This document shows positions 1 to 64,000 of a stretch of DNA of 64,000 nucleotides, piece after piece. The notes beneath the pieces were generated by a model. The model was not told where the DNA came from and ran no database searches. It was given only the letters and a program-made list of their open reading frames with translations. Both the position numbers and the translations under genes were made by a program. Position 1 is the first letter of the stretch. The number at the start of each line of letters is the position of its first letter. The DNA comes from Roseovarius nubinhibens ISM (lineage in GTDB: Bacteria; Pseudomonadota; Alphaproteobacteria; Rhodobacterales; Rhodobacteraceae): assembly GCF_000152625.1 (NCBI RefSeq), contig NZ_CH724156.1, positions 2,906,602 through 2,970,601 of the forward strand. The letters are read 5' to 3'.

Positions 1-854
1 ATTTCGGCGGTCTGTCGGTGGGCGGTATCGGCCTCAACAAGGGCCAGTTCGGCACGCTCTATCCCAGTGCCCAGCATCTGCGCCACACCAATCTGCCGGA
101 AAACCGTATGTCGAAGGGGCAGCCCGAGACCGGTGCGCATCTCGCCGAAGATCTGGCGATGATCTGCGAGACCCATGGCGGGCATAATGTCGCCGCGGTG
201 ATCGTCGAGCCGGTGGCCGGTGCGGGCGGGGTGTTCCCGCCGCCCAAGGGCTATCTCGAGCGGCTGCGGGAGATCTGTGACCAGCACGGTATCTTGCTCA
301 TCTTTGACGAGGTGATCACCGGGTTTGGCCGCATGGGCACGCCCTTTGCCAGCCAGCATTTCGGGGTGAAGCCGGATATTTTCACCGCCGCCAAGGGCAT
401 GACCAATGCCACCGTGCCGATGGGGGGCGTGTTCACCACCGCCAAGGTGCGCGAGGCGTTTCTGAGCGGGCCCGAGGCGCTGCCGGATCTCTTCCACGGC
501 TATACCTATTCGGGGCATCCGCTGGCCTCGGCGGCGGCGATTGCGACGCTCGACGTTTACCGCGACGAGGGGATTTTCGAGAATGCCGCCAAGATGGCGC
601 CGATCTGGGAAGAGATGCTGCACAGCTTTGCCGATGTGCCGGATGTGATCGACATTCGCAACATGGGCCTTATCGGTGCGATGGAGATTGACCCGAATTC
701 CAGCCGCACCGCGCCGGAGCTGGCCAAGAAGGCCTGGGACATCGGGCTGAGCTTCCGACCGATTGGCAATAATTTCGCCATGTCGCCGCCGCTCACCATC
801 GATGAGGAGCATATCGGCAAAGTGAAAGATATGTTGACCAAAGTCCTGCGCTAA
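1..854 (+). CDS. omega-amino acid--pyruvate aminotransferase, 5' truncated
   Basis: This is the C-terminal part of a class III (fold type I) PLP aminotransferase. The frame is open from base 3, so the start lies before the window. The PLP region is clear: LLIFDEVITGFGR supplies the cofactor-binding Asp, and AAKGMTNATVPMGG supplies the Schiff-base Lys. HGYTYSGHPLA and the ending IGNNFAMSPPLTI resemble beta-alanine:pyruvate / omega-amino acid:pyruvate transaminases, which move an amino group from an omega-amino acid or amine to pyruvate. The true substrate cannot be fixed from sequence. A convergent LysR gene follows, separated by a hairpin that overlaps that gene's stop codon. Confidence 0.85.
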   Translation, partial: FGGLSVGGIGLNKGQFGTLYPSAQHLRHTNLPENRMSKGQPETGAHLAEDLAMICETHGGHNVAAVIVEPVAGAGGVFPPPKGYLERLREICDQHGILLIFDEVITGFGRMGTPFASQHFGVKPDIFTAAKGMTNATVPMGGVFTTAKVREAFLSGPEALPDLFHGYTYSGHPLASAAAIATLDVYRDEGIFENAAKMAPIWEEMLHSFADVPDVIDIRNMGLIGAMEIDPNSSRTAPELAKKAWDIGLSFRPIGNNFAMSPPLTIDEEHIGKVKDMLTKVLR

Positions 855-890
855 GTTTCTGCGCTAAACCCTTGGCGTAACGCGACAAAG

Positions 891-921
891 CGGCCTGATC
901 CCGTGCCCCGGGGTCAGGCCG
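891..921. terminator. bidirectional stem-loop between convergent genes
   Basis: CGGCCTGA-T-CCC (891-902) pairs with GGGTCAGGCCG (911-921), leaving one bulged T. The stem lies between the convergent aminotransferase and LysR genes and contains the LysR stop codon. T-runs on both sides are short, so termination is inferred from position and stem strength. Confidence 0.6.
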
Positions 922-1804
922 TTTGCGTCTCGGCCGCGACCTCGGCGCGCAGCCAGTCGGCGAAGGCGCGGCTGGCGGGGGTTTCGGCATGACGCGGCGG
1001 CGGGATCATGAAATAGACCTCGGAGAGCGGCAGGCGCTGATCTGGCCAAGGCTCCATCAGCGCTGAGGTCGCTTGCAGCGCACGGGTCATGAAGCCCTGA
1101 CCCATGGCGAGGCCTTGGCCGTTGAGCGCGGCGGAGAGTGAGATCACATAGGTGGACATGAGTTCGACCCGTTGGCCGGGGGCGAGCGGGCGGCCCGCCG
1201 CCTCGGCCCAGCTGTGCCAGCCCGAGAGCACGCCCGCGCAATCCATCAACGGATCGCGGAGCCAGTCAGGCGCGTCACCCGCAAAGCCCGGGGCGCAGAC
1301 CGGGGAGAGGCTCTCGGTGAAGAGCAGCTCGGCATCGGCGGACATTTCTTCGGGGCGCAGGAACCAGATTTCAAAGTCGGTGTTGCCCGGCTCCATCTGC
1401 GGGCCCCAGGTGGCGGTCATGACGTGGAGCTGCAGCCACGGCAGGGCGTCGCGCAGCCGTCCCATGCGCGGGGCGAGCCAATAGGCGGCGAAGGACATGT
1501 TGCAATTGAGCCGGAGCCGGTGCCCCCGGTCGCCGCCGACCAGCGCCCGCGTGCCGCCGGCCAGCAGCTGAAACGCCTCGCGCACCACGGGCAGGTAATT
1601 CGCCCCGGCCTCGGTCAGCGACAGGGCGCGGGTGCGGCGCAGAAAGAGATCATGGCCGAGCCATGTCTCGAGGCTGCGCACATGCTGGCTGATGGCCGAT
1701 TGGGTGAGGTTGAGCTCTTTGGCGGCGAGGGTGAACGACAGGTGCCGCGCGGCGGCCTCATAGGCGCGAAGCCAGGTCAGCGGGGGCAGGTCGGGGCGGC
1801 TCAT
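914..1804 (-). CDS. LysR family transcriptional regulator (GcvA-like)
   Basis: A 296-residue LysR regulator, normal for the family. The N-terminal winged helix-turn-helix is at about residues 8-67 (LRAYEAAARHLSFTLAAKEL, then LTQSAISQHVRSLE), followed by an LTEAG linker and a periplasmic-binding-protein-like effector domain. The NLTQSAISQ recognition helix and length match the GcvA-like subgroup. It is divergent from the class II aldolase / desaturase pair, with 120 bases between the starts, so it probably controls that pair; control of the convergent aminotransferase is also possible. The effector is unknown. Confidence 0.88.
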   Translation of the reverse strand: MSRPDLPPLTWLRAYEAAARHLSFTLAAKELNLTQSAISQHVRSLETWLGHDLFLRRTRALSLTEAGANYLPVVREAFQLLAGGTRALVGGDRGHRLRLNCNMSFAAYWLAPRMGRLRDALPWLQLHVMTATWGPQMEPGNTDFEIWFLRPEEMSADAELLFTESLSPVCAPGFAGDAPDWLRDPLMDCAGVLSGWHSWAEAAGRPLAPGQRVELMSTYVISLSAALNGQGLAMGQGFMTRALQATSALMEPWPDQRLPLSEVYFMIPPPRHAETPASRAFADWLRAEVAAETQTA

Positions 1805-1816
1805 GCTCTATGCGCA

Positions 1817-1847
1817 ATCCATGGATAAGCTTAGCTAATGCCATAGC
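1817..1847. promoter_or_regulatory. candidate LysR operator in divergent promoter
   Basis: Between the LysR gene and the class II aldolase gene lies an AT-richer patch with palindrome ATCCATGGAT (1817-1826). TTAGCTAA follows closely, and the patch ends in ATGCCAT, which mirrors the earlier ATGG. LysR regulators usually bind interrupted palindromes in exactly such divergent spacers. The assignment rests on position and symmetry only. Confidence 0.35.
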
Positions 1848-1924
1848 CGCAAATCCATCGCTCGTCAAAACCGCATCCGCGCCGCAGGATGAGGTGAAAC
1901 GCAACTGTCAAAAGGAATGCCCCC

Positions 1925-2689
1925 ATGTCCACCGCCGCGCATCTGAGCGAGATCAGCAACCTGAGCCATTGGCAGGAGCGCATTGAAATGGCCGCCGCCT
2001 TTCGCTGGACCGAGCGGCTCGACATGCATGAGGGGGTGGCCAATCATTTCAGCCTCGCGGTGAACGAGGATGGCACGGAATTCCTGATGAACCCCAATCA
2101 GAAGCATTTCTCGCGCATCAAGGCGTCGGATCTCTTGCTTCTCGATGCCAAGGACCCGTCGACCATGGACAAGCCCGGCGCGCCGGACCCGACGGCCTGG
2201 GGGCTGCATGGGGCGATCCATCGCCATGTGCCGCATGCGCGCTGCATCATGCATGTGCATTCGATCCATGCCACCGTGCTCGCCTGTCTCAAGGACAGCC
2301 GCCTGCCGCCGATCGACCAGAATTGTGCGACGTTTTTCAACCGCTATGTGATCGACGAGGGCTATGGCGGGCTCGCCTTCGAGAGCGAGGGAGAACGCTG
2401 TGCCGGGTTGCTTGGTGATCCGCGGGTCAAGGTGATGATCATGGGCCATCACGGGGTGTTGGTGATCGGCGAGGATGTCGCCGACACGTTCAACCGGCTC
2501 TATTATTTCGAGCGCGCCGCCGAGACCTATATCCGGGCGTTGCAGACCGGGCAGGAGCTTCGGGTGCTGTCGGATGAGGTGGCGGAGAAGACCGCGCAGG
2601 AGCTGGAGGACTATCCCAGTCAGGCCGCGTCGCATCTGGCCGAGCTGATGGGCATTCTCGACGATGAAGGATCGAATTACGCGAGTTGA
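1925..2689 (+). CDS. class II aldolase/adducin family protein
   Basis: A 254-residue class II aldolase/adducin-fold protein. The metal-binding region is visible: HVPHARCIMHVHSIHA holds the HxH pair of the fold, and MIMGHHGVLVIG supplies the third His. Family members are Zn-dependent aldolases, epimerases or decarboxylases acting on sugar phosphates or keto acids. Many stand-alone alphaproteobacterial members are uncharacterised, so no substrate is assigned. An AAAGGAA Shine-Dalgarno sequence precedes the ATG. The desaturase-like gene begins just downstream and is probably co-transcribed; both lie divergent from a LysR gene. Confidence 0.85.
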   Translation: MSTAAHLSEISNLSHWQERIEMAAAFRWTERLDMHEGVANHFSLAVNEDGTEFLMNPNQKHFSRIKASDLLLLDAKDPSTMDKPGAPDPTAWGLHGAIHRHVPHARCIMHVHSIHATVLACLKDSRLPPIDQNCATFFNRYVIDEGYGGLAFESEGERCAGLLGDPRVKVMIMGHHGVLVIGEDVADTFNRLYYFERAAETYIRALQTGQELRVLSDEVAEKTAQELEDYPSQAASHLAELMGILDDEGSNYAS

Positions 2690-2727
2690 TCGCGGCAGAG
2701 AACACGCGCAGGGAGGAGAGCGCCAAG

Positions 2728-3720
2728 ATGCATGATTTTGCCCATGATCCGGAGGCCGAGCGTTGGAATTATCGGCCAGAGGCGCCGGTGGCGCTCAACC
2801 CGCTGTTTCACTGGCCGCCGCGCCCGATGGCGGTGCTGCGCTGGTATCGCGGGGCGTGGCTGACGCTCGGCTCGCTCAGCCTGTGTTTCGCGATGGCGGT
2901 GGCTGTCTATCTCTGGGTGATGCCGCCGCTGAGCGAAATGCGGGAATTCGCGCCGGGCTGGATGATCACCGTCTGGCTGATGAATGTGGTGCCGCAATGT
3001 CTGGTGGCGGGGTCGCTGCATTGGTGGCTCTATATCCGGCGCGGGCAGGGGATGCGCAAGAAGTTCGACAAGCGCGATCTCACCCGCAAGAACGGCAGTT
3101 TCACCTTCCGCAACCAGGTGCTCGACAATATCTGGTGGACGCTCGGCAGTGCGATGAGCGTGGCGACGCTGTATCAATGGGGGATATTCTGGGCCATGGC
3201 CAATGGCTATGCGCCGGGGATCAGTTTCGACAGCGCGCCCATCTGGTTCGTGCTCTGGATGCTGCTCATTCCGATGTGGTCGAGCCTGCATTTCTATTGG
3301 GTGCATCGGCTCGAGCATCACCCGCGGCTCTATCGGCATGTGCATGCGGTGCATCACCGCAATGTCAATGTGGGGCCGTGGTCGGGCATCTCGAACCATT
3401 GGTATGAGAACCTCTTTTATTTCACGACCTATTTCATCCATCTGGTCGTGGCCTCGCACCCGCTGCATCTGCTCTATCACGTGTATTTTCAGCAGCTGAG
3501 CCCGGTGCTGTCGCATTCGGGGTTCGAGAAGCTCATCGCGCGGGACCGCGAGGCGATGCGGGCCGGGGATTTCTTTCACCAGCTGCATCACCGCTATTTC
3601 GAGTGCAATTACGGCACCTCGGAGATCCCCTTCGATCGCTGGTTCGGCACCTTCCATGATGGCAGTGCCGAGGCCACGGCGCGGACCCGGGCGCATAAGA
3701 CGCAGATGTACACGCGGTGA
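2728..3720 (+). CDS. sterol desaturase/fatty acid hydroxylase family membrane protein
   Basis: A 330-residue integral membrane protein of the fatty acid hydroxylase superfamily. It has several hydrophobic segments and the His clusters that hold the di-iron centre: HRLEHHPRLYRHVHAVHHR in mid-protein and HQLHHRYFECNYG near the C-terminus. These enzymes hydroxylate or desaturate lipids using O2; the substrate here is unknown. The ATG at 2728 is chosen because GGGAGGAGAG lies just upstream; an earlier in-frame TTG (2686) has no such site and overlaps the preceding stop. The partner is the class II aldolase gene 38 bases upstream. Confidence 0.85.
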   Translation: MHDFAHDPEAERWNYRPEAPVALNPLFHWPPRPMAVLRWYRGAWLTLGSLSLCFAMAVAVYLWVMPPLSEMREFAPGWMITVWLMNVVPQCLVAGSLHWWLYIRRGQGMRKKFDKRDLTRKNGSFTFRNQVLDNIWWTLGSAMSVATLYQWGIFWAMANGYAPGISFDSAPIWFVLWMLLIPMWSSLHFYWVHRLEHHPRLYRHVHAVHHRNVNVGPWSGISNHWYENLFYFTTYFIHLVVASHPLHLLYHVYFQQLSPVLSHSGFEKLIARDREAMRAGDFFHQLHHRYFECNYGTSEIPFDRWFGTFHDGSAEATARTRAHKTQMYTR

Positions 3721-3723
3721 GGT

Positions 3724-4527
3724 CTAGCCGCGTGTCATCAGCCGTCCGCGCAGCAGCGTCGAGAGCAGGAAGAGCCCGGCGGCGACGCAGACGATGGTCG
3801 GGCCGGCGGGCGTGTCATAGTGGTAGCTGAGCCCGAGGCCCGCGAGCCCTGAGAGCGCGCCGATGGCGGCGGCGGCGACGGCCATGCGTTCGGGTGTTGT
3901 GGCGAGGGGCCGGGCGGTGGCGGCGGGGATGATCAGAAGCGCGGCGATAAGCAGCACGCCCACCACCTTGATCGCGACGGCGACGACGAGGGCCAGCGCC
4001 AGGGTCAGCACAGCCTGTTCGCGCGCCGGGTTGACGCCAGCGGCATGGGCGAGATCGGTGTTGAGCGTCGCGGTGAGAAGCGCCGACCAGCGCCACGACA
4101 GAAGCGCCAGCACCAGCGCCGCACCGGTCCAGATCACCAGCAGGTCGAGCCGCGACACCGCGAGAATCTCGCCAAAGAGATAGGCCATGAGGTCGATCCG
4201 CACCCCGTCGAGGAACGACACCGCAACGAGCCCCACGGCCAGCGCCGAATGGGCCATGACGCCGAGGAGCGTGTCCATGGCGTGGCCGCGTTGGCTTAGC
4301 ATCGTGATGGCCACGGCCATGATCAGCGCCACGGCGAGCGCGCCTGCGAAGATCGGCAGCGACAGCGCCAGCGACAGGGCGACGCCGAGGATCGCGGCAT
4401 GCGAGGTGGCGTCGCCAAAATAGGCCATGCGGCGCCAGACCACGAAACAGCCCAGCGGGGCGGCGGCCAGCGCCACGCCGACGGCGGCCAGCGCGGCGCG
4501 GATCAGGAAATCGTCAAGCAGGCTCAT
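3724..4527 (-). CDS. znuB: zinc ABC transporter permease ZnuB
   Basis: A 267-residue permease of the ABC-3 (metal-type) family with about eight hydrophobic segments. It imports Zn2+ across the inner membrane with ZnuC and ZnuA. Typical family motifs are the N-terminal GCFVVWRRMAYFGDATSHAA and the later VGVLLIAALLIIPAATA. The start overlaps the znuC stop by four bases (ATGA), showing translational coupling in a zur-znuC-znuB operon. Zinc rather than manganese is supported by the zur gene and the His-rich ZnuA and ZnuC. Confidence 0.93.
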   Translation of the reverse strand: MSLLDDFLIRAALAAVGVALAAAPLGCFVVWRRMAYFGDATSHAAILGVALSLALSLPIFAGALAVALIMAVAITMLSQRGHAMDTLLGVMAHSALAVGLVAVSFLDGVRIDLMAYLFGEILAVSRLDLLVIWTGAALVLALLSWRWSALLTATLNTDLAHAAGVNPAREQAVLTLALALVVAVAIKVVGVLLIAALLIIPAATARPLATTPERMAVAAAAIGALSGLAGLGLSYHYDTPAGPTIVCVAAGLFLLSTLLRGRLMTRG

Positions 4528-5327
4528 TCGGCGGCCTCGTGATCATGCGGGTGATCGTGGTCATGGTCGTGGGCGCAGCCGGGGCCGTGCACATGGTCGT
4601 GATCGTGGCGGTGATTGTGGTCGTGGCGATAGAGCGCCAGCGCGCCCTGGGTGCCGGTGCCAAAGAGCGCGCGGTATTCCTCGGCCTGGGCCACCTGTTC
4701 GGGCGCGCCTTCGCAGCAGATATGGCCGTTGAGGCAGATCACCCGGTCGGAGGCGGCCATCACGACGTGGAGATCATGGCTCACCATCAAGACGGCGCAG
4801 CCAAGCTCGGCCCGGACCTGTTCGATCCGCTGGTAAAAGGCCGCGGCGCCGGGCTGATCGAGACCTTGGGTGGCCTCGTCGAGAATGAGCAGATGCGGGC
4901 GGCTCAGCAGCGCGCGGGCGAGAAGCACGCGTTGGAATTGGCCGCCGGAGAGCCGCGCCATCTGACGTCCGTAAAGATCGCCAGCCCCGGCCCGGTCGAG
5001 CGCCTCGCGGGCGGCGGCGGCGCTGACCCGGCTCGGCAGCGACAGGAACCGCGCCACTGTGAGCGGCAGGGTCGGGTCGATATGGAGTTTCTGCGGCACA
5101 TAGCCGATGCGCAGGCCCGGCGCGTGGCTGATCTCGCCCCGGTCGGGGCGCTGGGCGCCGATGAGACAGCGCAGCAGGGTCGATTTGCCAGAGCCATTGG
5201 GGCCGACCACGGTGGTGATTTCGCCCGCGCGCAGGGTCAGCGAGATGTTGCGCAGCACCGGCGCATCGCCAAACTGGACGCCAAGATCGGTGATCCGCGT
5301 CAGGGTCGTGTCTTTGCTCTGGGTCAT
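4524..5327 (-). CDS. znuC: zinc ABC transporter ATP-binding protein ZnuC with His-rich tail
   Basis: A 267-residue ABC ATPase energising Zn2+ uptake. Visible motifs are Walker A GPNGSGKST, the signature LSGGQFQRVLLARAL, Walker B LLILDEATQGLD and the switch His in LMVSHDLHVV. The start MTQSKD is chosen because its ATG overlaps the zur stop (ATGA). The last ~35 residues form a His/Asp-rich tail (HDHNHRHDHDHVHGPGCAHD and more), common in ZnuC proteins and plausibly a zinc-binding or sensing element. It pairs with ZnuB downstream and the divergent ZnuA. Confidence 0.93.
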   Translation of the reverse strand: MTQSKDTTLTRITDLGVQFGDAPVLRNISLTLRAGEITTVVGPNGSGKSTLLRCLIGAQRPDRGEISHAPGLRIGYVPQKLHIDPTLPLTVARFLSLPSRVSAAAAREALDRAGAGDLYGRQMARLSGGQFQRVLLARALLSRPHLLILDEATQGLDQPGAAAFYQRIEQVRAELGCAVLMVSHDLHVVMAASDRVICLNGHICCEGAPEQVAQAEEYRALFGTGTQGALALYRHDHNHRHDHDHVHGPGCAHDHDHDHPHDHEAAE

Positions 5328-5818
5328 GCGGGGGCCTGAACCTCGGTGCCATCTTGGCAATTGGGGCAGGTGCCTTCGGCCTCGATCACCGCGCGGTCGA
5401 CGGTAAAACCGGCTTTGCTGGCGCTGTCGGTCAAAAGGCCACGGGCGTCACGGGCGCGGATTTCGGCCACCGCGTCGCAATGGCGGCAGATCAGGAAGGC
5501 GGGGCTGTGATCGGTGTCGGGGTGGGAGCAGGCGACAAAGGCGTTGAGCCGCTCGATCTTGTGCGCGAATCCGTGTTTCACGAGGAAATCGAGGGCGCGA
5601 TAGGCCACCGGGGGCTGTGAGCCAAGGCCTTCGGCGCGCAGATGGTCGAGCAGGTCATAGGCGCCCATGGCGCGGTGTTCGGTGGCCAGAATTTCGAGCG
5701 CCCGGCGGCGCACCGGGGTGAACTGCAGCCCGCTCTTGGCACAGCGCGCCTCGGCCGCGTCGAGCGTGTCGGCGATGCAGCTGTGGTGGTCATGGGCGTC
5801 AAAGGCGAGGCGGCTCAT
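5324..5818 (-). CDS. zur: zinc uptake regulator Zur (Fur family)
   Basis: A 164-residue Fur-family repressor, first gene of zur-znuC-znuB. The N-terminal winged helix is followed by the dimerisation domain. Two CxxC pairs, ICRHC and CPNC, form the structural zinc site, and the His/Cys-rich FVACSHPDTDHSPAF gives regulatory metal ligands. Zur binds DNA when zinc is sufficient and represses uptake genes. Placement beside znuA and znuCB, with a palindrome in the shared promoter, supports Zur rather than Fur or Mur. The N-terminus carries an extra DAHDHHSC His cluster. Confidence 0.92.
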   Translation of the reverse strand: MSRLAFDAHDHHSCIADTLDAAEARCAKSGLQFTPVRRRALEILATEHRAMGAYDLLDHLRAEGLGSQPPVAYRALDFLVKHGFAHKIERLNAFVACSHPDTDHSPAFLICRHCDAVAEIRARDARGLLTDSASKAGFTVDRAVIEAEGTCPNCQDGTEVQAPA

Positions 5819-5849
5819 GGTCTGGTCCGTTCTGTCATGTTCAGGGCTT

Positions 5850-5870
5850 GATATGTTATATTATCTCATC
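5850..5870. promoter_or_regulatory. candidate Zur box between zur and znuA
   Basis: An AT-rich imperfect palindrome, GATATGTTATATTATCTCATC, sits in the 113-base spacer between divergent zur and znuA. ATG at one end mirrors CAT at the other, and 12 of the 17 core positions are self-complementary. It resembles the ATGTTATA...TAACAT pattern known for proteobacterial Zur sites. It is well placed to repress both directions when zinc is plentiful. Confidence 0.6.
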
Positions 5871-5931
5871 TATCAACCCCGACGCCGGGATTGCCCGGAG
5901 TTTTTTAGCACGGATTAGCATGGAGCGCAGC

Positions 5932-7011
5932 ATGACGGGAACAGGCAAACATTGGGTTGGAGCGATGACGCTTGTGGCTGGGCTGGGGCTTCCGGTGGCG
6001 GCGGCGGCAGAGCCTGCGGTGGTCACTGATATCGCGCCGGTCGAATCGCTCGTGGCGCGCGTGATGCAGGGCGTGGGGACGCCCGGACGGCTGGTGCCGC
6101 GCGGCGCCTCGCCGCATGATGCGCGGCTCAAACCCTCGGATGCGGCGGCGCTGGCCAAGGCCGATCTGGTGGTGATGGTGGGCGGCGGGCTGACCCCGTG
6201 GCTCAGCGAGGCGCAGCAGTCGCTCGCGCCCGAGGCACATGTGATCCGGCTCATGGAGGCGGAGACCAGCATCGTGCTGCCGACGCGGGACGAGGTCGAG
6301 TTTGCCCATGAGGAGCACGGGCATGAGGCGCATGGTCACGATGAGCATGGGCATGACGACCACGGGCATGACGACCACGGGCACGATGAGCATGCGCACG
6401 ATGAGAAAGGTCACGACGATCACGCGCATGACGAGAAGGGTCATGACGGGCATGGCCACGATGAGAAGGGTCATGACGGGCATGATCACGGGCCGAACGA
6501 TCCGCATGGCTGGCTCGACCCGGAGAACGCGCGGGCCTGGGCGCGGCTGATTGCCGATGAGCTGATCGAGAAAGACCCAGAGAACGCAGCGGTTTACCGT
6601 GAGAACCTCGCGCAGGCGGATGCCGAGATCGTGGCGGCGCGGGACAAGGCGCGCGCGGTGTTGGCGCCGGTCAAAGACGTGCCTTTCGTGGTCTCGCATG
6701 ATGCGTTCCAGTATTTCGAGAAGGCCTTTGACGTGACCGCCGCCGGGGCGATTGCGCTCAGCGATGCGCGGGCGCCGGGGCCGAAACGGGTGGCCGAAAT
6801 CCGCGAGGTTCTGGAGAAACGCGGCGTGGCCTGTGTGCTCACCGAGCCGGGGCTCAACCCGGCGCTGGCGCAATCGGTGGCCGAGGTGACGGGGGCGCGT
6901 CTGGTGGCGCTCGACCCGATGGGGCTCGAACTGCCAGAGGGCCCGGGGCTCTATCCGGCGATGATCGTCGAGATGGCGACGCGGCTGGCGGGCTGTCTGA
7001 GCGACAGCTGA
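5932..7011 (+). CDS. znuA: zinc ABC transporter substrate-binding protein ZnuA
   Basis: A 359-residue periplasmic metal-binding protein of the ZnuA/TroA family. A signal peptide (MTGTGKHWVGAMTL... to AAAAEPAV) opens the protein. Metal-ligand regions are VPRGASPHD, NDPHGWLDPENA, FVVSHDAFQYF, and the acidic site ALDPMGLEL. Residues ~124-187 form a long His/Asp/Glu-rich loop typical of zinc-specific members. ATG 5932 is preferred over 5920 because GGAG lies six bases upstream of 5932; the frame is open further upstream. It is divergent from zur-znuCB with a candidate Zur box between. Confidence 0.92.
   Translation: MTGTGKHWVGAMTLVAGLGLPVAAAAEPAVVTDIAPVESLVARVMQGVGTPGRLVPRGASPHDARLKPSDAAALAKADLVVMVGGGLTPWLSEAQQSLAPEAHVIRLMEAETSIVLPTRDEVEFAHEEHGHEAHGHDEHGHDDHGHDDHGHDEHAHDEKGHDDHAHDEKGHDGHGHDEKGHDGHDHGPNDPHGWLDPENARAWARLIADELIEKDPENAAVYRENLAQADAEIVAARDKARAVLAPVKDVPFVVSHDAFQYFEKAFDVTAAGAIALSDARAPGPKRVAEIREVLEKRGVACVLTEPGLNPALAQSVAEVTGARLVALDPMGLELPEGPGLYPAMIVEMATRLAGCLSDS
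6302..6498 (+). repeat. His-rich coding tandem repeat in znuA
   Basis: Short coding repeats based on GGCATGACGACCAC-type 15-base units, grading into 30-base units ending in GACGAGAAGGGTCATGACGG, encode HGHDDHGHDEH- and KGHDGHGHDE-like stretches. Adjacent copies are nearly identical at DNA level, so length variation by slippage is likely between strains. Confidence 0.8.
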
Positions 7012-7026
7012 GCCAGGGGTGAGCGA

Positions 7027-7977
7027 TCAGGCCGCGGCGATGCTGCGGCTTTGATCGAGCACATAATCGACGAAGGGGCGCAGATCGGGCCGGTCGCGGG
7101 CATGGTCATTGACCTGCAGGAAATTGGCCCGCTCGACCCGGAGCACATGGGGATGCGCGGGCACCAGCGTGCCGCGCGCCAAGTCCTCGGCCACGATATG
7201 GCGCCAGCCAAGGATGACCCCTTCGCCGCGCCGGGCGGCGTCGATCAGGATCGGATTGCAATTGGTGCTCAGCGGGGCGGGCCGGGGCACATGGGTGATG
7301 CCGAGGCTGTTGAACCACGACACCCAAGTGAGCGGCTGCCAGTTGATCGCCCGCGATTGCCAATGGCTGTCGTGGAGGTCGAGCAGCGGCTGATGGGTGA
7401 GGGTTTCGGCATCGTCAAATGGCCCGTGCTGGGCGAGGAATTCGGGGCTGCAGACCGGTTGGACCATCTCGGGGAAGAGGTAATAGAGCTCGTCGCCGGC
7501 GCGGCTGCGGTCATTGCCGCAGATCAGCGCGATATCGACCCCGGCGGCGCGCGACAGGCGGTCATCCTCATCCGAGGCGAGAATGGTGAAACAAGTGTCG
7601 GGATGGCTCTCGCGATAGGCGCGGGTGAGGGCGGTGATCCAATGGCTCGCGACGCCGATGGTGGCGGCGATGGTGATCGGCTGATCCACCTGCGGCGGGG
7701 CCGAGAGCGTCGCGATGGCCTCGGTCAGCCGGTCGAGCCCGTCGCCCACCGCGCCAAGCAGCGTGGCGCCTGCAGGGCTCAGCTCGAGCCCGCCGGGGCT
7801 GCGCCGGAAGAGCGAGGTGTCGAGCGCGGTTTCGAGTGCGCGGATCTGCTGGCTCACCGCCGCCTGGGTCACGTTCAATTCGCGGGCGGCGGCGGTAAAG
7901 CTCAGATGTTTGGCGGCCACCTCGAATGTGGCGAAAGCGCCAAGCGAGGGCAGGTGACGGCGCGACAGGCGGGGCAT
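7027..7977 (-). CDS. LysR family transcriptional regulator
   Basis: A 316-residue LysR regulator. The N-terminal helix-turn-helix is at about residues 9-70 (FATFEVAAKHLSFTAAAREL, then VTQAAVSQQIRALE), followed by the LSPAG linker and an effector-binding domain. VTQAAVSQQI places it in the GcvA-like subgroup. It is divergent from the D-tartrate dehydratase gene with 129 bases between, so it is the likely regulator of that gene, with tartrate or a product as possible effector (inference). It converges on znuA with only 15 bases between stops. Confidence 0.88.
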   Translation of the reverse strand: MPRLSRRHLPSLGAFATFEVAAKHLSFTAAARELNVTQAAVSQQIRALETALDTSLFRRSPGGLELSPAGATLLGAVGDGLDRLTEAIATLSAPPQVDQPITIAATIGVASHWITALTRAYRESHPDTCFTILASDEDDRLSRAAGVDIALICGNDRSRAGDELYYLFPEMVQPVCSPEFLAQHGPFDDAETLTHQPLLDLHDSHWQSRAINWQPLTWVSWFNSLGITHVPRPAPLSTNCNPILIDAARRGEGVILGWRHIVAEDLARGTLVPAHPHVLRVERANFLQVNDHARDRPDLRPFVDYVLDQSRSIAAA

Positions 7978-8106
7978 GGGCGGTCCTTTGGTGGTTCCCT
8001 CTCACTGTGCCGATGTGACCGGGCAAGGCAAGGGGGCGGGGCGGCGCGCCATTGACATGGCAGGGCTTTTTCGGGCTGGCTTGGCGCGCAGCCAGAGGGA
8101 GAGAGC

Positions 8107-9270
8107 ATGCGTATCGTCGACATCCGGGAGGTGACCAAGCCCATCGCGTCACCCATTCGCAACGCCTATATCGATTTCAGCAAGATGACCGCGAGCCTCG
8201 TGGCGGTGGTCACCGATGTGATCCGCGACGGGCGGCCGGTGGTGGGCTATGGGTTCAATTCCAACGGGCGCTATGGGCAGGGCGGGCTCATCCGCGAGCG
8301 GTTTCGCGACCGGGTGCTCGAGGCGGAGCCGACGAGCCTGTTGAGTGAGGCGGGCGACAATCTCTGCCCGCACAAGATCTGGGCCGCGATGATGCAGAAC
8401 GAAAAGCCCGGCGGCCATGGCGAGCGGTCGGTGGCGGTGGGCACCATTGATATGGCGGTCTGGGATGCGGTGGCGAAGATCGCGGAGAAGCCTCTGTTTC
8501 GGCTGCTGGCCGAGCGCGAGGGCGGCATGGCCGATCCGCGTGTCTTTGTCTATGCGGCGGGGGGCTATTACTATCCGGGCAAGGATGACAGCGCGTTGCG
8601 CCGCGAGATGCGATCCTATGTCGAGCGCGGCTATACTGTGGTCAAGATGAAGATCGGCGGCGCGTCCCTCGACGAGGATCAGCGCCGGATCGAGGCGGTT
8701 CTGGCGGAGGTCGGCGACGAGGCGCAGCTGGCGGTGGATGCCAATGGGCGGTTCGATCTCGAGACGGCGATTGCCTATGGGCGGATGCTCAGCCGCTATC
8801 CGATCTTCTGGTATGAAGAGATCGGCGATCCTCTCGACTATCAGCTACAGGCGGCGATGGCGGGCTATTACGCGCCGCCGATGGCCACGGGGGAGAACCT
8901 CTTTTCCCATCAGGATGCGCGCAATCTCTTGCGCTATGGCGGGATGCGGCCGGATCGGGATTGGCTTCAGTTCGACTGTGCGCTGTCCTACGGGCTGGTG
9001 GAATATCTGCGGACGCTGGAGGTGCTGGCCGAGGCGGGCTGGTCGCGGCGGCGGTGCATTCCGCATGGCGGCCATCAGATGTCTCTCAATATCGCGGCGG
9101 GGCTGGGGCTGGGCGGCAATGAGAGCTATCCGGACCTGTTTCAGCCCTATGGCGGCTTTCCCGATGGGGTCGAGGTCAAGGACGGCCACATCACCATGCC
9201 CGAGCTGCCCGGCATCGGGTTCGAGGGCAAGGGCGATCTGATCTCGGTGATGCGCGAACTAGCGCAGTAG
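8107..9270 (+). CDS. tarD: D(-)-tartrate dehydratase (enolase superfamily)
   Basis: A 387-residue enolase-superfamily protein that resembles Bradyrhizobium japonicum D-tartrate dehydratase almost throughout. That enzyme dehydrates D-tartrate to oxaloacetate. Active-site residues known there (K184, D213, E239, E265, H322) map with a constant two-residue offset to K182 in VVKMKIGG, D211 in AVDANGRF, E237 in FWYEEIG, E263 in ATGENLF and H320 in CIPHGGHQ. The N-terminal capping loop PIRNAYIDFSKMT is also conserved. A divergent LysR gene probably controls it. No tartrate transporter is adjacent. Confidence 0.9.
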   Translation: MRIVDIREVTKPIASPIRNAYIDFSKMTASLVAVVTDVIRDGRPVVGYGFNSNGRYGQGGLIRERFRDRVLEAEPTSLLSEAGDNLCPHKIWAAMMQNEKPGGHGERSVAVGTIDMAVWDAVAKIAEKPLFRLLAEREGGMADPRVFVYAAGGYYYPGKDDSALRREMRSYVERGYTVVKMKIGGASLDEDQRRIEAVLAEVGDEAQLAVDANGRFDLETAIAYGRMLSRYPIFWYEEIGDPLDYQLQAAMAGYYAPPMATGENLFSHQDARNLLRYGGMRPDRDWLQFDCALSYGLVEYLRTLEVLAEAGWSRRRCIPHGGHQMSLNIAAGLGLGGNESYPDLFQPYGGFPDGVEVKDGHITMPELPGIGFEGKGDLISVMRELAQ

Positions 9271-9277
9271 AGTGGGC

Positions 9278-9307
9278 GCCTGCGCGGGCGGTGAGGCCCG
9301 CGCAGGC
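9278..9307. terminator. GC-rich stem-loop between convergent tarD and glmS
   Basis: A perfect 11-base inverted repeat, GCCTGCGCGGG (9278-9288) with CCCGCGCAGGC (9297-9307), has an 8-base loop. It occupies the 51-base gap between convergent stop codons. There is no T-run on either side, so it may be a weak terminator or a transcript-end stabiliser. Confidence 0.5.
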
Positions 9308-9321
9308 CCGATTGGCCAAGC

Positions 9322-11142
9322 TTATTCGACGGTGACGGATTTCGCGAGGTTGCGCGGCTGATCCACATCCGTGCCCTTGGCGACGGCGGTGTGATAGGCC
9401 AGCAGCTGTGCCGGGATCGCATAGAGGATCGGGGTCAGCGCGTCGCGCACCGTCGGCATGACGATCTCTTGCCAGATGCCGTCGCGGGCGGTGTCGGCCC
9501 CGGCCTGATCGGTGATCAGCATCACCTTGCCGCCGCGCGCCATGACCTCTTGCATGTTCGACACGGTCTTGTCGAAGAGCGCATCCTTGGGGGCCATCAC
9601 CACCACCGGCATATGTTCGTCGATGAGCGCGATGGGCCCATGTTTGAGCTCGCCGCTGGCATAAGCTTCGGCATGGATGTAGCTGATTTCCTTGAGTTTC
9701 AATGCGCCTTCATGGGCGAGCGGATACATCATGCCACGGCCCAGGAAGAGCACATCCTTGGCCTGCGACAGACGCTGGGCGGCGGATTTGATCGTGCCTT
9801 CGACCTCGAGCGCGGTGTTGAGAACCGATGGCAGGTTGCGCAGGCTCGAGATCATATCCGCGAGCTCGTCATCACTCATCCGGCCGCGTTGATGGGCGGC
9901 CTCGAGCGCCATGAGGAAGAGCACGGTGAGCTGGCAGGTGAAGGCCTTGGTCGAGGCCACGCCGATTTCGACCCCGGCGAGGATGGGCAGGGCCACATCG
10001 CTTTCGCGGGCGATCGAGCTTTCGGGGACGTTGACCACGGAAAAGATGCGGTCGGCCTTGCCTTCGCAATAGCGCAGCGCCGCGAGCGTGTCGGCGGTCT
10101 CGCCCGATTGGCTCACGAAAAGCGCGGCGGTGCCGGGGGTCACGGGGGGCTGACGATAGCGGTATTCCGAGGCGATATCGACCTCGACCGGCATCCCGGC
10201 GAGCTGTTCGAACCAGTATTTCGCCGTCAGGCAAGCGAGATAGGCGGTGCCGCAGGCGACCATGGTGAAGCGTCCGATCTTGGTGAAATCGATGTCCGCG
10301 CCCAGGGTGATGCGGCCGGCCTCGGCGTCGATGTAATGGCTCAGCGCTTCGGAAATGACGAGCGGCTGCTCGGCGATTTCCTTGGCCATGAAATGTTTGT
10401 GCCCGGCCTTGTCGACCGCGCCGCTGTCGATATGGACCTGACGGATCTCGCGGTTGACCGGCGTGCCATTGGCATCGGTGATGCGCAGATCATGGCGCGA
10501 GACGACGGCGATGTCGCCCTCTTCGAGATAGGTGATCCGGTCGGTCATCGGGGCGAGCGCAATCGCGTCGGAGCCGACATACATCTCATCGTCGCCATAG
10601 CCCACGGCGAGCGGGCTGCCCTTGCGGGCGGCGATCAGCAGATCCTCTTCGCCGTCGAAGAGGAAGCAGAGCGCATAGGCGCCTTCGAGCTTGGCGATGG
10701 TGGCGCGGGCGGCCTCTTCGGGGCTCGCGCCCTGGGCCATCAGGTGATGGGTCATCAGCGCGACGGTTTCGGTGTCGGTATCGGTTTCATGGCCGATGCC
10801 GTTCTCGGCCAGTTCGGCGCGCAGCTCGCGGTAGTTTTCGATGATGCCGTTATGGACGACGGCCACCGGCCCGGCCTGATGCGGGTGGGTGTTCGACAGG
10901 TTGGGCGCGCCATGGGTGGCCCAGCGGGTGTGGCCGATCCCGGCCTTTCCGGCGAGCGGCTCATGGACGAGAAGATCGGAGAGGTTGACCAGCTTGCCCA
11001 CGGCGCGGCGGCGGTCGAGATTGCCCTCGTTCAGCGTGGCGATCCCGGCGCTGTCATAGCCGCGATATTCGAGCCGCTTGAGCGCCTCGACCAGTGTCGG
11101 CGCAACCTCGTGTTGACCCAAGATACCTACAATACCGCACAT
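9322..11142 (-). CDS. glmS: glutamine--fructose-6-phosphate aminotransferase GlmS
   Basis: A 606-residue GlmS, full length. It makes glucosamine-6-phosphate from fructose-6-phosphate and glutamine, the first step to UDP-GlcNAc for peptidoglycan and LPS. The N-terminal Ntn-type glutaminase starts MCGIVGILGQ with nucleophile Cys2. Two SIS sugar-isomerase domains follow (LFVSQSGETADTLAALR; LGRGMMYPLAHEGALKLKEI), and the C-terminus has the conserved QPRNLAKSVTVE. The start overlaps the glmU stop (TAATG), so the two pathway genes are coupled. No ribozyme is expected in this lineage and none was seen. Confidence 0.97.
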   Translation of the reverse strand: MCGIVGILGQHEVAPTLVEALKRLEYRGYDSAGIATLNEGNLDRRRAVGKLVNLSDLLVHEPLAGKAGIGHTRWATHGAPNLSNTHPHQAGPVAVVHNGIIENYRELRAELAENGIGHETDTDTETVALMTHHLMAQGASPEEAARATIAKLEGAYALCFLFDGEEDLLIAARKGSPLAVGYGDDEMYVGSDAIALAPMTDRITYLEEGDIAVVSRHDLRITDANGTPVNREIRQVHIDSGAVDKAGHKHFMAKEIAEQPLVISEALSHYIDAEAGRITLGADIDFTKIGRFTMVACGTAYLACLTAKYWFEQLAGMPVEVDIASEYRYRQPPVTPGTAALFVSQSGETADTLAALRYCEGKADRIFSVVNVPESSIARESDVALPILAGVEIGVASTKAFTCQLTVLFLMALEAAHQRGRMSDDELADMISSLRNLPSVLNTALEVEGTIKSAAQRLSQAKDVLFLGRGMMYPLAHEGALKLKEISYIHAEAYASGELKHGPIALIDEHMPVVVMAPKDALFDKTVSNMQEVMARGGKVMLITDQAGADTARDGIWQEIVMPTVRDALTPILYAIPAQLLAYHTAVAKGTDVDQPRNLAKSVTVE

Positions 11143-12497
11143 TATGCTGCTCCCTCATCGCGTTTTTTCTTTTTGGATTTTAGAATTTCGAACATTTTCT
11201 TGGCGAGGCCGGGTTTCACGACCTGATCGGCGCGGGCCAGGGCCAGCGCGTCATCCTCGACGTCGCGGGTGATCACCGAGCCCGAGGCGGTCATCGCCCC
11301 GTCGCCGACGCGCACCGGCGCCACGAGCATCGTGTCAGAGCCGATGAAGGCGCGTTTGCCGATCTCGGTGCGGTGCTTCATGACGCCATCGTAATTGCAG
11401 GTGACGGTGCCCGCGCCGATATTGGCATGCTCGCCCACCGAGGCATCGCCGATATAGCTCAGGTGGTTGACCTTGGCGCCCTCGTCGAGCGTGGCATTCT
11501 TGATCTCGACGAAATTGCCGATGCGCACATCTTCGGCAAGCTCGGTGCCGGGGCGCAGCCGCGCATAGGGGCCGATGATGCCGCCGCGCGAGACGTGGCA
11601 GCCTTCGAGATGGGAAAAGGCGCGGATGCGTGCGCCGCTCTCAACCGTGACGCCGGGGCCAAAGACCACGTTGGGTTCGACCACCGTGTCGCGGCCGATG
11701 ACCGTGTCATAGGCGAAATAGACGGTTTCGGGGGCGGCAAGGGTCACGCCGTCCTCCATCGCGATCTGGCGCATCCGGGCCTGAAACACGGCCTCGGCGG
11801 CGGCGAGATCGGCGCGCGAGTTGACGCCGAGCGTTTCGGCTTCGTCGCAGGCGATGGCGGTGGCCGAGAGACCGCGGGCGCGGGCCACTTCGACGATGTC
11901 GGTGAGGTAATATTCGCCAGAGGCATTGTCATTGCCGACCGCCTCGATCAGCGAAAAGAGCGTCTCGGTCTTGGCCATGACCACGCCCGAGTTGCAGAAG
12001 GTGATGGCGCGTTCCGTGTCGCTTGCGTCCTTGAATTCAACGATCCGGTCGAGCCTCTCGCCCGACATCACCAGCCGACCGTAGCGGCCGGGGTCAGCCG
12101 CCTCAAAGCCCAGGATCACCACATCATGCGCGGCGCGGGCCTCAGCCATGCGCGAGAGCGTTTCGGGCAGGATAAAGGGCGTGTCGCCATAGAGCACGAC
12201 GGCATCGCCCGGGTGATCGCCCAAGAGCGGCGCGGCCTGCGCCACCGCATGCGCGGTGCCGAGCTGTTCGGTTTGCAGCGCGACCTGAGCCTCGTCATCA
12301 TAGTCTTGGGTGGCGGCGGTCACCGCCTCGGCGCCGTGGCCCGCGACCACGACGGTGCGGTCCGGTTCCAACAGCTGACCCGCGCGCAGCGCGTGGTGCA
12401 GCATCGGCGCACCCGCGATCTGATGGAGGACTTTTGGTAAATCAGAATTCATGCGCGTGCCTTTACCGGCCGCAAGAACTATCAAAGCTACAGACAT
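11142..12497 (-). CDS. glmU: bifunctional GlmU
   Basis: A 451-residue GlmU. The N-terminal uridylyltransferase domain has the nucleotide-binding LAAGKGTRMNSDLPKVLH at residues ~8-25. The C-terminal half is a left-handed beta-helix of hexapeptide repeats carrying the acetyltransferase (RLRPGTEL, HLSYIGDASVG, GAGTVTCNYDG). It converts glucosamine-1-phosphate to UDP-GlcNAc. The start MSVALIV at 12497 is where homology begins; the frame is open further upstream without similarity. It is coupled to glmS by a TAATG overlap and divergent from the phosphatase gene. Confidence 0.96.
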   Translation of the reverse strand: MSVALIVLAAGKGTRMNSDLPKVLHQIAGAPMLHHALRAGQLLEPDRTVVVAGHGAEAVTAATQDYDDEAQVALQTEQLGTAHAVAQAAPLLGDHPGDAVVLYGDTPFILPETLSRMAEARAAHDVVILGFEAADPGRYGRLVMSGERLDRIVEFKDASDTERAITFCNSGVVMAKTETLFSLIEAVGNDNASGEYYLTDIVEVARARGLSATAIACDEAETLGVNSRADLAAAEAVFQARMRQIAMEDGVTLAAPETVYFAYDTVIGRDTVVEPNVVFGPGVTVESGARIRAFSHLEGCHVSRGGIIGPYARLRPGTELAEDVRIGNFVEIKNATLDEGAKVNHLSYIGDASVGEHANIGAGTVTCNYDGVMKHRTEIGKRAFIGSDTMLVAPVRVGDGAMTASGSVITRDVEDDALALARADQVVKPGLAKKMFEILKSKKKKRDEGAA

Positions 12498-12639
12498 ACA
12501 GGATTCTCTTCGCGTTTTAATTGCTGCCGTTTTATCCGCTGGCAGGTCTGGCGCAAGCTTTGTATGGATCAAAGAAGATTGCGGAATGTAACAGGTTTCG
12601 GCGGTTTCGCGCCAGATCCTGTAGAGAAGGGAGCACAGC

Positions 12640-13308
12640 ATGGTCCAGACGGTGATTTTCGACCTCGATGGGACGCTGGCCGATACGAGCGGCGATCTGA
12701 TCGCGGCGGCGAATGCCTGTTTCCGGTCGATGGGCGAGGTCGATCAGCTCCATCCGGAGCGCGATGCGCGGGCCGCGCTCCGGGGCGGGCGGGCGATGCT
12801 GACCCTTGGATTCGAGCGGCTGGGCCGGGGCGGCGATACGGCGCTGGTCGACAGCTATTACAAGCCCTTGCTCGATCATTACGAGACCGCCATCGACACC
12901 CATACGCGGTTCTATCCCGGGGCGCTCGAGACGGCGGCGCTGTTGCGGGCCGAGGGCTGGAAGCTCGCGGTCTGTACCAACAAGCCCGAGTATCTCGCGC
13001 ATCTGCTGCTGACCCGGATGGGGGTGCTCGATGCGTTCGACGCGCTGGTCGGCGCCGACACGCTGCCGGTGCGCAAGCCGGACCCCGAGCCTCTGCGCGA
13101 GGCGGCGCGGCGGGCCGGCGGCGATCCGGCGCGGGCGGTGATGGTGGGCGATACGCTCACCGATCATGCCACGGCGCGGGCGGCGGGCGTGCCGTCGATC
13201 CTGGTGAATTTCGGCCCCGGCGGCGAGGATGTGGCGGCGCTCGAACCCGATGCGATCCTCGGCAGTTACGAGGAATTGCCCGCGATCCTGCGGCGCGTCG
13301 TCGGATAG
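12640..13308 (+). CDS. gph: HAD-IA hydrolase, phosphoglycolate phosphatase-like
   Basis: A 222-residue haloacid-dehalogenase subfamily IA phosphatase. Motif I is FDLDGTLADT with catalytic Asp, motif II the VCTNKPE region, motif III Lys in VRKPDPEPL, and motif IV VGDTLTDHATA. Length and motifs fit phosphoglycolate phosphatase, which removes 2-phosphoglycolate formed in DNA repair or photorespiration; related specificities cannot be excluded. GAAGGGAGCACAGC supplies the ribosome-binding site. The gene is divergent from glmU, with 142 bases between starts. Confidence 0.85.
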   Translation: MVQTVIFDLDGTLADTSGDLIAAANACFRSMGEVDQLHPERDARAALRGGRAMLTLGFERLGRGGDTALVDSYYKPLLDHYETAIDTHTRFYPGALETAALLRAEGWKLAVCTNKPEYLAHLLLTRMGVLDAFDALVGADTLPVRKPDPEPLREAARRAGGDPARAVMVGDTLTDHATARAAGVPSILVNFGPGGEDVAALEPDAILGSYEELPAILRRVVG

Positions 13309-13387
13309 TCCGAAACCATCCGTCGGCTAATCGAAAAGATCATCAGCCCTGATTGACCGGCGCAGCAAGTGACCTCAGGGTGGCGAT

Positions 13388-14581
13388 ATGACAGAGCGAT
13401 TCACAGGCAATTTCACCCAGCAGGAACCGATCCCCGACGAGGGTATCGCGGCGGCGCTCGAGGTGATGAAATCGGGGCGGTTGCACCGCTATAATCTGGT
13501 GGGCGACGAGGTCGGCGAGACCGGGATGCTCGAGCGCGAATTCGCGGCCTATACGGGGGCGAAATATGCGCTGGCGGTGGCCTCGGGGGGCTATGCCATG
13601 GCCACGGCGCTGCGCGCGATTGGCGTGAAGCCGGGGGAGAAGGTGCTCACCAATGCCTTTACGCTGGCACCTGTCCCGGGTGCGATTGCCAGCATGGGCG
13701 CGGTGCCGGTCTTTGTCGGCGTGACCGAGGGGCTGACCATCGATCTCGAGGATCTCGAGGCCAAGCTCGGTCAGGCGCAGGTCTTGATGCTCAGCCATAT
13801 GCGGGGCCATCTGTGCGACATGGATCGGCTGATGGCGCTGTGCAATGACGCGGGCGTCACGGTGATCGAGGATTGCGCCCATACGATGGGGGCCGCGTGG
13901 CGCGGTGTGCCGTCGGGGCGGCATGGGCTCATCGGCTGTTATTCGACCCAGACTTACAAACATATGAATTCGGGCGAGGGCGGGCTCTTCGTCACCGATG
14001 ATGACGAGGTCATGGCGCGGGCGACGATCCTGTCGGGGTCCTACATGCTCTATGGGCGCAATGGCACGGTGCCGCCGGCCGAGGTGTTCGAAGAGGTGAA
14101 ATATCACACGCCGAACGTCTCGGGGCGGATGGATCATCTGCGCGCGGCGATCCTGCGGCCACAGCTGGCCCGGCTCGATGCGCAATGCGCGGCGTGGAAT
14201 GCCCGCTATCAGGCGGTCGAGGCGGGGCTGCGCGACACAGGCGGTCTCACCATCGTGGAGCGGCCTGAGGAGGAGACCTATGTCGGCTCGTCCATCCAGT
14301 TCCTGCTGCTCGATTGGAGCGAGGCCAAGATCGACGAGGTGGTGAGCCGCTGCAAGGCGCGGGGGGTCGAGCTCAAATGGTTTGGCGGGGCCGAGCCCGC
14401 GGGCTTTACCAGCCGCTATGACAGCTGGCGCTATGCGCCGAGCGAGCGGATGCCAAAGAGCGACCGTATTCTGAAGGGCATTCTCGACATGCGCCTGCCG
14501 CTGACCTTCTCGGTTGAGGATTGCGCGCTGATCGCGCGGATCATCCGCGCCGAGGTGAGCGCGGTCTATCAGGCGGGATAG
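13388..14581 (+). CDS. DegT/DnrJ/EryC1/StrS family aminotransferase
   Basis: A 397-residue fold type I PLP enzyme of the DegT/DnrJ/EryC1/StrS group. Visible are the cofactor-phosphate region VASGGYAMATALRAI, the VIEDCAHTMGA segment with the PLP-ring Asp, and the candidate Schiff-base Lys in YSTQTYKHMNSGEGG. Family members usually transaminate keto-sugars for surface polysaccharides or antibiotics, but no sugar-nucleotide genes are nearby. The motif around the Lys (TYKHMNSGEGG) departs from the common SFFPTKNLG pattern, so the substrate may be atypical. It converges on the small flavin-binding protein gene. Confidence 0.83.
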   Translation: MTERFTGNFTQQEPIPDEGIAAALEVMKSGRLHRYNLVGDEVGETGMLEREFAAYTGAKYALAVASGGYAMATALRAIGVKPGEKVLTNAFTLAPVPGAIASMGAVPVFVGVTEGLTIDLEDLEAKLGQAQVLMLSHMRGHLCDMDRLMALCNDAGVTVIEDCAHTMGAAWRGVPSGRHGLIGCYSTQTYKHMNSGEGGLFVTDDDEVMARATILSGSYMLYGRNGTVPPAEVFEEVKYHTPNVSGRMDHLRAAILRPQLARLDAQCAAWNARYQAVEAGLRDTGGLTIVERPEEETYVGSSIQFLLLDWSEAKIDEVVSRCKARGVELKWFGGAEPAGFTSRYDSWRYAPSERMPKSDRILKGILDMRLPLTFSVEDCALIARIIRAEVSAVYQAG

Positions 14582-14595
14582 GCGGGATCAGACGC

Positions 14596-15066
14596 TTAGA
14601 ACTCGAGAATCTCATGTTCGCCGAGATCGGGAGACCCGGCGGTGAGATTTGCCATGGCGAATTGATAGAGCGACTGGGTCGTGCCCTTGGTGGCCCAGAT
14701 CTCGGCCCGGGTCGGGCGAAAGGCCACGAGACAGACCCGATCATCGTCGCGCCCGCCCTCGAACCAGGCGGTGGCCATCGGCGTCCAGATGTCATCGAGC
14801 TTGTCCCGGCTGGTCTCGACCGAGAGCTGGCCGTCGATCGTGGCATAGAGCTTGGCATCCGGGCTGCTCACCACATGGCGGGCTTTGGCGCGACGATTGG
14901 CGGCCTCAGCCACGTCGCTTGCCTTGTCGGTGAGAAACCAGAGCGCGTTGTCTTCGCTGCGCACGGCATGGGCCATGGGGCGCGGATCGGCCCCGTCAGG
15001 GATCAACATACCGGCCCGGATCTCGGACAGGCGTTTCCAGAATATGGCCTTGTTCCCTGAGTTCAT
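14596..15066 (-). CDS. pyridoxamine 5'-phosphate oxidase-like general stress protein
   Basis: A 156-residue split-barrel flavin-binding protein of the general-stress-protein-26 group (PNPOx-like). Features are GMLIPDGADPRPMAHAVR near the N-terminus, a central LWFLTDKASDVAEAANRR, and the C-terminal RAEIWATKGTTQSLYQFA. Such proteins bind FMN or FAD and are linked to stress responses; a specific reaction is not established. It is divergent from the uspA gene, another stress gene, across a 217-base AT-rich spacer, which suggests shared control. Confidence 0.82.
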   Translation of the reverse strand: MNSGNKAIFWKRLSEIRAGMLIPDGADPRPMAHAVRSEDNALWFLTDKASDVAEAANRRAKARHVVSSPDAKLYATIDGQLSVETSRDKLDDIWTPMATAWFEGGRDDDRVCLVAFRPTRAEIWATKGTTQSLYQFAMANLTAGSPDLGEHEILEF

Positions 15067-15283
15067 GATCTCTCCGGTTTTCGGGTGTTGGGAGCCAACG
15101 CGAGCGCCGGGGAATTTGTTCCGAATTTTTTCGAAATTATTCTACCTAAAGTTATCTGGACCTAATTCCGAATGCATTTTGGCCCTATTGCCCGGAGATT
15201 TCCCTTGCGTAAGGTGGTGGGCAGCCTCGTTGAGCTCTGTCGCGATATGGCGCTCGGGGGCCCCCAAGTGGAGTAAAGGTACG
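15067..15283. promoter_or_regulatory. divergent intergenic region between stress genes
   Basis: This 217-base spacer separates the divergent PNPOx-like and uspA genes. Its left half is unusually AT-rich for the window and holds TTCCGAATTTTTTCGAAATT (15118-15137), which contains TTCGAA symmetry. It must carry both promoters, but no convincing -35/-10 pair can be chosen. Confidence 0.4.
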
Positions 15284-15718
15284 ATGGATAATGTTGTATT
15301 GCTCGCTGTCGATGGCAGCGCCGGATCGGATCGGGCGCTCGACCATGCCCTGAAACGGGCCAAGACCGCGGGATCAAAGCTGGTGATCGCTTTTGTCATC
15401 GAATGGTCGCCCTACACCTTCAACACACCGGAAGAAAACGCCCAGCGCCACGAGCGCCGGGAGGCCGAGATCGACCGCGCAAATGAGATGGTGGTGGCGC
15501 CGGCGCTGGCCCGTGTCACCGGCGAAGGGATCGAGGCCGAGGGCGTGGTGCGCCATGGCCAACCCGCCGAAACCCTGATCCGGCTCGCCCGCGATCACAA
15601 CGCCGCGCAGATCGTCATCGGTCGGCGCGGGCAGGGTGGGCTCAAATCGCTGATCTTTGGCTCGGTGGCGGGCAACCTGATCCAGACCGCGCCGGTTCCG
15701 GTCGTCGTTGTGCCGTAA
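15284..15718 (+). CDS. universal stress protein UspA family
   Basis: A 144-residue single-domain universal stress protein. It starts MDNVVLLAVDGSAGSDRAL, the conserved first strand and nucleotide-facing Asp. It ends with the ATP-binding type motif IGRRGQGGLKSLIFGSVA followed by QTAPVPVVVVP. ATG 15284 is chosen because homology begins there; the frame is open upstream. It lies 59 bases before the sodium:alanine symporter gene and may be co-transcribed with it, as UspA domains often accompany transporters. Confidence 0.88.
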   Translation: MDNVVLLAVDGSAGSDRALDHALKRAKTAGSKLVIAFVIEWSPYTFNTPEENAQRHERREAEIDRANEMVVAPALARVTGEGIEAEGVVRHGQPAETLIRLARDHNAAQIVIGRRGQGGLKSLIFGSVAGNLIQTAPVPVVVVP

Positions 15719-15777
15719 CGGATCAAGCAAGGACCGAAGGCAAATACCCAAAAAATAAAACGACAAGGAGGTGCGTG

Positions 15778-17280
15778 ATGACACGTGTACTGATGCTGCT
15801 GCTGGCGGCGGTTCTATTTAGCGGTCCGGCCCATGCCGGGATCGACGATGCGATCAACAATTTCACCGCGCCGATTGCGACGGTGATCGGGCAGATCGTC
15901 TTTTTCAAGATCACCATTGCCGGGGCCGAGCTGCCGCTCGTGGTGCTGTGGCTGGTGGCGGGGGCGGTGTTCTTTACCTTCTACATGGGGTTCGTGAACA
16001 TCCGTGGTTTCGGCCATGCGATCCGGCTGGTGCGGGGCGATTATGCCGATCCCGACAGCGCCGGGGAGGTGAGCCACTTTCAGGCGCTGGCGACGGCCGT
16101 GTCGGGCACGGTGGGCATCGGCAATATCGGCGGGGTCGCGGTGGCGGTGACCGTCGGCGGCGCGGGCGCGACCTTTTGGCTGATCGTGGCCGGGTTCCTC
16201 GGCATGTCGACCAAATTCGTCGAATGTACGCTGGGCGTGAAATACCGCAATGAGAACCCCGACGCCTCGGTGTCCGGTGGTCCGATGTATTATCTCCGCC
16301 AAGGTCTGAGCGAGCGGGGCATGCCGGGATTTGGCAAGTTCATGGGCACGCTCTATGCCATCGGGATTTTTGTCGGAGCGCTTGGCATCGGCAATATGTT
16401 CCAGTCGAACCAGGCCTATGTGCAGCTCAACAATGTGGCGGGCGGGGCGCTTGACGGCTATGGCTGGCTGGTGGGGCTCATCCTCGCCTGTATCGTATTT
16501 TCGGTGATCATCGGCGGTATCAAATCCATCGCCAGCGTGACCGAAAAGATCGTGCCCTTCATGGCGGTGTTCTACTGTGTCTTTGCGCTCATCGTGATCA
16601 TGATGAACGGCTCGGCCATTCCGCAGGCCATTGCCAATATCTTTACCGGCGCCTTTACCGGCGAAGGTGTGGCAGGCGGGGCGCTTGGCGCGCTGATCAT
16701 CGGGTTTCAGCGGGCGGTGTTCTCGAATGAGGCGGGCATTGGCTCGGCCTCGATCGCCCATGCCGCGGTGCGGACGGATGAGCCGGTGACCGAAGGCTAT
16801 GTCTCGCTGCTCGAGCCGTTTATCGACACGATCGTGATCTGTACCATCACCGCGCTGGTGATCGGGACGAGCCAGGTGGCCGACCCGAATTTCGCAGGTG
16901 ACGCCACCGGCATTGCCATGACCTCGGCCGCGTTCGAGCGTCAGCTGAGCTGGTTCCCCATCCCGCTGGCCTTTGCCGGTCTGCTCTTTGCCTTCTCGAC
17001 CATGATCTCGTGGTCCTACTATGGGCTCAAGGGCTGGACCTATCTCTTTGGCGAGGGGGAAATGGGGCAGAACGGCTATAAGGTGCTCTACTGCCTGTTC
17101 GTTGTGCTCGGCTGTGTCGTGCAGCTCGGTCCGATCCTCGATATCTCGGATGCGCTGGTCTTCCTGATCTGTGTGCCGAACATCCTCGGGCTCTATTTCC
17201 TGGCGCCGATCGTCAAGCGGGAGATGCAATCCTACATGGCGCGGCTGGAAAGCGGCGAGATCAAGAGCTTTCGGCACTGA
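15778..17280 (+). CDS. sodium:alanine symporter family protein (AGCS)
   Basis: A 500-residue AGCS-family transporter importing alanine or glycine with Na+ across the inner membrane. About eleven membrane segments are visible, with family motifs GTVGIGNIGGVAVAV, GGPMYYLRQGL and FSNEAGIGSASIAHAA. It begins with a cleavable-looking signal (MTRVLMLLLAAVLF... AHAG), seen in some alphaproteobacterial members. ATG 15778 is chosen over GTG 15775 because AAGGAGG ends seven bases upstream. A strong intrinsic terminator follows. Confidence 0.92.
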   Translation: MTRVLMLLLAAVLFSGPAHAGIDDAINNFTAPIATVIGQIVFFKITIAGAELPLVVLWLVAGAVFFTFYMGFVNIRGFGHAIRLVRGDYADPDSAGEVSHFQALATAVSGTVGIGNIGGVAVAVTVGGAGATFWLIVAGFLGMSTKFVECTLGVKYRNENPDASVSGGPMYYLRQGLSERGMPGFGKFMGTLYAIGIFVGALGIGNMFQSNQAYVQLNNVAGGALDGYGWLVGLILACIVFSVIIGGIKSIASVTEKIVPFMAVFYCVFALIVIMMNGSAIPQAIANIFTGAFTGEGVAGGALGALIIGFQRAVFSNEAGIGSASIAHAAVRTDEPVTEGYVSLLEPFIDTIVICTITALVIGTSQVADPNFAGDATGIAMTSAAFERQLSWFPIPLAFAGLLFAFSTMISWSYYGLKGWTYLFGEGEMGQNGYKVLYCLFVVLGCVVQLGPILDISDALVFLICVPNILGLYFLAPIVKREMQSYMARLESGEIKSFRH

Positions 17281-17300
17281 TCGCTGAGACATGGAGATCA

Positions 17301-17330
17301 AGCCCCGGCCACTGCGCCGGGGCTTTTTTG
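17301..17330 (+). terminator. rho-independent terminator after AGCS gene
   Basis: AGCCCCGGC (17301-17309) pairs perfectly with GCCGGGGCT (17316-17324) around a 6-base loop, followed at once by TTTTTT. It lies 21 bases after the symporter stop and separates it from the leucine-degradation operon. Confidence 0.9.
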
Positions 17331-17359
17331 TTTGCAAGGCGCCGGGGCAGAGGGAATCG

Positions 17360-17403
17360 TTGACGCGATGGGGTGGCTGTCGTTGTAAATGAACAAGCGT
17401 TCA
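17360..17403 (+). promoter_or_regulatory. liu operon promoter with TetR-type operator
   Basis: TTGACG (17360-17365) and TGTAAA (17384-17389) are spaced 18 bases as a sigma-70-like pair. Immediately after is the perfect inverted repeat TGAAC-AAGC-GTTCA (17390-17403), where transcription should begin. The site has the size and symmetry of a TetR-family operator, consistent with repression lifted by a CoA thioester or other pathway intermediate. No regulator gene is in the window. Confidence 0.55.
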
Positions 17404-17425
17404 ATAAACTTTGGGAGGTTTGGGG

Positions 17426-18591
17426 ATGTTCAACGCGGTGATGCAGTATGACCTTGGCGAGGATGTGAACGCGCTGCGCGAGATGGTGCACCGTTGGGCG
17501 CAGGATCGGGTTAAGCCCCTGGCGGCCGAGATCGACAGCAAGAATGTCTTTCCCAATGAACTCTGGCCCGAGATGGGGGAGCTTGGCCTTTTGGGCATCA
17601 CCGTGCCCGAGGAATATGGCGGCGCGGGCATGGGCTATCTCGCGCATGTGGTGGCGGTCGAGGAGCTGGCGCGCGCCAGTGCCTCTGTGTCGCTGAGCTA
17701 TGGGGCGCATTCGAACCTCTGTGTGAACCAGATCAAGCTCAACGGCAGCGACGAGCAAAAACAGAAATACCTGCCCGGTCTGGTCTCGGGGCAGCATGTC
17801 GGCGCGCTGGCCATGTCCGAGGCGGGCGCCGGGTCGGACGTGGTGTCGATGAAGCTGCGCGCCGAGCGCCGCAACGACCATTACCGCCTCAATGGCAACA
17901 AATACTGGATCACCAACGGGCCCGATGCCGACACGCTCGTCGTCTATGCCAAGACCGACCCGGAGGCGGGCAGCAAGGGCATCACCGCCTTTCTGATCGA
18001 AAAGAGCATGACCGGGTTTTCCACCAGCCCGCATTTCGACAAGCTCGGCATGCGCGGCAGCAACACGGCCGAGCTCATCTTTGACAATGTCGAAGTGCCG
18101 TTCGAGAACGTGCTCGGCGAAGAGGGGCGCGGGGTGCGCGTGCTCATGTCCGGGCTCGATTATGAACGGGTGGTTCTGGCGGGGATCGGGCTTGGCATCA
18201 TGGCGGCCTGTTTGGACGAGATCATGCCCTACCTGTCGGAGCGCAAGCAATTCGGCCAGCCGATCGGGAATTTTCAGCTCATGCAGGGCAAGATCGCCGA
18301 TATGTACACGGCGATGAACTCGGCCCGGGCCTATGTCTATGAGGTGGCCAAATCCTGTGACCGGGGTGCTGTCACCCGTCAGGACGCGGCGGCCTGCTGT
18401 CTCTCTATGCCAGCGAACAGGCGATGGTGCAGGCGCATCAGGCGGTGCAGGCGATGGGCGGCGCGGGCTTTCTCAATGATGCGCCGGTGGGCCGGATCTT
18501 CCGCGATGCCAAGCTCATGGAAATCGGCGCGGGCACCAGCGAGATCCGCCGTATGCTCATCGGGCGCGAGCTGATGGGAGCGATGGGGTGA
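17426..18591 (+). pseudogene. ivd: isovaleryl-CoA dehydrogenase, frameshifted near the 3' end
   Basis: This acyl-CoA dehydrogenase is the first enzyme of the leucine branch (isovaleryl-CoA to 3-methylcrotonyl-CoA). TTGGGAGG precedes ATG 17426. Motifs include [15 protein letters not shown] and [19 protein letters not shown], with the isovaleryl-type catalytic Glu247 in [12 protein letters not shown]. After DAAACC the frame is lost at CTCTCT (18401-18406). Reading with one CT removed restores [20 protein letters not shown] and [18 protein letters not shown], ending at 18591 with 387 residues, the normal length. As written, translation ends at 18574 with a scrambled tail. It may be a true lesion or a sequencing error. 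Confidence 0.85.
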
Positions 18592-18628
18592 GGGCGCCTG
18601 CCGCGCTGGCCCTGACGTGGTGACAAAG

Positions 18629-20188
18629 ATGCTGACAGCCAAACCCGATTACGACAGCCTCTATGCCGGGTTCCATTGGGCCCTGCCGGCGCAGATCAAC
18701 ATGGCGGCGCAGGTCTGTGACGACTGGGCCGCGCGGGCGCCCGAGCGGGTGGCGATCATCGACCTCACGCAGGGCCGTCGCGATGTGAGCTATGGCGAGC
18801 TGCAATCCATGGCCGATGCGCTGGCCCATGATCTCGTGGCGCGGGGCGTGCGGCGGGGTGACCGGGTCGGCGTGCTGCGCAGCCAGGAGGCCTGGACCGC
18901 TGCAGCGCATATCGCGATCTGGAAAATCGGCGCGATTTCAATCCCTTTGTTCAAGCTCTTCATGCGTGATGCGCTGCAGAGCCGGTTGCAGGATGCGGGC
19001 GCGCAATTCGTGGTGACCGATGCCGAGGGGGCCGGGATGCTCGATGGGCAGGTGCCGGTGTTTCCCGAAGAGATCACGCTCGGTGCCGCGCCCTTTACGG
19101 CGGTGGAAACCGGGCCCGAAGATCCGGCGGTGCTGATCTATACGTCGGGCACCACGGGCAGCCCCAAGGGGGCGCTGCATGGGCATCGGGTGCTCGCCGG
19201 TCATCTGCCGGGGGTGCAGATGTTTTGCGAGTTTCCGGGCGAGAGCGGCGAGGATGTGCTCTGGACCCCGGCGGATTGGGCCTGGATCGGCGGGCTCTTC
19301 GATGTGCTGATGCCGGGGCTGGCGCTCGGCGTGCCGGTGGTCGCCGCGCGCCTGCCCAAGTTCAGCCCCGAGGATTGCACGAATGTCGTGCGCCAAGCCG
19401 CTGTGACACATGCGTTTTTCCCGCCCACCGCGCTGCGCGTTCTCAAGGCCGCCGATACGCAGATCGACGGGTTCAAGGCCATCGGCAGCGGCGGCGAGCC
19501 GCTGGGTGCCGAGATGCTCGATTGGGGGCGGCGGGCCTTTGGCCTGACGATCAACGAATTCTATGGCCAGACCGAATGCAATCTGGTGGCCTCGTCCTGT
19601 GGCGCGCTCTTTGCGCCGCGCCCCGGCGCCATTGGCAAGCCGGTGCCGGGCCATGAGATCGCCGTGCTGGGCGAGGATGGCCGCCCCATCGAGGGTGAGG
19701 GCGATGTCGCGGTGCGGCGTGGTTCGGCGAGCATGATGCTCGGCTATTGGAACCGGCCCGAAGAGACGGCGGCGAAATTCACGGGCGACTGGATGCTGAC
19801 CGGGGACCGGGGCGTCTGGGAGGGCGATTACCTGCGCTTTGTCGGGCGCGAGGATGATGTGATCACCTCGTCGGGCTATCGTATCGGGCCGGCAGAAATC
19901 GAGGATTGCCTGCTCATGCATCCGGCGGTGGCGACCGTGGGCGTGGTGGGCAAGCCGGACGCGCTGCGCACCGAGATCGTCAAGGCCTATGTGGTGCCGC
20001 GCGCGGGCGTGAGCCCCTCTGATGACTTGGCGTCCGAGCTTCAATCATGGGTCAAGGAACGGCTCGCAAGATATTCATATCCAAGGGAAATCGGGTTTCT
20101 GGAAGCGCTGCCCATGACGGTGACGGGCAAGGTGATCCGCAAGGAACTCAAGGCGCGTGCTGCGCGCGAAACGGAGGGGGCCGCATGA
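18629..20188 (+). CDS. AMP-dependent acyl-CoA synthetase in leucine operon
   Basis: A ~519-residue ANL-superfamily adenylate-forming enzyme that activates a carboxylic acid to its CoA thioester. The phosphate loop [26 protein letters not shown], the LTGDRG motif with ribose-binding Asp, and the C-terminal catalytic Lys in [12 protein letters not shown] are all present. Its place between ivd and mccB suggests activation of isovalerate, or of acetoacetate released by HMG-CoA lyase (inference). The start is uncertain: GTG codons at 18617 and 18620 are alternatives to ATG 18629. The stop overlaps the mccB start (ATGA). Confidence 0.86.
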
Positions 20189-21786
20189 AACTGCAAAGCC
20201 AGATACTGACCGGATCAGAGGATTTTGCCGCCAATCGCGCGGCCCATGAGGCGGCCTTGGCCGAGATCCGCGAGGCGGCGGACTGGGCCGCGGCGGGTGG
20301 CGGCGCGGGGGCGCGGGAACGTCACGTAGGGCGCGGCAAGATGCTGCCCCGGCGGCGGGTGGCCAATCTGCTCGACCCCGACAGCCCGTTTCTCGAGCTG
20401 GGCGCCACGGCGGCGCATGGCATGTATGACGGGGCCGCGCCCTGTGCCGGGGTGATCACCGGCATTGGCCGCGTGCAGGGGCGCGATTGCATGATCGTGT
20501 GCAATGACGCGACGGTGAAGGGCGGGACCTATTACCCGATGACCGTCAAGAAACACCTGCGCGCGCAGGAGATCGCCGAGGAATGCCATCTGCCCTGTAT
20601 CTACCTTGTGGACAGCGGCGGGGCGAACCTGCCCAATCAGGATGAGGTCTTCCCGGATCGCGACCATTTCGGCCGGATTTTCTACAATCAGGCGCGGATG
20701 TCGGCCAAAGGGATTGCCCAGATCGCGGTGGTCATGGGGTCCTGTACGGCGGGCGGGGCTTATGTGCCGGCGATGTCGGATGTGACCATCATTGTAAGGG
20801 ATCAGGGGACGATTTTCCTCGCCGGGCCGCCGCTGGTCAAGGCGGCGACGGGCGAGGTGGTAAGCGCCGAGGATCTCGGCGGCGGCGATGTGCATACGCG
20901 GCTCTCGGGTGTGGCGGATTACCTGGCCGAGGACGATGCCCATGCGCTGGCGCTGGCGCGGCGGGCGGTGGGATCGCTCGGCGGGGCGACGCTGGCCCCG
21001 GTGACCGGCGGCGGCGAAGAGCCGGCCTATGATCCGGAGGAAATCCTCGGCGTGGTGCCGGGCGATCTGCGCACGCCCTATGACATTCGCGAGGTCATCG
21101 CGCGGGTGGTCGATGGCTCGCGGCTCGACGAGTTCAAATCGCGCTTTGGCGAGACGCTCGTCACCGGGTTTGCCGAAGTTCAGGGCATGCCGGTCGGGAT
21201 CATCGCCAACAATGGCGTGCTGTTTTCCGAGGCGGCACAGAAGGGCGCGCATTTCGTCGAGCTCTGCAGCCAGCGCAAGATCCCCTTGGTTTTCCTGCAA
21301 AATATCACCGGCTTCATGGTCGGTCGAAAGTACGAGAACGAGGGCATCGCGCGTCATGGCGCCAAGATGGTGACCGCCGTGGCGACCACCAGCGTGCCCA
21401 AGATCACCATGCTGGTCGGCGGCTCTTTCGGGGCGGGCAACTATGGCATGTCGGGCCGGGCCTATCAGCCGCGGTTCCTGTGGACCTGGCCCAACAGCCG
21501 GATTTCGGTGATGGGTGGCGAGCAGGCGGCGGGGGTTCTGGCGACGGTGAAACGGGACGCGATCGAGCGCAAGGGCGGCAGCTGGTCGGCCGAGGAAGAG
21601 GCCGAATTCAAGCAGCCCACCATCGATATGTTCGAGCGTCAGAGCCATCCGCTCTATGCCAGTGCGCGGCTTTGGGATGATGGGATTGTCGACCCGCGCA
21701 AGACGCGGACGGTGCTCGGGCTGAGCCTGCGGGCGGCGCTCAACGCGCCGATCGAGGACACGAAATTCGGCGTCTTCCGGATGTGA
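20185..21786 (+). CDS. mccB: methylcrotonoyl-CoA carboxylase beta (carboxyltransferase) subunit
   Basis: A 533-residue biotin-dependent carboxyltransferase subunit. It has crotonase-like folds binding acyl-CoA ([35 protein letters not shown]) and carboxybiotin ([38 protein letters not shown]). The [11 protein letters not shown] region and the MCC-type length point to methylcrotonoyl- rather than propionyl-CoA. It works with MccA to carboxylate 3-methylcrotonyl-CoA. The ATG overlaps the preceding stop (ATGA). Confidence 0.94.
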
Positions 21787-21906
21787 TCGGAGGCGGGGAG
21801 CGCGGCGCAATGGGGTCGAAATGCCGGGTCGGTAACACGTCGGTATTGCGTCGGCAAAGCGACAGTGGGGGTTTGGCCGGGTCCGGGGTCGGTTTAGACT
21901 GGGTGA

Positions 21907-22407
21907 ATGGTGGATGTGTTTGTACGGGCGATAGGGATCACGGGGCTGACCGTGGGCGGCTGGCTGCTGCTGGTGCGGCTGGGGCCGGAGAGTGTGGCCG
22001 ATCCGATGGCGGGCTGTGCGGTGAGCTATGTCTATGACGGCGACACCGTGGCGCTCGACTGTGGGGCGGAGGCGGAGATGACCGCGCGGCTCGTGGGGTT
22101 TGACACGCCGGAGACCAAGAGCCCGGGCTGTGCCGAGGAGCTGGCGCATGGGGCGCTGGCGACGGACCGGCTCAGGGCGCTGATCGGGCAGGGCGCGGTG
22201 CGCTATGAGCTGCGGGGCCGCGATAAATACGACCGGCTGCTGATCGCGCTGCAGGTGGCGGGCGAGGATGTGGGGGCGCGGCTGATCCGCGAGGGGCTGG
22301 CGGTGGCCTATGACGGGGGCGGGCGCATCGACTGGTGTGCGCGGCTCGGCGCAGAGGCCAGTGCAGAGGACGGGGCAGAGGACAGCCCAGAGGACGGGGC
22401 GGAATGA
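21907..22407 (+). CDS. thermonuclease (SNase)-like protein, membrane-anchored or exported
   Basis: A 166-residue protein with one N-terminal hydrophobic segment (residues ~5-25) and a staphylococcal-nuclease-like barrel: VSYVYDGDTVALDC, ARLVGFDTPETKSPGC and RDKYDRLLIAL. Asp of DGDT, Arg of RLVGFDTPE, and the RDKYDR Arg match the metal and catalytic positions of the family, so nuclease activity is plausible. The C-terminus is a degenerate A/E/D tail (AEDGAEDSPEDGAE) from a ~12-base repeat. Its position inside the methylcrotonoyl-CoA carboxylase operon has no obvious metabolic logic. Confidence 0.8.
   Translation: MVDVFVRAIGITGLTVGGWLLLVRLGPESVADPMAGCAVSYVYDGDTVALDCGAEAEMTARLVGFDTPETKSPGCAEELAHGALATDRLRALIGQGAVRYELRGRDKYDRLLIALQVAGEDVGARLIREGLAVAYDGGGRIDWCARLGAEASAEDGAEDSPEDGAE
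22351..22407 (+). repeat. degenerate 12-base coding repeat at 3' end of nuclease gene
   Basis: Units close to GCAGAGGACGGG occur about four times in succession up to the stop codon and encode the acidic AED tail. The repeat is short and degenerate; its length is probably variable between strains. Confidence 0.55.
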
Positions 22408-22477
22408 GCCGCCTGAGAGAGATGAGACTGAACGGCAAGTTGAAAGGGCGCGGCGCGCCCGGCAGAGAGGAAATGCC

Positions 22478-24427
22478 ATGTTTGACACGATCCTGATTGC
22501 CAACCGGGGCGAGATTGCCTGCCGGGTGATCGAAAGCGCACGGGCCATGGGGGTGCGGTCGGTCGCGGTCTATTCCGACGCGGACCGGGGCGCGAAACAT
22601 GTGGCGCTGGCGGATGCGGCGGTTCATATCGGCGGCTCGGCCCCGGCAGAGAGCTATCTGCGCGGCGCGCGTATCATCGAGGCGGCCAAGGCGAGCGGCG
22701 CGCAGGCGATCCATCCCGGCTATGGGTTTCTCAGCGAGAACCCCGATTTCGTCGAGGCGGTCGAGGCGGCGGGGCTGGTGTTCATCGGGCCTTCGGCCAA
22801 GGCGATCCGGGCGATGGGGCTCAAGGATGCGGCCAAGGCGCTCATGGAAGAGGCGGGGGTGCCAGTGGTGCCCGGCTATCACGGCGAAGAGCAAGACCCC
22901 GACTTTCTGGCCCAACAGGCGGCAGAGATCGGCTATCCGGTTCTGATCAAGGCCGTGGCCGGTGGTGGCGGCAAGGGGATGCGTCTGGTGGAGGAGCCGG
23001 GCGCGTTCGGGGAGGCGCTCAAGAGTGCGCAAGGTGAAGCCGCCACCGCCTTTGGCAATGAGGCGGTGCTCATCGAGAAATACATCCAGCAGCCGCGCCA
23101 TATCGAGGTGCAGGTCTTTGGCGATGGCGAGCGGGCCGTGCATCTCTTTGAGCGCGACTGTTCGCTGCAGCGGCGGCACCAGAAGGTGATCGAAGAGGCC
23201 CCGGCGCCCGACATGCCGGAAGCGGTGCGCGCGGCGATGGGCGCGGCGGCGGTGCGTGCGGCCGAGGCCATCGGTTACAAGGGCGCGGGCACGGTCGAGT
23301 TCATCGTCGACGGCTCGGACGGGCTGCGGGCCGATGGGTTCTGGTTCATGGAGATGAACACGCGGCTGCAGGTCGAACATCCGGTGACCGAGGCCATCAC
23401 CGGCGTCGATCTGGTGGAATGGCAGCTGCGGGTGGCGGCAGGCGAGCGCCTGCCCAAGGCGCAAGACGAGCTCAGCATCACCGGTCACGCCTTTGAGGCG
23501 CGGCTCTATGCCGAGGATGTGCCGAAAGGGTTTCTGCCCGCGACCGGCGTGCTGCGGCATCTGAAATTCCCCGAGGGCGCGCGGGCCGACAGTGGCGTGC
23601 GCTCGGGCGACGAGATCAGCCCGTGGTATGATCCGATGATTGCCAAGATCATCGTCCATGGCCCGACGCGGGACGTGGCGTTGCAGCGGCTGGCCGATGC
23701 GCTGGCGCGTTGTGAAGTGGCGGGGACGGTCACCAACCTGAGCTTTCTCGGGGCCTTGGCGCGGCACGAAGGCTTTGGCCGGGGCGAGGTCGATACCGGG
23801 CTGATCGCGCGGGATATAGACGCGCTCACCGCCATGCCAGCACCACGCCCGGCGCATTTTGCGCTGGCCGCCTTGGCGGCGCAGGATCTGCTTGGCGATG
23901 TGGCCGGGGACACCGGGTTCAGCCTCTGGGCGCCGCTCAACCGTCAGGTGGTGCTGCGCCGGGGCGAGGAGGAAGAGGAGCTTACCCTGCGGGCGCTTGG
24001 GCCGGATGCGCATGACGTGGTGATGGGCGAGGCGGTGATCGCGGCGCGGCGCATCGGCGGGCGCTGGATGCTCGATGGCGAGGTGGCGCCGCCGGTGGTG
24101 GTCACGGGCGATCTGGTCACGGTCTTTGCCGATTATGGCATCGGCTTTCATGTCATCGACCCGCTGGCGCGGGCCTCGGCGGCGGGAGGCGATGCGAGCG
24201 TCATCGAGGCGCCGATGCCGGGGCTGGTGAAGGCGATGTTCGCCACGCCCGGCGCAGAGGTCAAGGCGGGCGACAGGCTCGCCGTGCTCGAGGCGATGAA
24301 GATGGAACATTCTCTTCTGGCCGCGCGCGATGGCGTGGTGGCCGAGGTTCTGGCCAAGGAGGGCGCGCAGGTCGAGGCGGGCGCGCCTCTGGTCCGGCTT
24401 GCGGATGAGGAGGAGGCCGCGGCATGA
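22478..24427 (+). CDS. mccA: methylcrotonoyl-CoA carboxylase alpha (biotin) subunit
   Basis: A 649-residue biotin carboxylase plus biotin carrier subunit. It begins MFDTILIANRGEIACRVI, has the ATP-grasp glycine loop AVAGGGGKGMRLVEE, the EMNTRLQVEHPVTE motif of biotin carboxylases, and a C-terminal biotinyl domain with EAMKMEH whose Lys is biotinylated. It carboxylates biotin with bicarbonate and ATP for MccB. ATG 22478 has AGAGAGGAA upstream; the frame is open further back without homology. The stop overlaps the GST start (ATGA). Confidence 0.95.
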   Translation: MFDTILIANRGEIACRVIESARAMGVRSVAVYSDADRGAKHVALADAAVHIGGSAPAESYLRGARIIEAAKASGAQAIHPGYGFLSENPDFVEAVEAAGLVFIGPSAKAIRAMGLKDAAKALMEEAGVPVVPGYHGEEQDPDFLAQQAAEIGYPVLIKAVAGGGGKGMRLVEEPGAFGEALKSAQGEAATAFGNEAVLIEKYIQQPRHIEVQVFGDGERAVHLFERDCSLQRRHQKVIEEAPAPDMPEAVRAAMGAAAVRAAEAIGYKGAGTVEFIVDGSDGLRADGFWFMEMNTRLQVEHPVTEAITGVDLVEWQLRVAAGERLPKAQDELSITGHAFEARLYAEDVPKGFLPATGVLRHLKFPEGARADSGVRSGDEISPWYDPMIAKIIVHGPTRDVALQRLADALARCEVAGTVTNLSFLGALARHEGFGRGEVDTGLIARDIDALTAMPAPRPAHFALAALAAQDLLGDVAGDTGFSLWAPLNRQVVLRRGEEEEELTLRALGPDAHDVVMGEAVIAARRIGGRWMLDGEVAPPVVVTGDLVTVFADYGIGFHVIDPLARASAAGGDASVIEAPMPGLVKAMFATPGAEVKAGDRLAVLEAMKMEHSLLAARDGVVAEVLAKEGAQVEAGAPLVRLADEEEAAA

Positions 24428-25080
24428 TCCGGCTGCACCATGTGCCGCTTGGCCGGTCGTTTCGGGTGATGTGGCTGCTCGAAGAGCTCGGGCAGGAGTA
24501 TGAGGTGGCCTATTATTCGATCCGCGACGGGTCGATGCGCAGTCCGGAGTTTCTGGCGCTGTCGCCTGCGGGGCGGGTGCCGGCGCTCGAATGGGACGGC
24601 GAGGTTCTCTTTGAGAGCGCGGCCATCGTGCAGAGCCTCTGCGAGCGCCATCCCGAGGCGGCGCTGGCCCCTCTGCCGGGGGCGGCGTCGCGGGGGCGGT
24701 ATCTCGAGATGCTGTCCTATGCCGAGACGGTGGGCTGTCTGCTCGAGAACCTCAATCTCAACCGGGTGTTCCTGCGCGACCCGGCGCAGGCCTCGCCGGT
24801 GGTGATCAAACTGCTGACCGCGCGGCTTCGGGCGGCGCTTGGCGCGATGGAGGCGCGGTTGACGGGCGCGTATCTGCTGCCCGAGGGGTTTTCGGCGGCG
24901 GATATCATGTTCGCTTACAGCTTCGAGCTTGGCCGCTACTACGTGCATCTGGAGGAGTTCCCCGGGCTCATGGCCTATTGGGCGCGGCTGCAGGCGCGAC
25001 CGGCCTATCAGCGGGCCAAGGCGCGTGATGGCGAGCAGGATCTCTATGATCGGGACTTTTACCCGCTGCCGGAGGGGTGA
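24424..25080 (+). CDS. glutathione S-transferase family protein
   Basis: A 218-residue GST. The N-terminal thioredoxin-like domain includes LHHVPLGRSFRVMWLLEEL, the cis-Pro region GRVPALEWDG, and ESAAIVQSLCE, the glutathione-binding E-S pair. The C-terminal all-helical domain follows, with FSAADIMFAYSFEL. It is coupled to mccA by ATGA overlap and is followed directly by HMG-CoA lyase. The role in leucine degradation is unknown; it could detoxify reactive enoyl-CoA intermediates (speculative). Confidence 0.87.
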   Translation: MIRLHHVPLGRSFRVMWLLEELGQEYEVAYYSIRDGSMRSPEFLALSPAGRVPALEWDGEVLFESAAIVQSLCERHPEAALAPLPGAASRGRYLEMLSYAETVGCLLENLNLNRVFLRDPAQASPVVIKLLTARLRAALGAMEARLTGAYLLPEGFSAADIMFAYSFELGRYYVHLEEFPGLMAYWARLQARPAYQRAKARDGEQDLYDRDFYPLPEG

Positions 25081-25082
25081 GC

Positions 25083-25961
25083 ATGGGCGAATATGTGGAA
25101 ATCTTTGAGGTGGGGCCGCGCGACGGGCTGCAGAACGAGGCGCGGGATATTCCCGTGGCGGAGAAGATCGCGCTTGTCGATTGTCTGAGCGGGGCCGGGT
25201 TTCGGCGCATCGAGGTGGCGAGTTTCGTGAGCCCGAAATGGGTGCCGCAGATGGCCGGGTCGGCGGCGGTTCTGGCGGGCATCAGCCGTGTGCCGGGCGT
25301 GTCCTATGCGGCGCTCACCCCGAATATGCGGGGCTTTGAGGATGCGCTGGCGGCGCGGGCCGATGAGGTGGCGATTTTCGGCTCGGCCTCGGAAGGGTTC
25401 AGCCGCGCCAATATCAACGCGAGCATCGAGGAAAGCCTGGCGCGGTTTGCGCCGGTGGCCGAGGCGGCGCGGGCGGCGGGCATCCCCATGCGCGGCTATG
25501 TGAGCTGTGTCAGCGATTGCCCCTATGACGGGCCGGTGGCGCCCGAGGCGGTGGCCCGGGTGGCGGCGGCGCTGGCCGAGATGGGCTGTTACGAGGTGAG
25601 CCTTGGCGACACCATCGGGCAGGCCACGCCGGAACGGATCGACGCGATGCTGGCGGCGGTCTGCGAGGCGGTGCCGGCCCAGAAGCTCGCCGGGCATTAC
25701 CATGACACGGGGCGGCGGGCGCTCGACAATATCGAGGTGTCGCTGGCGCGCGGGCTGCGGGTGTTTGACGCGGCGGTGGGCGGTCTCGGCGGCTGTCCCT
25801 ATGCGCCGGGGGCTGCGGGCAATGTGGCGACCGAGGCGGTGGCCGAGCGGCTCGCGGCGCTGGGCTATGACACCGGGCTCGACCTTGGCATCGTGGCGCG
25901 TGCGGCGGATATGGCCCGCGCCATGCGACTTGAGACAGGAACGCGGGAGAGCGGCAAATGA
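25083..25961 (+). CDS. mvaB: hydroxymethylglutaryl-CoA lyase
   Basis: A 292-residue TIM-barrel lyase of the HMG-CoA lyase/DRE-metallolyase family. It splits HMG-CoA to acetyl-CoA and acetoacetate, the last step of leucine breakdown. The N-terminal EVGPRDGLQNEA carries catalytic Arg and metal Asp; HYHD holds metal His ligands; GGLGGCPYAPGAAGN has the catalytic Cys. The segment after HYHDT reads GRRALDN where YGQALAN is usual, an unusual variant. ATG 25083 is chosen because GGAGG ends seven bases upstream. The stop overlaps the next start (ATGA). Confidence 0.92.
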   Translation: MGEYVEIFEVGPRDGLQNEARDIPVAEKIALVDCLSGAGFRRIEVASFVSPKWVPQMAGSAAVLAGISRVPGVSYAALTPNMRGFEDALAARADEVAIFGSASEGFSRANINASIEESLARFAPVAEAARAAGIPMRGYVSCVSDCPYDGPVAPEAVARVAAALAEMGCYEVSLGDTIGQATPERIDAMLAAVCEAVPAQKLAGHYHDTGRRALDNIEVSLARGLRVFDAAVGGLGGCPYAPGAAGNVATEAVAERLAALGYDTGLDLGIVARAADMARAMRLETGTRESGK

Positions 25962-26740
25962 GTGACACGATCAGCATCGAGCATGACGCGCGGGGGGTGG
26001 CGACGCTCTGGCTCGACCGGGCGGAGAAGCATAACGCGATGTCGGCGCAGATGATCGCCGAGCTGCACCGCGCGGCGGAAAAGCTCGGGGCGGATGCCAG
26101 CGTGCGGGCGGTCATTCTGGCGGCGAAGGGCAAGACCTTTTGCGCGGGCGGCGATCTGGGCTGGATGCGCGAGCAGTTCGAGGCGGACCAAGCGACCCGG
26201 TCGCGCGAGGCGGCCAAGCTGGCGCATATGTTGCAGGCGCTCAACACTCTGCCCAAGCCTTTGATCGGGCGGGTGCAGGGCAATGCGCTGGGCGGTGGCG
26301 TCGGCATGGTGTCGGTCTGCGATGTGGTGATCGGCAGCGATCAGGTGGTGATGGCGCTGACCGAGACGCGTTTGGGCCTGATCCCTGCGACCATCGGCCC
26401 CTATGTGGCGGCGCGGATGGGTGAGGCCAAGGCGCGGCGCGTCTTCATGTCGGGGCGGCGCTTTGGCGCGGAGGAGGCGGTGGCGCTTAACCTTCTGTCG
26501 CGGGCGGTGCCGGAGGCCGAGCTTGACGCGGCGGTGGAGGAAGAGGTGCTGCCCTATCTCTCCTGCGCGCCCGGGGCGGTGGCCCGCGCCAAGGCGCAGC
26601 TGCGCGGGCTCGGGCCGAAGATCGACGAGGAAACCATCGCCGCGTCCATCGCGCAGCTCGCCGAATGCTGGGCGGGCGATGAGGCCCCGGAAGGCATCGG
26701 CGCGTTTTTCGACAAGCGCAAGCCGCGCTGGGCGGATTAA
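25958..26740 (+). CDS. liuC: methylglutaconyl-CoA hydratase (enoyl-CoA hydratase family)
   Basis: A 260-residue crotonase-fold protein. Oxyanion-hole elements are KTFCAGGDLGWM and GNALGGGVGMVSVCD, and the catalytic acid region is ALTETRLGLIPATIGPYV. GDLGWM is typical of the LiuC/AtuE-type methylglutaconyl- and isohexenylglutaconyl-CoA hydratases. Operon context after mccAB and HMG-CoA lyase indicates hydration of 3-methylglutaconyl-CoA to HMG-CoA. It ends the operon and overlaps by four bases the stop of a convergent gene. Confidence 0.9.
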   Translation: MSDTISIEHDARGVATLWLDRAEKHNAMSAQMIAELHRAAEKLGADASVRAVILAAKGKTFCAGGDLGWMREQFEADQATRSREAAKLAHMLQALNTLPKPLIGRVQGNALGGGVGMVSVCDVVIGSDQVVMALTETRLGLIPATIGPYVAARMGEAKARRVFMSGRRFGAEEAVALNLLSRAVPEAELDAAVEEEVLPYLSCAPGAVARAKAQLRGLGPKIDEETIAASIAQLAECWAGDEAPEGIGAFFDKRKPRWAD

Positions 26741-27837
26741 CGCGCCTCGGGATAGGTGCGCATGAGGCGGCGCATCATGCGGCAATAGAGCCGGAAGGCG
26801 AGGCGGTTCGCGCCCAATCGGATCGCGGCGACGCAGGGCAGGATCGTGGCCCAATAGAGGGTGCGGAGCCTCGTCTTGCCGCACGGGTCGCGGGCGAGGG
26901 CGGCGCAGATGGCGGGGGCAGCGTCATAATACTGCGCGATGAGGGCCGCGCCATCGGGCTGGGCGCGCAGCCAGCCGTCGCGGAAGCGGCGCAGCGTGGT
27001 GAGTTCCGTGCAATCATCGGGTCGGCCCATCTCGGCACAGCAGGCGGTGGTGAGAAAGCAGCCCGAGGCTTTGCATTTGCCCGGCTCGAGAAACCCGTCG
27101 CGATGCGACAGCGCGTCTGACGCGTCGGCCAGCGCCTGCGACAGGCCGCGGCCCGCGAGCCGGTGGTCCGAGAGCTTGACCCAATCCGTCATGTCGCCGC
27201 CTTTGGCAAAGAGCGCCATCATCAGCAGAGGCTTGTCGAAAATCAGGGCCAGCGCTTCGTCGCGGCTCGCTTTGGTGCTGACCGGCTGGGCGCTCCAAAG
27301 CTCGCGATCCTTGATCTCGGTCACCCCATCCTTGGTCTTGTGGGTGTAGCGGTTGTAGCGGTGGGTGAAGGTGAAGTTGAGCTGAAGCCGGTGGTCCTGA
27401 CCCACGGGCTGGATCAGCAGGGCGAGCGTGCGCTCGGCCGAGATGCCGCCCTGGGTGGATTTCTCGGCAATCGGCACCGAGGGTTTTTTGGGGGCAAGCT
27501 CGGCCCGGGTCGAGGCGATCACCTTCTCGAGCTGGTCATCGCCCAGAATGATCGAGACGCGCCTGGTGTCGGGCGCGGGCGGGGCCTCTGCGCTGCGCGG
27601 GGTGACCGGGCAGGTGAAGGTGAGTTTGGGGTTTGCGGCCGCGAGGCGCAGGTGCTGGGGCCGGGGGGTGTCGGGTGTCGTGGCGTCGCTCATCGAGAGG
27701 CCGATCTGCCAATCCCCGACGGTCTGTGAGGCGCCGCAATCAGAGACGGCGGCAGGGGCCACGCTGGGCAGGGATGCGAGGGCGGGACCGAGGGTCAGCC
27801 CCCGGGTGATGGCGCGACGGGAATAGGAACGGGTCAA
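26737..27837 (-). CDS. exported protein of unknown function with C-terminal CFI-box-like Cys module (paralogue 1)
   Basis: A 366-residue protein with a signal peptide carrying twin Arg (MTRSYSRRAITRGLTLG...). The N-terminal ~240 residues form a beta-rich domain opening SDCGASQTVGDWQIGLSMSD with no family I recognise. The C-terminal ~110 residues hold CKASGCFLTTACCAEMG, ELTTLRRFRDGWL and a hydrophobic, Cys-containing tail (ILPCVAAIRLG). This resembles the CFI-box C-terminal module (CFIATAAYG...LRxFRD). The 3' end is 92% identical at DNA level to the next gene, also on the minus strand. Confidence 0.75.
   Translation of the reverse strand: MTRSYSRRAITRGLTLGPALASLPSVAPAAVSDCGASQTVGDWQIGLSMSDATTPDTPRPQHLRLAAANPKLTFTCPVTPRSAEAPPAPDTRRVSIILGDDQLEKVIASTRAELAPKKPSVPIAEKSTQGGISAERTLALLIQPVGQDHRLQLNFTFTHRYNRYTHKTKDGVTEIKDRELWSAQPVSTKASRDEALALIFDKPLLMMALFAKGGDMTDWVKLSDHRLAGRGLSQALADASDALSHRDGFLEPGKCKASGCFLTTACCAEMGRPDDCTELTTLRRFRDGWLRAQPDGAALIAQYYDAAPAICAALARDPCGKTRLRTLYWATILPCVAAIRLGANRLAFRLYCRMMRRLMRTYPEAR
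26743..27060 (-). repeat. duplicated 318-base 3' segment, copy 1
   Basis: This segment matches 28023-28340 without indels at 292 of 318 positions. The first 119 bases are perfectly identical (26743-26861 with 28023-28141). The rest of the two genes is far more divergent, which fits recent gene conversion or module duplication. Confidence 0.9.
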
Positions 27838-28013
27838 GGGAAGGCTCCTCTACCAAATGATTTTGCGGGGCGCGCGCGCGCGGCGGCGGCCCGGATCAAT
27901 AATGGAAGGAAGCCTAGCATAAAAATGCGCATGAATCGACTGATCCCGCAGTGGATGTGCGGATGTGTCGAGGGGGTGGGCGTCAGCCCCGTGACCTCTT
28001 TGCCCGAGCCTGT

Positions 28014-29168
28014 TTAGGTCGTCGCCTCGGGATAGGTGCGCATGAGGCGGCGCATCATGCGGCAATAGAGCCGGAAGGCGAGGCGGTTCGCGCCCAATCG
28101 GATCGCGGCGACGCAGGGCAGGATCGTGGCCCAATAGAGGGAGCGGAGCCGGGCCGCGCCGCGCGGGTCGCGGGCGAGGGCGGCGCAGATGGCGGGGGCG
28201 CGCCGGTAATACTCGGCGATGAGCGCCGCGCCTTGCGGCTGGGCGCGCAGCCAGCCGTCGCGGAAGCGGCGCAGCGTGGTGAGTTCGGTGCACGCATCGG
28301 GCCGACCCATCTCGGCACAGCAGGCGGTGGTGAGAAAACAGTCGCTGTCTTTGCGGCAGGTGGCCGGATCGCCATTGCCGCTGGCCTCGACCTGATCATA
28401 GACCATGTCATAGGCCCGGTTGACCGCGCCATAGAGATCGTTTGTGTCGATTTCGATCTCGCGCAGCCGGGTCCATTTGCCCGCCGCCTCGTCGCGATAG
28501 CCAAAGCGCAGTTGTACGCGATTTTCGGCGCTCATCAAGATGTGCTGGGTGCGCAGCACATCGGGCATTTCGGTCTCGCGTTCGGGGTGCCAGCCCTGGG
28601 TGCTCGGGTTGGTGGGGTGCAGCCGGGGCAGCCTCTCGGGATGGGTCTTGAGCACGCAGGCACCTTCGGTGAGCCGCGCCAATTGCCAGGCGTAGGCGTC
28701 GTCTTGATAGTCGTTCTTGCACAGCGCCATCGGGGTGAAGCGCATCACGATGCTGGCCGATTGATCGCTGTCGGGATCGACGATGGTCATATAGGTGCGC
28801 ACCCGGCGCGGTGTGTCGCCCTGATGATCCGGGGTGAAGAGCTCGAGATAATGATGGTCGGGCAGGTGGAGCCCGCCGGATTTGCCCGCGTCGCGGAGTT
28901 TCTTCATCTCGGCGTCGTCATCATGCTGGTGCAGGCCGAAGCGGAGACCGGTGGGACGGTGCTCGCCGGTGGTCTGGCTCTCGTAGCCGATGAATGAGTC
29001 GTTTGCATAGCGGGCGACGAATTGCGTCTTGATCAACCAATCACCATGGCTGAGCTGCGCCTTGCAGCTTGGCGCGTCATAGCTCTGGGCGAAGAGCGGC
29101 AGGGCCGGGGTGGTGAGGCCGGTGGCGGAAAGCGTGCCGAGCAGGCGGCGGCGGGTCAGATGCGGCAT
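28014..29168 (-). CDS. exported protein of unknown function with C-terminal CFI-box-like Cys module (paralogue 2)
   Basis: A 384-residue paralogue of the preceding product. It has a Tat-like signal (MPHLTRRRLLGTLSATGL ... LPLFAQ), then a beta-rich domain opening with CKAQLSHGDWLIKTQF, and ends with the module DCFLTTACCAEMGRPDAC, ELTTLRRFRDGWL. That module matches the paralogue at 97 of 106 residues, while the N-terminal domains share only scattered positions such as GDW. Function is unknown; export plus clustered Cys suggests a disulfide- or metal-stabilised periplasmic or envelope protein (inference). Confidence 0.75.
   Translation of the reverse strand: MPHLTRRRLLGTLSATGLTTPALPLFAQSYDAPSCKAQLSHGDWLIKTQFVARYANDSFIGYESQTTGEHRPTGLRFGLHQHDDDAEMKKLRDAGKSGGLHLPDHHYLELFTPDHQGDTPRRVRTYMTIVDPDSDQSASIVMRFTPMALCKNDYQDDAYAWQLARLTEGACVLKTHPERLPRLHPTNPSTQGWHPERETEMPDVLRTQHILMSAENRVQLRFGYRDEAAGKWTRLREIEIDTNDLYGAVNRAYDMVYDQVEASGNGDPATCRKDSDCFLTTACCAEMGRPDACTELTTLRRFRDGWLRAQPQGAALIAEYYRRAPAICAALARDPRGAARLRSLYWATILPCVAAIRLGANRLAFRLYCRMMRRLMRTYPEATT
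28023..28340 (-). repeat. duplicated 318-base 3' segment, copy 2
   Basis: Second copy of the near-identical 3' coding segment; see 26743-27060. Most mismatches fall in short clusters (near 28142-28160 and 28200-28214), a mosaic pattern typical of conversion tracts. Confidence 0.9.
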
Positions 29169-29526
29169 GTCTGTCTCTTTGGTGTCTTCTCAAGGGCTTG
29201 GCGGCAGGGTGCGAAATCCGCCGCCAGGGGTCAAGTCGTCCTAAAAAATAGGTGTATTTCGCGGAATTGCGGCGAACGCTGCGGTGCCGGGCCATCCGGA
29301 TTGGCGCGGGCCGAGCTGCTGAATGTCTGTGCGGAAAAGAGCGGCAGGGGGCAGATTTGCGGCATGGGGCGAGCAAAGACACAAAATTTCGATCTATCCG
29401 GCGCAACATGGGGTAAAAAATGAGACCGGCTTGATTGACCCTGCCGAGGGGCAGGGGTAAACCGACATCTGACACGCAGCCATCTGACGGCGCGCCCATG
29501 CGGGGCCGCATGAAAGGAGCCACACC
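29169..29526 (+). promoter_or_regulatory. intergenic region with candidate nuo promoter
   Basis: This 358-base gap between divergent genes holds no convincing gene. A candidate promoter for the nuo operon is TTGACC (29435-29440), a 17-base spacer, then TAAACC (29458-29463). The spacer contains CCCTGCC-GAGG-GGCAGGG, an inverted repeat between the two elements that could be an operator. AAAGGAG (29513-29519) is the nuoA ribosome-binding site. The remainder, 29169-29430, must hold the start of the minus-strand gene; nothing else stands out. Confidence 0.45.
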
Positions 29527-30412
<886 letters not shown>

Positions 30413-30472
30413 GGCGCGCAGCAAGGACGACAGCGCGGCCTTGGGTGGCTGTGCGGGAAGAGGACTGAGACT

Positions 30473-31081
30473 ATGAGCGAAGCCCTGAAGGAACTGGGCG
30501 CCTATATCGAGGCCAAACGCAGCGATTGCGTGCTGTCCTGGGAGGTGGTGCATGGTGAGCTGACCGTTGATGTGGCCCTGGCCAATATCACCGGGCTGGT
30601 GGAATTCCTGCGCAACGATCAGACCTGCCGGTTCTCGACCCTGGTCGATATCACGGCGGTGGATTACCCGGCGCGGCCCAAGCGGTTCGACGTGGTCTAT
30701 CACTTCCTGAGCATGTACCAGAACCACCGCATCCGCCTGCGCGCCGCCGTGCGCGAAGAGGATATGGTGCCCTCGATCACCGATGTGCACCCCTCGGCCA
30801 ACTGGTTCGAGCGCGAAGTTTTCGACATGTTCGGCATCCTGTTTTCGGGCCATCCCGATCTGCGCCGCATCCTGACCGACTATGGGTTCCGGGGCTATCC
30901 GCTGCGCAAGGATTTCCCGACCACGGGCTATACCGAAGTGCGCTATGACGAGGCGCTCAAGCGCGTGGTCTATGAGCCGGTGAGCCTTGTGCAGGAATAC
31001 CGGCAGTTCGATTTCATGTCGCCCTGGGAGGGTGCGGAATACATCCTGCCCGGCGACGAAAAGCAGGAGGAGGCGAAATGA
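30473..31081 (+). CDS. nuoC: NADH-quinone oxidoreductase subunit C
   Basis: A 202-residue NuoC (30-kDa subunit) of the peripheral arm, not fused to NuoD as it is in enterobacteria. The family signature is at residues ~104-125 ([20 protein letters not shown]), followed by [22 protein letters not shown]. It lies 60 bases after nuoB, and its stop overlaps the nuoD start (ATGA). Confidence 0.96.
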
Positions 31082-32301
31082 TGGACGGCTCCAAGGGATT
31101 TCAGGACGCGCTGACCGGCGAGCAGAAAATCCGCAATTTCAACATCAACTTCGGCCCGCAACACCCCGCGGCGCACGGGGTTCTGCGTCTGGTGCTCGAG
31201 CTGGACGGCGAGATTGTCGAACGCTGCGACCCGCATATCGGCCTGCTGCATCGTGGCACCGAGAAGCTGATGGAAAGCCGCACCTATCTGCAGAACCTGC
31301 CGTATTTCGACCGCCTCGACTATGTGGCGCCGATGAACCAGGAACATGCGTGGTGTCTCGCCATCGAAAAGCTCACCGGGGTGGAAGTGCCGCGCCGGGC
31401 GAGCCTGATCCGGGTGCTCTATTCCGAGATTGGCCGTATCCTCAACCATCTGCTCAACGTCACGACGCAGGCGATGGATGTGGGCGCGCTCACCCCGCCG
31501 CTCTGGGGCTTTGAAGAGCGTGAAAAGCTCATGGTGTTCTACGAGCGGGCCTGTGGCGCGCGGCTGCACGCGGCCTATTTCCGGCCCGGCGGTGTGCATC
31601 AGGACCTGCCCGAGGATCTGATCGACGATATCGAGACCTGGGCCAAGGCGTTTCCCAATGTGCTCGCCGATATTGACGGGCTCTTGACGGAAAACCGGAT
31701 CTTCAAGCAGCGCAACGCCGATATTGGCGTGGTGACCGAGAAGGATATTCTCGACTGGGGCTTCTCGGGCGTGATGGTGCGTGGCTCGGGTCTCGCATGG
31801 GATTTGCGCCGCGCGCAGCCCTATGAATGCTATGACGAGTTCGAATTCCAGGTGCCGGTGGGCAAGAATGGCGATTGCTATGACCGCTACCTGTGCCGGA
31901 TGGAAGAGATGCGCCAGTCGCTGCATATCATCCATCAGGCCATCGAGAAGCTGCGCGCGCCGGACGGCAAGGGCGACATTCTGGCCCGGGGCAAGATCAC
32001 CCCGCCGAAGCGTGGCGAGATGAAGACCTCGATGGAGGCGCTCATCCATCACTTCAAACTCTATACCGAAGGGTTCCACGTGCCCGAGGGCGAGGTCTAT
32101 GCCGCCGTCGAGGCCCCCAAGGGCGAATTTGGCGTCTATCTCGTGTCGGACGGGTCCAACAAACCCTATCGCTCGAAGATCCGCGCGCCGGGCTTCCTGC
32201 ATCTGCAGGCGATGGATCACGTCGCGGGCGGGCATCAGCTCGCCGATGTGGCGGCGATCATCGGCACGATGGACGTGGTGTTCGGGGAGATCGACCGGTG
32301 A
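31078..32301 (+). CDS. nuoD: NADH-quinone oxidoreductase subunit D
   Basis: A 407-residue NuoD (49-kDa subunit), which with NuoB forms the quinone pocket. Visible are [20 protein letters not shown] with the quinone-site His region, [14 protein letters not shown], and the C-terminal [20 protein letters not shown]. Start codons ATG 31078 and 31081 are adjacent; 31078 overlaps the nuoC stop. The stop overlaps the ATG of the next small gene. Confidence 0.96.
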
Positions 32302-32585
32302 TGCGGATTGTGTCGAGCGTGGCGCTGGCCCTGTGCGGCACGGCGGCCCTGGCGCAGGCTGCGCCAGAGGCGGCGCGGGTCGCGCTCTTTGCCGAGGTCG
32401 TGGCCAAGGAGCCCGCCTGCAAGGTCGACAACCGCAACCCGAGCGAGAGCTTTCTCGCGGCGATGGAACAACATGGGTTCGACAAGACCGAGACCAAGGC
32501 CATCGCGCAGGTTCTGATCGAGGCGGGCGACGCCACCTATGCCGACCCGACTTTTACACTGACAACAGGGGAGTGCGCATCGTGA
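32301..32585 (+). CDS. small exported protein of unknown function within nuo operon
   Basis: A 94-residue protein with a clear signal peptide ([20 protein letters not shown]) and a mature part of ~74 residues containing two Cys (EPACKVDN and TTGECAS), able to form one disulfide in the periplasm. The start ATG shares its A with the nuoD TGA, indicating tight coupling. I recognise no family. Its location between nuoD and nuoE in a Rhodobacterales-type operon suggests a link to complex I, though this is inference. A 21-codon reading frame (GTG 32582 to TGA 32647) fills the gap to nuoE. Confidence 0.75.
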
Positions 32586-32646
32586 TCGATCACCTGATGC
32601 AAGATGCCGCCACGCCCATGACTACGATGCACGGAAAGGCTGTCTG

Positions 32647-33960
32647 ATGCTGCGCCGTCTGTACAAAGACCAACCCGAAAGTTTCGCCTTCAGCGCGGCC
32701 AACCAGGCCTGGGCCGAGGGGCAGATTGCCAAATATCCCGAAGGCCGTCAGGCCAGCGCCATCATCCCGTTGCTGTGGCGGGCGCAGGAGCAGGAAGGCT
32801 GGCTCACCCGGCCCGCGATCGAGCATGTGGCCGATATGCTTGGCATGGCCTATATCCGGGCGCTCGAGGTTGCGTCCTTCTATTTCATGTTCCAGATGCA
32901 GCCGGTGGGCAGCGTCGCGCATTTCCAGATCTGCGGCACCACCTCCTGCATGATCTGTGGCGCCGAAGACCTCGTGGCCGTGTGCCGCGAAAAGGTCGCG
33001 CCTAACCCGCATGAGCTCTCGCCTGATGGCAAGTTCTCGTGGGAAGAGGTCGAATGTCTCGGCGCCTGCACCAATGCGCCGATGGCGCAGATCGGCAAGG
33101 ATTACTACGAAGATCTCACCGCCGAGCGGTTCGCCGAGATCATCGACGAGATGGCGGCCGGCAAGACGCCGCTGCCGGGGCCGCAGAATGGCCGCTATGC
33201 CGCCGAGCCGAAATCGGGGCTGACCAGCCTGACCGAGTTCGACAGCGGCCGCACCAAATACAATGGCTCGGTCCAGCGCGCCGCCGATATTGGCGACACG
33301 ATCAAGCGGATCGATGGCACCGAAGTGCCGCTGCTGACGCCTTGGGTGACCAAGGGCGCGATGCACAAACCGGCGAAACCCGGCAAGAACATCGCGGCAG
33401 AAGAGGGCGACACGCCTGCCAAGACCGCCAAGAAGACCGAGGCCAAGGTGACCAAAGCGCCCGCCGCCAAGGAAGCGCCGAAGGATGAGGTGTCGGACAA
33501 GGCCGCGGAGGCGCTCAGCCAAAAGCCCAAGGGCCGCCCGGCGTCGAAACCTGAGACCGCAGGCGAGGCCGCGCGCGCCGATGCGCCCGCCAAGGCCCCC
33601 AAGGCCAAAACCGCCAAGGGCGATGTGCCGATGGCCGGGACCAAGGATGGCAGGGCAGAGGGCCCCGCACAGGGCAAGAAGCCGCGCACGATGAAAGCAC
33701 CGCGCAAGGCCGGGGCCGATGATCTCAAGATGATCAAGGGCGTTGGTCCGAAGCTCGAACAGATGCTGCATGGCATGGGGTTCTATCATTTCGACCAGGT
33801 GGCGAAATGGAGCGCGGATGAGGTGTCTTGGGTCGACCAGAACCTCGAAGGTTTCAAGGGCCGGGTGAGCCGCGACAATTGGGTCGAGCAAGCCAAGCTT
33901 TTGTCGGAAGGCAAGGAGACCGAGTTCTCCAAACGCGCCAAGAAGGGGGGCGTTTACTAG
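32647..33960 (+). CDS. nuoE: NADH-quinone oxidoreductase subunit E with C-terminal HhH extension
   Basis: A 437-residue NuoE, about twice the usual length. Residues 1-~170 are the 24-kDa subunit, a thioredoxin-like fold with [2Fe-2S] cluster N1a: C96 and C101 in ICGTTSC, C137 and C141 in CLGAC. Then comes a low-complexity Lys/Ala/Pro linker (~240-355), and finally a helix-hairpin-helix module from [16 protein letters not shown] to [10 protein letters not shown]. The module recurs in the next gene product (51 of 62 residues identical). Such extensions occur in Rhodobacterales NuoE; their role is not established. Confidence 0.95.
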
Positions 33961-33986
33961 GGTAGTTTGAGTAAAGGGGAAGAGCG

Positions 33987-34694
33987 ATGACCAATGGACC
34001 GGATACGAGCAATTGCACGTTTATGTGCTGGCTGGGCGCGGGGCTTTTCGGCCTTGTGGTGAGCTATTTTGCGTGGCCGGGGGTCGGGCTGTTCCTCATG
34101 CTGCTGATCGCCTTGGGGATCGCGGTGCTAACGGGCTTTGTGCTGACCCAGCTGTTCTGCCGGGCGGCGCCGGAGGCCCCGAGGGCTGCCAGCTCTGAGC
34201 CTGCGAAATCCGAGCCGGTGAGCCGGGCGGCCGAAAGCGAAGCGGCCGCCGGGGCGGCGCTGGCCGCGGCCCCTGCGGCGGCGGCGACGGTGCCAGAGAC
34301 GGACACGGTGACGGAGACTGTAACGGAAACGGTGACGCCGGAGCCTGCAGCTGCGCCGAAGCCGGAGCCGAAACCGGAGCCGGAGGCGGCGTCCGAGGAC
34401 GACGTGGTGGTGGTTGAGAAAGTGGCGGCGGGCGATACGGGGCAGAAGCCTGCGACGCTCGAAGCGCCGCGGGCTGGCGGGGCCGATGATCTCAAGCGGA
34501 TCAAGGGCGTCGGTCCGAAGCTGGAAGATTTGCTGCACGGCATGGGCTATTACCATTTCGACCAGATCGCCCAATGGGGCGCGGCCGAGGTGGCCTGGGT
34601 CGATCAGAACCTCAAGGGGTTCAAGGGTCGGGTCAGCCGTGACAACTGGGTGGCGCAGGCGAAAACGCTGGCCGCCGAGACGGGCAATGGGTAA
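33987..34694 (+). CDS. membrane-anchored protein with HhH module shared with NuoE
   Basis: A 235-residue protein. Residues ~10-60 contain two hydrophobic segments (MCWLGAGLFGLVVSYF; LFLMLLIALGIAVLTGFVL), followed by an Ala/Pro/Glu/Thr-rich linker (TVTETVTETVTPEP) and a C-terminal helix-hairpin-helix module, [16 protein letters not shown] to SRDNWVAQAK. The module is the same as at the NuoE C-terminus. It is likely a membrane-tethered cytoplasmic HhH domain near complex I (inference). It is co-directional, 26 bases after nuoE. Confidence 0.82.
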   Translation: MTNGPDTSNCTFMCWLGAGLFGLVVSYFAWPGVGLFLMLLIALGIAVLTGFVLTQLFCRAAPEAPRAASSEPAKSEPVSRAAESEAAAGAALAAAPAAAATVPETDTVTETVTETVTPEPAAAPKPEPKPEPEAASEDDVVVVEKVAAGDTGQKPATLEAPRAGGADDLKRIKGVGPKLEDLLHGMGYYHFDQIAQWGAAEVAWVDQNLKGFKGRVSRDNWVAQAKTLAAETGNG

Positions 34695-34712
34695 CGACGG
34701 GCAAGGGTAAGG

Positions 34713-34931
34713 ATGAAGTCGAACAACAGGCAATCCCAGATGGGGCGTCAGGTGGCGCTGATCATCGCCGGCGTGGCGGTGTTCTGGGTTGTTGCGCTGT
34801 GGATCGGCGGACAGATGGGCGTGAGCCAGCGGGTGCTGGCGCTGTTCGATCTGATCGCGCTGGCGGGCTTTGTCTTTGCGTTTTGGAAGATTTATCAAAT
34901 CTGGCGCATGCGCCGGGACAATGAAGGATAG
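34713..34931 (+). CDS. DUF5337-like small membrane protein
   Basis: A 72-residue protein with two predicted membrane helices ([20 protein letters not shown] and [20 protein letters not shown]) and a basic C-terminus. Length, [13 protein letters not shown] and the position before nuoF match the DUF5337 family of Rhodobacteraceae nuo operons. Function is unknown; it could be a small complex I membrane accessory (inference). Confidence 0.78.
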
Positions 34932-34938
34932 GGGCGTC

Positions 34939-36234
34939 ATGTTGAAGGACGAGGACCGCATCTTTACCAATCTCTACGGGATGCATGATCGCAGCCTGAA
35001 GGGGGCGCAGGCGCGCGGCCATTGGGATGGCACGGCGGGCATCCTGGCGAAGGGGCGCGACTGGATCATCGACAACATGAAGGCCAGCGGGCTTCGCGGG
35101 CGGGGCGGGGCGGGCTTTCCCACCGGTCTCAAATGGTCCTTCATGCCGAAGGAAAGCGACGGGCGTCCGGCCTATCTCGTGGTGAATGCCGACGAATCCG
35201 AGCCCGGCACCTGCAAGGACCGCGAGATCATGCGCCATGATCCGCACACCCTCATCGAAGGCTGTCTCATCGCCAGTTTCGCGATGAACGCGCATGCCTG
35301 CTATATCTACATTCGCGGCGAATATATCCGCGAGCGCGAGGCGCTGCAGGCGGCGATCGACGAGGCCTATGAGGCCGGTCTGGTGGGCAAGAACGCCTGC
35401 AAGTCGGGCTGGGATTTCGACATCTATCTGCACCATGGCGCGGGCGCCTATATCTGTGGCGAGGAAACCGCTCTTCTGGAGAGCCTCGAGGGCAAGAAGG
35501 GGATGCCGCGGATGAAGCCGCCATTCCCGGCGGGCGCGGGTCTCTATGGCTGTCCGACCACGGTGAACAACGTCGAATCCATCGCCGTTGTGCCGACCAT
35601 CCTGCGCCGGGGCGCGGATTGGTTCGCGGGCTTTGGCCGTCCCAACAATGCGGGCACCAAGCTTTTTGCCATCTCTGGCCATGTGAACAACCCCTGCGTC
35701 GTCGAAGAAGCGATGTCGATCTCCTTTGAGGAGCTGATCGAGAAACATTGCGGCGGCATTCGCGGCGGCTGGGACAATCTGCTGGCGGTGATCCCCGGTG
35801 GCTCGTCCGTGCCTTGTGTGCGCGGCGAGAACATGAAGGACGCGATCATGGATTTCGACGCGCTGCGCGAGGTGGGATCGAGCCTCGGCACCGCGGCGGT
35901 GATCGTCATGGACAAGCAGACCGACATCATCAAGGCGATCTGGCGTCTGTCGAAATTCTACAAGCATGAGAGCTGTGGCCAGTGTACGCCCTGCCGCGAA
36001 GGCACCGGCTGGATGATGCGGGTCATGGACCGGCTCGTCAAAGGCGAGGCCGAGGTCGAAGAGATCGATATGCTCTTTGACGTGACCAAGCAGGTCGAGG
36101 GCCACACGATCTGTGCGCTTGGCGATGCGGCGGCCTGGCCCATTCAGGGTCTGATCCGCAATTTCCGCGATGTGATCGAGGATCGCATCAAGGCCCAGAA
36201 GACGGGCCGGGTGAGCGCGGTGGCCGCGGAATGA
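34939..36234 (+). CDS. nuoF: NADH-quinone oxidoreductase subunit F
   Basis: A 431-residue NuoF (51-kDa subunit) that oxidises NADH using FMN. Motifs are [18 protein letters not shown] (NADH/FMN), [19 protein letters not shown], and the N3 [4Fe-4S] ligands in [15 protein letters not shown] with the distal Cys in [16 protein letters not shown] 34939 begins the conserved [14 protein letters not shown]. It is seven bases after the DUF5337-like gene. Confidence 0.97.
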
Positions 36235-36283
36235 ACGATCTCCGGACCATAGCAGGCGATGCCGGGCAGGGAGGACGCGCGCG

Positions 36284-36703
36284 ATGAGCGAGCTGTTCGC
36301 CCCCTATGCCCATGCGATTGCCGCCATGGCCGGAATGGCCCTCTTGGTGCTTGTCCTGTCGCCGGTGACGGGCTGGATGAAGTCCAAGCTCGGCCTGGCG
36401 CCGGGGGCCGCGCCGGAGGCGGATTACAGCAATCCCGCCTATCGCTGGAACCGGGCCCATGGCAATGCGGCCGAAAACGCGGCGAGTTTTGCGCTGGTGA
36501 CGCTGGCGGCGATCCTGGCCGGGGCGAACCCGGTCTGGGTCAATTGGCTGGCGTCGCTCTACCTTCTGTCGCGGCTGGTGCTCTTGGTGGTGCATGTCGG
36601 CGGCATCGGCCGGGCCGATATGGGGCCGCGCAGTTTCCTGTATGTCTTCGGTTGGCTGCTTTGCATAATTCTCGGCCTGATGGCCATAATCGCGGTGGTA
36701 TAG
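36284..36703 (+). CDS. MAPEG family membrane protein
   Basis: A 139-residue membrane protein with four hydrophobic segments. NPAYRWNRAHGNAAENAASF around residues 48-67 is the typical MAPEG helix-2 signature (RxxxAhxNxxEN). MAPEG proteins include microsomal glutathione transferases and related eicosanoid/glutathione enzymes; bacterial members are mostly uncharacterised. It lies between nuoF and nuoG in the same direction, so it is probably co-transcribed. Confidence 0.78.
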   Translation: MSELFAPYAHAIAAMAGMALLVLVLSPVTGWMKSKLGLAPGAAPEADYSNPAYRWNRAHGNAAENAASFALVTLAAILAGANPVWVNWLASLYLLSRLVLLVVHVGGIGRADMGPRSFLYVFGWLLCIILGLMAIIAVV

Positions 36704-36706
36704 ACG

Positions 36707-37075
36707 ATGAAGTTGATGAAGCGTCCAGTTCTGTCCCACGGGGTTCGGGCCCACGGTTTTAAGGCCCTCGGTATTCTGGCCCTTGTCGGGCTGGCGGCCT
36801 GTGGCGGCGGCGACCGTGTGTTGTTCGACGGCAAGTATTACCCGGCCAAAGCCAAGAAGGACGGTGCGCTCGAGCGGTTCGTCGTGACCGTGCGTCGCGC
36901 CGATCAGGGGCTTGAGGGCGCGCGCGAGGCGGGGCGCTACGAGGGCACCGATTACTGCATCAAGAAATTCGGCAGCTCGACCATCGCCTGGGCCCCCGGC
37001 CCGGATGCGGACCGTGCCGCGATCCTCACCGACGGCGGCAATGTCGTGCTGCGGGGCACCTGCAACAAATGGTAG
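36707..37075 (+). CDS. putative lipoprotein within nuo operon
   Basis: A 122-residue protein with a hydrophobic signal and lipobox LVGLAACGGG (lipidated Cys at about residue 33, after a long N-terminal region). The mature domain is short and basic-acidic, with YYPAKAKKDGALERFVVTVR and a Cys pair, DYCIKKFG and RGTCNKW. It weakly resembles the lipoprotein after nuoG in overall plan (short, VxR strand, Cys). No known family is assigned. The start may lie further in, near the Leu-rich segment. Confidence 0.68.
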   Translation: MKLMKRPVLSHGVRAHGFKALGILALVGLAACGGGDRVLFDGKYYPAKAKKDGALERFVVTVRRADQGLEGAREAGRYEGTDYCIKKFGSSTIAWAPGPDADRAAILTDGGNVVLRGTCNKW

Positions 37076-37166
37076 GTTTTACCCGACATATCAGGGCTTT
37101 GACAGGCAAGAACACGCCGGTGTTATTGCATAACAGGGCTGCGGGTCTCCATCTCGGACGCGACCT

Positions 37167-37187
37167 GCCTTGCATGAAATGCAAGGC
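37167..37187 (+). promoter_or_regulatory. perfect 9-base inverted repeat inside nuo operon
   Basis: GCCTTGCAT-GAA-ATGCAAGGC is a perfect 9-base stem around three bases, in the 140-base gap before the DUF5333-like gene. There is no following T-run, so it is more likely an mRNA processing or stability hairpin, or a protein-binding site, than a terminator. The adjacent AAAGGAG serves the downstream gene. Confidence 0.6.
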
Positions 37188-37215
37188 CGGCGTGTTTGGA
37201 TCAAAGGAGACCAAT

Positions 37216-37626
37216 ATGCGACTGATCAAGACTGCCCTGCTGGGCCTCACCCTTGCCGGTGCCACCATGGCGAGCGCCTCGGCGCAGCCGGGACTGGCCA
37301 AGGAAAAGGACATCAACGCCGGGCTGCTCGTGGTGGCCGTGGCCGACAAGATCCGCCGCGAGTGCGACAGCATTTCGGCGCGGTTCTTTACCGCCCGGAG
37401 CTATGCGCAATCGCTCAAGGATATGGCGTCGGCGCGCGGCTATTCCGAGGCCGAGATCGACAGCTACATCAACAATGACGCCAACCAGGCCGCGATGCGC
37501 GAACGTCGCAACGCCTATTTCAAATCGAAAGGCGCGAGCAATCTGGATGCACAGAGCCTCTGTGTGCTGGGCCGCGCCGAAATCTCCAAGAAGAGCCAGA
37601 TCGGCTCTCTTCTGAAAGCAAAGTGA
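37216..37626 (+). CDS. DUF5333-like exported protein
   Basis: A 136-residue protein with a signal peptide (MRLIKTALLGLTLAGATMAS) and a helical mature domain: NAGLLVVAVADKIRRECDSI, SARFFTARSYAQSL, ARGYSEAEIDSYI and SLCVLGRAEISKKSQIG. Two Cys are conserved-looking. The pattern fits DUF5333, found in Rhodobacterales, often beside nuo genes. AAAGGAG precedes ATG 37216. It lies six bases before nuoG. Periplasmic location suggests an envelope or assembly role (inference). Confidence 0.8.
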   Translation: MRLIKTALLGLTLAGATMASASAQPGLAKEKDINAGLLVVAVADKIRRECDSISARFFTARSYAQSLKDMASARGYSEAEIDSYINNDANQAAMRERRNAYFKSKGASNLDAQSLCVLGRAEISKKSQIGSLLKAK

Positions 37627-37632
37627 TCGCCA

Positions 37633-39660
37633 ATGTCTGACCTTCGCAAGATCATCATCGACGGGACCGAAATCGAAGTGGATGGGGCGATGACCCTGAT
37701 CCAGGCCTGTGAACAGGCGGGGATCGAGATCCCCCGTTTCTGCTATCACGAGCGGCTGTCGATTGCCGGGAACTGCCGGATGTGTCTTGTGGAGGTCGTT
37801 GGCGGCCCGCCGAAACCGGCGGCCTCCTGCGCCATGCAGGTGCGTGATCTGCGGCCTGGCCCCGAGGGCCAGCCGCCCGTCGTCAAGACCAACAGCCCGA
37901 TGGTCAAGAAGGCCCGCGAAGGGGTGATGGAGTTCCTGCTCATCAACCACCCGCTCGACTGTCCGATCTGCGATCAGGGCGGCGAATGCGACCTGCAGGA
38001 TCAGGCGATGGCCTATGGCGTCGATTTCTCGCGCTACCGCGAGCCGAAGCGGGCGGTCGAGGATCTCGATCTGGGGCCGCTGGTCGAGACCCATATGACC
38101 CGCTGCATTTCCTGCACCCGTTGCGTGCGTTTCACCACCGAGGTGGCGGGCATTCACCAGATGGGCCAGACCGGCCGCGGTGAGGATGCGGAAATCACCG
38201 CCTATCTCGGCGAGACGCTCGACAGCAATTTGCAGGGCAATATCATCGACCTGTGCCCGGTGGGCGCGCTGGTGTCGAAGCCCTATGCGTTCACCGCCCG
38301 TCCCTGGGAGCTCACCAAGACCGAGACCATCGACGTGATGGATGCGCTCGGCAGCAATATCCGGGTCGACACCAAGGGGCGCGAAGTCATGCGCATCCTG
38401 CCGCGCAACCATGATGGCGTGAACGAGGAATGGATTTCCGACAAGACGCGTTTTGTCTGGGACGGTCTGCGCCGTCAGCGGCTCGACAAGCCCTATGTGC
38501 GCGACAATGGCAAGCTGCGCCCCGCCAGCTGGGGCGAGGCGCTCGGCCGGGTGGCCGAGGCGATGAAGGGCAAGAAGATTGCCGGTCTCGTGGGCGACCT
38601 CGTGCCGGTCGAGGCGGCCTTTGCGCTGCGTCAGCTGATCGAAGGGCAGGGCGGGTCCGTCGAATGCCGGACCGATGGGGCCAAGCTGCCCGCCGGCAAC
38701 CGGGGCGCCTATGTCGGCAACGCGACGATCGAGGATATCGACGACGCGCGGTTCATTCAGATCATCGGCTCGAACCCGCGCCTGGAAGCGCCGGTTCTCA
38801 ACGCGCGGATCCGCAAGGCCTGGACCAAGGGCGCGCAGGTCGGGCTCATCGGTGAGGCGGTCGATCTGAGCTATGATTACGCCCATGTGGGCCATGACCG
38901 CGCGGCGCTGCAGGGCCTGCTGGACGCCAACCATAAAGACGAGGTTCTCGAGGCGCCGAGCCTGATCATCCTCGGCCAAGGTGCCATTTCGGAAGCCGAT
39001 GGCGAGGCGGTTCTGGCCGCCGCGCAGACGCTGGCCGACGCGACCAAGTCGAAGCTCTTGATCCTGCACTCTGCCGCGGCACGGGTTGGCGCGATGGATG
39101 CGGGCTGTGTCACCGAGGGCGGGCTGAGCGCGGCGCTCGACGGGGCTGAGGTGGTCTATAATCTTGGTGCGGATGAGGTCGAAATCGCCGCCGGGCCTTT
39201 CGTGATCTATCAGGGCAGCCATGGTGACCGGGGCGCGCATCGCGCCGATGTGATCCTGCCGGGCGCGGCCTATACCGAAGAGCAGGGGCTTTTCGTCAAC
39301 ACCGAGGGCCGTCCGCAATTGGCGCTGCGTGCGAGTTTCGCGCCGGGCGAGGCCAAGGAAAACTGGGCCATCCTGCGGGCGCTGTCCGGTGAGATGGGCG
39401 CGCAGCTTGGCTATGACAGCCTCGCGCAGCTGCGTCAGGCGCTGGTCGCCGAAGTGCCGCATCTGGCGCAGATCGACGAGGTGCCGGAGAATGAGAGCGT
39501 GGCGCTGCCCGCGAAACCGCTCGGCAAATCCGGCGCGGCCTTCCGCAATGCGGTCAAGGATTTCTACCTGACCAACCCGGTGGCCCGGGCCAGCCAGCTC
39601 ATGGCGGAGCTGAGCGCCAATGCGAAGGCGCGTCTCGAGACGCCGGTGGCCGCAGAGTAA
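37633..39660 (+). CDS. nuoG: NADH-quinone oxidoreductase subunit G
   Basis: A 675-residue NuoG (75-kDa subunit) of the short, mitochondrial-like type. Residues 1-~80 form a [2Fe-2S] ferredoxin domain ([20 protein letters not shown]); then [15 protein letters not shown] gives the His/Cys-ligated N5 and N4 region, and [15 protein letters not shown] the further [4Fe-4S] ligands. The remainder is a molybdopterin-oxidoreductase-like scaffold without cofactor. Its stop TAA overlaps the next ATG (TAATG). Confidence 0.97.
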
Positions 39661-40067
39661 TGCAGCACGGCGCCATCATATCCCTGATCAGCCTGGCGGC
39701 GCTCGCCGGGCTGGCGGGCTGTGACACCTCCGCCTCGGGCGATGAGGTGAGCCGCTTTGCGCCGCAATATGACAGTGTGGAAACCCGTCTTCTCGATGGG
39801 GATCTGGTGAATTTCCACGTCACGATGCGCGGCGCACGCGGCATCGAGGATGTGGACCGCTATGCCGCCTGCGCCGCGGCGCAGTACACGCTCATCCGGG
39901 GCTATGGATTTGCCCGGCATGTGCGCACGAATGTGGCGGAAGAGGGTGGCGTCTGGCGCGGGGATGCGGTTTATACGATCTCGGCTGCGCTGCCCCGCGG
40001 CCTCAAGACAATCGACGCAGAAGTCGTCGCCGCAGATTGTGCGGAACAAGGAATACCGATGGTATGA
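39660..40067 (+). CDS. putative lipoprotein between nuoG and nuoH
   Basis: A 135-residue protein with a signal and lipobox [13 protein letters not shown] (lipidated Cys at about residue 21). The mature part is [31 protein letters not shown], two Cys in YAACAAAQY and AADCAEQG, and a [13 protein letters not shown] strand. No known family is recognised. It is coupled to nuoG by TAATG overlap and followed by nuoH after seven bases, so it is expressed with complex I. An envelope accessory role is possible but unproven. Confidence 0.75.
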
Positions 40068-40074
40068 GGGACTG

Positions 40075-41112
40075 ATGGCAGATTTCTTTTCAACCCCGCT
40101 GGGCACCCTGGTGATCATTCTCGCGCAATGCCTTGCTGTGCTGGGCTTCGTGATGGTCAGCCTGTTGTTCCTCGTCTATGGCGACCGCAAGATCTGGGCC
40201 GCTGTGCAGATGCGGCGCGGCCCGAACGTGGTCGGCGTTTTCGGTCTGCTGCAGTCTGTGGCCGACGCGCTCAAATACGTGGTCAAGGAGGTGGTGATTC
40301 CCGCCGGGGCCGACCGCACCGTGTTCATGCTCGCGCCGATGATCAGCTTTGTGCTGGCGGTGATCGCCTGGGCGGTGATCCCGTTCAACGACGGCTGGGT
40401 TCTGGCCGATATCAACGTGGCCATCCTCTATGTCTTCGCCATGTCCTCGCTCGAGGTTTACGGCGTGATCATGGGTGGCTGGGCGTCGAACTCGAAATAC
40501 CCGTTCCTCGGCAGCCTGCGCTCTGCGGCGCAGATGATTTCCTATGAGGTGTCGATCGGCCTGATCATCATCGGGGTGATCATCTCGACCGGCAGCATGA
40601 ACTTCGGCGATATCGTCCGGGCGCAGGATGGCGACTGGGGCATGTTCAACTGGTACTGGCTGCCGCATTTCCCGATGGTCTTCCTGTTCTTCATCTCCTG
40701 TCTGGCCGAAACCAACCGCCCGCCTTTCGACCTTCCGGAAGCGGAATCGGAACTGGTGGCGGGCTATCAGGTGGAATACAGCTCGACCCCGTTCCTGCTG
40801 TTCATGGCCGGTGAATATATCGCCATCTTCCTGATGTGCGCGCTGACCTCGCTGCTGTTCTTTGGCGGCTGGCTCTCGCCCATTCCGGGCCTGCCCGATG
40901 GGGTGCTCTGGATGGTGGCGAAGATGGCCTTCTTCTTCTTCATCTTCGCGATGGTGAAGGCGATCACGCCGCGCTACCGCTATGATCAGCTCATGCGGAT
41001 CGGCTGGAAGGTTTTCCTGCCGCTGAGCATCGGCTGGGTTGTGATCGTGGCGTTTCTGGCGAAATTCGAAGTGCTCGGCGGCTTTTGGGCGCGCTGGGCG
41101 ATGGGGGGCTAA
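40075..41112 (+). CDS. nuoH: NADH-quinone oxidoreductase subunit H
   Basis: A 345-residue NuoH with about eight membrane helices, forming the quinone entry site of the membrane arm. Signatures are the [20 protein letters not shown] loop, [16 protein letters not shown] and [23 protein letters not shown] 40075 starts [10 protein letters not shown]; the frame continues upstream only as an overlap with the lipoprotein gene. Confidence 0.97.
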
Positions 41113-41118
41113 GCGAAA

Positions 41119-41889
41119 ATGGGGGTGGATGTCGCTCTTTTCGACCGGCTTGTTGAGCTCTCCACGCGGTTTCAGCCGCGTGGGCGCACGCTCATGCTTG
41201 GTCGTCAGAGCTTCACGATCCAGACCCGGCATCGCAATGCCTATGACGAGTCGCTGGCCCGGCATGGCATCGACGCCCGCCGCTTTGATTTCCTGCAAGA
41301 GGATGGGTTTGCCGAAACCTTGATGGAGAAGCTTGGGTTCGGGCAGATCGAGACCATGGATTTCTCGGATTATGAAGGCGCCGCGATCCTCCATGATCTC
41401 AACAAGAAGCCCGAGCGCAAGCTGTGGAACCAGTTCGACTTTATCTTCGACGGTGGCACGGTCGAGCATGTGTTCAATGTGCCGATGGCGCTCGAAGGGC
41501 TGTACCGGATGCTCAAGCCCGGTGGCCGGCTGATTTCGGCGAACGGGCTCAATGGCTGGTACGGGCATGGCATGTATCAGTTCAACCCCGAGCTGGTCTG
41601 GACCTTCTGGCGTCGTGCCTGCAATTGCAACGTGATCGATTGCCGAGCGGTGCCTGTTGACCCGGACGACGAGTTCGGCCAAGTCGAGTTTCGGGACCCG
41701 GCCGAGACCGGTGTGCGGCTCAAGCTCAAGAACCAGATCGGCCCGGGGCGCACCTATCTCTATTACGAGGTCGAAAAGACCAAGGAGAGCCACCTGCCGG
41801 ATTTCGCGCTGCAAAGCGATTATGAGACCCGCTGGAACGGACATGAAAACGCAGGTGCGACGCACCTCGAGACGGAAACGAGGACCTGA
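41119..41889 (+). CDS. SAM-methyltransferase-like protein within nuo operon
   Basis: A 256-residue protein with a partial class I methyltransferase pattern: [14 protein letters not shown] (residues 106-119) followed by LKPGG (132-136) corresponds to motifs II-III of the fold. The usual glycine-rich motif I is not clear; [11 protein letters not shown] (22-32) occupies its place. It could be a degenerate or divergent methyltransferase. It lies in the operon between nuoH and nuoI, where it would not be expected in most bacteria. Target and activity are unknown. Confidence 0.7.
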
Positions 41890-41893
41890 GGAT

Positions 41894-42388
41894 ATGGCAA
41901 ATATCGATTATGGGCGCGCGGCGGGTTACTTTCTGCTCAGCGACTTTGTCAAAGGGTTCAAGCTGGGGCTGAAGTATTTCTTCGCGCCGAAGACCACGCT
42001 GAACTACCCGCATGAAAAAGGCCCGCTGAGCCCGCGGTTCCGGGGCGAACATGCGCTGCGCCGCTATCCCAATGGCGAAGAGCGCTGCATCGCCTGCAAG
42101 CTCTGCGAAGCGATCTGCCCGGCGCAGGCGATCACCATCGACGCCGAACCGCGCGATGATGGCAGCCGCCGCACCACCCGCTATGACATCGACATGACGA
42201 AATGCATCTACTGCGGCTTCTGCCAAGAGGCCTGCCCGGTGGATGCGATCGTCGAGGGGCCGAATTTCGAATTTGCCACCGAGACCCGCGAAGAGCTGTT
42301 CTATGACAAGGAACGTCTGCTCGACAATGGCGACCGCTGGGAAGCCGAGATCGCCCGCAACCTCGAAATGGATGCGCCCTACCGATGA
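41894..42388 (+). CDS. nuoI: NADH-quinone oxidoreductase subunit I
   Basis: A 164-residue NuoI with two [4Fe-4S] clusters (N6a and N6b): [18 protein letters not shown] and [17 protein letters not shown]. The N-terminal amphipathic helix [17 protein letters not shown] contacts the membrane arm. ATG 41894 starts MANIDYGRA; it lies four bases after the methyltransferase-like gene. Its stop overlaps the next ATG (ATGA). Confidence 0.97.
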
Positions 42389-42801
42389 GCGACACGCCCA
42401 AGAACCCCTTTGCCGAGATGATGGCCCAGGCGCAGGAGATGGCGAAAGCCTTCAATCCGGCGCTTGAATCCTTCTCGCCCAAAGGGTTCGAGGCCCTCTG
42501 GCCCACCATGCCCAAGGAACTCATGGAAATGTCCTTTGGCAAGGGGTTGAACGAGAAGGGGCTCGATGCCAAGACGCGGCTTCTGCTGGCGCTGGCCGGG
42601 TTCACGATGCTGGGGGCGCAGAACGAGACACAGATCCGCATGACGGTGCGCCACGCGCTGACGGCGGGTGCCACCGAGGATGAAATTGCCGAAACCATCG
42701 CCCAGATGACGATGTTTGCCGGTATCCCGTCGATGACCCGCGCCATGGAATTCGCGCGCGAGGTCTTCGCGGAAAACGAGACGAAGGGACAAGACACATG
42801 A
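42385..42801 (+). CDS. carboxymuconolactone decarboxylase family protein
   Basis: A 138-residue all-helical protein of the carboxymuconolactone decarboxylase / AhpD-like superfamily. The core is [20 protein letters not shown] and [24 protein letters not shown]. The CxxC peroxidase pair of AhpD is absent, so alkylhydroperoxidase activity is unlikely. The N-terminal ~50 residues are helical and Met/Pro-rich. It overlaps nuoI and nuoJ by four bases each (ATGA), so expression is tied to complex I; function is unknown. Confidence 0.83.
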
Positions 42802-43406
42802 CCGTCTTTGCACTGGCCTTTTACCTGTTTGCGACCTGTGTGATCGTGGGCGGGCTGTTCACCGTGATCAGCCGCAACCCGGTGCATTCGGTCCTGTGGC
42901 TGATCCTGAGCTTTCTCAGCGCGGCGGGGCTTTTCGTGCTGCTTGGTGCCGAGTTCGTGGCGATGCTGTTGATCATCGTCTATGTCGGCGCGGTGGCGGT
43001 TCTCTTCCTCTTCGTGGTGATGATGCTCGACGTGGATTTTGCCGAGCTCAAGGCCGAGATGGCGCGCTATATGCCGCTGGCCCTGCTGATCGGGGTGGTG
43101 CTTTTGATGCAATTTGCGCTCGCCTATGGCGCGTGGGACTTTGCCGAAGGCGCCGAGGCGGCGCGCGGCGCGGTCACGCCCGATGGGGTCGAGAACACCG
43201 CGGCCCTCGGCCTGCTGATCTATGACAAGTATTTCCTGCTGTTCCAACTGTCCGGTCTCATCCTGCTGGTGGCGATGGTGGGGGCGATTGCGCTGACCTT
43301 GCGCCACCGTCAGGACGTCAAGCGCCAGAACGTTCTGGCCCAGATGTACCGCGATCCGGCCAAGGCGATGGAACTGCGCGATGTGAAACCGGGGCAGGGG
43401 CTCTGA
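42798..43406 (+). CDS. nuoJ: NADH-quinone oxidoreductase subunit J
   Basis: A 202-residue NuoJ with five membrane helices. It has the conserved [20 protein letters not shown] and [26 protein letters not shown], the latter containing the pi-bulge helix TM3. The C-terminus is a soluble [19 protein letters not shown] tail. A 96-base gap follows before nuoK in which nothing particular is seen. Confidence 0.96.
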
Positions 43407-43502
43407 GCCCCGGACCAACCGGATGACGAAACGAAGCAATCGGTCCGCGCCAGTCGCGGGCCAGCGACGCACAAAGAAACGGGCACGACCCGGAGGGACG
43501 AC

Positions 43503-43808
43503 ATGATTGGACTGGAACATTACCTGACGGTGGCGGCGGCGCTGTTCGTCATTGGCATTTTCGGGCTCTTTCTGAACCGCAAGAACGTGATCATCCTGCT
43601 CATGTCCATCGAGCTGATGCTCTTGTCGGTCAATATCAACCTGGTGGCCTTCTCGAGCTATCTGGGCGATCTGGTGGGCCAGATTTTCACGCTCTTCGTG
43701 CTGACCGTGGCGGCCGCCGAAGCGGCCATCGGCCTCGCAATCCTTGTGTGTTTCTTCCGTAACCGCGGCACCATCGCCGTGGAAGACGTGAACGTGATGA
43801 AAGGCTGA
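43503..43808 (+). CDS. nuoK: NADH-quinone oxidoreductase subunit K
   Basis: A 101-residue NuoK with three membrane helices. The buried Glu residues of the proton path are in [17 protein letters not shown] and [33 protein letters not shown] is a good ribosome-binding site. It lies five bases before nuoL. Confidence 0.97.
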
Positions 43809-43813
43809 GCCAG

Positions 43814-45997
43814 ATGATTTTCAAGACAATCCTCTTTGCGCCGCTCATCGGGGCGCTCATCGCGGGCTTTGGCTGGCGGATCATCGGCGACAAGGGCGCG
43901 CAATGGGTCGCGACCGGCCTGCTGTTCCTCGCCTGTCTGCTGAGCTGGGTCGTGTTCCTCGACGGGGCGCATCATGCCGATCCCGTTCACATCCTCACCT
44001 GGGTGCAATCCGGCACGCTCGACAGTGCCTGGGCGGTGCGGGTCGACCGTCTGACCACGATCATGCTGATCGTGATCACCAGTGTCTCGGCGCTCGTGCA
44101 TCTCTATTCCATGGGCTACATGGCGCATGACGAGAATTTCGCCGAAACCGAGAGCTATCGCCCCCGGTTCTTTGCCTATCTGTCGCTGTTTACCTTTGCC
44201 ATGCTGATGCTGGTGACGGCGGACAACCTCGTGCAGATGTTCTTTGGCTGGGAAGGCGTGGGCCTCGCGTCCTATCTGCTCATCGGGTTCTACTATCGCA
44301 AGCCCTCGGCCAATGCGGCGGCGATCAAGGCCTTCGTCGTCAACCGGGTCGGCGATTTCGGCTTTATCCTCGGTATCGCGGGTCTGTATTTCATGACTGA
44401 CTCGATCCTCTTTGACGATATTTTCGCGGCCGCCCCGGAGCTGGCGGAAACCAGCGTGAGCTTCCTGTGGACCGAATGGAACGCGGCGAACCTGCTGGCC
44501 TTTCTGCTCTTTGTCGGCGCGATGGGGAAATCGGCCCAGCTCTTCCTGCACACTTGGCTGCCGGACGCGATGGAAGGTCCGACCCCGGTGTCGGCGCTGA
44601 TCCATGCCGCGACCATGGTGACGGCGGGCGTCTTCCTCGTCTGCCGCATGTCGCCGCTGATGGAATACGCGCCTGAGGCGACGGCCTTCATCACCTTCCT
44701 CGGGGCGACCACGGCCTTTGTCGCGGCGACCATCGGTCTCGTGCAGAATGACATCAAACGCGTCATCGCCTATTCGACCATGTCGCAGCTCGGCTATATG
44801 TTCGTGGCCGCCGGTGTCGGTGTCTATTCGGTGGCGATGTTCCACCTCTTCACCCACGCGTTTTTCAAGGCGATGCTGTTCCTTGGCGCCGGTTCGATCA
44901 TCCACGGGATGCATCACGAGCAGGACATGCGGAACTATGGCGGGCTGCGTAAAAAGCTGCCCTATACCTTCTGGGCGATGATGATCGGCACGCTAGCAAT
45001 CACCGGCGTCGGCATCCCGCTCACAACCATCGGTTTTGCCGGCTTCCTCAGCAAGGATGCGGTGATCGAGAGCGCCTATGCCGGCACGCAGGGGGGCTAT
45101 GCCTTCTGGATGCTGGTGGTGGCCGCGCTCTTCACCAGCTTCTACAGCTGGCGTCTGATGTTCCTCACCTTCTGGGGCGAGCCGCGGGGCGACAAGCACA
45201 CCCATGATCACGCGCATGAAAGCCCGATGGTCATGCTGGTGCCGCTGGGCGTGCTGGCGCTTGGTGCGGTGTTCGCCGGGATGATCTGGTACAACAGCTT
45301 CTTTGGGAAAACCGACAAGGTTGCCAATTTCTTCAACGTGCCCTTCGTGGCCGAGGCAGCCCATGGCGACGATCATGGCGCGGCCAAGGATGACCATGGC
45401 GCAGAGGCCAAGGCGGACGATCACGGCACAGAGGCGAAAGCCGACGATCATGCAGCGGCTGACGCGGGTCATGGCGAGGACAAGGCCCATGGCAAGGCAG
45501 ACGGCAAAGCCGCCAAGCCGCATTACGTCCTGAGCGGCAATCCCGGGGCAGGGGCGATTTACGCCGGGCCCGAGAATGACGTGATCAACGAGGCGCATTA
45601 CGTGCCGAAATGGGTCAAGCTCAGCCCGTTCATCGCGATGCTCATCGGTCTGGCCACCGCGATCTGGTTCTATCTCGTGAACCCGAGCCTGCCCGGCCGT
45701 CTCGCGCAGAACCAGCGTCCGCTCTACCTGTTCCTGCTCAACAAATGGTACTTTGACGAGATCTATGATTTCGCCTTTGTCCGCCCGGCCCGTGCGCTTG
45801 GCGCGCTGCTGTGGAAACGCGGTGACGGCAATGTCATCGACGGCACGATCAACGGGGTTGCGATGGGGATCATCCCCTTCTTTACCCGCCTCGCTGGCCG
45901 CGCGCAGTCCGGCTATATTTTTACCTATGCCTTTGCCATGGTGATCGGGATCGCGGTCCTTGTCACATGGATGACGATCAGCGGGGGAGCTGAGTGA
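43814..45997 (+). CDS. nuoL: NADH-quinone oxidoreductase subunit L with His-rich loop
   Basis: A 727-residue NuoL, an antiporter-like proton-pumping subunit. Core motifs are [19 protein letters not shown] with the key Glu and [20 protein letters not shown] with the channel Lys/Pro helix; the lateral helix lies near the C-terminus. Compared with the common ~610-residue form it has an extra soluble loop at residues ~515-570, rich in His, Asp and Ala ([20 protein letters not shown]). The loop faces the aqueous side and could bind metal. The stop overlaps the nuoM start. Confidence 0.96.
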
Positions 45998-47553
45998 TGT
46001 CGAACGTCCTGACTATGACAACCTTCATCCCGCTGATTGCCGCAGCGATCCTTGCGATCTTTCTGCGCGGTGAGGATGAGTTTGCCCAGCGGGCGGCGAA
46101 ATGGGTGGCTCTTGTGGCCACGGTGCTGACCTTCCTCGTCTCCATCGCCATTCTCGCCCAGTTCGACCCGGCCAACCCCGGCATGCAGATGGTCGAAGAA
46201 GCGCCCTGGCTCATGGACATCAAGTATAAGATGGGCGTCGACGGGATCAGCATTCTTTTCGTCATGCTGACCACCTTCATGATGCCGATCACCATTGCGG
46301 CCTCGTGGAACGTGACGACGCGGGTCAAGGAATACATGATCGCCTTCCTCGTGCTCGAGACGCTGATGCTCGGCGTGTTCATGGCGCTCGATCTCGTGCT
46401 CTTCTACCTCTTCTTCGAGGCGGGTCTGATCCCGATGTTCCTGATCATCGGGATCTGGGGCGGCAAGGAGCGTATCTACGCGAGCTTCAAGTTCTTCCTC
46501 TATACCTTCCTCGGCTCGGTTCTGATGCTGGTGGCGATGGTGGCGATGTTCGCGGATGCGGGCACCACCGATATCGTCGCACTGATGAAGCATGAGTTTG
46601 CCTCGGAGAGCTTCTCTGTCCTCGGCATTCATGTGCTGGGCGGGATGCAGACGCTTCTCTTCCTCGCCTTCTTTGCGAGCTTTGCAGTCAAGATGCCGAT
46701 GTGGCCGGTGCACACCTGGCTGCCCGATGCGCACGTGCAAGCGCCGACCGCCGGGTCGGTGGTGCTGGCGGCGATCCTGCTCAAGATGGGCGGCTATGGC
46801 TTCCTGCGCTTTTCGCTGCCGATGTTCCCGGTGGGGGCGGATGTGCTGACCCCGCTGATCCTGTGGATGAGCGCGATCGCCATCGTTTACACCTCGCTCG
46901 TGGCGCTGGCCCAGCAGGACATGAAAAAGCTCATCGCCTACAGTTCCGTGGCGCATATGGGCTATGTCACCATGGGGATTTTCGCGGCCAACCAGCAAGG
47001 CATCGACGGCGCGATCTTTCAGATGATCAGCCACGGCTTTATCTCCGGCGCGCTCTTTCTCTGTGTCGGCGTGATCTATGACCGGATGCACACCCGCGAG
47101 ATCGATGCCTATGGCGGGCTCGTGAACCGGATGCCGGCCTATGCGCTCATCTTCCTGCTGTTCACCATGGCCAATGTCGGCCTGCCGGGCACCAGCGGGT
47201 TCATCGGCGAGTTTCTCACCATTCTCGGGGTCTTCCAGGTCAACACCTGGGTGGCGCTGGTCGCGGCGACGGGGGTTATCCTCAGTGCGGGCTATGCGCT
47301 CTGGCTCTATCGTCGGGTGGTGATGGGCGAGCTGATCAAGGAGAGTCTCAAGTCGATCTCGGACATGACCACACGCGAACGCGCGATCTTTGCGCCGCTG
47401 GTGGTGATGACCCTGCTGCTGGGTGTCTATCCCAGCCTCGTGACCGATATCATCGGCCCCTCGGTCGAGGCGCTGATCACCAATTACGATACCGCGGTGT
47501 CGGAGGCGCAGGCTGTGACACAGCATGCCGCGACCTCGGCAACCTCGCATTGA
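45997..47553 (+). CDS. nuoM: NADH-quinone oxidoreductase subunit M
   Basis: A 518-residue NuoM with about fourteen membrane helices. Antiporter-like motifs are [20 protein letters not shown] with the key Glu, and [23 protein letters not shown] 45997 follows GGGGGAG by eight bases; GTG 45994 immediately before is an alternative. It overlaps the nuoL stop. Confidence 0.96.
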
Positions 47554-47565
47554 CGGAGACCTAAG

Positions 47566-48999
47566 ATGATCCAGGCTGATCTGAATATTCTGCTGCCCGA
47601 GATTGTGCTCGCGGTCTATGCGATGCTGGGCCTGCTGGGCGCGGTCTATACCGGCAAGGACCGGATGGCGGGGATGCTGGTCTGGCTGACCGCCGGGCTG
47701 TTCGTGGCGCTGGCCTTCTATATCGCCTCGGCCACCGGCACGCGCACGGCCTTTGGCGGCATGTTCATCGACGATGGCTTTGCTCGCTTTGCCAAGGTGA
47801 CGATCCTGCTCAGCGCAGCGGCGGTTCTGGTGATGAGCCAGGATTACATGGCGCGGCGCAACCTGCTCAAGTTTGAGTACCCGATGCTTGTGACGCTGGC
47901 CGCGGTCGGCATGATGGTGATGGTGAGCGCGGGCGATCTCATGGCGCTTTACATGGGGCTCGAGCTGCAATCGCTGGCGCTCTATGTGATTGCTGCATTG
48001 CGTCGTGACAGCGTCAAATCCACCGAGGCCGGGCTCAAGTATTTCGTGCTGGGCGCGCTCAGCTCTGGTCTGCTGCTCTATGGGGCGTCGCTGGTCTATG
48101 GCTTTGCCGGGACGACCTCCTTTGCCGGGATCATCACCGCGGCCGAGGGTCACGCGCCGCTGGGGCTGCTTCTGGGCCTCGTCTTTGTGATCTCGGGCAT
48201 GGCGTTCAAGATCTCGGCGGTGCCGTTCCACATGTGGACGCCCGACGTCTATGAAGGCGCACCGACCCCGGTCACCGCTTTCTTTGCCACCGCGCCCAAG
48301 ATGGCGGCGATGGGGCTTTTCGCGCGGGTGGTCTATGACGCCTTTGGCGGCATCATGTCCGACTGGCAGCAGATCGTGGCGTTGCTGTCGGTGCTGTCGA
48401 TGTTCCTCGGCGCCGTGGCGGCGATCGGTCAGCGCGATATCAAGCGGCTCATGGCCTATTCCTCGATCGCGCATATGGGTTATGCGCTGATGGGGCTGGC
48501 GGCCGGGACCGAGCTTGGCGTGCAGTCGATGCTCATCTACATGGCGATCTATGTGACGATGAATGTCGGCACCTTTGCCTTTATCCTGTCGATGAGCCGG
48601 GACGGCCAGCCGGTGACGGATATCCAGGGTCTCAACATGTATGCCCGCGCCAACCCGGTGCGTGCGCTGTCGATGCTGGTTCTTCTGTTCAGCCTCGCGG
48701 GCGTGCCGCCCTTCCTTGGCTTCTTTGGCAAGTTCTACGTGCTGCGCGCGGCCTATGAAGGTGGGCTCGCGTGGCTCGCTATTGCCGGTGTGGTGGCCTC
48801 GGTGATCGGTGCCTATTACTATCTGCGGATCGTCTTCTTCATGTATTTCGGCGAAGAGCGTGAGCCGCTGGACCGGCCGCAATCGCCGGTGCTCTGGGGC
48901 TTTCTCGTGGCCTCGGCAGGCGTGATGACCGTGGGGATCGTGTTCCTCTTCGGCATCGAGAACGTGGCGCAGGCCGCGGCCCTGTCGCTCATCAAGTGA
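47566..48999 (+). CDS. nuoN: NADH-quinone oxidoreductase subunit N
   Basis: A 477-residue NuoN, the third antiporter-like subunit and last gene of the operon. Motifs are [20 protein letters not shown] and [22 protein letters not shown]; the [15 protein letters not shown] helix follows. It lies 12 bases after nuoM. A terminator follows after 43 bases, so the operon ends here. Confidence 0.97.
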
Positions 49000-49042
49000 T
49001 CTGAAGTCTGGCCCTTAGGGGCCGGGACGCTCGAGACACTAG

Positions 49043-49076
49043 AACGGCGCGCCTTGAGGGGCGCGCCGTTTGTGTT
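49043..49076 (+). terminator. rho-independent terminator after nuoN
   Basis: AACGGCGCGCC (49043-49053) pairs perfectly with GGCGCGCCGTT (49060-49070) around a 6-base loop, followed by a T-rich TGTGTTTG. It closes the nuo operon. Confidence 0.8.
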
Positions 49077-49130
49077 TGTGGCTGGTGGTCGGTGGTTTTG
49101 GCCATGGGCCGCGCGTGGGGCAGGCCCATG

Positions 49131-49161
49131 GTTTTGGGGTATTTGAAACCAGAAAGAGGGG
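49131..49161 (+). repeat. short recurring intergenic motif (TTTTGGGGTATTTG type), copy 1
   Basis: GTTTTGGGGTATTTGAAACC followed by AGAAAGAGG. The same element occurs on the minus strand at 53285-53312 with one gap and two substitutions. A shorter core (TTTTTTGGGTATTTGCC) occurs on the minus strand at 15739-15755. All copies are intergenic. Nature unknown. Confidence 0.6.
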
Positions 49162-49193
49162 CTGCTGTGCCCGAGTGATGCGGTGCTGCGGGC

Positions 49194-51743
49194 TTAGCCG
49201 CGGGGCATGGTCAGCACGACATTCTTGCCGCGTTTGACGTAGCGCAATTCGCTGCTGCCGATGGCCGAGACCGAGCCGCCGTCGAGCCTGTCGCCGACCT
49301 TGACCTTCTTGTAGCGGCCATTGGAGAGCCGGACGAGGGCGCGGCGGCTGTTGGCCGAGCCATAGACGCCGATGAGATTGACCTTGCGCAGGTTGATCAC
49401 ATTCTGTTCGGTCGCCTGCTTCGAGACAGAAGCCGCCGAAGGGCGCGAGGGCGCGAGGCTCTGTGCGGCGGGGACCGGCGTGCTGGCGGCCACTTTACGG
49501 GCGCGCTCGACCTTGTCGGCAAAGCCGCGCGGGCGCGGTTTGGGTTGCGGCGAGATCTGCACCGCTTGACGGGTGGGCGAGACGAAGGCGCCGCGCGCCG
49601 GGTCGGTGGCGGCAACATTCGCGGTCGAGGCGGCGGCCACGGCTGCGGTGATCGCGGCCGTATCGACGGCGGGGGTCGCAGGCTCGGCCGCGGGCTCGGG
49701 TTCCGGCTCTTGCGCGGCGGCGGCTTGCACCACGCTTTGCGGGCGCAGGCGCGGGCGATTTTGGGCCAGTTCGGAATTTGCGGCGGGTGTTTCCACCTCC
49801 GTAGTAAGATCTTCGGGGCGGAGTTTTGGGGCGACCTCGGCCAGGCTGCCAAGGGCGGCCGTGTCACTGGTGGCCTCTATCGTCTCGGCCGTGGTGGCCT
49901 CGGCGCTTGCCGCGTCCGCCGGGCGGGCCATGTCGCGCGGCGGGGTGCGCTCGGGTCGGCCGGCGATGACGCGTACGCCTGTCTCCGAGCCTGTGTCGGT
50001 TGCCGCCACGGCGGGCCCTGTGCTGGGTTCTGTGCCGGGCCCAGTGCTGGGCACTGCGTCGAGCGAAATGGCGGGGGTCGCTACCGCGCCTGCCTCGGAC
50101 GGGGCCACATCGCCCAATGCGGCGAGGCGGAGCAGGGCGCTCGGCTCTGGGCGCGACAGCGGGAGATCGGCGCTTGTCAGGCCGAGGCTGCCGAGCGGGG
50201 TCGCGGCGGGCTCTTCCGGGGCGGCGGGGGCCATCTGCCAGATACCTGTCGCGGCATAACGGGCGCGCGCCTCATCGGCGGTGAGCGCCACGGGGACCAA
50301 AGGCGTGACCGGGCGGCTGGTGTCTTGCGAGCTATCGCTTTGCGGGTCCGGGCGCACCACTCGGGCGGGGGTGGCCTGCGTGCCGGTGGCGAGCGCTATG
50401 GGGTCCTCGGGGTCGGGCTGGCTGCTCAGCGCGACGGTCTCTGTGGGCTCAGCTTGCTTGTCTTTGAAAAGGCCCGCGAGCCCTTCGTCGAGGGTCGAGG
50501 CCCAGAGCGCCACGGCGACCAAGAAGACGATCAGCGCGGCGGTCAGAATTAGGCCGAGAAAGCGCGGCTTACCACCCACCTGCTGTTCGCGCGCGCCAAA
50601 GACGGTCAGGCGGTTCTTTTCCTCGTCGCGCGGCCTGGTCCCGGGTCTGGCGGGCTTGCGTGCCTGTGCGGTACTGTCTGCAGCGCTGTCCTTGGCGGAT
50701 TTCGCCGGAGAGGCTTTGCGGCGGCGGGAAAAGAAGCTGCCGGATGATGTGGCCTCGGGCGTCGCCTCGGCGCGCGGAGAGGCGGCAGGGCGCGACGCGG
50801 CTGTGGCGGCGAGAGGGGCGGCGTTCGCAGCTTTGGGGGCGGCAGTGGCCAGCGGGCTGAGCCGCGACACACCTTCGAGGCGCGGCGCGTCGTCAGCGGC
50901 ATCGTCACCGCGCTTGGCGCGAATGCTGGTGAACCCGGCCTTGGCGGGGGGGGCGCTGTCATCGCTGCTTAGGCTCTGGGCCAGCGCATCGCGCATCTCG
51001 GTCGAGGGCGGGGTGTCTGGCTTTGGCGCAGGGGCTTTGGCAGGCGCGGGCGCGGTGAGATCGACCTCGGGCAGGGTGAGGGTGATATTGGGCGTGTCTG
51101 TATCCGGCGCCTGATCCGGCAGTGTTGGCTCTGCCGTGGTCTCGGGATCTGCAGGCGCGGGCGAGGCCTCGGCCGGAGCTTCGAGCGGCGCGCTCTGCAC
51201 CGGGATAACTTGGATGCGCGACATGTCGCGATCAACGGTTTCCCCCTCCGCCAGGTAGCGACCTGCCACCGAGGTGGTGCCAAAGAAAGGCTCGCCGGTG
51301 AAACATTCCTCGGCCGGGAGCGCCACGAAACTGACCGGGGCGAAGTCATGCTCGACGGCAAAGGCCTCGGCCTCGGCCAGGGTTTCACGCGCCACGGCGG
51401 CAATCTGCACCCGGTCGCCGGACACCGACCAATCATAGGCCAGATCGGAGAGCGCATAGGGCGTGGCCCCGTCAAGCGCCGCCGCCACGAACCCGGCGCG
51501 ATCCTCGGCCCAGCTCTCATCCGTCGGCAGATCGAGATATTTGATCTGACCATCTGGGATCACGAGCTTGGTGGTAAAGCCGGAGGGCGCGAATTTTTCC
51601 GCCTGGAGCCGCAGGTCGGCCAGCGCCTTGCTCAGGTCCGGCTGATCGAGATCGACCTCGCCCACCTGATGCCAACCCATATAGGCGCGGCGCAGAAGGC
51701 CGATCCCGTCGAACGAAAGAGAGAGGGCAAAATTCGGTTTCAT
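49194..51743 (-). CDS. large inner-membrane protein with GspL/PilM-like N-terminus and GspC/PilP-like C-terminus
   Basis: An 849-residue protein of three parts. Residues 1-~165 form an alpha/beta domain with LVIPDGQIKYLDLP and ATPYALSDLAYDWSVSGDRV, reminiscent of the GspL/PilM cytoplasmic fold. A long Ala/Pro/Thr/Glu-rich linker is interrupted by one membrane helix at ~394-416 (GLILTAALIVFLVAVALWAS). The C-terminal ~70 residues, INLRKVNLIGVYGSANSRRA and YKKVKVGDRLDGG, look like a GspC/PilP domain. Similar proteins in relatives are sometimes labelled translation initiation factor 2, which the sequence does not support. No other secretion or pilus genes are nearby. Confidence 0.75.
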   Translation of the reverse strand: MKPNFALSLSFDGIGLLRRAYMGWHQVGEVDLDQPDLSKALADLRLQAEKFAPSGFTTKLVIPDGQIKYLDLPTDESWAEDRAGFVAAALDGATPYALSDLAYDWSVSGDRVQIAAVARETLAEAEAFAVEHDFAPVSFVALPAEECFTGEPFFGTTSVAGRYLAEGETVDRDMSRIQVIPVQSAPLEAPAEASPAPADPETTAEPTLPDQAPDTDTPNITLTLPEVDLTAPAPAKAPAPKPDTPPSTEMRDALAQSLSSDDSAPPAKAGFTSIRAKRGDDAADDAPRLEGVSRLSPLATAAPKAANAAPLAATAASRPAASPRAEATPEATSSGSFFSRRRKASPAKSAKDSAADSTAQARKPARPGTRPRDEEKNRLTVFGAREQQVGGKPRFLGLILTAALIVFLVAVALWASTLDEGLAGLFKDKQAEPTETVALSSQPDPEDPIALATGTQATPARVVRPDPQSDSSQDTSRPVTPLVPVALTADEARARYAATGIWQMAPAAPEEPAATPLGSLGLTSADLPLSRPEPSALLRLAALGDVAPSEAGAVATPAISLDAVPSTGPGTEPSTGPAVAATDTGSETGVRVIAGRPERTPPRDMARPADAASAEATTAETIEATSDTAALGSLAEVAPKLRPEDLTTEVETPAANSELAQNRPRLRPQSVVQAAAAQEPEPEPAAEPATPAVDTAAITAAVAAASTANVAATDPARGAFVSPTRQAVQISPQPKPRPRGFADKVERARKVAASTPVPAAQSLAPSRPSAASVSKQATEQNVINLRKVNLIGVYGSANSRRALVRLSNGRYKKVKVGDRLDGGSVSAIGSSELRYVKRGKNVVLTMPRG

Positions 51744-51831
51744 CGGCTCAAATTTATCACTGGCTCATACTCGGCGCGAGTCATCATGACAGGCGGGCGC
51801 AGGAGGAGGCGGTTTCCTGCTGGAACAGGGG

Positions 51832-51859
51832 GGATGGCCGATCCGCGAACCGGCCATCC
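51832..51859 (-). terminator. stem-loop downstream of metY
   Basis: GGATGGCCG (51832-51840) and CGGCCATCC (51851-51859) form a perfect 9-base stem with a 10-base loop, 17 bases beyond the metY stop on the minus strand. A pyrimidine-rich but not U-only tract follows (CCCCTGTTCC). Probable terminator. Confidence 0.5.
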
Positions 51860-51876
51860 AGAGGTGTCAGCTGCGC

Positions 51877-53169
51877 TCAGCCATGCGCCGCATTCAGCGC
51901 CTGATCGAGATCGGCCATGAGATCCTTGGCGTCTTCGATGCCGATCGAGATCCGCACCACATTGGGCGCGGCACCGGCGGCTTTTTGCTGCTCTTCCGAG
52001 AGCTGGCGGTGGGTGGTCGAGGCGGAATGGATCACCAGGCTGCGCGTGTCGCCGAGATTGGCCACATGGCTAAAGAGCTCGAGACTGTCGACGAATTTGA
52101 CGCACGCGTCATAGCCGCCCTTGAGCGCCACGGTGAAGAGCCCGCCAGCGCCTTTGGGGCAGATCCGCGCCACCCGGTCATGATAGGGCGACGAGGCGAG
52201 ACCGGCATAGGTCACAGCCTCGACATGGGGGTGGTTTTCGAGCCATTCGGCGATCTTCTGGGCGTTGTCCACATGACGCTCCATGCGCAGCGACAGTGTC
52301 TCGATCCCCATCAGCGTGTAATGCGCCGCCTGCGGGTTGAGCGTCATGCCGAGATCACGCAGCCCGATGGCGATGCCATGGAAGGTAAAGGCCAGCGGGC
52401 CAAAGGTCTCGTGGAACTTGAGCCCGTGATAGGCCTCTTCCGGGGCGCTGAGCGACGGGAACTTGTCCGAGGCGGACCAGTCGAACTTGCCCGAATCCAC
52501 CACAACGCCGCCGGTCACGGTGCCATTGCCGGTGAGGTATTTGGTCATCGAATGCACCACCAGCGTCGCGCCATGTTCGATGGGACGGCAGAGATAGGGC
52601 GTGGCCGATGTGTTGTCGACGATGAGCGGCAGGCCCGCCGCATCGGCGATCTTGGCCAGCGCGTCGATATCACTGACATAGCCGCCGGGGTTGGCGATGG
52701 ATTCGCAGAACACGGCGCGGGTGTCGTCATCGATGGCCGCCTCCACCGCCGCGAGATCATCGGTGTCGACGAATTTCGCGGACCAGCCGAACCGCTTGAT
52801 CGTCTGGCTGAATTGGGTGATCGAGCCGCCATAGAGCCGGGTCGAGACTACCACATTGCGCCCCGGCGCCATGAGCGGAAAGAGCGCCATGATCTGCGCC
52901 GCATGGCCCGAAGAACAGCACACCGCGCCGACCCCGCCCTCGAGCGTGGCAATACGTTCCTGCAGCACGGCCACCGTCGGGTTGGTCAGCCGCGAGTAGA
53001 TGTAGCCCACCTCTTGCAGATTAAAGAGCGCGGCGGCGTGTTCGGCGTCGCGAAACACATAGGCCGTGGTCTGATAGATCGGGGTCTGACGGGCACCGGT
53101 CGCCGGATCGGGGCGGGCGCCTGCGTGGATCTGCAGCGTGTCGAAGCCATAGCTGGGGGCGTCGGTCAT
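51877..53169 (-). CDS. metY: O-acetylhomoserine aminocarboxypropyltransferase/sulfhydrylase
   Basis: A 430-residue Cys/Met-metabolism PLP enzyme. PLP Lys210 lies in VVHSMTKYLTGNG; YSRLTNPTVAVLQERIATLE and the PLP-ring Asp in LPLIVDNTSATPYL are typical. Length and SITQFSQTIKRFGW match O-acetylhomoserine sulfhydrylase, which makes homocysteine from O-acetylhomoserine and sulfide. GAGGAGG supplies the ribosome-binding site. The 174-base leader was examined for a SAM-II riboswitch without a convincing fit. Confidence 0.92.
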   Translation of the reverse strand: MTDAPSYGFDTLQIHAGARPDPATGARQTPIYQTTAYVFRDAEHAAALFNLQEVGYIYSRLTNPTVAVLQERIATLEGGVGAVCCSSGHAAQIMALFPLMAPGRNVVVSTRLYGGSITQFSQTIKRFGWSAKFVDTDDLAAVEAAIDDDTRAVFCESIANPGGYVSDIDALAKIADAAGLPLIVDNTSATPYLCRPIEHGATLVVHSMTKYLTGNGTVTGGVVVDSGKFDWSASDKFPSLSAPEEAYHGLKFHETFGPLAFTFHGIAIGLRDLGMTLNPQAAHYTLMGIETLSLRMERHVDNAQKIAEWLENHPHVEAVTYAGLASSPYHDRVARICPKGAGGLFTVALKGGYDACVKFVDSLELFSHVANLGDTRSLVIHSASTTHRQLSEEQQKAAGAAPNVVRISIGIEDAKDLMADLDQALNAAHG

Positions 53170-53284
53170 AGGGATATCCTCCTCGGTTGGTTGCGAGAAT
53201 TGTTAGGGGATCGGCGGGCGGGTCACAATCTTTATCGGCCCCTCAATCGGCACTCTCGCGGTGTCAAATCTGACGAAGACCTTG

Positions 53285-53312
53285 CCTCTTTCTGGGTCCA
53301 AATACCCAAAAC
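53285..53312 (-). repeat. short recurring intergenic motif, copy 2
   Basis: On the minus strand this reads GTTTTGGGTATTTGGACCC then AGAAAGAGG, upstream of metY. It matches 49131-49159 except for one base gap and two substitutions. Function unknown. Confidence 0.6.
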
Positions 53313-53343
53313 CCACGGCCCGGTCCCGGCGGATCATTGGCGT

Positions 53344-54351
53344 TCAGCGCATCCAGAAGCCTTCGCGCTTGATCTTGTTGCGGATCGCCTGTTCGCGGCG
53401 GGGCAGGTCGTTTTGATCAAAGAGCGCGCGCACCTTCTGACCGCGGCCCTGATAGACCATGCGCTTGATCGGGTCATAGCTCTTGGCGACCTTCTTGACC
53501 CGGTTGGGGGCAAGGGCCGCCTCGATCTCGGCCACAACGGCATCGGATTCGCGCGCATAGAGCAGCGGCAGGATGCGGTAGTGACAAGAGACCTCGCCAT
53601 CGAGAAGCCCGCCGGGCAGGGCCTCGCGGCCGCCGCCGAGACTGTGGATCACGAGCGGCAGCGCCACCTGATCGAGCCAGGGGTCGAGCTCCTGACAGAT
53701 CAGCTCTTCGGGGGCGTCGTCGCGGATATGCACGGCGTAGTCGAGAAAACGCTGCCCAAAGACACGCGGGCATTTGTAGAAAAAATAACCCGCGTTGAAA
53801 TAGAGATAGCGCTTCCAGTATTCATCGGGCTGGCTCAGATCGAGGGAGCTGGCGAAATCGAGGCCGAACTTGTCATAGAGCGATTTCCACGTGGCGGCAT
53901 AGCCCGGACCGTAGAGCTCGATCTGCGGCCAGGTGCCTTCGCGGCGCAGCGAGGCGGTGGGGCGGTCGAAATCAAACGGCACCCTCGACAGATCGCCGGT
54001 GATGAGCGTGTCCGTGTCGAAGAAGACAAACGGCTCGCCCTCGGGCAGGGCAAAGAGCGCCTCGATCTTGTTGCCATAGGGATAGCTCTGCCCGAAATGC
54101 AGGCTCTCGAAGGGCAGGATCTCGGCACCCAGATCCTGCAAGAGCTCGCGGGTCTCGTCGTGTTTGATGCGCGGATCGGAAGTGCCCCAGGCGGGTCCGG
54201 GCTGCGGTTCGGCCACGAAAAGCCGGCCTTGGAAATCGGGATTGTTGCGGCGGAATGAGCTGCAGAAAATCACCGCCTCATATTGAAGACGGCCGCCCTG
54301 ACCAATGATCATCACGTTATAGGGTGAAGAAGGGGTCACCTTGCGCGCCAT
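53344..54351 (-). CDS. glycosyltransferase-like protein (GT-A type, DxD motif)
   Basis: A 335-residue cytoplasmic protein. It opens YNVMIIGQGGRLQYEAVIF, a nucleotide-binding-like first strand, and carries FVFFDTDTLITGDL, a DxD-type metal/sugar-nucleotide motif as in GT-A glycosyltransferases. Later YLYFNAGYFFYKCPRVFG and VIHSLGGG fit acceptor and product regions of GT8-like enzymes. The donor and acceptor are unknown, and no polysaccharide genes are adjacent. ATG 54351 (MARKVTPSS) begins the recognisable fold. It is divergent from the class IV aminotransferase. Confidence 0.7.
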   Translation of the reverse strand: MARKVTPSSPYNVMIIGQGGRLQYEAVIFCSSFRRNNPDFQGRLFVAEPQPGPAWGTSDPRIKHDETRELLQDLGAEILPFESLHFGQSYPYGNKIEALFALPEGEPFVFFDTDTLITGDLSRVPFDFDRPTASLRREGTWPQIELYGPGYAATWKSLYDKFGLDFASSLDLSQPDEYWKRYLYFNAGYFFYKCPRVFGQRFLDYAVHIRDDAPEELICQELDPWLDQVALPLVIHSLGGGREALPGGLLDGEVSCHYRILPLLYARESDAVVAEIEAALAPNRVKKVAKSYDPIKRMVYQGRGQKVRALFDQNDLPRREQAIRNKIKREGFWMR

Positions 54352-54509
54352 GCCTGTTCCGTTCACTCGATACTGCTCGGGCGTCACTATAGGCAGAAAA
54401 ATTCCATGGCAGAAGGGGGAGATGTGCCGATCTCGGGCCAAATCCTTGCGGGGCTTGCAGAATCGCGGCCCGCGCCGGACCATGCCCGCCTATCATCTGC
54501 GGAGCCATC

Positions 54510-55466
54510 ATGACCCAAGAGCCATCCCACGCCGATCACAGCACCCATGCCGCAGAAGAAGACGCGCGCAACGAGGCGATCAAGATCTACGTCAATGGCG
54601 AGATCGTCCCCAAAGCCGAGGCCAAGGTCTCGGTCTATGACAGCGGCTTCATGCTCGGCGATGGCATGTGGGAGGGGCTGCGGCTCTATGATGGCGAATG
54701 GGCGTTTTTCGACGAACATATGGACCGGCTGTTCAATTCGCTCAAATCGGTGTCGCTCGACAGCGGTCTGACCCCTGAGGGCGTGCGCGATATTCTCGAC
54801 CGGACGGCAGCGGCCAATGGCATCACCAGCGACGCGCATTGCCGTCTCATGATCACCCGGGGCCGCAAGGCCAAGCCCTTCCAGCATCCGCAGCTGTCGC
54901 GCTTTGGCCCGACCGTGGTGGCGATCATCGAACATTCGCGCCCCTCCGAGGCGGTGCAGGCCAAGGGCATCCGTCTCGCCACCGTGCCGCAGGTGCGCGG
55001 GTTGCCGATGAGCCAAGACGCGAAATACAACAGCCATTCCAAGCTCAACTGTGTGATCGCCTGCCTTCAGGCCGAACAGGCGGGGGCGGACGAGGGGCTG
55101 ATGCTCGACCCGAACGGCTTCGTGAACACCACCAATGCCTGCAATTTCTTCATCGTGCGGCGCGGCGAGGTTTGGACCTCGACCGGCGATTACTGCATGA
55201 ACGGGGTGACCCGGCAAAAGGTGATCGATCTTTGCATGGAAAATGGCATTCCGGTGCGCGAAAAGAACTATTCGCTCTACGAGGCCTATGGCGCGGATGA
55301 GGCGTTTCTCACCGGCACATTTGGGGCGCAGACCCCGGTGGCGGAGATCGACGGCAAGCGGATCGGTATTCATGAGGGGGCGGGGCCGATGACCCGGCGT
55401 ATTCGCGCGCTCTACAAGGAGCTGGTGGCCGAGGACGTGGCCAAGCAAAAGGCCGCGCGGGGGTGA
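54510..55466 (+). CDS. class IV aminotransferase (BCAT/D-amino acid transaminase type)
   Basis: A 318-residue fold type IV PLP enzyme. KVSVYDSGFMLGDGMWEGLR is the family N-terminal motif; the Schiff-base Lys is probably K172 (SQDAKYNSHS), with K178 less likely. EGLMLDPNGFVNTTNACNFF and FLTGTFGAQTPVAEID follow. Members include branched-chain aminotransferases, D-amino-acid and (R)-amine transaminases, and aminodeoxychorismate lyase; VTTAxN-type glycines are altered here, so the substrate is left open. The N-terminal ~20 residues are an extra His/Glu-rich extension. Confidence 0.85.
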   Translation: MTQEPSHADHSTHAAEEDARNEAIKIYVNGEIVPKAEAKVSVYDSGFMLGDGMWEGLRLYDGEWAFFDEHMDRLFNSLKSVSLDSGLTPEGVRDILDRTAAANGITSDAHCRLMITRGRKAKPFQHPQLSRFGPTVVAIIEHSRPSEAVQAKGIRLATVPQVRGLPMSQDAKYNSHSKLNCVIACLQAEQAGADEGLMLDPNGFVNTTNACNFFIVRRGEVWTSTGDYCMNGVTRQKVIDLCMENGIPVREKNYSLYEAYGADEAFLTGTFGAQTPVAEIDGKRIGIHEGAGPMTRRIRALYKELVAEDVAKQKAARG

Positions 55467-55498
55467 TGCGCGGCCTATCTAGGTTTTAAAACAGCCGA

Positions 55499-56242
55499 TT
55501 AGACCGTGTAGTTGAGGCCCAGACGCCCGCCGTCGACATAGATCGACTCGCCCGTGATATAGGCGGATTTCTTGGAACAGAGGAACGCCACCACATCGCC
55601 GATTTCGCGTGCCGTGCCGGGACGGCCGAGCGGGGTGCGCGACATCGCGACCTTATAGGCCTCGGGGTTGGCGTTGACGCCGGCCATCATCTCGGTGTCG
55701 ATCGAGCCGGGGCCGATGGCGTTGACGCGGATGTTGTGCTTGGCCAGCGCGATCGCCGCCACTTTGGTGAGCTGCATGACGCCGCCCTTGGAGGCGCAAT
55801 AGGCCGGGATCGCGGGGATCGCGAGCTGGGCGTTGATCGAGGACATGTTGACGATGGCGCCTTCGATGCCTTTGTCGACCATGGTGCGGCCGGCACGCTG
55901 CGTGGCGACGAAGACACCGCGCAGGTTGATGCCGAGCACCTTGTCGAAATCCTCGAGACTGTAGCTCAGGAAATCGCCGGGATTGGCGATGCCCGCGTTG
56001 TTGACCAGCGCCGCGACCGGGCCGATCTCGGCCTCGATCTTGTCGAACATGGCGTGGATGGCCTCCACGTCGCCCATGTCGCAGATGTGACCTGTCCCGC
56101 CGAGCGTCTTGGCCGCGTCATGGACGCTCTCCTTGATGTCGGCCAGCACGATGTAATAGCCGTCTTCGGCGAGGGCTTGGGCGCTGGCATAGCCGATGCC
56201 TTGGGCGCCGCCGGTGATCAGGGCAATGGGTTTGTCGCTCAT
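55499..56242 (-). CDS. SDR family NAD(P)-dependent oxidoreductase
   Basis: A 247-residue classical short-chain dehydrogenase. TGGAQGIG (10-17) binds the dinucleotide, NNAG is at 81-84, and the catalytic residues are Ser134/135, Tyr148 and Lys152 (AYCASKG). Acidic Asp35 after strand 2 (VLADI) suggests NAD+ preference. It is the last gene of the minus-strand operon FAD oxidase-hyuA-hyuB-SDR, nine bases after hyuB, so it probably acts on a product of the hydrolase (inference). Confidence 0.9.
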   Translation of the reverse strand: MSDKPIALITGGAQGIGYASAQALAEDGYYIVLADIKESVHDAAKTLGGTGHICDMGDVEAIHAMFDKIEAEIGPVAALVNNAGIANPGDFLSYSLEDFDKVLGINLRGVFVATQRAGRTMVDKGIEGAIVNMSSINAQLAIPAIPAYCASKGGVMQLTKVAAIALAKHNIRVNAIGPGSIDTEMMAGVNANPEAYKVAMSRTPLGRPGTAREIGDVVAFLCSKKSAYITGESIYVDGGRLGLNYTV

Positions 56243-56251
56243 GGTATATCC

Positions 56252-57898
56252 TCAGTCTTTCAGGTCATAAATCTCGCGGGCCTCGGTGGCGGTGATCTTG
56301 CCCGCCTCCAGATCCCGGCGTACCGCATCGCGGTCGCGCTGCACAGGGGGGCCATAGCCGCCGCCGCCCGGCAGGCTCAGCCGCAGGCGTTCGCCGTTGC
56401 GCACCTTCTGGCGGCCTTTGGAGCGCAGTTTCGTGCCATCGGCAAGCTCGACCCGGCCCGGCGCACCGGGCGCGCCGCCTTCGCGGCCTCGGGCCGGATG
56501 CTCGACCCGGTCGAACATGGCGTTGAACCAGAAATCATAGCCTTCGCGCGCTTCGATCTCGATCACCTGGCCGAGACCGCCGCGCTGCGCCCCGGCGCCG
56601 CCCGAGCCTTCGCGCAGATCCTTGCGCCAGACGATGATCGGCCCGACATGTTCGGTGGCCTCGACGCTCATCGTTGAGACGCCCGAAGGAAAGGCCGTGG
56701 CGGAAAGCCCGTCGACCTTGGGCCGCGCGCCGGTGCCGCCCGAATTGAACATCAGGATTTCGCGCGCGGGCAGGCCGCTTGCGGGATCGCTGGCGCGGGC
56801 GGCAATCTGAATGTTCCAAAGCGCCGAGGCGCCTTCGGCGGGTACCACGCCGGGCAGCGCATGATGCAGCGCGCCGAGCACCACATCGGGCACCAGATGG
56901 CCGAGCACATGGCGCACGGACACAGGCGCCGGGCGTTTCGCAGCAAGGATACAGCCCTCGGGCGCGGAAATCTCGAACGGTGCGAGAGAGCCCGCGTTAT
57001 TGGGCACTTCGGGCGCGATGGCGCATTTCAGCGCATAGCAGGCATAGGCGCGGGTATAGACCTCGGGCACGTTGACGCCAAAGGCGCTCATGCCGCTGGT
57101 GCCGGTGAAATCGGCGCTGATCCGGTCGCCCGAGACCGCCAGCGCCACCGCCATATGCACCGGCGCGTCATAGCCATCGACATCCATCGTATTGGCATAC
57201 TGCCCATCCGGCACCTTGGCGATGGCGGCATGGGTGGCGCGGCGGCTGGCCTCGATGATGTAATCGGCAAGCCCCGCCAGATCGGCGATGGAAAACTCAT
57301 CCATCATCGCCTGCAGCCTCCGGTCGCCCGCCTCGTTGCAGGCGGCGAGGGAATAGAGATCGCCCACCGTCTGATCCGGGGTGCGCACATTGGCGCGGAT
57401 CATCTGGATCAGCAGCGGCGAGACCTGACCGCGTTCGGCGAATTTGGTGATCGGGATCAGCAGGCCTTCTTCATAGACCTCGCCCGCATCGGGGCCAAAA
57501 CCGCGGCCGCCGATGTCCACCACATGGGCGGTGCAGGCGAAATAGCCGATATGCGTGCCTTGCCGGAACACCGGGGTGACCACGGTGATGTCATGCAAAT
57601 GGCCGGTGCCGAGCCACGGGTCATTGGTGAGGTACACATCCCCCTCAAAGGTGTTTTGCGGTCCGATCTCGGCGGCGAAATGCCCGACACTTTCGGCCAT
57701 GGCGTTGACATGGCCCGGGGTGCCGGTGACCGCCTGCGCCATCATCCGACCCTGCCGGTCAAAGAGCCCGGCCGAAAGATCGCCCGCCTCGCGCACCGAG
57801 GTGGAAAAGGCCGTGCGGATAAGCGTCGTCGCCTGTTCCTCGACCACGGCGATCAGCCGGTTCCACATGATCTGATAGTCGATGTCGGTGGGGCTCAT
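56252..57898 (-). CDS. hyuB: hydantoinase B/oxoprolinase family protein
   Basis: A 548-residue HyuB-family subunit. Typical are MWNRLIAVVEEQATTLIRTA near the N-terminus, GDVYLTNDPWLGTGHLHDIT, and the C-terminal RLSLPGGGGYGPPVQRDRDA. HyuA/HyuB pairs hydrolyse cyclic amides (5-oxoproline, hydantoins) using ATP, or act as acetophenone-carboxylase-like or acetone-carboxylase-like enzymes. ATG 57898 has AAAGGAG upstream and overlaps the hyuA stop (ATGA). Confidence 0.9.
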   Translation of the reverse strand: MSPTDIDYQIMWNRLIAVVEEQATTLIRTAFSTSVREAGDLSAGLFDRQGRMMAQAVTGTPGHVNAMAESVGHFAAEIGPQNTFEGDVYLTNDPWLGTGHLHDITVVTPVFRQGTHIGYFACTAHVVDIGGRGFGPDAGEVYEEGLLIPITKFAERGQVSPLLIQMIRANVRTPDQTVGDLYSLAACNEAGDRRLQAMMDEFSIADLAGLADYIIEASRRATHAAIAKVPDGQYANTMDVDGYDAPVHMAVALAVSGDRISADFTGTSGMSAFGVNVPEVYTRAYACYALKCAIAPEVPNNAGSLAPFEISAPEGCILAAKRPAPVSVRHVLGHLVPDVVLGALHHALPGVVPAEGASALWNIQIAARASDPASGLPAREILMFNSGGTGARPKVDGLSATAFPSGVSTMSVEATEHVGPIIVWRKDLREGSGGAGAQRGGLGQVIEIEAREGYDFWFNAMFDRVEHPARGREGGAPGAPGRVELADGTKLRSKGRQKVRNGERLRLSLPGGGGYGPPVQRDRDAVRRDLEAGKITATEAREIYDLKD

Positions 57899-59973
57899 GC
57901 TGGGGCTCCTTTCCGGATCAAGAGCAGGCTGCCGTCGCATTGCGCGATGGCGCGATAGGCCGAGGTGACGATGGTGGTGGTTTCGCGTTCGGTGATGACG
58001 GCGGGACCGACGGCGCACATGCCGGGGCGGAGCGCGTCGCGGGCGATCTCGGCCGCCTCGACGAAATCGCGCTGGGCGGCGTCATAGATGCGGCGCTGTC
58101 GAGTGACCGGCGCGGCGCTTTCGCCCTCGGGCTTGGGCACCGGGCGCGGCGCGGGCAGGCGGGTCTGCACCACGAGCGACCAATTGGTGATCTCGGCCTC
58201 GAGCCCCTCGATGATCCGGCCAAAGAGCCCGCGATAGGCCGCCTCGAACCGGTCGCGAAAGAGCGCCGCGTCGGCGGGGCTAAAGCTGCCATGGGGCAAG
58301 GGGACCGGGATTTCCCAGCCCTGACCCGCGTAGCGCATGAAGGCGGTGAGGCGGATTTCGGTCTCTTGCCCCTCGCTGCCTTGGGCGACAAAGCTGCGCG
58401 CCTCGTCTTCGAGCTCGGCCAGCGTAGTGTTGATCGCCTCGGGGTCGAACTGCGACAGGCGCTGAAAGAAACCGCGCGTCGCCTCATAGCTGAACGGCGC
58501 CTTGAGAAAGCCGATGGCCGAGCCGACGCCCGCGCCGGGCGGAATCAGAAGCGCGGTGATGCCCAGTTTCTCGCAGAGGCGGCAAGCATGGAGCGGCGCG
58601 CCGCCGCCAAAGCCCACCATGGTGAAATGTTCGATGTCGCGGCCATTTTCGACCGTATGCACCCGCGCCGCGTTGGCCATGTTCTCATCCACCATCTCGG
58701 TGATGCCAAAGGCCGCGTCAGTGGCCTCGAACGCGGCGAGCTTGTCGGCCACGGCGGACTCGGACAGGGCGGGATCGAGCGGGATCGCGCCACCTGCGAA
58801 ATTCTCGGGGTCGAGACGGCCGAGCATCAGATTGGCATCGGTCACGGTCGGGTTCTCGCCGCCGCGCCGATAACAGGCGGGGCCGGGTTCAGATCCGGCC
58901 GAGCGTGGGCCAACCTGAATGCGGCCCATGGCGTCGATCGAGGCGATCGAGCCGCCACCCGCCCCGATTTCGACCATTTCGACCACCGGGGTCGAGACGG
59001 TCATGCCCGAGCCTTTCTTGAACCGGTAAGTGCGGGCCACTTCGAAGGAATTGGCCGTCTTGGGCTGGCCGTCCTCGATCAAACAGATCTTGGCCGTGGT
59101 GCCGCCCATGTCAAAGCTCAGCACCTTGTCGAGCCCATGACCGCGCGCCAGTTCGGCGGCAAAGATCGCACCACCGGCGGGACCGGATTCCAAAAGGCGC
59201 ACCGGCTGTTCCGCGGCGGTTTCGACGGACATGAGCCCTCCGCCCGAATGCAGCATGAAGACCGGCGCGGTGATGCCGGTGTCGCGCAGCCTTGTGACCA
59301 AGCGGCCGAGGTAATCGGCCACCTGCGGCTGCACATAGGCATTGGCGATCACCGTGTTGAACCGGGGCAATTCGCGCATCTGCGGCGACACGACCGACGA
59401 GATCGACACCGACAGATCCGGCGCCGCCGCGCGCAGGGCCCGGGCGAGCCGCACCTCATGCGCGTCATTGGCATAGGCATGCATGAACCCGATGGCGACC
59501 GCCTCATAGCCGCCCGCGATCACCAGATCGACGAGCCGCGCCACGTCTGCCTCTTCCAACGGCAGCAGGACATCGCCCTGAGGGCTCATCCGTTCATGGG
59601 CGGTGAGCCGGTGCTGACGCGGGACAAGCGGCGCCGGCAGTTCAAGGTTGAGATCATATTGCTCGAACCGGTTTTCCGAGCGCATCTCGATCACATCACG
59701 AAAGCCTTCGGTGGTGATAAAGGCGGTCTTGGCCCCGCGCCGTTCGATCAGCGCATTGGTGACCAGCGTGGTGCCATGGATCACCTGTCCGATCCGCTCG
59801 GGCGAGACCTGGGCCGCCGCGCAGGCCTGAGCAATGCCGTCGAGAATGGCCTGTTCGGGATTGGCGTAATTGGTCAGCACCTTGGTCGTGGCGAGCCCGC
59901 CAGGATGGTCGAGGGCCACATCGGTGAAGGTGCCGCCGATATCGACGCCGACGCGAATGTCTTGCTTGGTCAT
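57895..59973 (-). CDS. hyuA: hydantoinase A/oxoprolinase family protein
   Basis: A 692-residue HyuA-family subunit with an ASKHA-type ATPase fold. It begins IRVGVDIGGTFTDVALD (phosphate loop), with VIHGTTLVTNALIERRGAKT, LSFDMGGTTAKICLIEDG and MVGFGGGAPLHACRL following. It forms the ATP-using subunit with HyuB. One base separates its start from the stop of the FAD oxidase gene upstream. Substrate is unknown; 5-oxoproline, N-methylhydantoin or a related lactam are candidates. Confidence 0.91.
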   Translation of the reverse strand: MTKQDIRVGVDIGGTFTDVALDHPGGLATTKVLTNYANPEQAILDGIAQACAAAQVSPERIGQVIHGTTLVTNALIERRGAKTAFITTEGFRDVIEMRSENRFEQYDLNLELPAPLVPRQHRLTAHERMSPQGDVLLPLEEADVARLVDLVIAGGYEAVAIGFMHAYANDAHEVRLARALRAAAPDLSVSISSVVSPQMRELPRFNTVIANAYVQPQVADYLGRLVTRLRDTGITAPVFMLHSGGGLMSVETAAEQPVRLLESGPAGGAIFAAELARGHGLDKVLSFDMGGTTAKICLIEDGQPKTANSFEVARTYRFKKGSGMTVSTPVVEMVEIGAGGGSIASIDAMGRIQVGPRSAGSEPGPACYRRGGENPTVTDANLMLGRLDPENFAGGAIPLDPALSESAVADKLAAFEATDAAFGITEMVDENMANAARVHTVENGRDIEHFTMVGFGGGAPLHACRLCEKLGITALLIPPGAGVGSAIGFLKAPFSYEATRGFFQRLSQFDPEAINTTLAELEDEARSFVAQGSEGQETEIRLTAFMRYAGQGWEIPVPLPHGSFSPADAALFRDRFEAAYRGLFGRIIEGLEAEITNWSLVVQTRLPAPRPVPKPEGESAAPVTRQRRIYDAAQRDFVEAAEIARDALRPGMCAVGPAVITERETTTIVTSAYRAIAQCDGSLLLIRKGAPA

Positions 59974-59974
59974 G

Positions 59975-61264
59975 TCACAGGCTCTTGATGATCTGATTTG
60001 CGGTGAATGCGCCCTGATAGAGGCGCGACAGGATTGGGGCGCCGGTCACCGGCGCGGGATCCGAGAGGGGCAGGGGCAGGATCTCGGCGGGCGATCCGGC
60101 GATGAGATCGACCATCGCCCGGCCAAAGAGCGTGCCGGTGGTGATGCCGCGCCCATTATAGCCGATGGCGGTATAGAGCCCCTCGTCGAGGGCGCAGATG
60201 CGCGGGAAATGATCGGGCGTCATGGCGATCTGGCCATGCCAGGCCTCGTCAAAGTCAAACGGCCCGAGATCGGGAAAGAGCTGCGCCAGTTTCTTGCGCG
60301 CCCAGCGTCGCGACAGGCCGCGCTTGGCATCGCCAAAGACCGTGCCCATCGAGCCGATCACCAGCCGGTCCTGCGCATCGCGGCGCAGCGACATCATCAC
60401 CCGACCGGTGTCCCAGAGCCCCTGACGTTCGGGCAGGATATGCGCCGCTTCGGGGCCGAGCGGCGGGGTGGCGAGCTGAAAGAAATGGATCGGGGTAAAG
60501 CTGCGCTGCAACCCGGGCCAGAGCGTGTCGGTATAGGCATTGGTGGCAAGGATCACATGACGCGCCAAGAGCGCGCCCTGATCGGTGGTGACCCGCCACT
60601 GCCCCGCCTTTCGGGCGAGGCCGGTCACCGTGACGCCGGTGCTGATCTCGGCCCCGTGGGCCAGCGCGGCACGCGCCAGACCCCGGCAATAGCCCATCGG
60701 ATTGATCGTGCCCGCTCGGTGATCGAGCAGCCCGCCGTGAAAGGCGTCAGTGCCGGTGAGCCGGGTCATCGCCGCGCGGTCGAGCAGGTCCACCGGTTCA
60801 CCCATACGTTGCCATTCGGCGTGACGGCCCTGTAGATCGCGCAGCCCCGAAGGGCCATGCGCCGCATGCAATGTCCCGGTCCGCGTCACCTCGCAGCGGA
60901 TCTGGTGTTTCTCGATGAGGTCAAAGACCCGCGACGGCGCTTCGCCAAAGGCCTTGAGGAACTTGGCGCCCTGCGTCTCGCCCATCTTGTCGCGGACCTC
61001 GGCAGGGGGCAGCCAGATGCCCGCGTTGACCAGCCCGACATTGCGGCCCGAGCCGCCAAACCCCGGCTTTTCCGCCTCGAGCACATGGGCGGAGAGGCCG
61101 AGCTCTGCGGCATGCAGCGCCGCCGACAGCCCGGTGAACCCGGCGCCCACGATGGCGATGTCGACGCTTGCGCCATCCTCGGCAAAGCGGCGACTGACAT
61201 CGGCCTCTTCAGAAGAGGCATCCCAGAGCGAAAGTGGCTCCTGTGGCGGCAAAGGGGTCGACAT
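59975..61264 (-). CDS. FAD-dependent amine/D-amino acid oxidoreductase (DAO family)
   Basis: A 429-residue FAD enzyme. The dinucleotide fold DIAIVGAGFTGLSAAL (residues 35-50) is followed by EAEKPGFGGSGRNVGLVNAG, the pattern of DadA/PuuB-type oxidases, and the C-terminal FAD region AIGYNGRGITTGTLFG. Such enzymes oxidise amino acids or gamma-glutamylputrescine-like amines. ATG 61264 (MSTPLPPQEP) fits relatives; the frame is open to 61345. It is the first gene of the operon with hyuAB and SDR. Confidence 0.87.
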   Translation of the reverse strand: MSTPLPPQEPLSLWDASSEEADVSRRFAEDGASVDIAIVGAGFTGLSAALHAAELGLSAHVLEAEKPGFGGSGRNVGLVNAGIWLPPAEVRDKMGETQGAKFLKAFGEAPSRVFDLIEKHQIRCEVTRTGTLHAAHGPSGLRDLQGRHAEWQRMGEPVDLLDRAAMTRLTGTDAFHGGLLDHRAGTINPMGYCRGLARAALAHGAEISTGVTVTGLARKAGQWRVTTDQGALLARHVILATNAYTDTLWPGLQRSFTPIHFFQLATPPLGPEAAHILPERQGLWDTGRVMMSLRRDAQDRLVIGSMGTVFGDAKRGLSRRWARKKLAQLFPDLGPFDFDEAWHGQIAMTPDHFPRICALDEGLYTAIGYNGRGITTGTLFGRAMVDLIAGSPAEILPLPLSDPAPVTGAPILSRLYQGAFTANQIIKSL

Positions 61265-61381
61265 GGCAAAGCTCGTTTTCAAGAAGGGCTGGCCGCGAAA
61301 CCGCGCCCGCCCTAACCTGTTGTCAGACGCCAAATGCTGTGTCAATTAATGAAATAAATGTGCTGATATACGGAACAACTC
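61265..61381. promoter_or_regulatory. divergent promoter region of FAD oxidase operon and rhodanese gene
   Basis: This 117-base spacer has an AT-rich segment near 61337-61379 containing GATATACGGAAC, which resembles one arm of IclR-type GTTCCGnnnnnCGGAAC palindromes. Only one arm is clear. The IclR gene lies 400 bases away and may act here (inference). Confidence 0.35.
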
Positions 61382-61780
61382 ATGCCCAAGCTCAAGAAAA
61401 CTGCCGCCGAAATGGTCGCCGAGGCGCGCGCCCGGATCACCGAGATCGAGACGCCCGACCTGATCAAGATGCTCGACGATCCCGATGTGGTCGTGGTCGA
61501 TATCCGCGATGTGCGTGAACGCCAGCGCGGCGGTTACATCCCCGGCAGCGTGCATGCGCCGCGCGGCATGGTCGAGTTCTGGGTCGATCCCGACAGTCCG
61601 TATTTCAAGGAGGTGTTCGGGCAGGAGGGCAAACGCTATGTCTTTCACTGCGCTTCGGGCTGGCGCTCGGCGCTGACGGTGGCGACGCTTCAGGACATGG
61701 GGTTTGACGCGGCGCATCTGCGCGAAGGGTTTTCCACCTGGGAAGCGCAGGGCGGGCCGGTCGAGAAGGCCGAGGGCTGA
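61382..61780 (+). CDS. rhodanese-like domain protein
   Basis: A 132-residue single-domain rhodanese. VVVVDIRDVRERQRGGYIPG is the family N-terminal motif, and FHCASGWRSALTV the active-site loop with catalytic Cys, matching CxxGxRS sulfurtransferases. It moves sulfane sulfur between thiols; physiological donor and acceptor are unknown. It is divergent from the FAD oxidase operon and ends one base from the convergent IclR gene. Confidence 0.88.
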   Translation: MPKLKKTAAEMVAEARARITEIETPDLIKMLDDPDVVVVDIRDVRERQRGGYIPGSVHAPRGMVEFWVDPDSPYFKEVFGQEGKRYVFHCASGWRSALTVATLQDMGFDAAHLREGFSTWEAQGGPVEKAEG

Positions 61781-61781
61781 T

Positions 61782-62567
61782 TTAACGGCTGGCGAGCCGG
61801 GCACAGACCGTGTCGGCCGCCTGCCGCACGATCTTGCCGAGCCGGGCGAGATCTCCGTCGCGCAGATTGACCTCGGGCATGGAAATGCCCAAGGCCGCCA
61901 CCGCCTGTCCCTGCGGCAGGCAGATCGGCGCGCCAAAGCCGATGACCCCTTCGCGAAACTCGCCGCGATCAAAGGCAAAGCCGTTCTTTTGTGCCAGCTG
62001 TAGATCGGCGTCGAGCTTCGCGATGCTGGTGATCGAGCGGTCGGTATAGGCGGTCAGACGGCTCGCGAGCGCATTGCGGTACTGGCTGTAATTCACCGAC
62101 AGAATCGCCTTGCCGGTGCCGACGCACTGGATCGGGGCCGCGCCGCCCACCGGGTTCCAGGAGCGGATCGGCTGCTGGCTGTCGATCTTGTCGATATAGA
62201 TGACGCTAAACCCTTCGGGCACACCGAGATAAACCGTCTCGAGGCTCTCGCGGGACAGCATCTGCATGGCATCGGCGGCGAGGTCGCGCAGGTTGAGATT
62301 GTCGACCACCCGGCGGCCCACCTGCCATGTCTTGAGCGTCGCCTCATAGCGGCGGTCCTGGGTCGAGCGGGCAAACCCCATGGCGCAAAGCGTCTGCAGG
62401 AGACGAAACACCGTGGATTTGGTGAGCGACAGATCGCGCGAGAGTTCCGTGACGCCCAGCCCGCCGGGGGCGGCGGCCAACGCCTCGAGGATCACCAGCC
62501 CCTTGGACAGGGTGCTGTCGAGCTTGAGCCCGGCGGGCGGCTGCTGGTCGGGGGGCGTGTCGGGCAT
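61782..62567 (-). CDS. IclR family transcriptional regulator
   Basis: A 261-residue IclR regulator. The N-terminal winged helix-turn-helix is at ~18-80 (KGLVILEALAAAPGGLGVTE, LTKSTVFRLLQTLCAMGF), followed by an effector domain (GVPEGFSVIYIDKIDS, PIQCVGTGKAILSV, GFAFDRGEFREGVIGFGAPI). IclR proteins commonly control catabolic operons near them. The FAD-oxidase/hyuAB/SDR operon is the obvious candidate target. The effector is unknown. Confidence 0.9.
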   Translation of the reverse strand: MPDTPPDQQPPAGLKLDSTLSKGLVILEALAAAPGGLGVTELSRDLSLTKSTVFRLLQTLCAMGFARSTQDRRYEATLKTWQVGRRVVDNLNLRDLAADAMQMLSRESLETVYLGVPEGFSVIYIDKIDSQQPIRSWNPVGGAAPIQCVGTGKAILSVNYSQYRNALASRLTAYTDRSITSIAKLDADLQLAQKNGFAFDRGEFREGVIGFGAPICLPQGQAVAALGISMPEVNLRDGDLARLGKIVRQAADTVCARLASR

Positions 62568-62696
62568 GGATGGGTCCTGATGCGGTCAATCGGGCGCAGC
62601 ATAGGCCAAGATAATCTAGGCCGCCACCGGGGACGCCACCAGAGCCGGCGACAGCCGCGAGGCCCGAAGGCGCAGGATTGATATGTCAGGAGAAAA

Positions 62697-62771
62697 TGGC
62701 TGGGGTGGTAGGATTCGAACCTACGATACACGGTACCAAAAACCGATGCCTTACCGCTTGGCTACACCCCA
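62697..62771 (-). tRNA. tRNA-Gln (anticodon TTG)
   Basis: The minus strand reads TGGGGTGTAGCCAAGCGGTA at the 5' end, with anticodon loop TTTTGGT (TTG at 62737-62739), T-arm GGTTCGAATCC, acceptor CACCCCA, discriminator G and encoded CCA (62697-62699). All four arms pair. Reads CAA/CAG glutamine codons. Confidence 0.97.
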
Positions 62772-62879
62772 TTTGTGGCGCGGTAATTACTCCGGGGTGG
62801 CGAGGTGTGCAAGGGTGGATTTGGAAAAATTTCAGCAGTTTTTTACAAAAGCGGCCATGACCCTTGCAGCATTGGCCTC

Positions 62880-63383
62880 TCAGTCGAGGATTTCCCCGGG
62901 TTTCACCCCCCAGAGCGCGGATTTCGGCGCCCAGCCCTTGTAGCCTGCCACCGCGAGCCGGCACCATTGGGCGGAACATTCGCGAATGCGGGCGACGACG
63001 CCGAGCTCGAGCTGGGCCACGATCGGGGCTTTGGGGTCGGGCTGTTTGCGCAGTTGCAGCATGTCCTGTTCCACCAGCACCGTGCGCGCCCCGGACAGAA
63101 GCGAATAATGCATCCAGCCACCGGCCCCGTCGCGGTCGCGCACACGGCGCCAATGGCCATGTTCGGCGGTGATTTCCAGCGGGATATTGGGCTGTTTGAA
63201 GATCCAGTCGATGCGATGGGTGCGCGAGGGGCCGCGTCGGACATAGCCCTCGGAGGTCTTCATCGACACGAATCGTGGCAGCGGGAGATTCGTCACCGGG
63301 CCGCGATCCTGCGAGGCCGCCACGCTGGCGGACAGGATGGGAAGAATTGCCACAAGGGCGGCGGTCAGCATCACATGTCGCAT
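62880..63383 (-). CDS. SH3-domain exported protein
   Basis: A 167-residue protein with a signal peptide (MRHVMLTAALVAILPILS ... AASQ). Two SH3-like repeats follow: RFVSMKTSEGYVRRGPSRTH and, later, MLQLRKQPDPKAPIVAQLEL ... CRLAVAGYKGWAPKSALWG. Such bacterial SH3 proteins bind cell wall or other periplasmic partners. ATG 63383 is chosen as the signal-peptide start (63371 is an alternative); the frame is open further upstream. Confidence 0.85.
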   Translation of the reverse strand: MRHVMLTAALVAILPILSASVAASQDRGPVTNLPLPRFVSMKTSEGYVRRGPSRTHRIDWIFKQPNIPLEITAEHGHWRRVRDRDGAGGWMHYSLLSGARTVLVEQDMLQLRKQPDPKAPIVAQLELGVVARIRECSAQWCRLAVAGYKGWAPKSALWGVKPGEILD

Positions 63384-63507
63384 CAATAAGCTCGAATACT
63401 TGCCTGATTTTTTTGCCTGTCTTGGGCGTCCGGGTTCTTGTGTCCCGTGGCGTCCTTTGTCACTCTGGCAGCGCGCAGCGGAAATGAAAAGGTCGGGGAG
63501 GACCAGC

Positions 63508-64000
63508 ATGCGATCTCAGCCTCTGAGTGTTGTCGTAACGCGACGCCTGCCCGAGCGGGTCGAGGCGCGGCTGAGCGAGCTGTTCGGGGCCGAGCTGCGC
63601 GAGGGCGATGCGCCGCTGACGCGCGAGGCGCTCATCCGGGCGGGGCGCGAGGCGGATGTTCTGGTGCCGACGATCACCGACCGGATCGATGCCGAGATGC
63701 TCGATGCGATGGGTGACCGGCTCAAGCTCATTGCCAATTACGGGGCAGGGGTCGACCATATCGACGTGCAGGCGGCCCGTCAGCGCGGCATCATGGTCAC
63801 CAACACGCCGGGTGTGTCGGCCGATGACACCGCCGATATGACGCTGGCGCTGATCCTTGGGGTGGCGCGGCGGCTGCCCGAAGGCATGACCACCATGCAA
63901 GAAGGCAATTGGGGCGGTTGGTCGCCCTCGGCCCTGCTGGGGGCACGGATCACCGGCAAGAAGCTTGGCATTCTGGGGCTTGGCCGGATCGGCCAGAAGG
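63508..64000 (+). CDS. D-2-hydroxyacid dehydrogenase (glyoxylate/hydroxypyruvate reductase type), 3' truncated
   Basis: The first 164 residues of a D-isomer-specific 2-hydroxyacid dehydrogenase; the window ends inside the NAD(P)-binding domain. Visible are IANYGAGVDHIDVQAARQRG, VTNTPGVSADDTADMTLALI and the start of the Rossmann loop, KLGILGLGRIGQK. GGGGAGG lies before ATG 63508. This pattern fits glyoxylate or hydroxypyruvate reductase; the catalytic Arg/Glu/His lie beyond the window. Confidence 0.87.
   Translation, partial: MRSQPLSVVVTRRLPERVEARLSELFGAELREGDAPLTREALIRAGREADVLVPTITDRIDAEMLDAMGDRLKLIANYGAGVDHIDVQAARQRGIMVTNTPGVSADDTADMTLALILGVARRLPEGMTTMQEGNWGGWSPSALLGARITGKKLGILGLGRIGQK

Follow-up and report, generated by a model that had tools for sequence, protein, structure and literature searches.

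The nuoE locus and its membrane-anchored neighbour

The window (the whole 64,000-nucleotide stretch of Roseovarius nubinhibens ISM DNA that we analyzed; C2:2906602-2970601) holds the nuo operon. Between nuoE and nuoF lies a second gene, hereafter the neighbour, whose product shares a C-terminal module with NuoE; the features of both genes are listed in Table 1. The NuoE core aligned with the 239-aa chain 8qby_E, which from its closeness we take to be the Paracoccus chain. Against the NCBIfam model NF009040 (PRK12373), which describes NuoE with a long C-terminal extension, the protein scored 604 bits over residues 1-435 (cut-off 514). The window NuoE is thus an ordinary member of this family, and long NuoE is already known in that form. 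The complex I entries nearest to it, 8qby and four others, have a short NuoE of 239 aa; the neighbour matched no chain of these entries at E ≤ 1, and no solved complex I with a long NuoE was found among the closest structure entries.

Table 1. Coordinates of nuoE, the adjacent protein-O homologue and their parts within the window.
Feature	Position	Strand	Size and basis
NuoE ORF	32647-33960	+	437 aa
NuoE core, residues 1-235, thioredoxin-like [2Fe-2S] subunit of complex I	32647-33351	+	Pfam 2Fe-2S_thioredx 3.1e-51; NCBIfam PRK12373
NuoE Lys/Ala-rich linker	33352-33702	+	117 aa, net charge +12; composition
NuoE C-terminal module and tail ETEFSKR..GGVY	33703-33957	+	85 residues; BLASTP, alignment; AlphaFold2 mean pLDDT 89.3, pTM 0.77
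Neighbour, homologue of RC-LH1 protein-O	33987-34694	+	235 aa; phmmer
Neighbour two-helix membrane hairpin, residues 7-58, with Cys10 (34014-34016) and Cys58 (34158-34160)	34005-34160	+	AlphaFold2
Neighbour Ala/Pro/Glu linker	34167-34469	+	101 aa, net charge -12; pLDDT mostly low
Neighbour C-terminal module, without tail in the window genome	34470-34691	+	BLASTP, alignment; AlphaFold2 pLDDT block means 92-98, residues 151-230

Elsewhere in the operon, a small protein with a signal-peptide-like start (about 32300-32585) was located between nuoD and nuoE, and a 72-aa DUF5337 protein (34713-34931; 3.3e-26) between the neighbour and nuoF. A MAPEG-family protein (36284-36703) and a DUF5333 protein (37069-37626) lay between nuoF and a nuoG-like gene, and a gene that weakly matched a class I methyltransferase model (41119-41889; Methyltransf_11, 3.2e-5) between nuoH-like and nuoI-like genes. 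A scan of 32500-35100 revealed no promoter-like site and three terminator-like sites (2.1 expected), none of them between nuoE and the neighbour.

A phmmer search of solved structures matched the neighbour to 8yy9_O (“Reaction center protein O chain”; 8.5e-37, residues 8-230) and to 9wqv_a (1.1e-41, residues 12-231). Entry 9wqv holds a reaction-centre M chain beside this second protein-O homologue, and it is therefore likewise a reaction-centre (RC) structure. Protein-O is part of the RC-LH1 complex of Dinoroseobacter shibae (PDB 8yy9); in the 2025 report, its traced part comprises only residues 8-59, a hairpin between RC and LH1 whose Cys10-Cys59 disulfide faces the cytoplasmic side (PMC12079452). 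The same paper notes the similarity of protein-O to NuoE and the position of its gene between nuoE and nuoF, and it assigns protein-O no function (PMC12079452). Accordingly, what a preliminary description of this DNA had called undescribed was, as to similarity and gene position, already in print for D. shibae. The window protein resembles D. shibae protein-O in its full-length similarity, two-helix hairpin, Cys pair, long linker, C-terminal module and nuoE-nuoF position, but differs in that its genome has no reaction-centre match and in that it lacks the tail that follows the module. Proteins U and Y of the Rhodobacter sphaeroides RC-LH1 are like the protein-O hairpin in form and place, whereas their sequences are quite distinct by the paper’s description (PMC12079452).

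AlphaFold2 predicted helices of membrane length at residues 7-29 and 35-58 of the neighbour, in agreement with the two membrane segments proposed earlier; in this model Cys10 lies close to where the first helix begins, and the second helix ends with Cys58. The Lys/Ala linker of NuoE and the acidic, Ala/Pro-rich linker of the neighbour were also borne out (Table 1), as was the reading of the neighbour as a membrane-anchored carrier of the module; its D. shibae homologue docks on a bioenergetic membrane complex, the RC-LH1, according to PMC12079452. Both Cys columns were filled in all 30 same-genus sequences, the window’s own included (a set made up of the 30 best matches and not drawn at random), and the pair was kept in 46 of the 49 named-locus homologues (exceptions L121, L140 and L162). 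The first helix also starts with a CxxxCW motif (34014-34031), the second Cys of which was kept in 25 of the 30 genus sequences; CxxxC was present in 37 of the 49 named-locus homologues. Because this second Cys is so widely kept, the three cysteines of the hairpin may lie at the same membrane face.

The preliminary description counted 51 identities over 62 C-terminal positions of NuoE and the neighbour (GADDLK to QAK; 33712-33897 versus 34479-34664), and our recount gave exactly this value. The similarity of the two modules is far above chance, since BLASTP of the full proteins (one comparison) returned 59/78 identities, 134 bits and E = 1e-41. In most relatives the common unit is longer: a TEFSxR-type tail followed the module in 28 of the 30 same-genus neighbours, the window neighbour being one of the two without it. 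The preliminary description had missed this tail in the relatives, together with a third copy of the module in the window genome, on ribosomal protein L21 (C2:3321570-3321773, 49% identity). The module is the most conserved part of the neighbour, with a mean pairwise identity of 0.78 among the 30 genus sequences (hairpin 0.52, linker 0.30) and of 0.66 in alignment A5 of 44 sequences (hairpin 0.30, linker 0.27).

Carriers of the module and occurrence of reaction centres

At least one module copy was found in 272 of 295 family genomes and in 29 of 289 genomes of the class draw, four of these 29 being from the family; among the matches listed, those with names were almost all Rhodobacteraceae or Rhodobacterales. 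Judged by these matches, the module is widespread in the family and scattered more widely in the Alphaproteobacteria. Its carriers were NuoE, protein-O homologues, L21, S2 (L220), phasin-like proteins and other membrane proteins; the names come from our reading of the N-termini unless a family search is given. The phasin naming combines a C-terminal match to NF045508 below its cut-off with the look of the N-termini; such proteins were encoded downstream of the neighbour in two loci (L087, L097) and before nuoF in four (L116, L124, L157, L170). The C-terminal parts of the models for L21 (PRK12278), S2 (PRK12311) and phasin PhaH (NF045508) matched both NuoE and the neighbour (E 4.9e-20 to 3.4e-15). 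The likeness was confined to this C-terminal tail region, and both proteins scored far under the whole-protein cut-offs. In the open-access literature we found no described role for the module, and only PMC12079452 bore on the point.

Among the membrane carriers, locus L165 encodes a single-helix protein with the module, whose gene comes after one encoding an OmpA domain together with a sub-threshold BON match; similar proteins were seen in L115, L164, L167, L169, L173 and L182. Membrane proteins in L207 and L215 bear a tandem pair of modules, which could show how modules pack.

The reaction-centre family Photo_RC (PF00124) had no match in the window genome (3.68 Mb, 99.98% complete). A role in RC-LH1 is therefore inapplicable there, and we classed the neighbour as a homologue of protein-O, not as an RC-LH1 subunit. 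Among 84 genomes of the genus, the hairpin was present in 66 and Photo_RC in 39; the hairpin was somewhat commoner alongside reaction centres (34/39 genomes with versus 32/45 without), but the difference was not significant (p = 0.11). The draw of 295 family genomes contained 94 with the hairpin and 121 with a reaction centre (both 36, hairpin only 58, reaction centre only 85, neither 116), and showed no association between the two (Fisher p = 0.53); neither p value takes kinship into account. Because sequences of a single genus were used to train the hairpin profile, distant homologues were missed and absences of the hairpin are weak evidence; its presences without a reaction centre are stronger, although a few family hits had E near 0.001. 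In three genomes (G018, G042, G048) a gene was read as the neighbour by the module query, yet gave no hairpin hit. What the present analysis adds to the D. shibae account is thus a homologue in a genome with no reaction-centre match, the lack of a hairpin-reaction centre association across the family, the retention of the Cys pair, and the module as the part of the protein under the strongest conservation. Since no reaction centre was detected in the window genome, the job of the module would be more general than photosynthesis, probably a more general tethering.

The NuoE and neighbour modules as a pair

The named loci were the best 80 of at least 559 confirmed ones, chosen by module match, so that genomes with neither module lie outside this view. 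NuoE was encoded in 71 of the 80; the remaining nine were mostly other carriers or cut contigs. In 61 of the 71, the NuoE module was scored together with one or two additional module genes; inspection adds L171, whose additional module gene overlaps nuoE. Six loci with nuoF in view (L152, L161, L166, L174, L176, L179) had the module on NuoE, no further module gene and no hairpin hit; L159 was left out of this group because nuoF fell outside the locus. The reverse was observed in L134 and L145, in which a neighbour module gene stands beside a NuoE without the module, and in L131 the hairpin-module gene lies apart from any nuoE-nuoF gap, its 10-kb locus containing neither nuoE nor nuoF. The two modules are thus separable. 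Because six loci keep the NuoE module alone and two show the reverse, an obligate handshake between NuoE and the neighbour appears unlikely from the gene content of these loci.

We also considered 28 family loci that were the best hairpin hits outside the genus. NuoE was long and carried the module in all 28, and the neighbour carried it in 25 (the neighbours of L099 and L100 were short and without it, and L083 was cut). Linkers were compared in the 28 pairs whose ends could be placed by pattern, the other pairs of the three sets being dropped. Of these parsed pairs, 26 had a NuoE linker with a net positive charge, 22 a neighbour linker with a net negative charge and 20 linkers of opposite charge, and there was no pair-by-pair compensation of charge (Spearman 0.26, p = 0.18).

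Modules of NuoE and the neighbour were slightly more alike within than between genomes (0.698 versus 0.667, without outlier L092; 1/10000 permutations). For 18 genus genomes, residue identity between NuoE and the neighbour was 0.762 in their own genome versus 0.745 between genomes (30/5000 permutations), and that between NuoE and L21 was 0.525 versus 0.515 (57/5000 permutations). Because NuoE and L21 show a similar small excess, the own-genome excess is not special to the NuoE-neighbour pair.

Gene conversion between the adjacent modules was rejected as a general explanation in these 18 genomes, where codon identity at shared residues was 0.522 within versus 0.519 between genomes (2089/5000 permutations); the NuoE-L21 control gave 0.479 within and 0.455 between. 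In the window pair, 30/46 codons were identical over the 62 residues, above the genus values, and because of this higher identity an old local conversion event is possible there. The genus tree set NuoE and neighbour modules apart with three label changes, and three neighbours, the window’s included, fell among the NuoE modules. The family tree of modules needed 10 label changes. Seventy columns are too few to resolve a single ancient duplication.

Fold and candidate partners of the module

The preliminary description had assigned the module to the helix-hairpin-helix (HhH) fold. Its AlphaFold2 model was helical, and HhH domains of RadA and NusA are among its best, though weak, structural matches; the Pfam family HHH_5 (PF14520), by contrast, stayed under its cut-off (13 bits versus 27 for NuoE, with no listed match for the neighbour), as did Cdd1 (16.3 and 14.6 bits versus 25.5). 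Foldseek found no match to the model at E ≤ 0.001, and the best weak matches were RadA (3ew9, E = 0.27) and NusA AR2 with SuhB (6ib8_C, E = 0.30). These share a similar helical fold with the module (TM 0.55 over the query; 0.55/0.70 for 6ib8_C), but at E values of 0.27-0.30 and with no sequence-level family match. Because the Foldseek matches are weak and HHH_5 is under its cut-off, the predicted structure makes an HhH type likely and no more than that. The module regions were near neutral (median net charge -1.0 and -0.5 in 28 pairs); this, together with the weak fold match to SuhB-bound NusA AR2, leads us to favour a protein ligand.

In our judgement, the breadth of carriers is best accounted for by taking the C-terminal unit common to the two proteins as a small adaptor domain that several large assemblies carry on flexible linkers. 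NuoE would present one module at the tip of the NADH arm, and the membrane hairpin, with its Cys pair at the cytoplasmic ends, would present a second on a leash. Both would most likely bind the same cytoplasmic protein partner, not each other exclusively. That partner would be an organiser or assembly factor used too by the L21, S2 and phasin-like carriers; that is, the ligand would be a protein common to the carriers, with clustering or assembly as the purpose. On this account, the protein-O found in the RC-LH1 of phototrophs would represent just one role of a protein that is older and belongs to the complex I operon. The neighbour is best regarded as a complex I operon partner that phototrophs build into RC-LH1 as well. 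Taken as a whole, this account is tentative and falls somewhat short of probable. The top Foldseek match, RadA, handles DNA, and none reached E ≤ 0.001; the GVGPK hairpin is like nucleic-acid-binding HhH motifs, and two carriers are ribosomal. The same-genome excess of module similarity (0.698 versus 0.667) is not required by a pure common-partner model. The one-genus profile leaves hairpin absences uncertain, and the hairpin is, not significantly, commoner with reaction centres in the genus (34/39 versus 32/45).

The NuoE and neighbour modules could instead bind each other, with the hairpin holding the NADH arm or guiding complex I assembly. Opposite linker charges would help such docking, and they were seen in 20 of the 28 parsed pairs (NuoE basic in 26, neighbour acidic in 22); the modules were present on NuoE in all 28 family loci and on the neighbour in 25. 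In L092 (G333), moreover, both modules are of the L21 type and alike at 57/66 residues; because only 28/54 codons are identical despite this likeness, their joint replacement is old. However, the NuoE module stands alone before nuoF in six loci, the neighbour module occurs beside a module-less NuoE in two, nuoE is missing from the 10-kb locus of the L131 hairpin-module gene, the linker charges are uncompensated pair by pair (Spearman 0.26, p = 0.18), and the module sits on unrelated carriers as well (L21, S2, phasin-like proteins and membrane anchors). Mutual docking as the main purpose was thus not supported by our data; a docking pair is possible but not obligate, and we consider this explanation unlikely. 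Binding to DNA or RNA, by which the module would tie complex I, the membrane, ribosomes and storage granules to the nucleoid or mRNA, likewise seems to us unlikely. It would fit the best fold match to RadA, a DNA-handling protein, the resemblance of the GVGPK hairpin to nucleic-acid-binding motifs, the K/A-rich linkers on NuoE and L21, and carriers that include two ribosomal proteins and a phasin family model. In contrast, the module’s median charges of -1.0 and -0.5 and the acidic linkers of 22 of 28 neighbours argue against plain DNA binding, and HHH_5 reached only 13 bits against a cut-off of 27.

Other explanations are less probable still. The module could be an address label that gathers complex I, RC-LH1 (through protein-O), ribosomes (L21/S2) and storage granules (phasin-like proteins) in common membrane territories, like-to-like or on one scaffold, and the Cys pair of the hairpin could add redox dependence; this is a speculative extension that we regard as quite improbable. 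If it were true, respiratory and photosynthetic complexes would be built and kept side by side. It is very unlikely that the unit serves as a common tag for degradation or quality control, recognised by a protease adaptor or a chaperone: it is C-terminal and linker-borne in the listed carriers, but it is large and conserved for a simple degron. An origin of the neighbour as a dedicated RC-LH1 subunit, whose copy in the window would be a relic of lost photosynthesis, is about as improbable. Protein-O is built into the D. shibae RC-LH1 between RC and LH1 (PMC12079452), and the second homologue comes from 9wqv, an entry with a reaction-centre M chain. Against a relic, the reading frame, module and cysteines of the neighbour are intact and conserved, no reaction-centre match was seen in 58 of the 94 family-draw genomes with a hairpin and in 32 of the 66 such genomes of the genus, and 85 of the 121 reaction-centre genomes of the family draw gave no hairpin hit.

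Protein-O is found in many genomes without reaction centres, and its original job may therefore lie elsewhere, most likely with complex I. One conserved domain joins the respiratory chain, a photosynthetic complex, ribosomes and phasin-like proteins, and its ligand would bear on several proteins.
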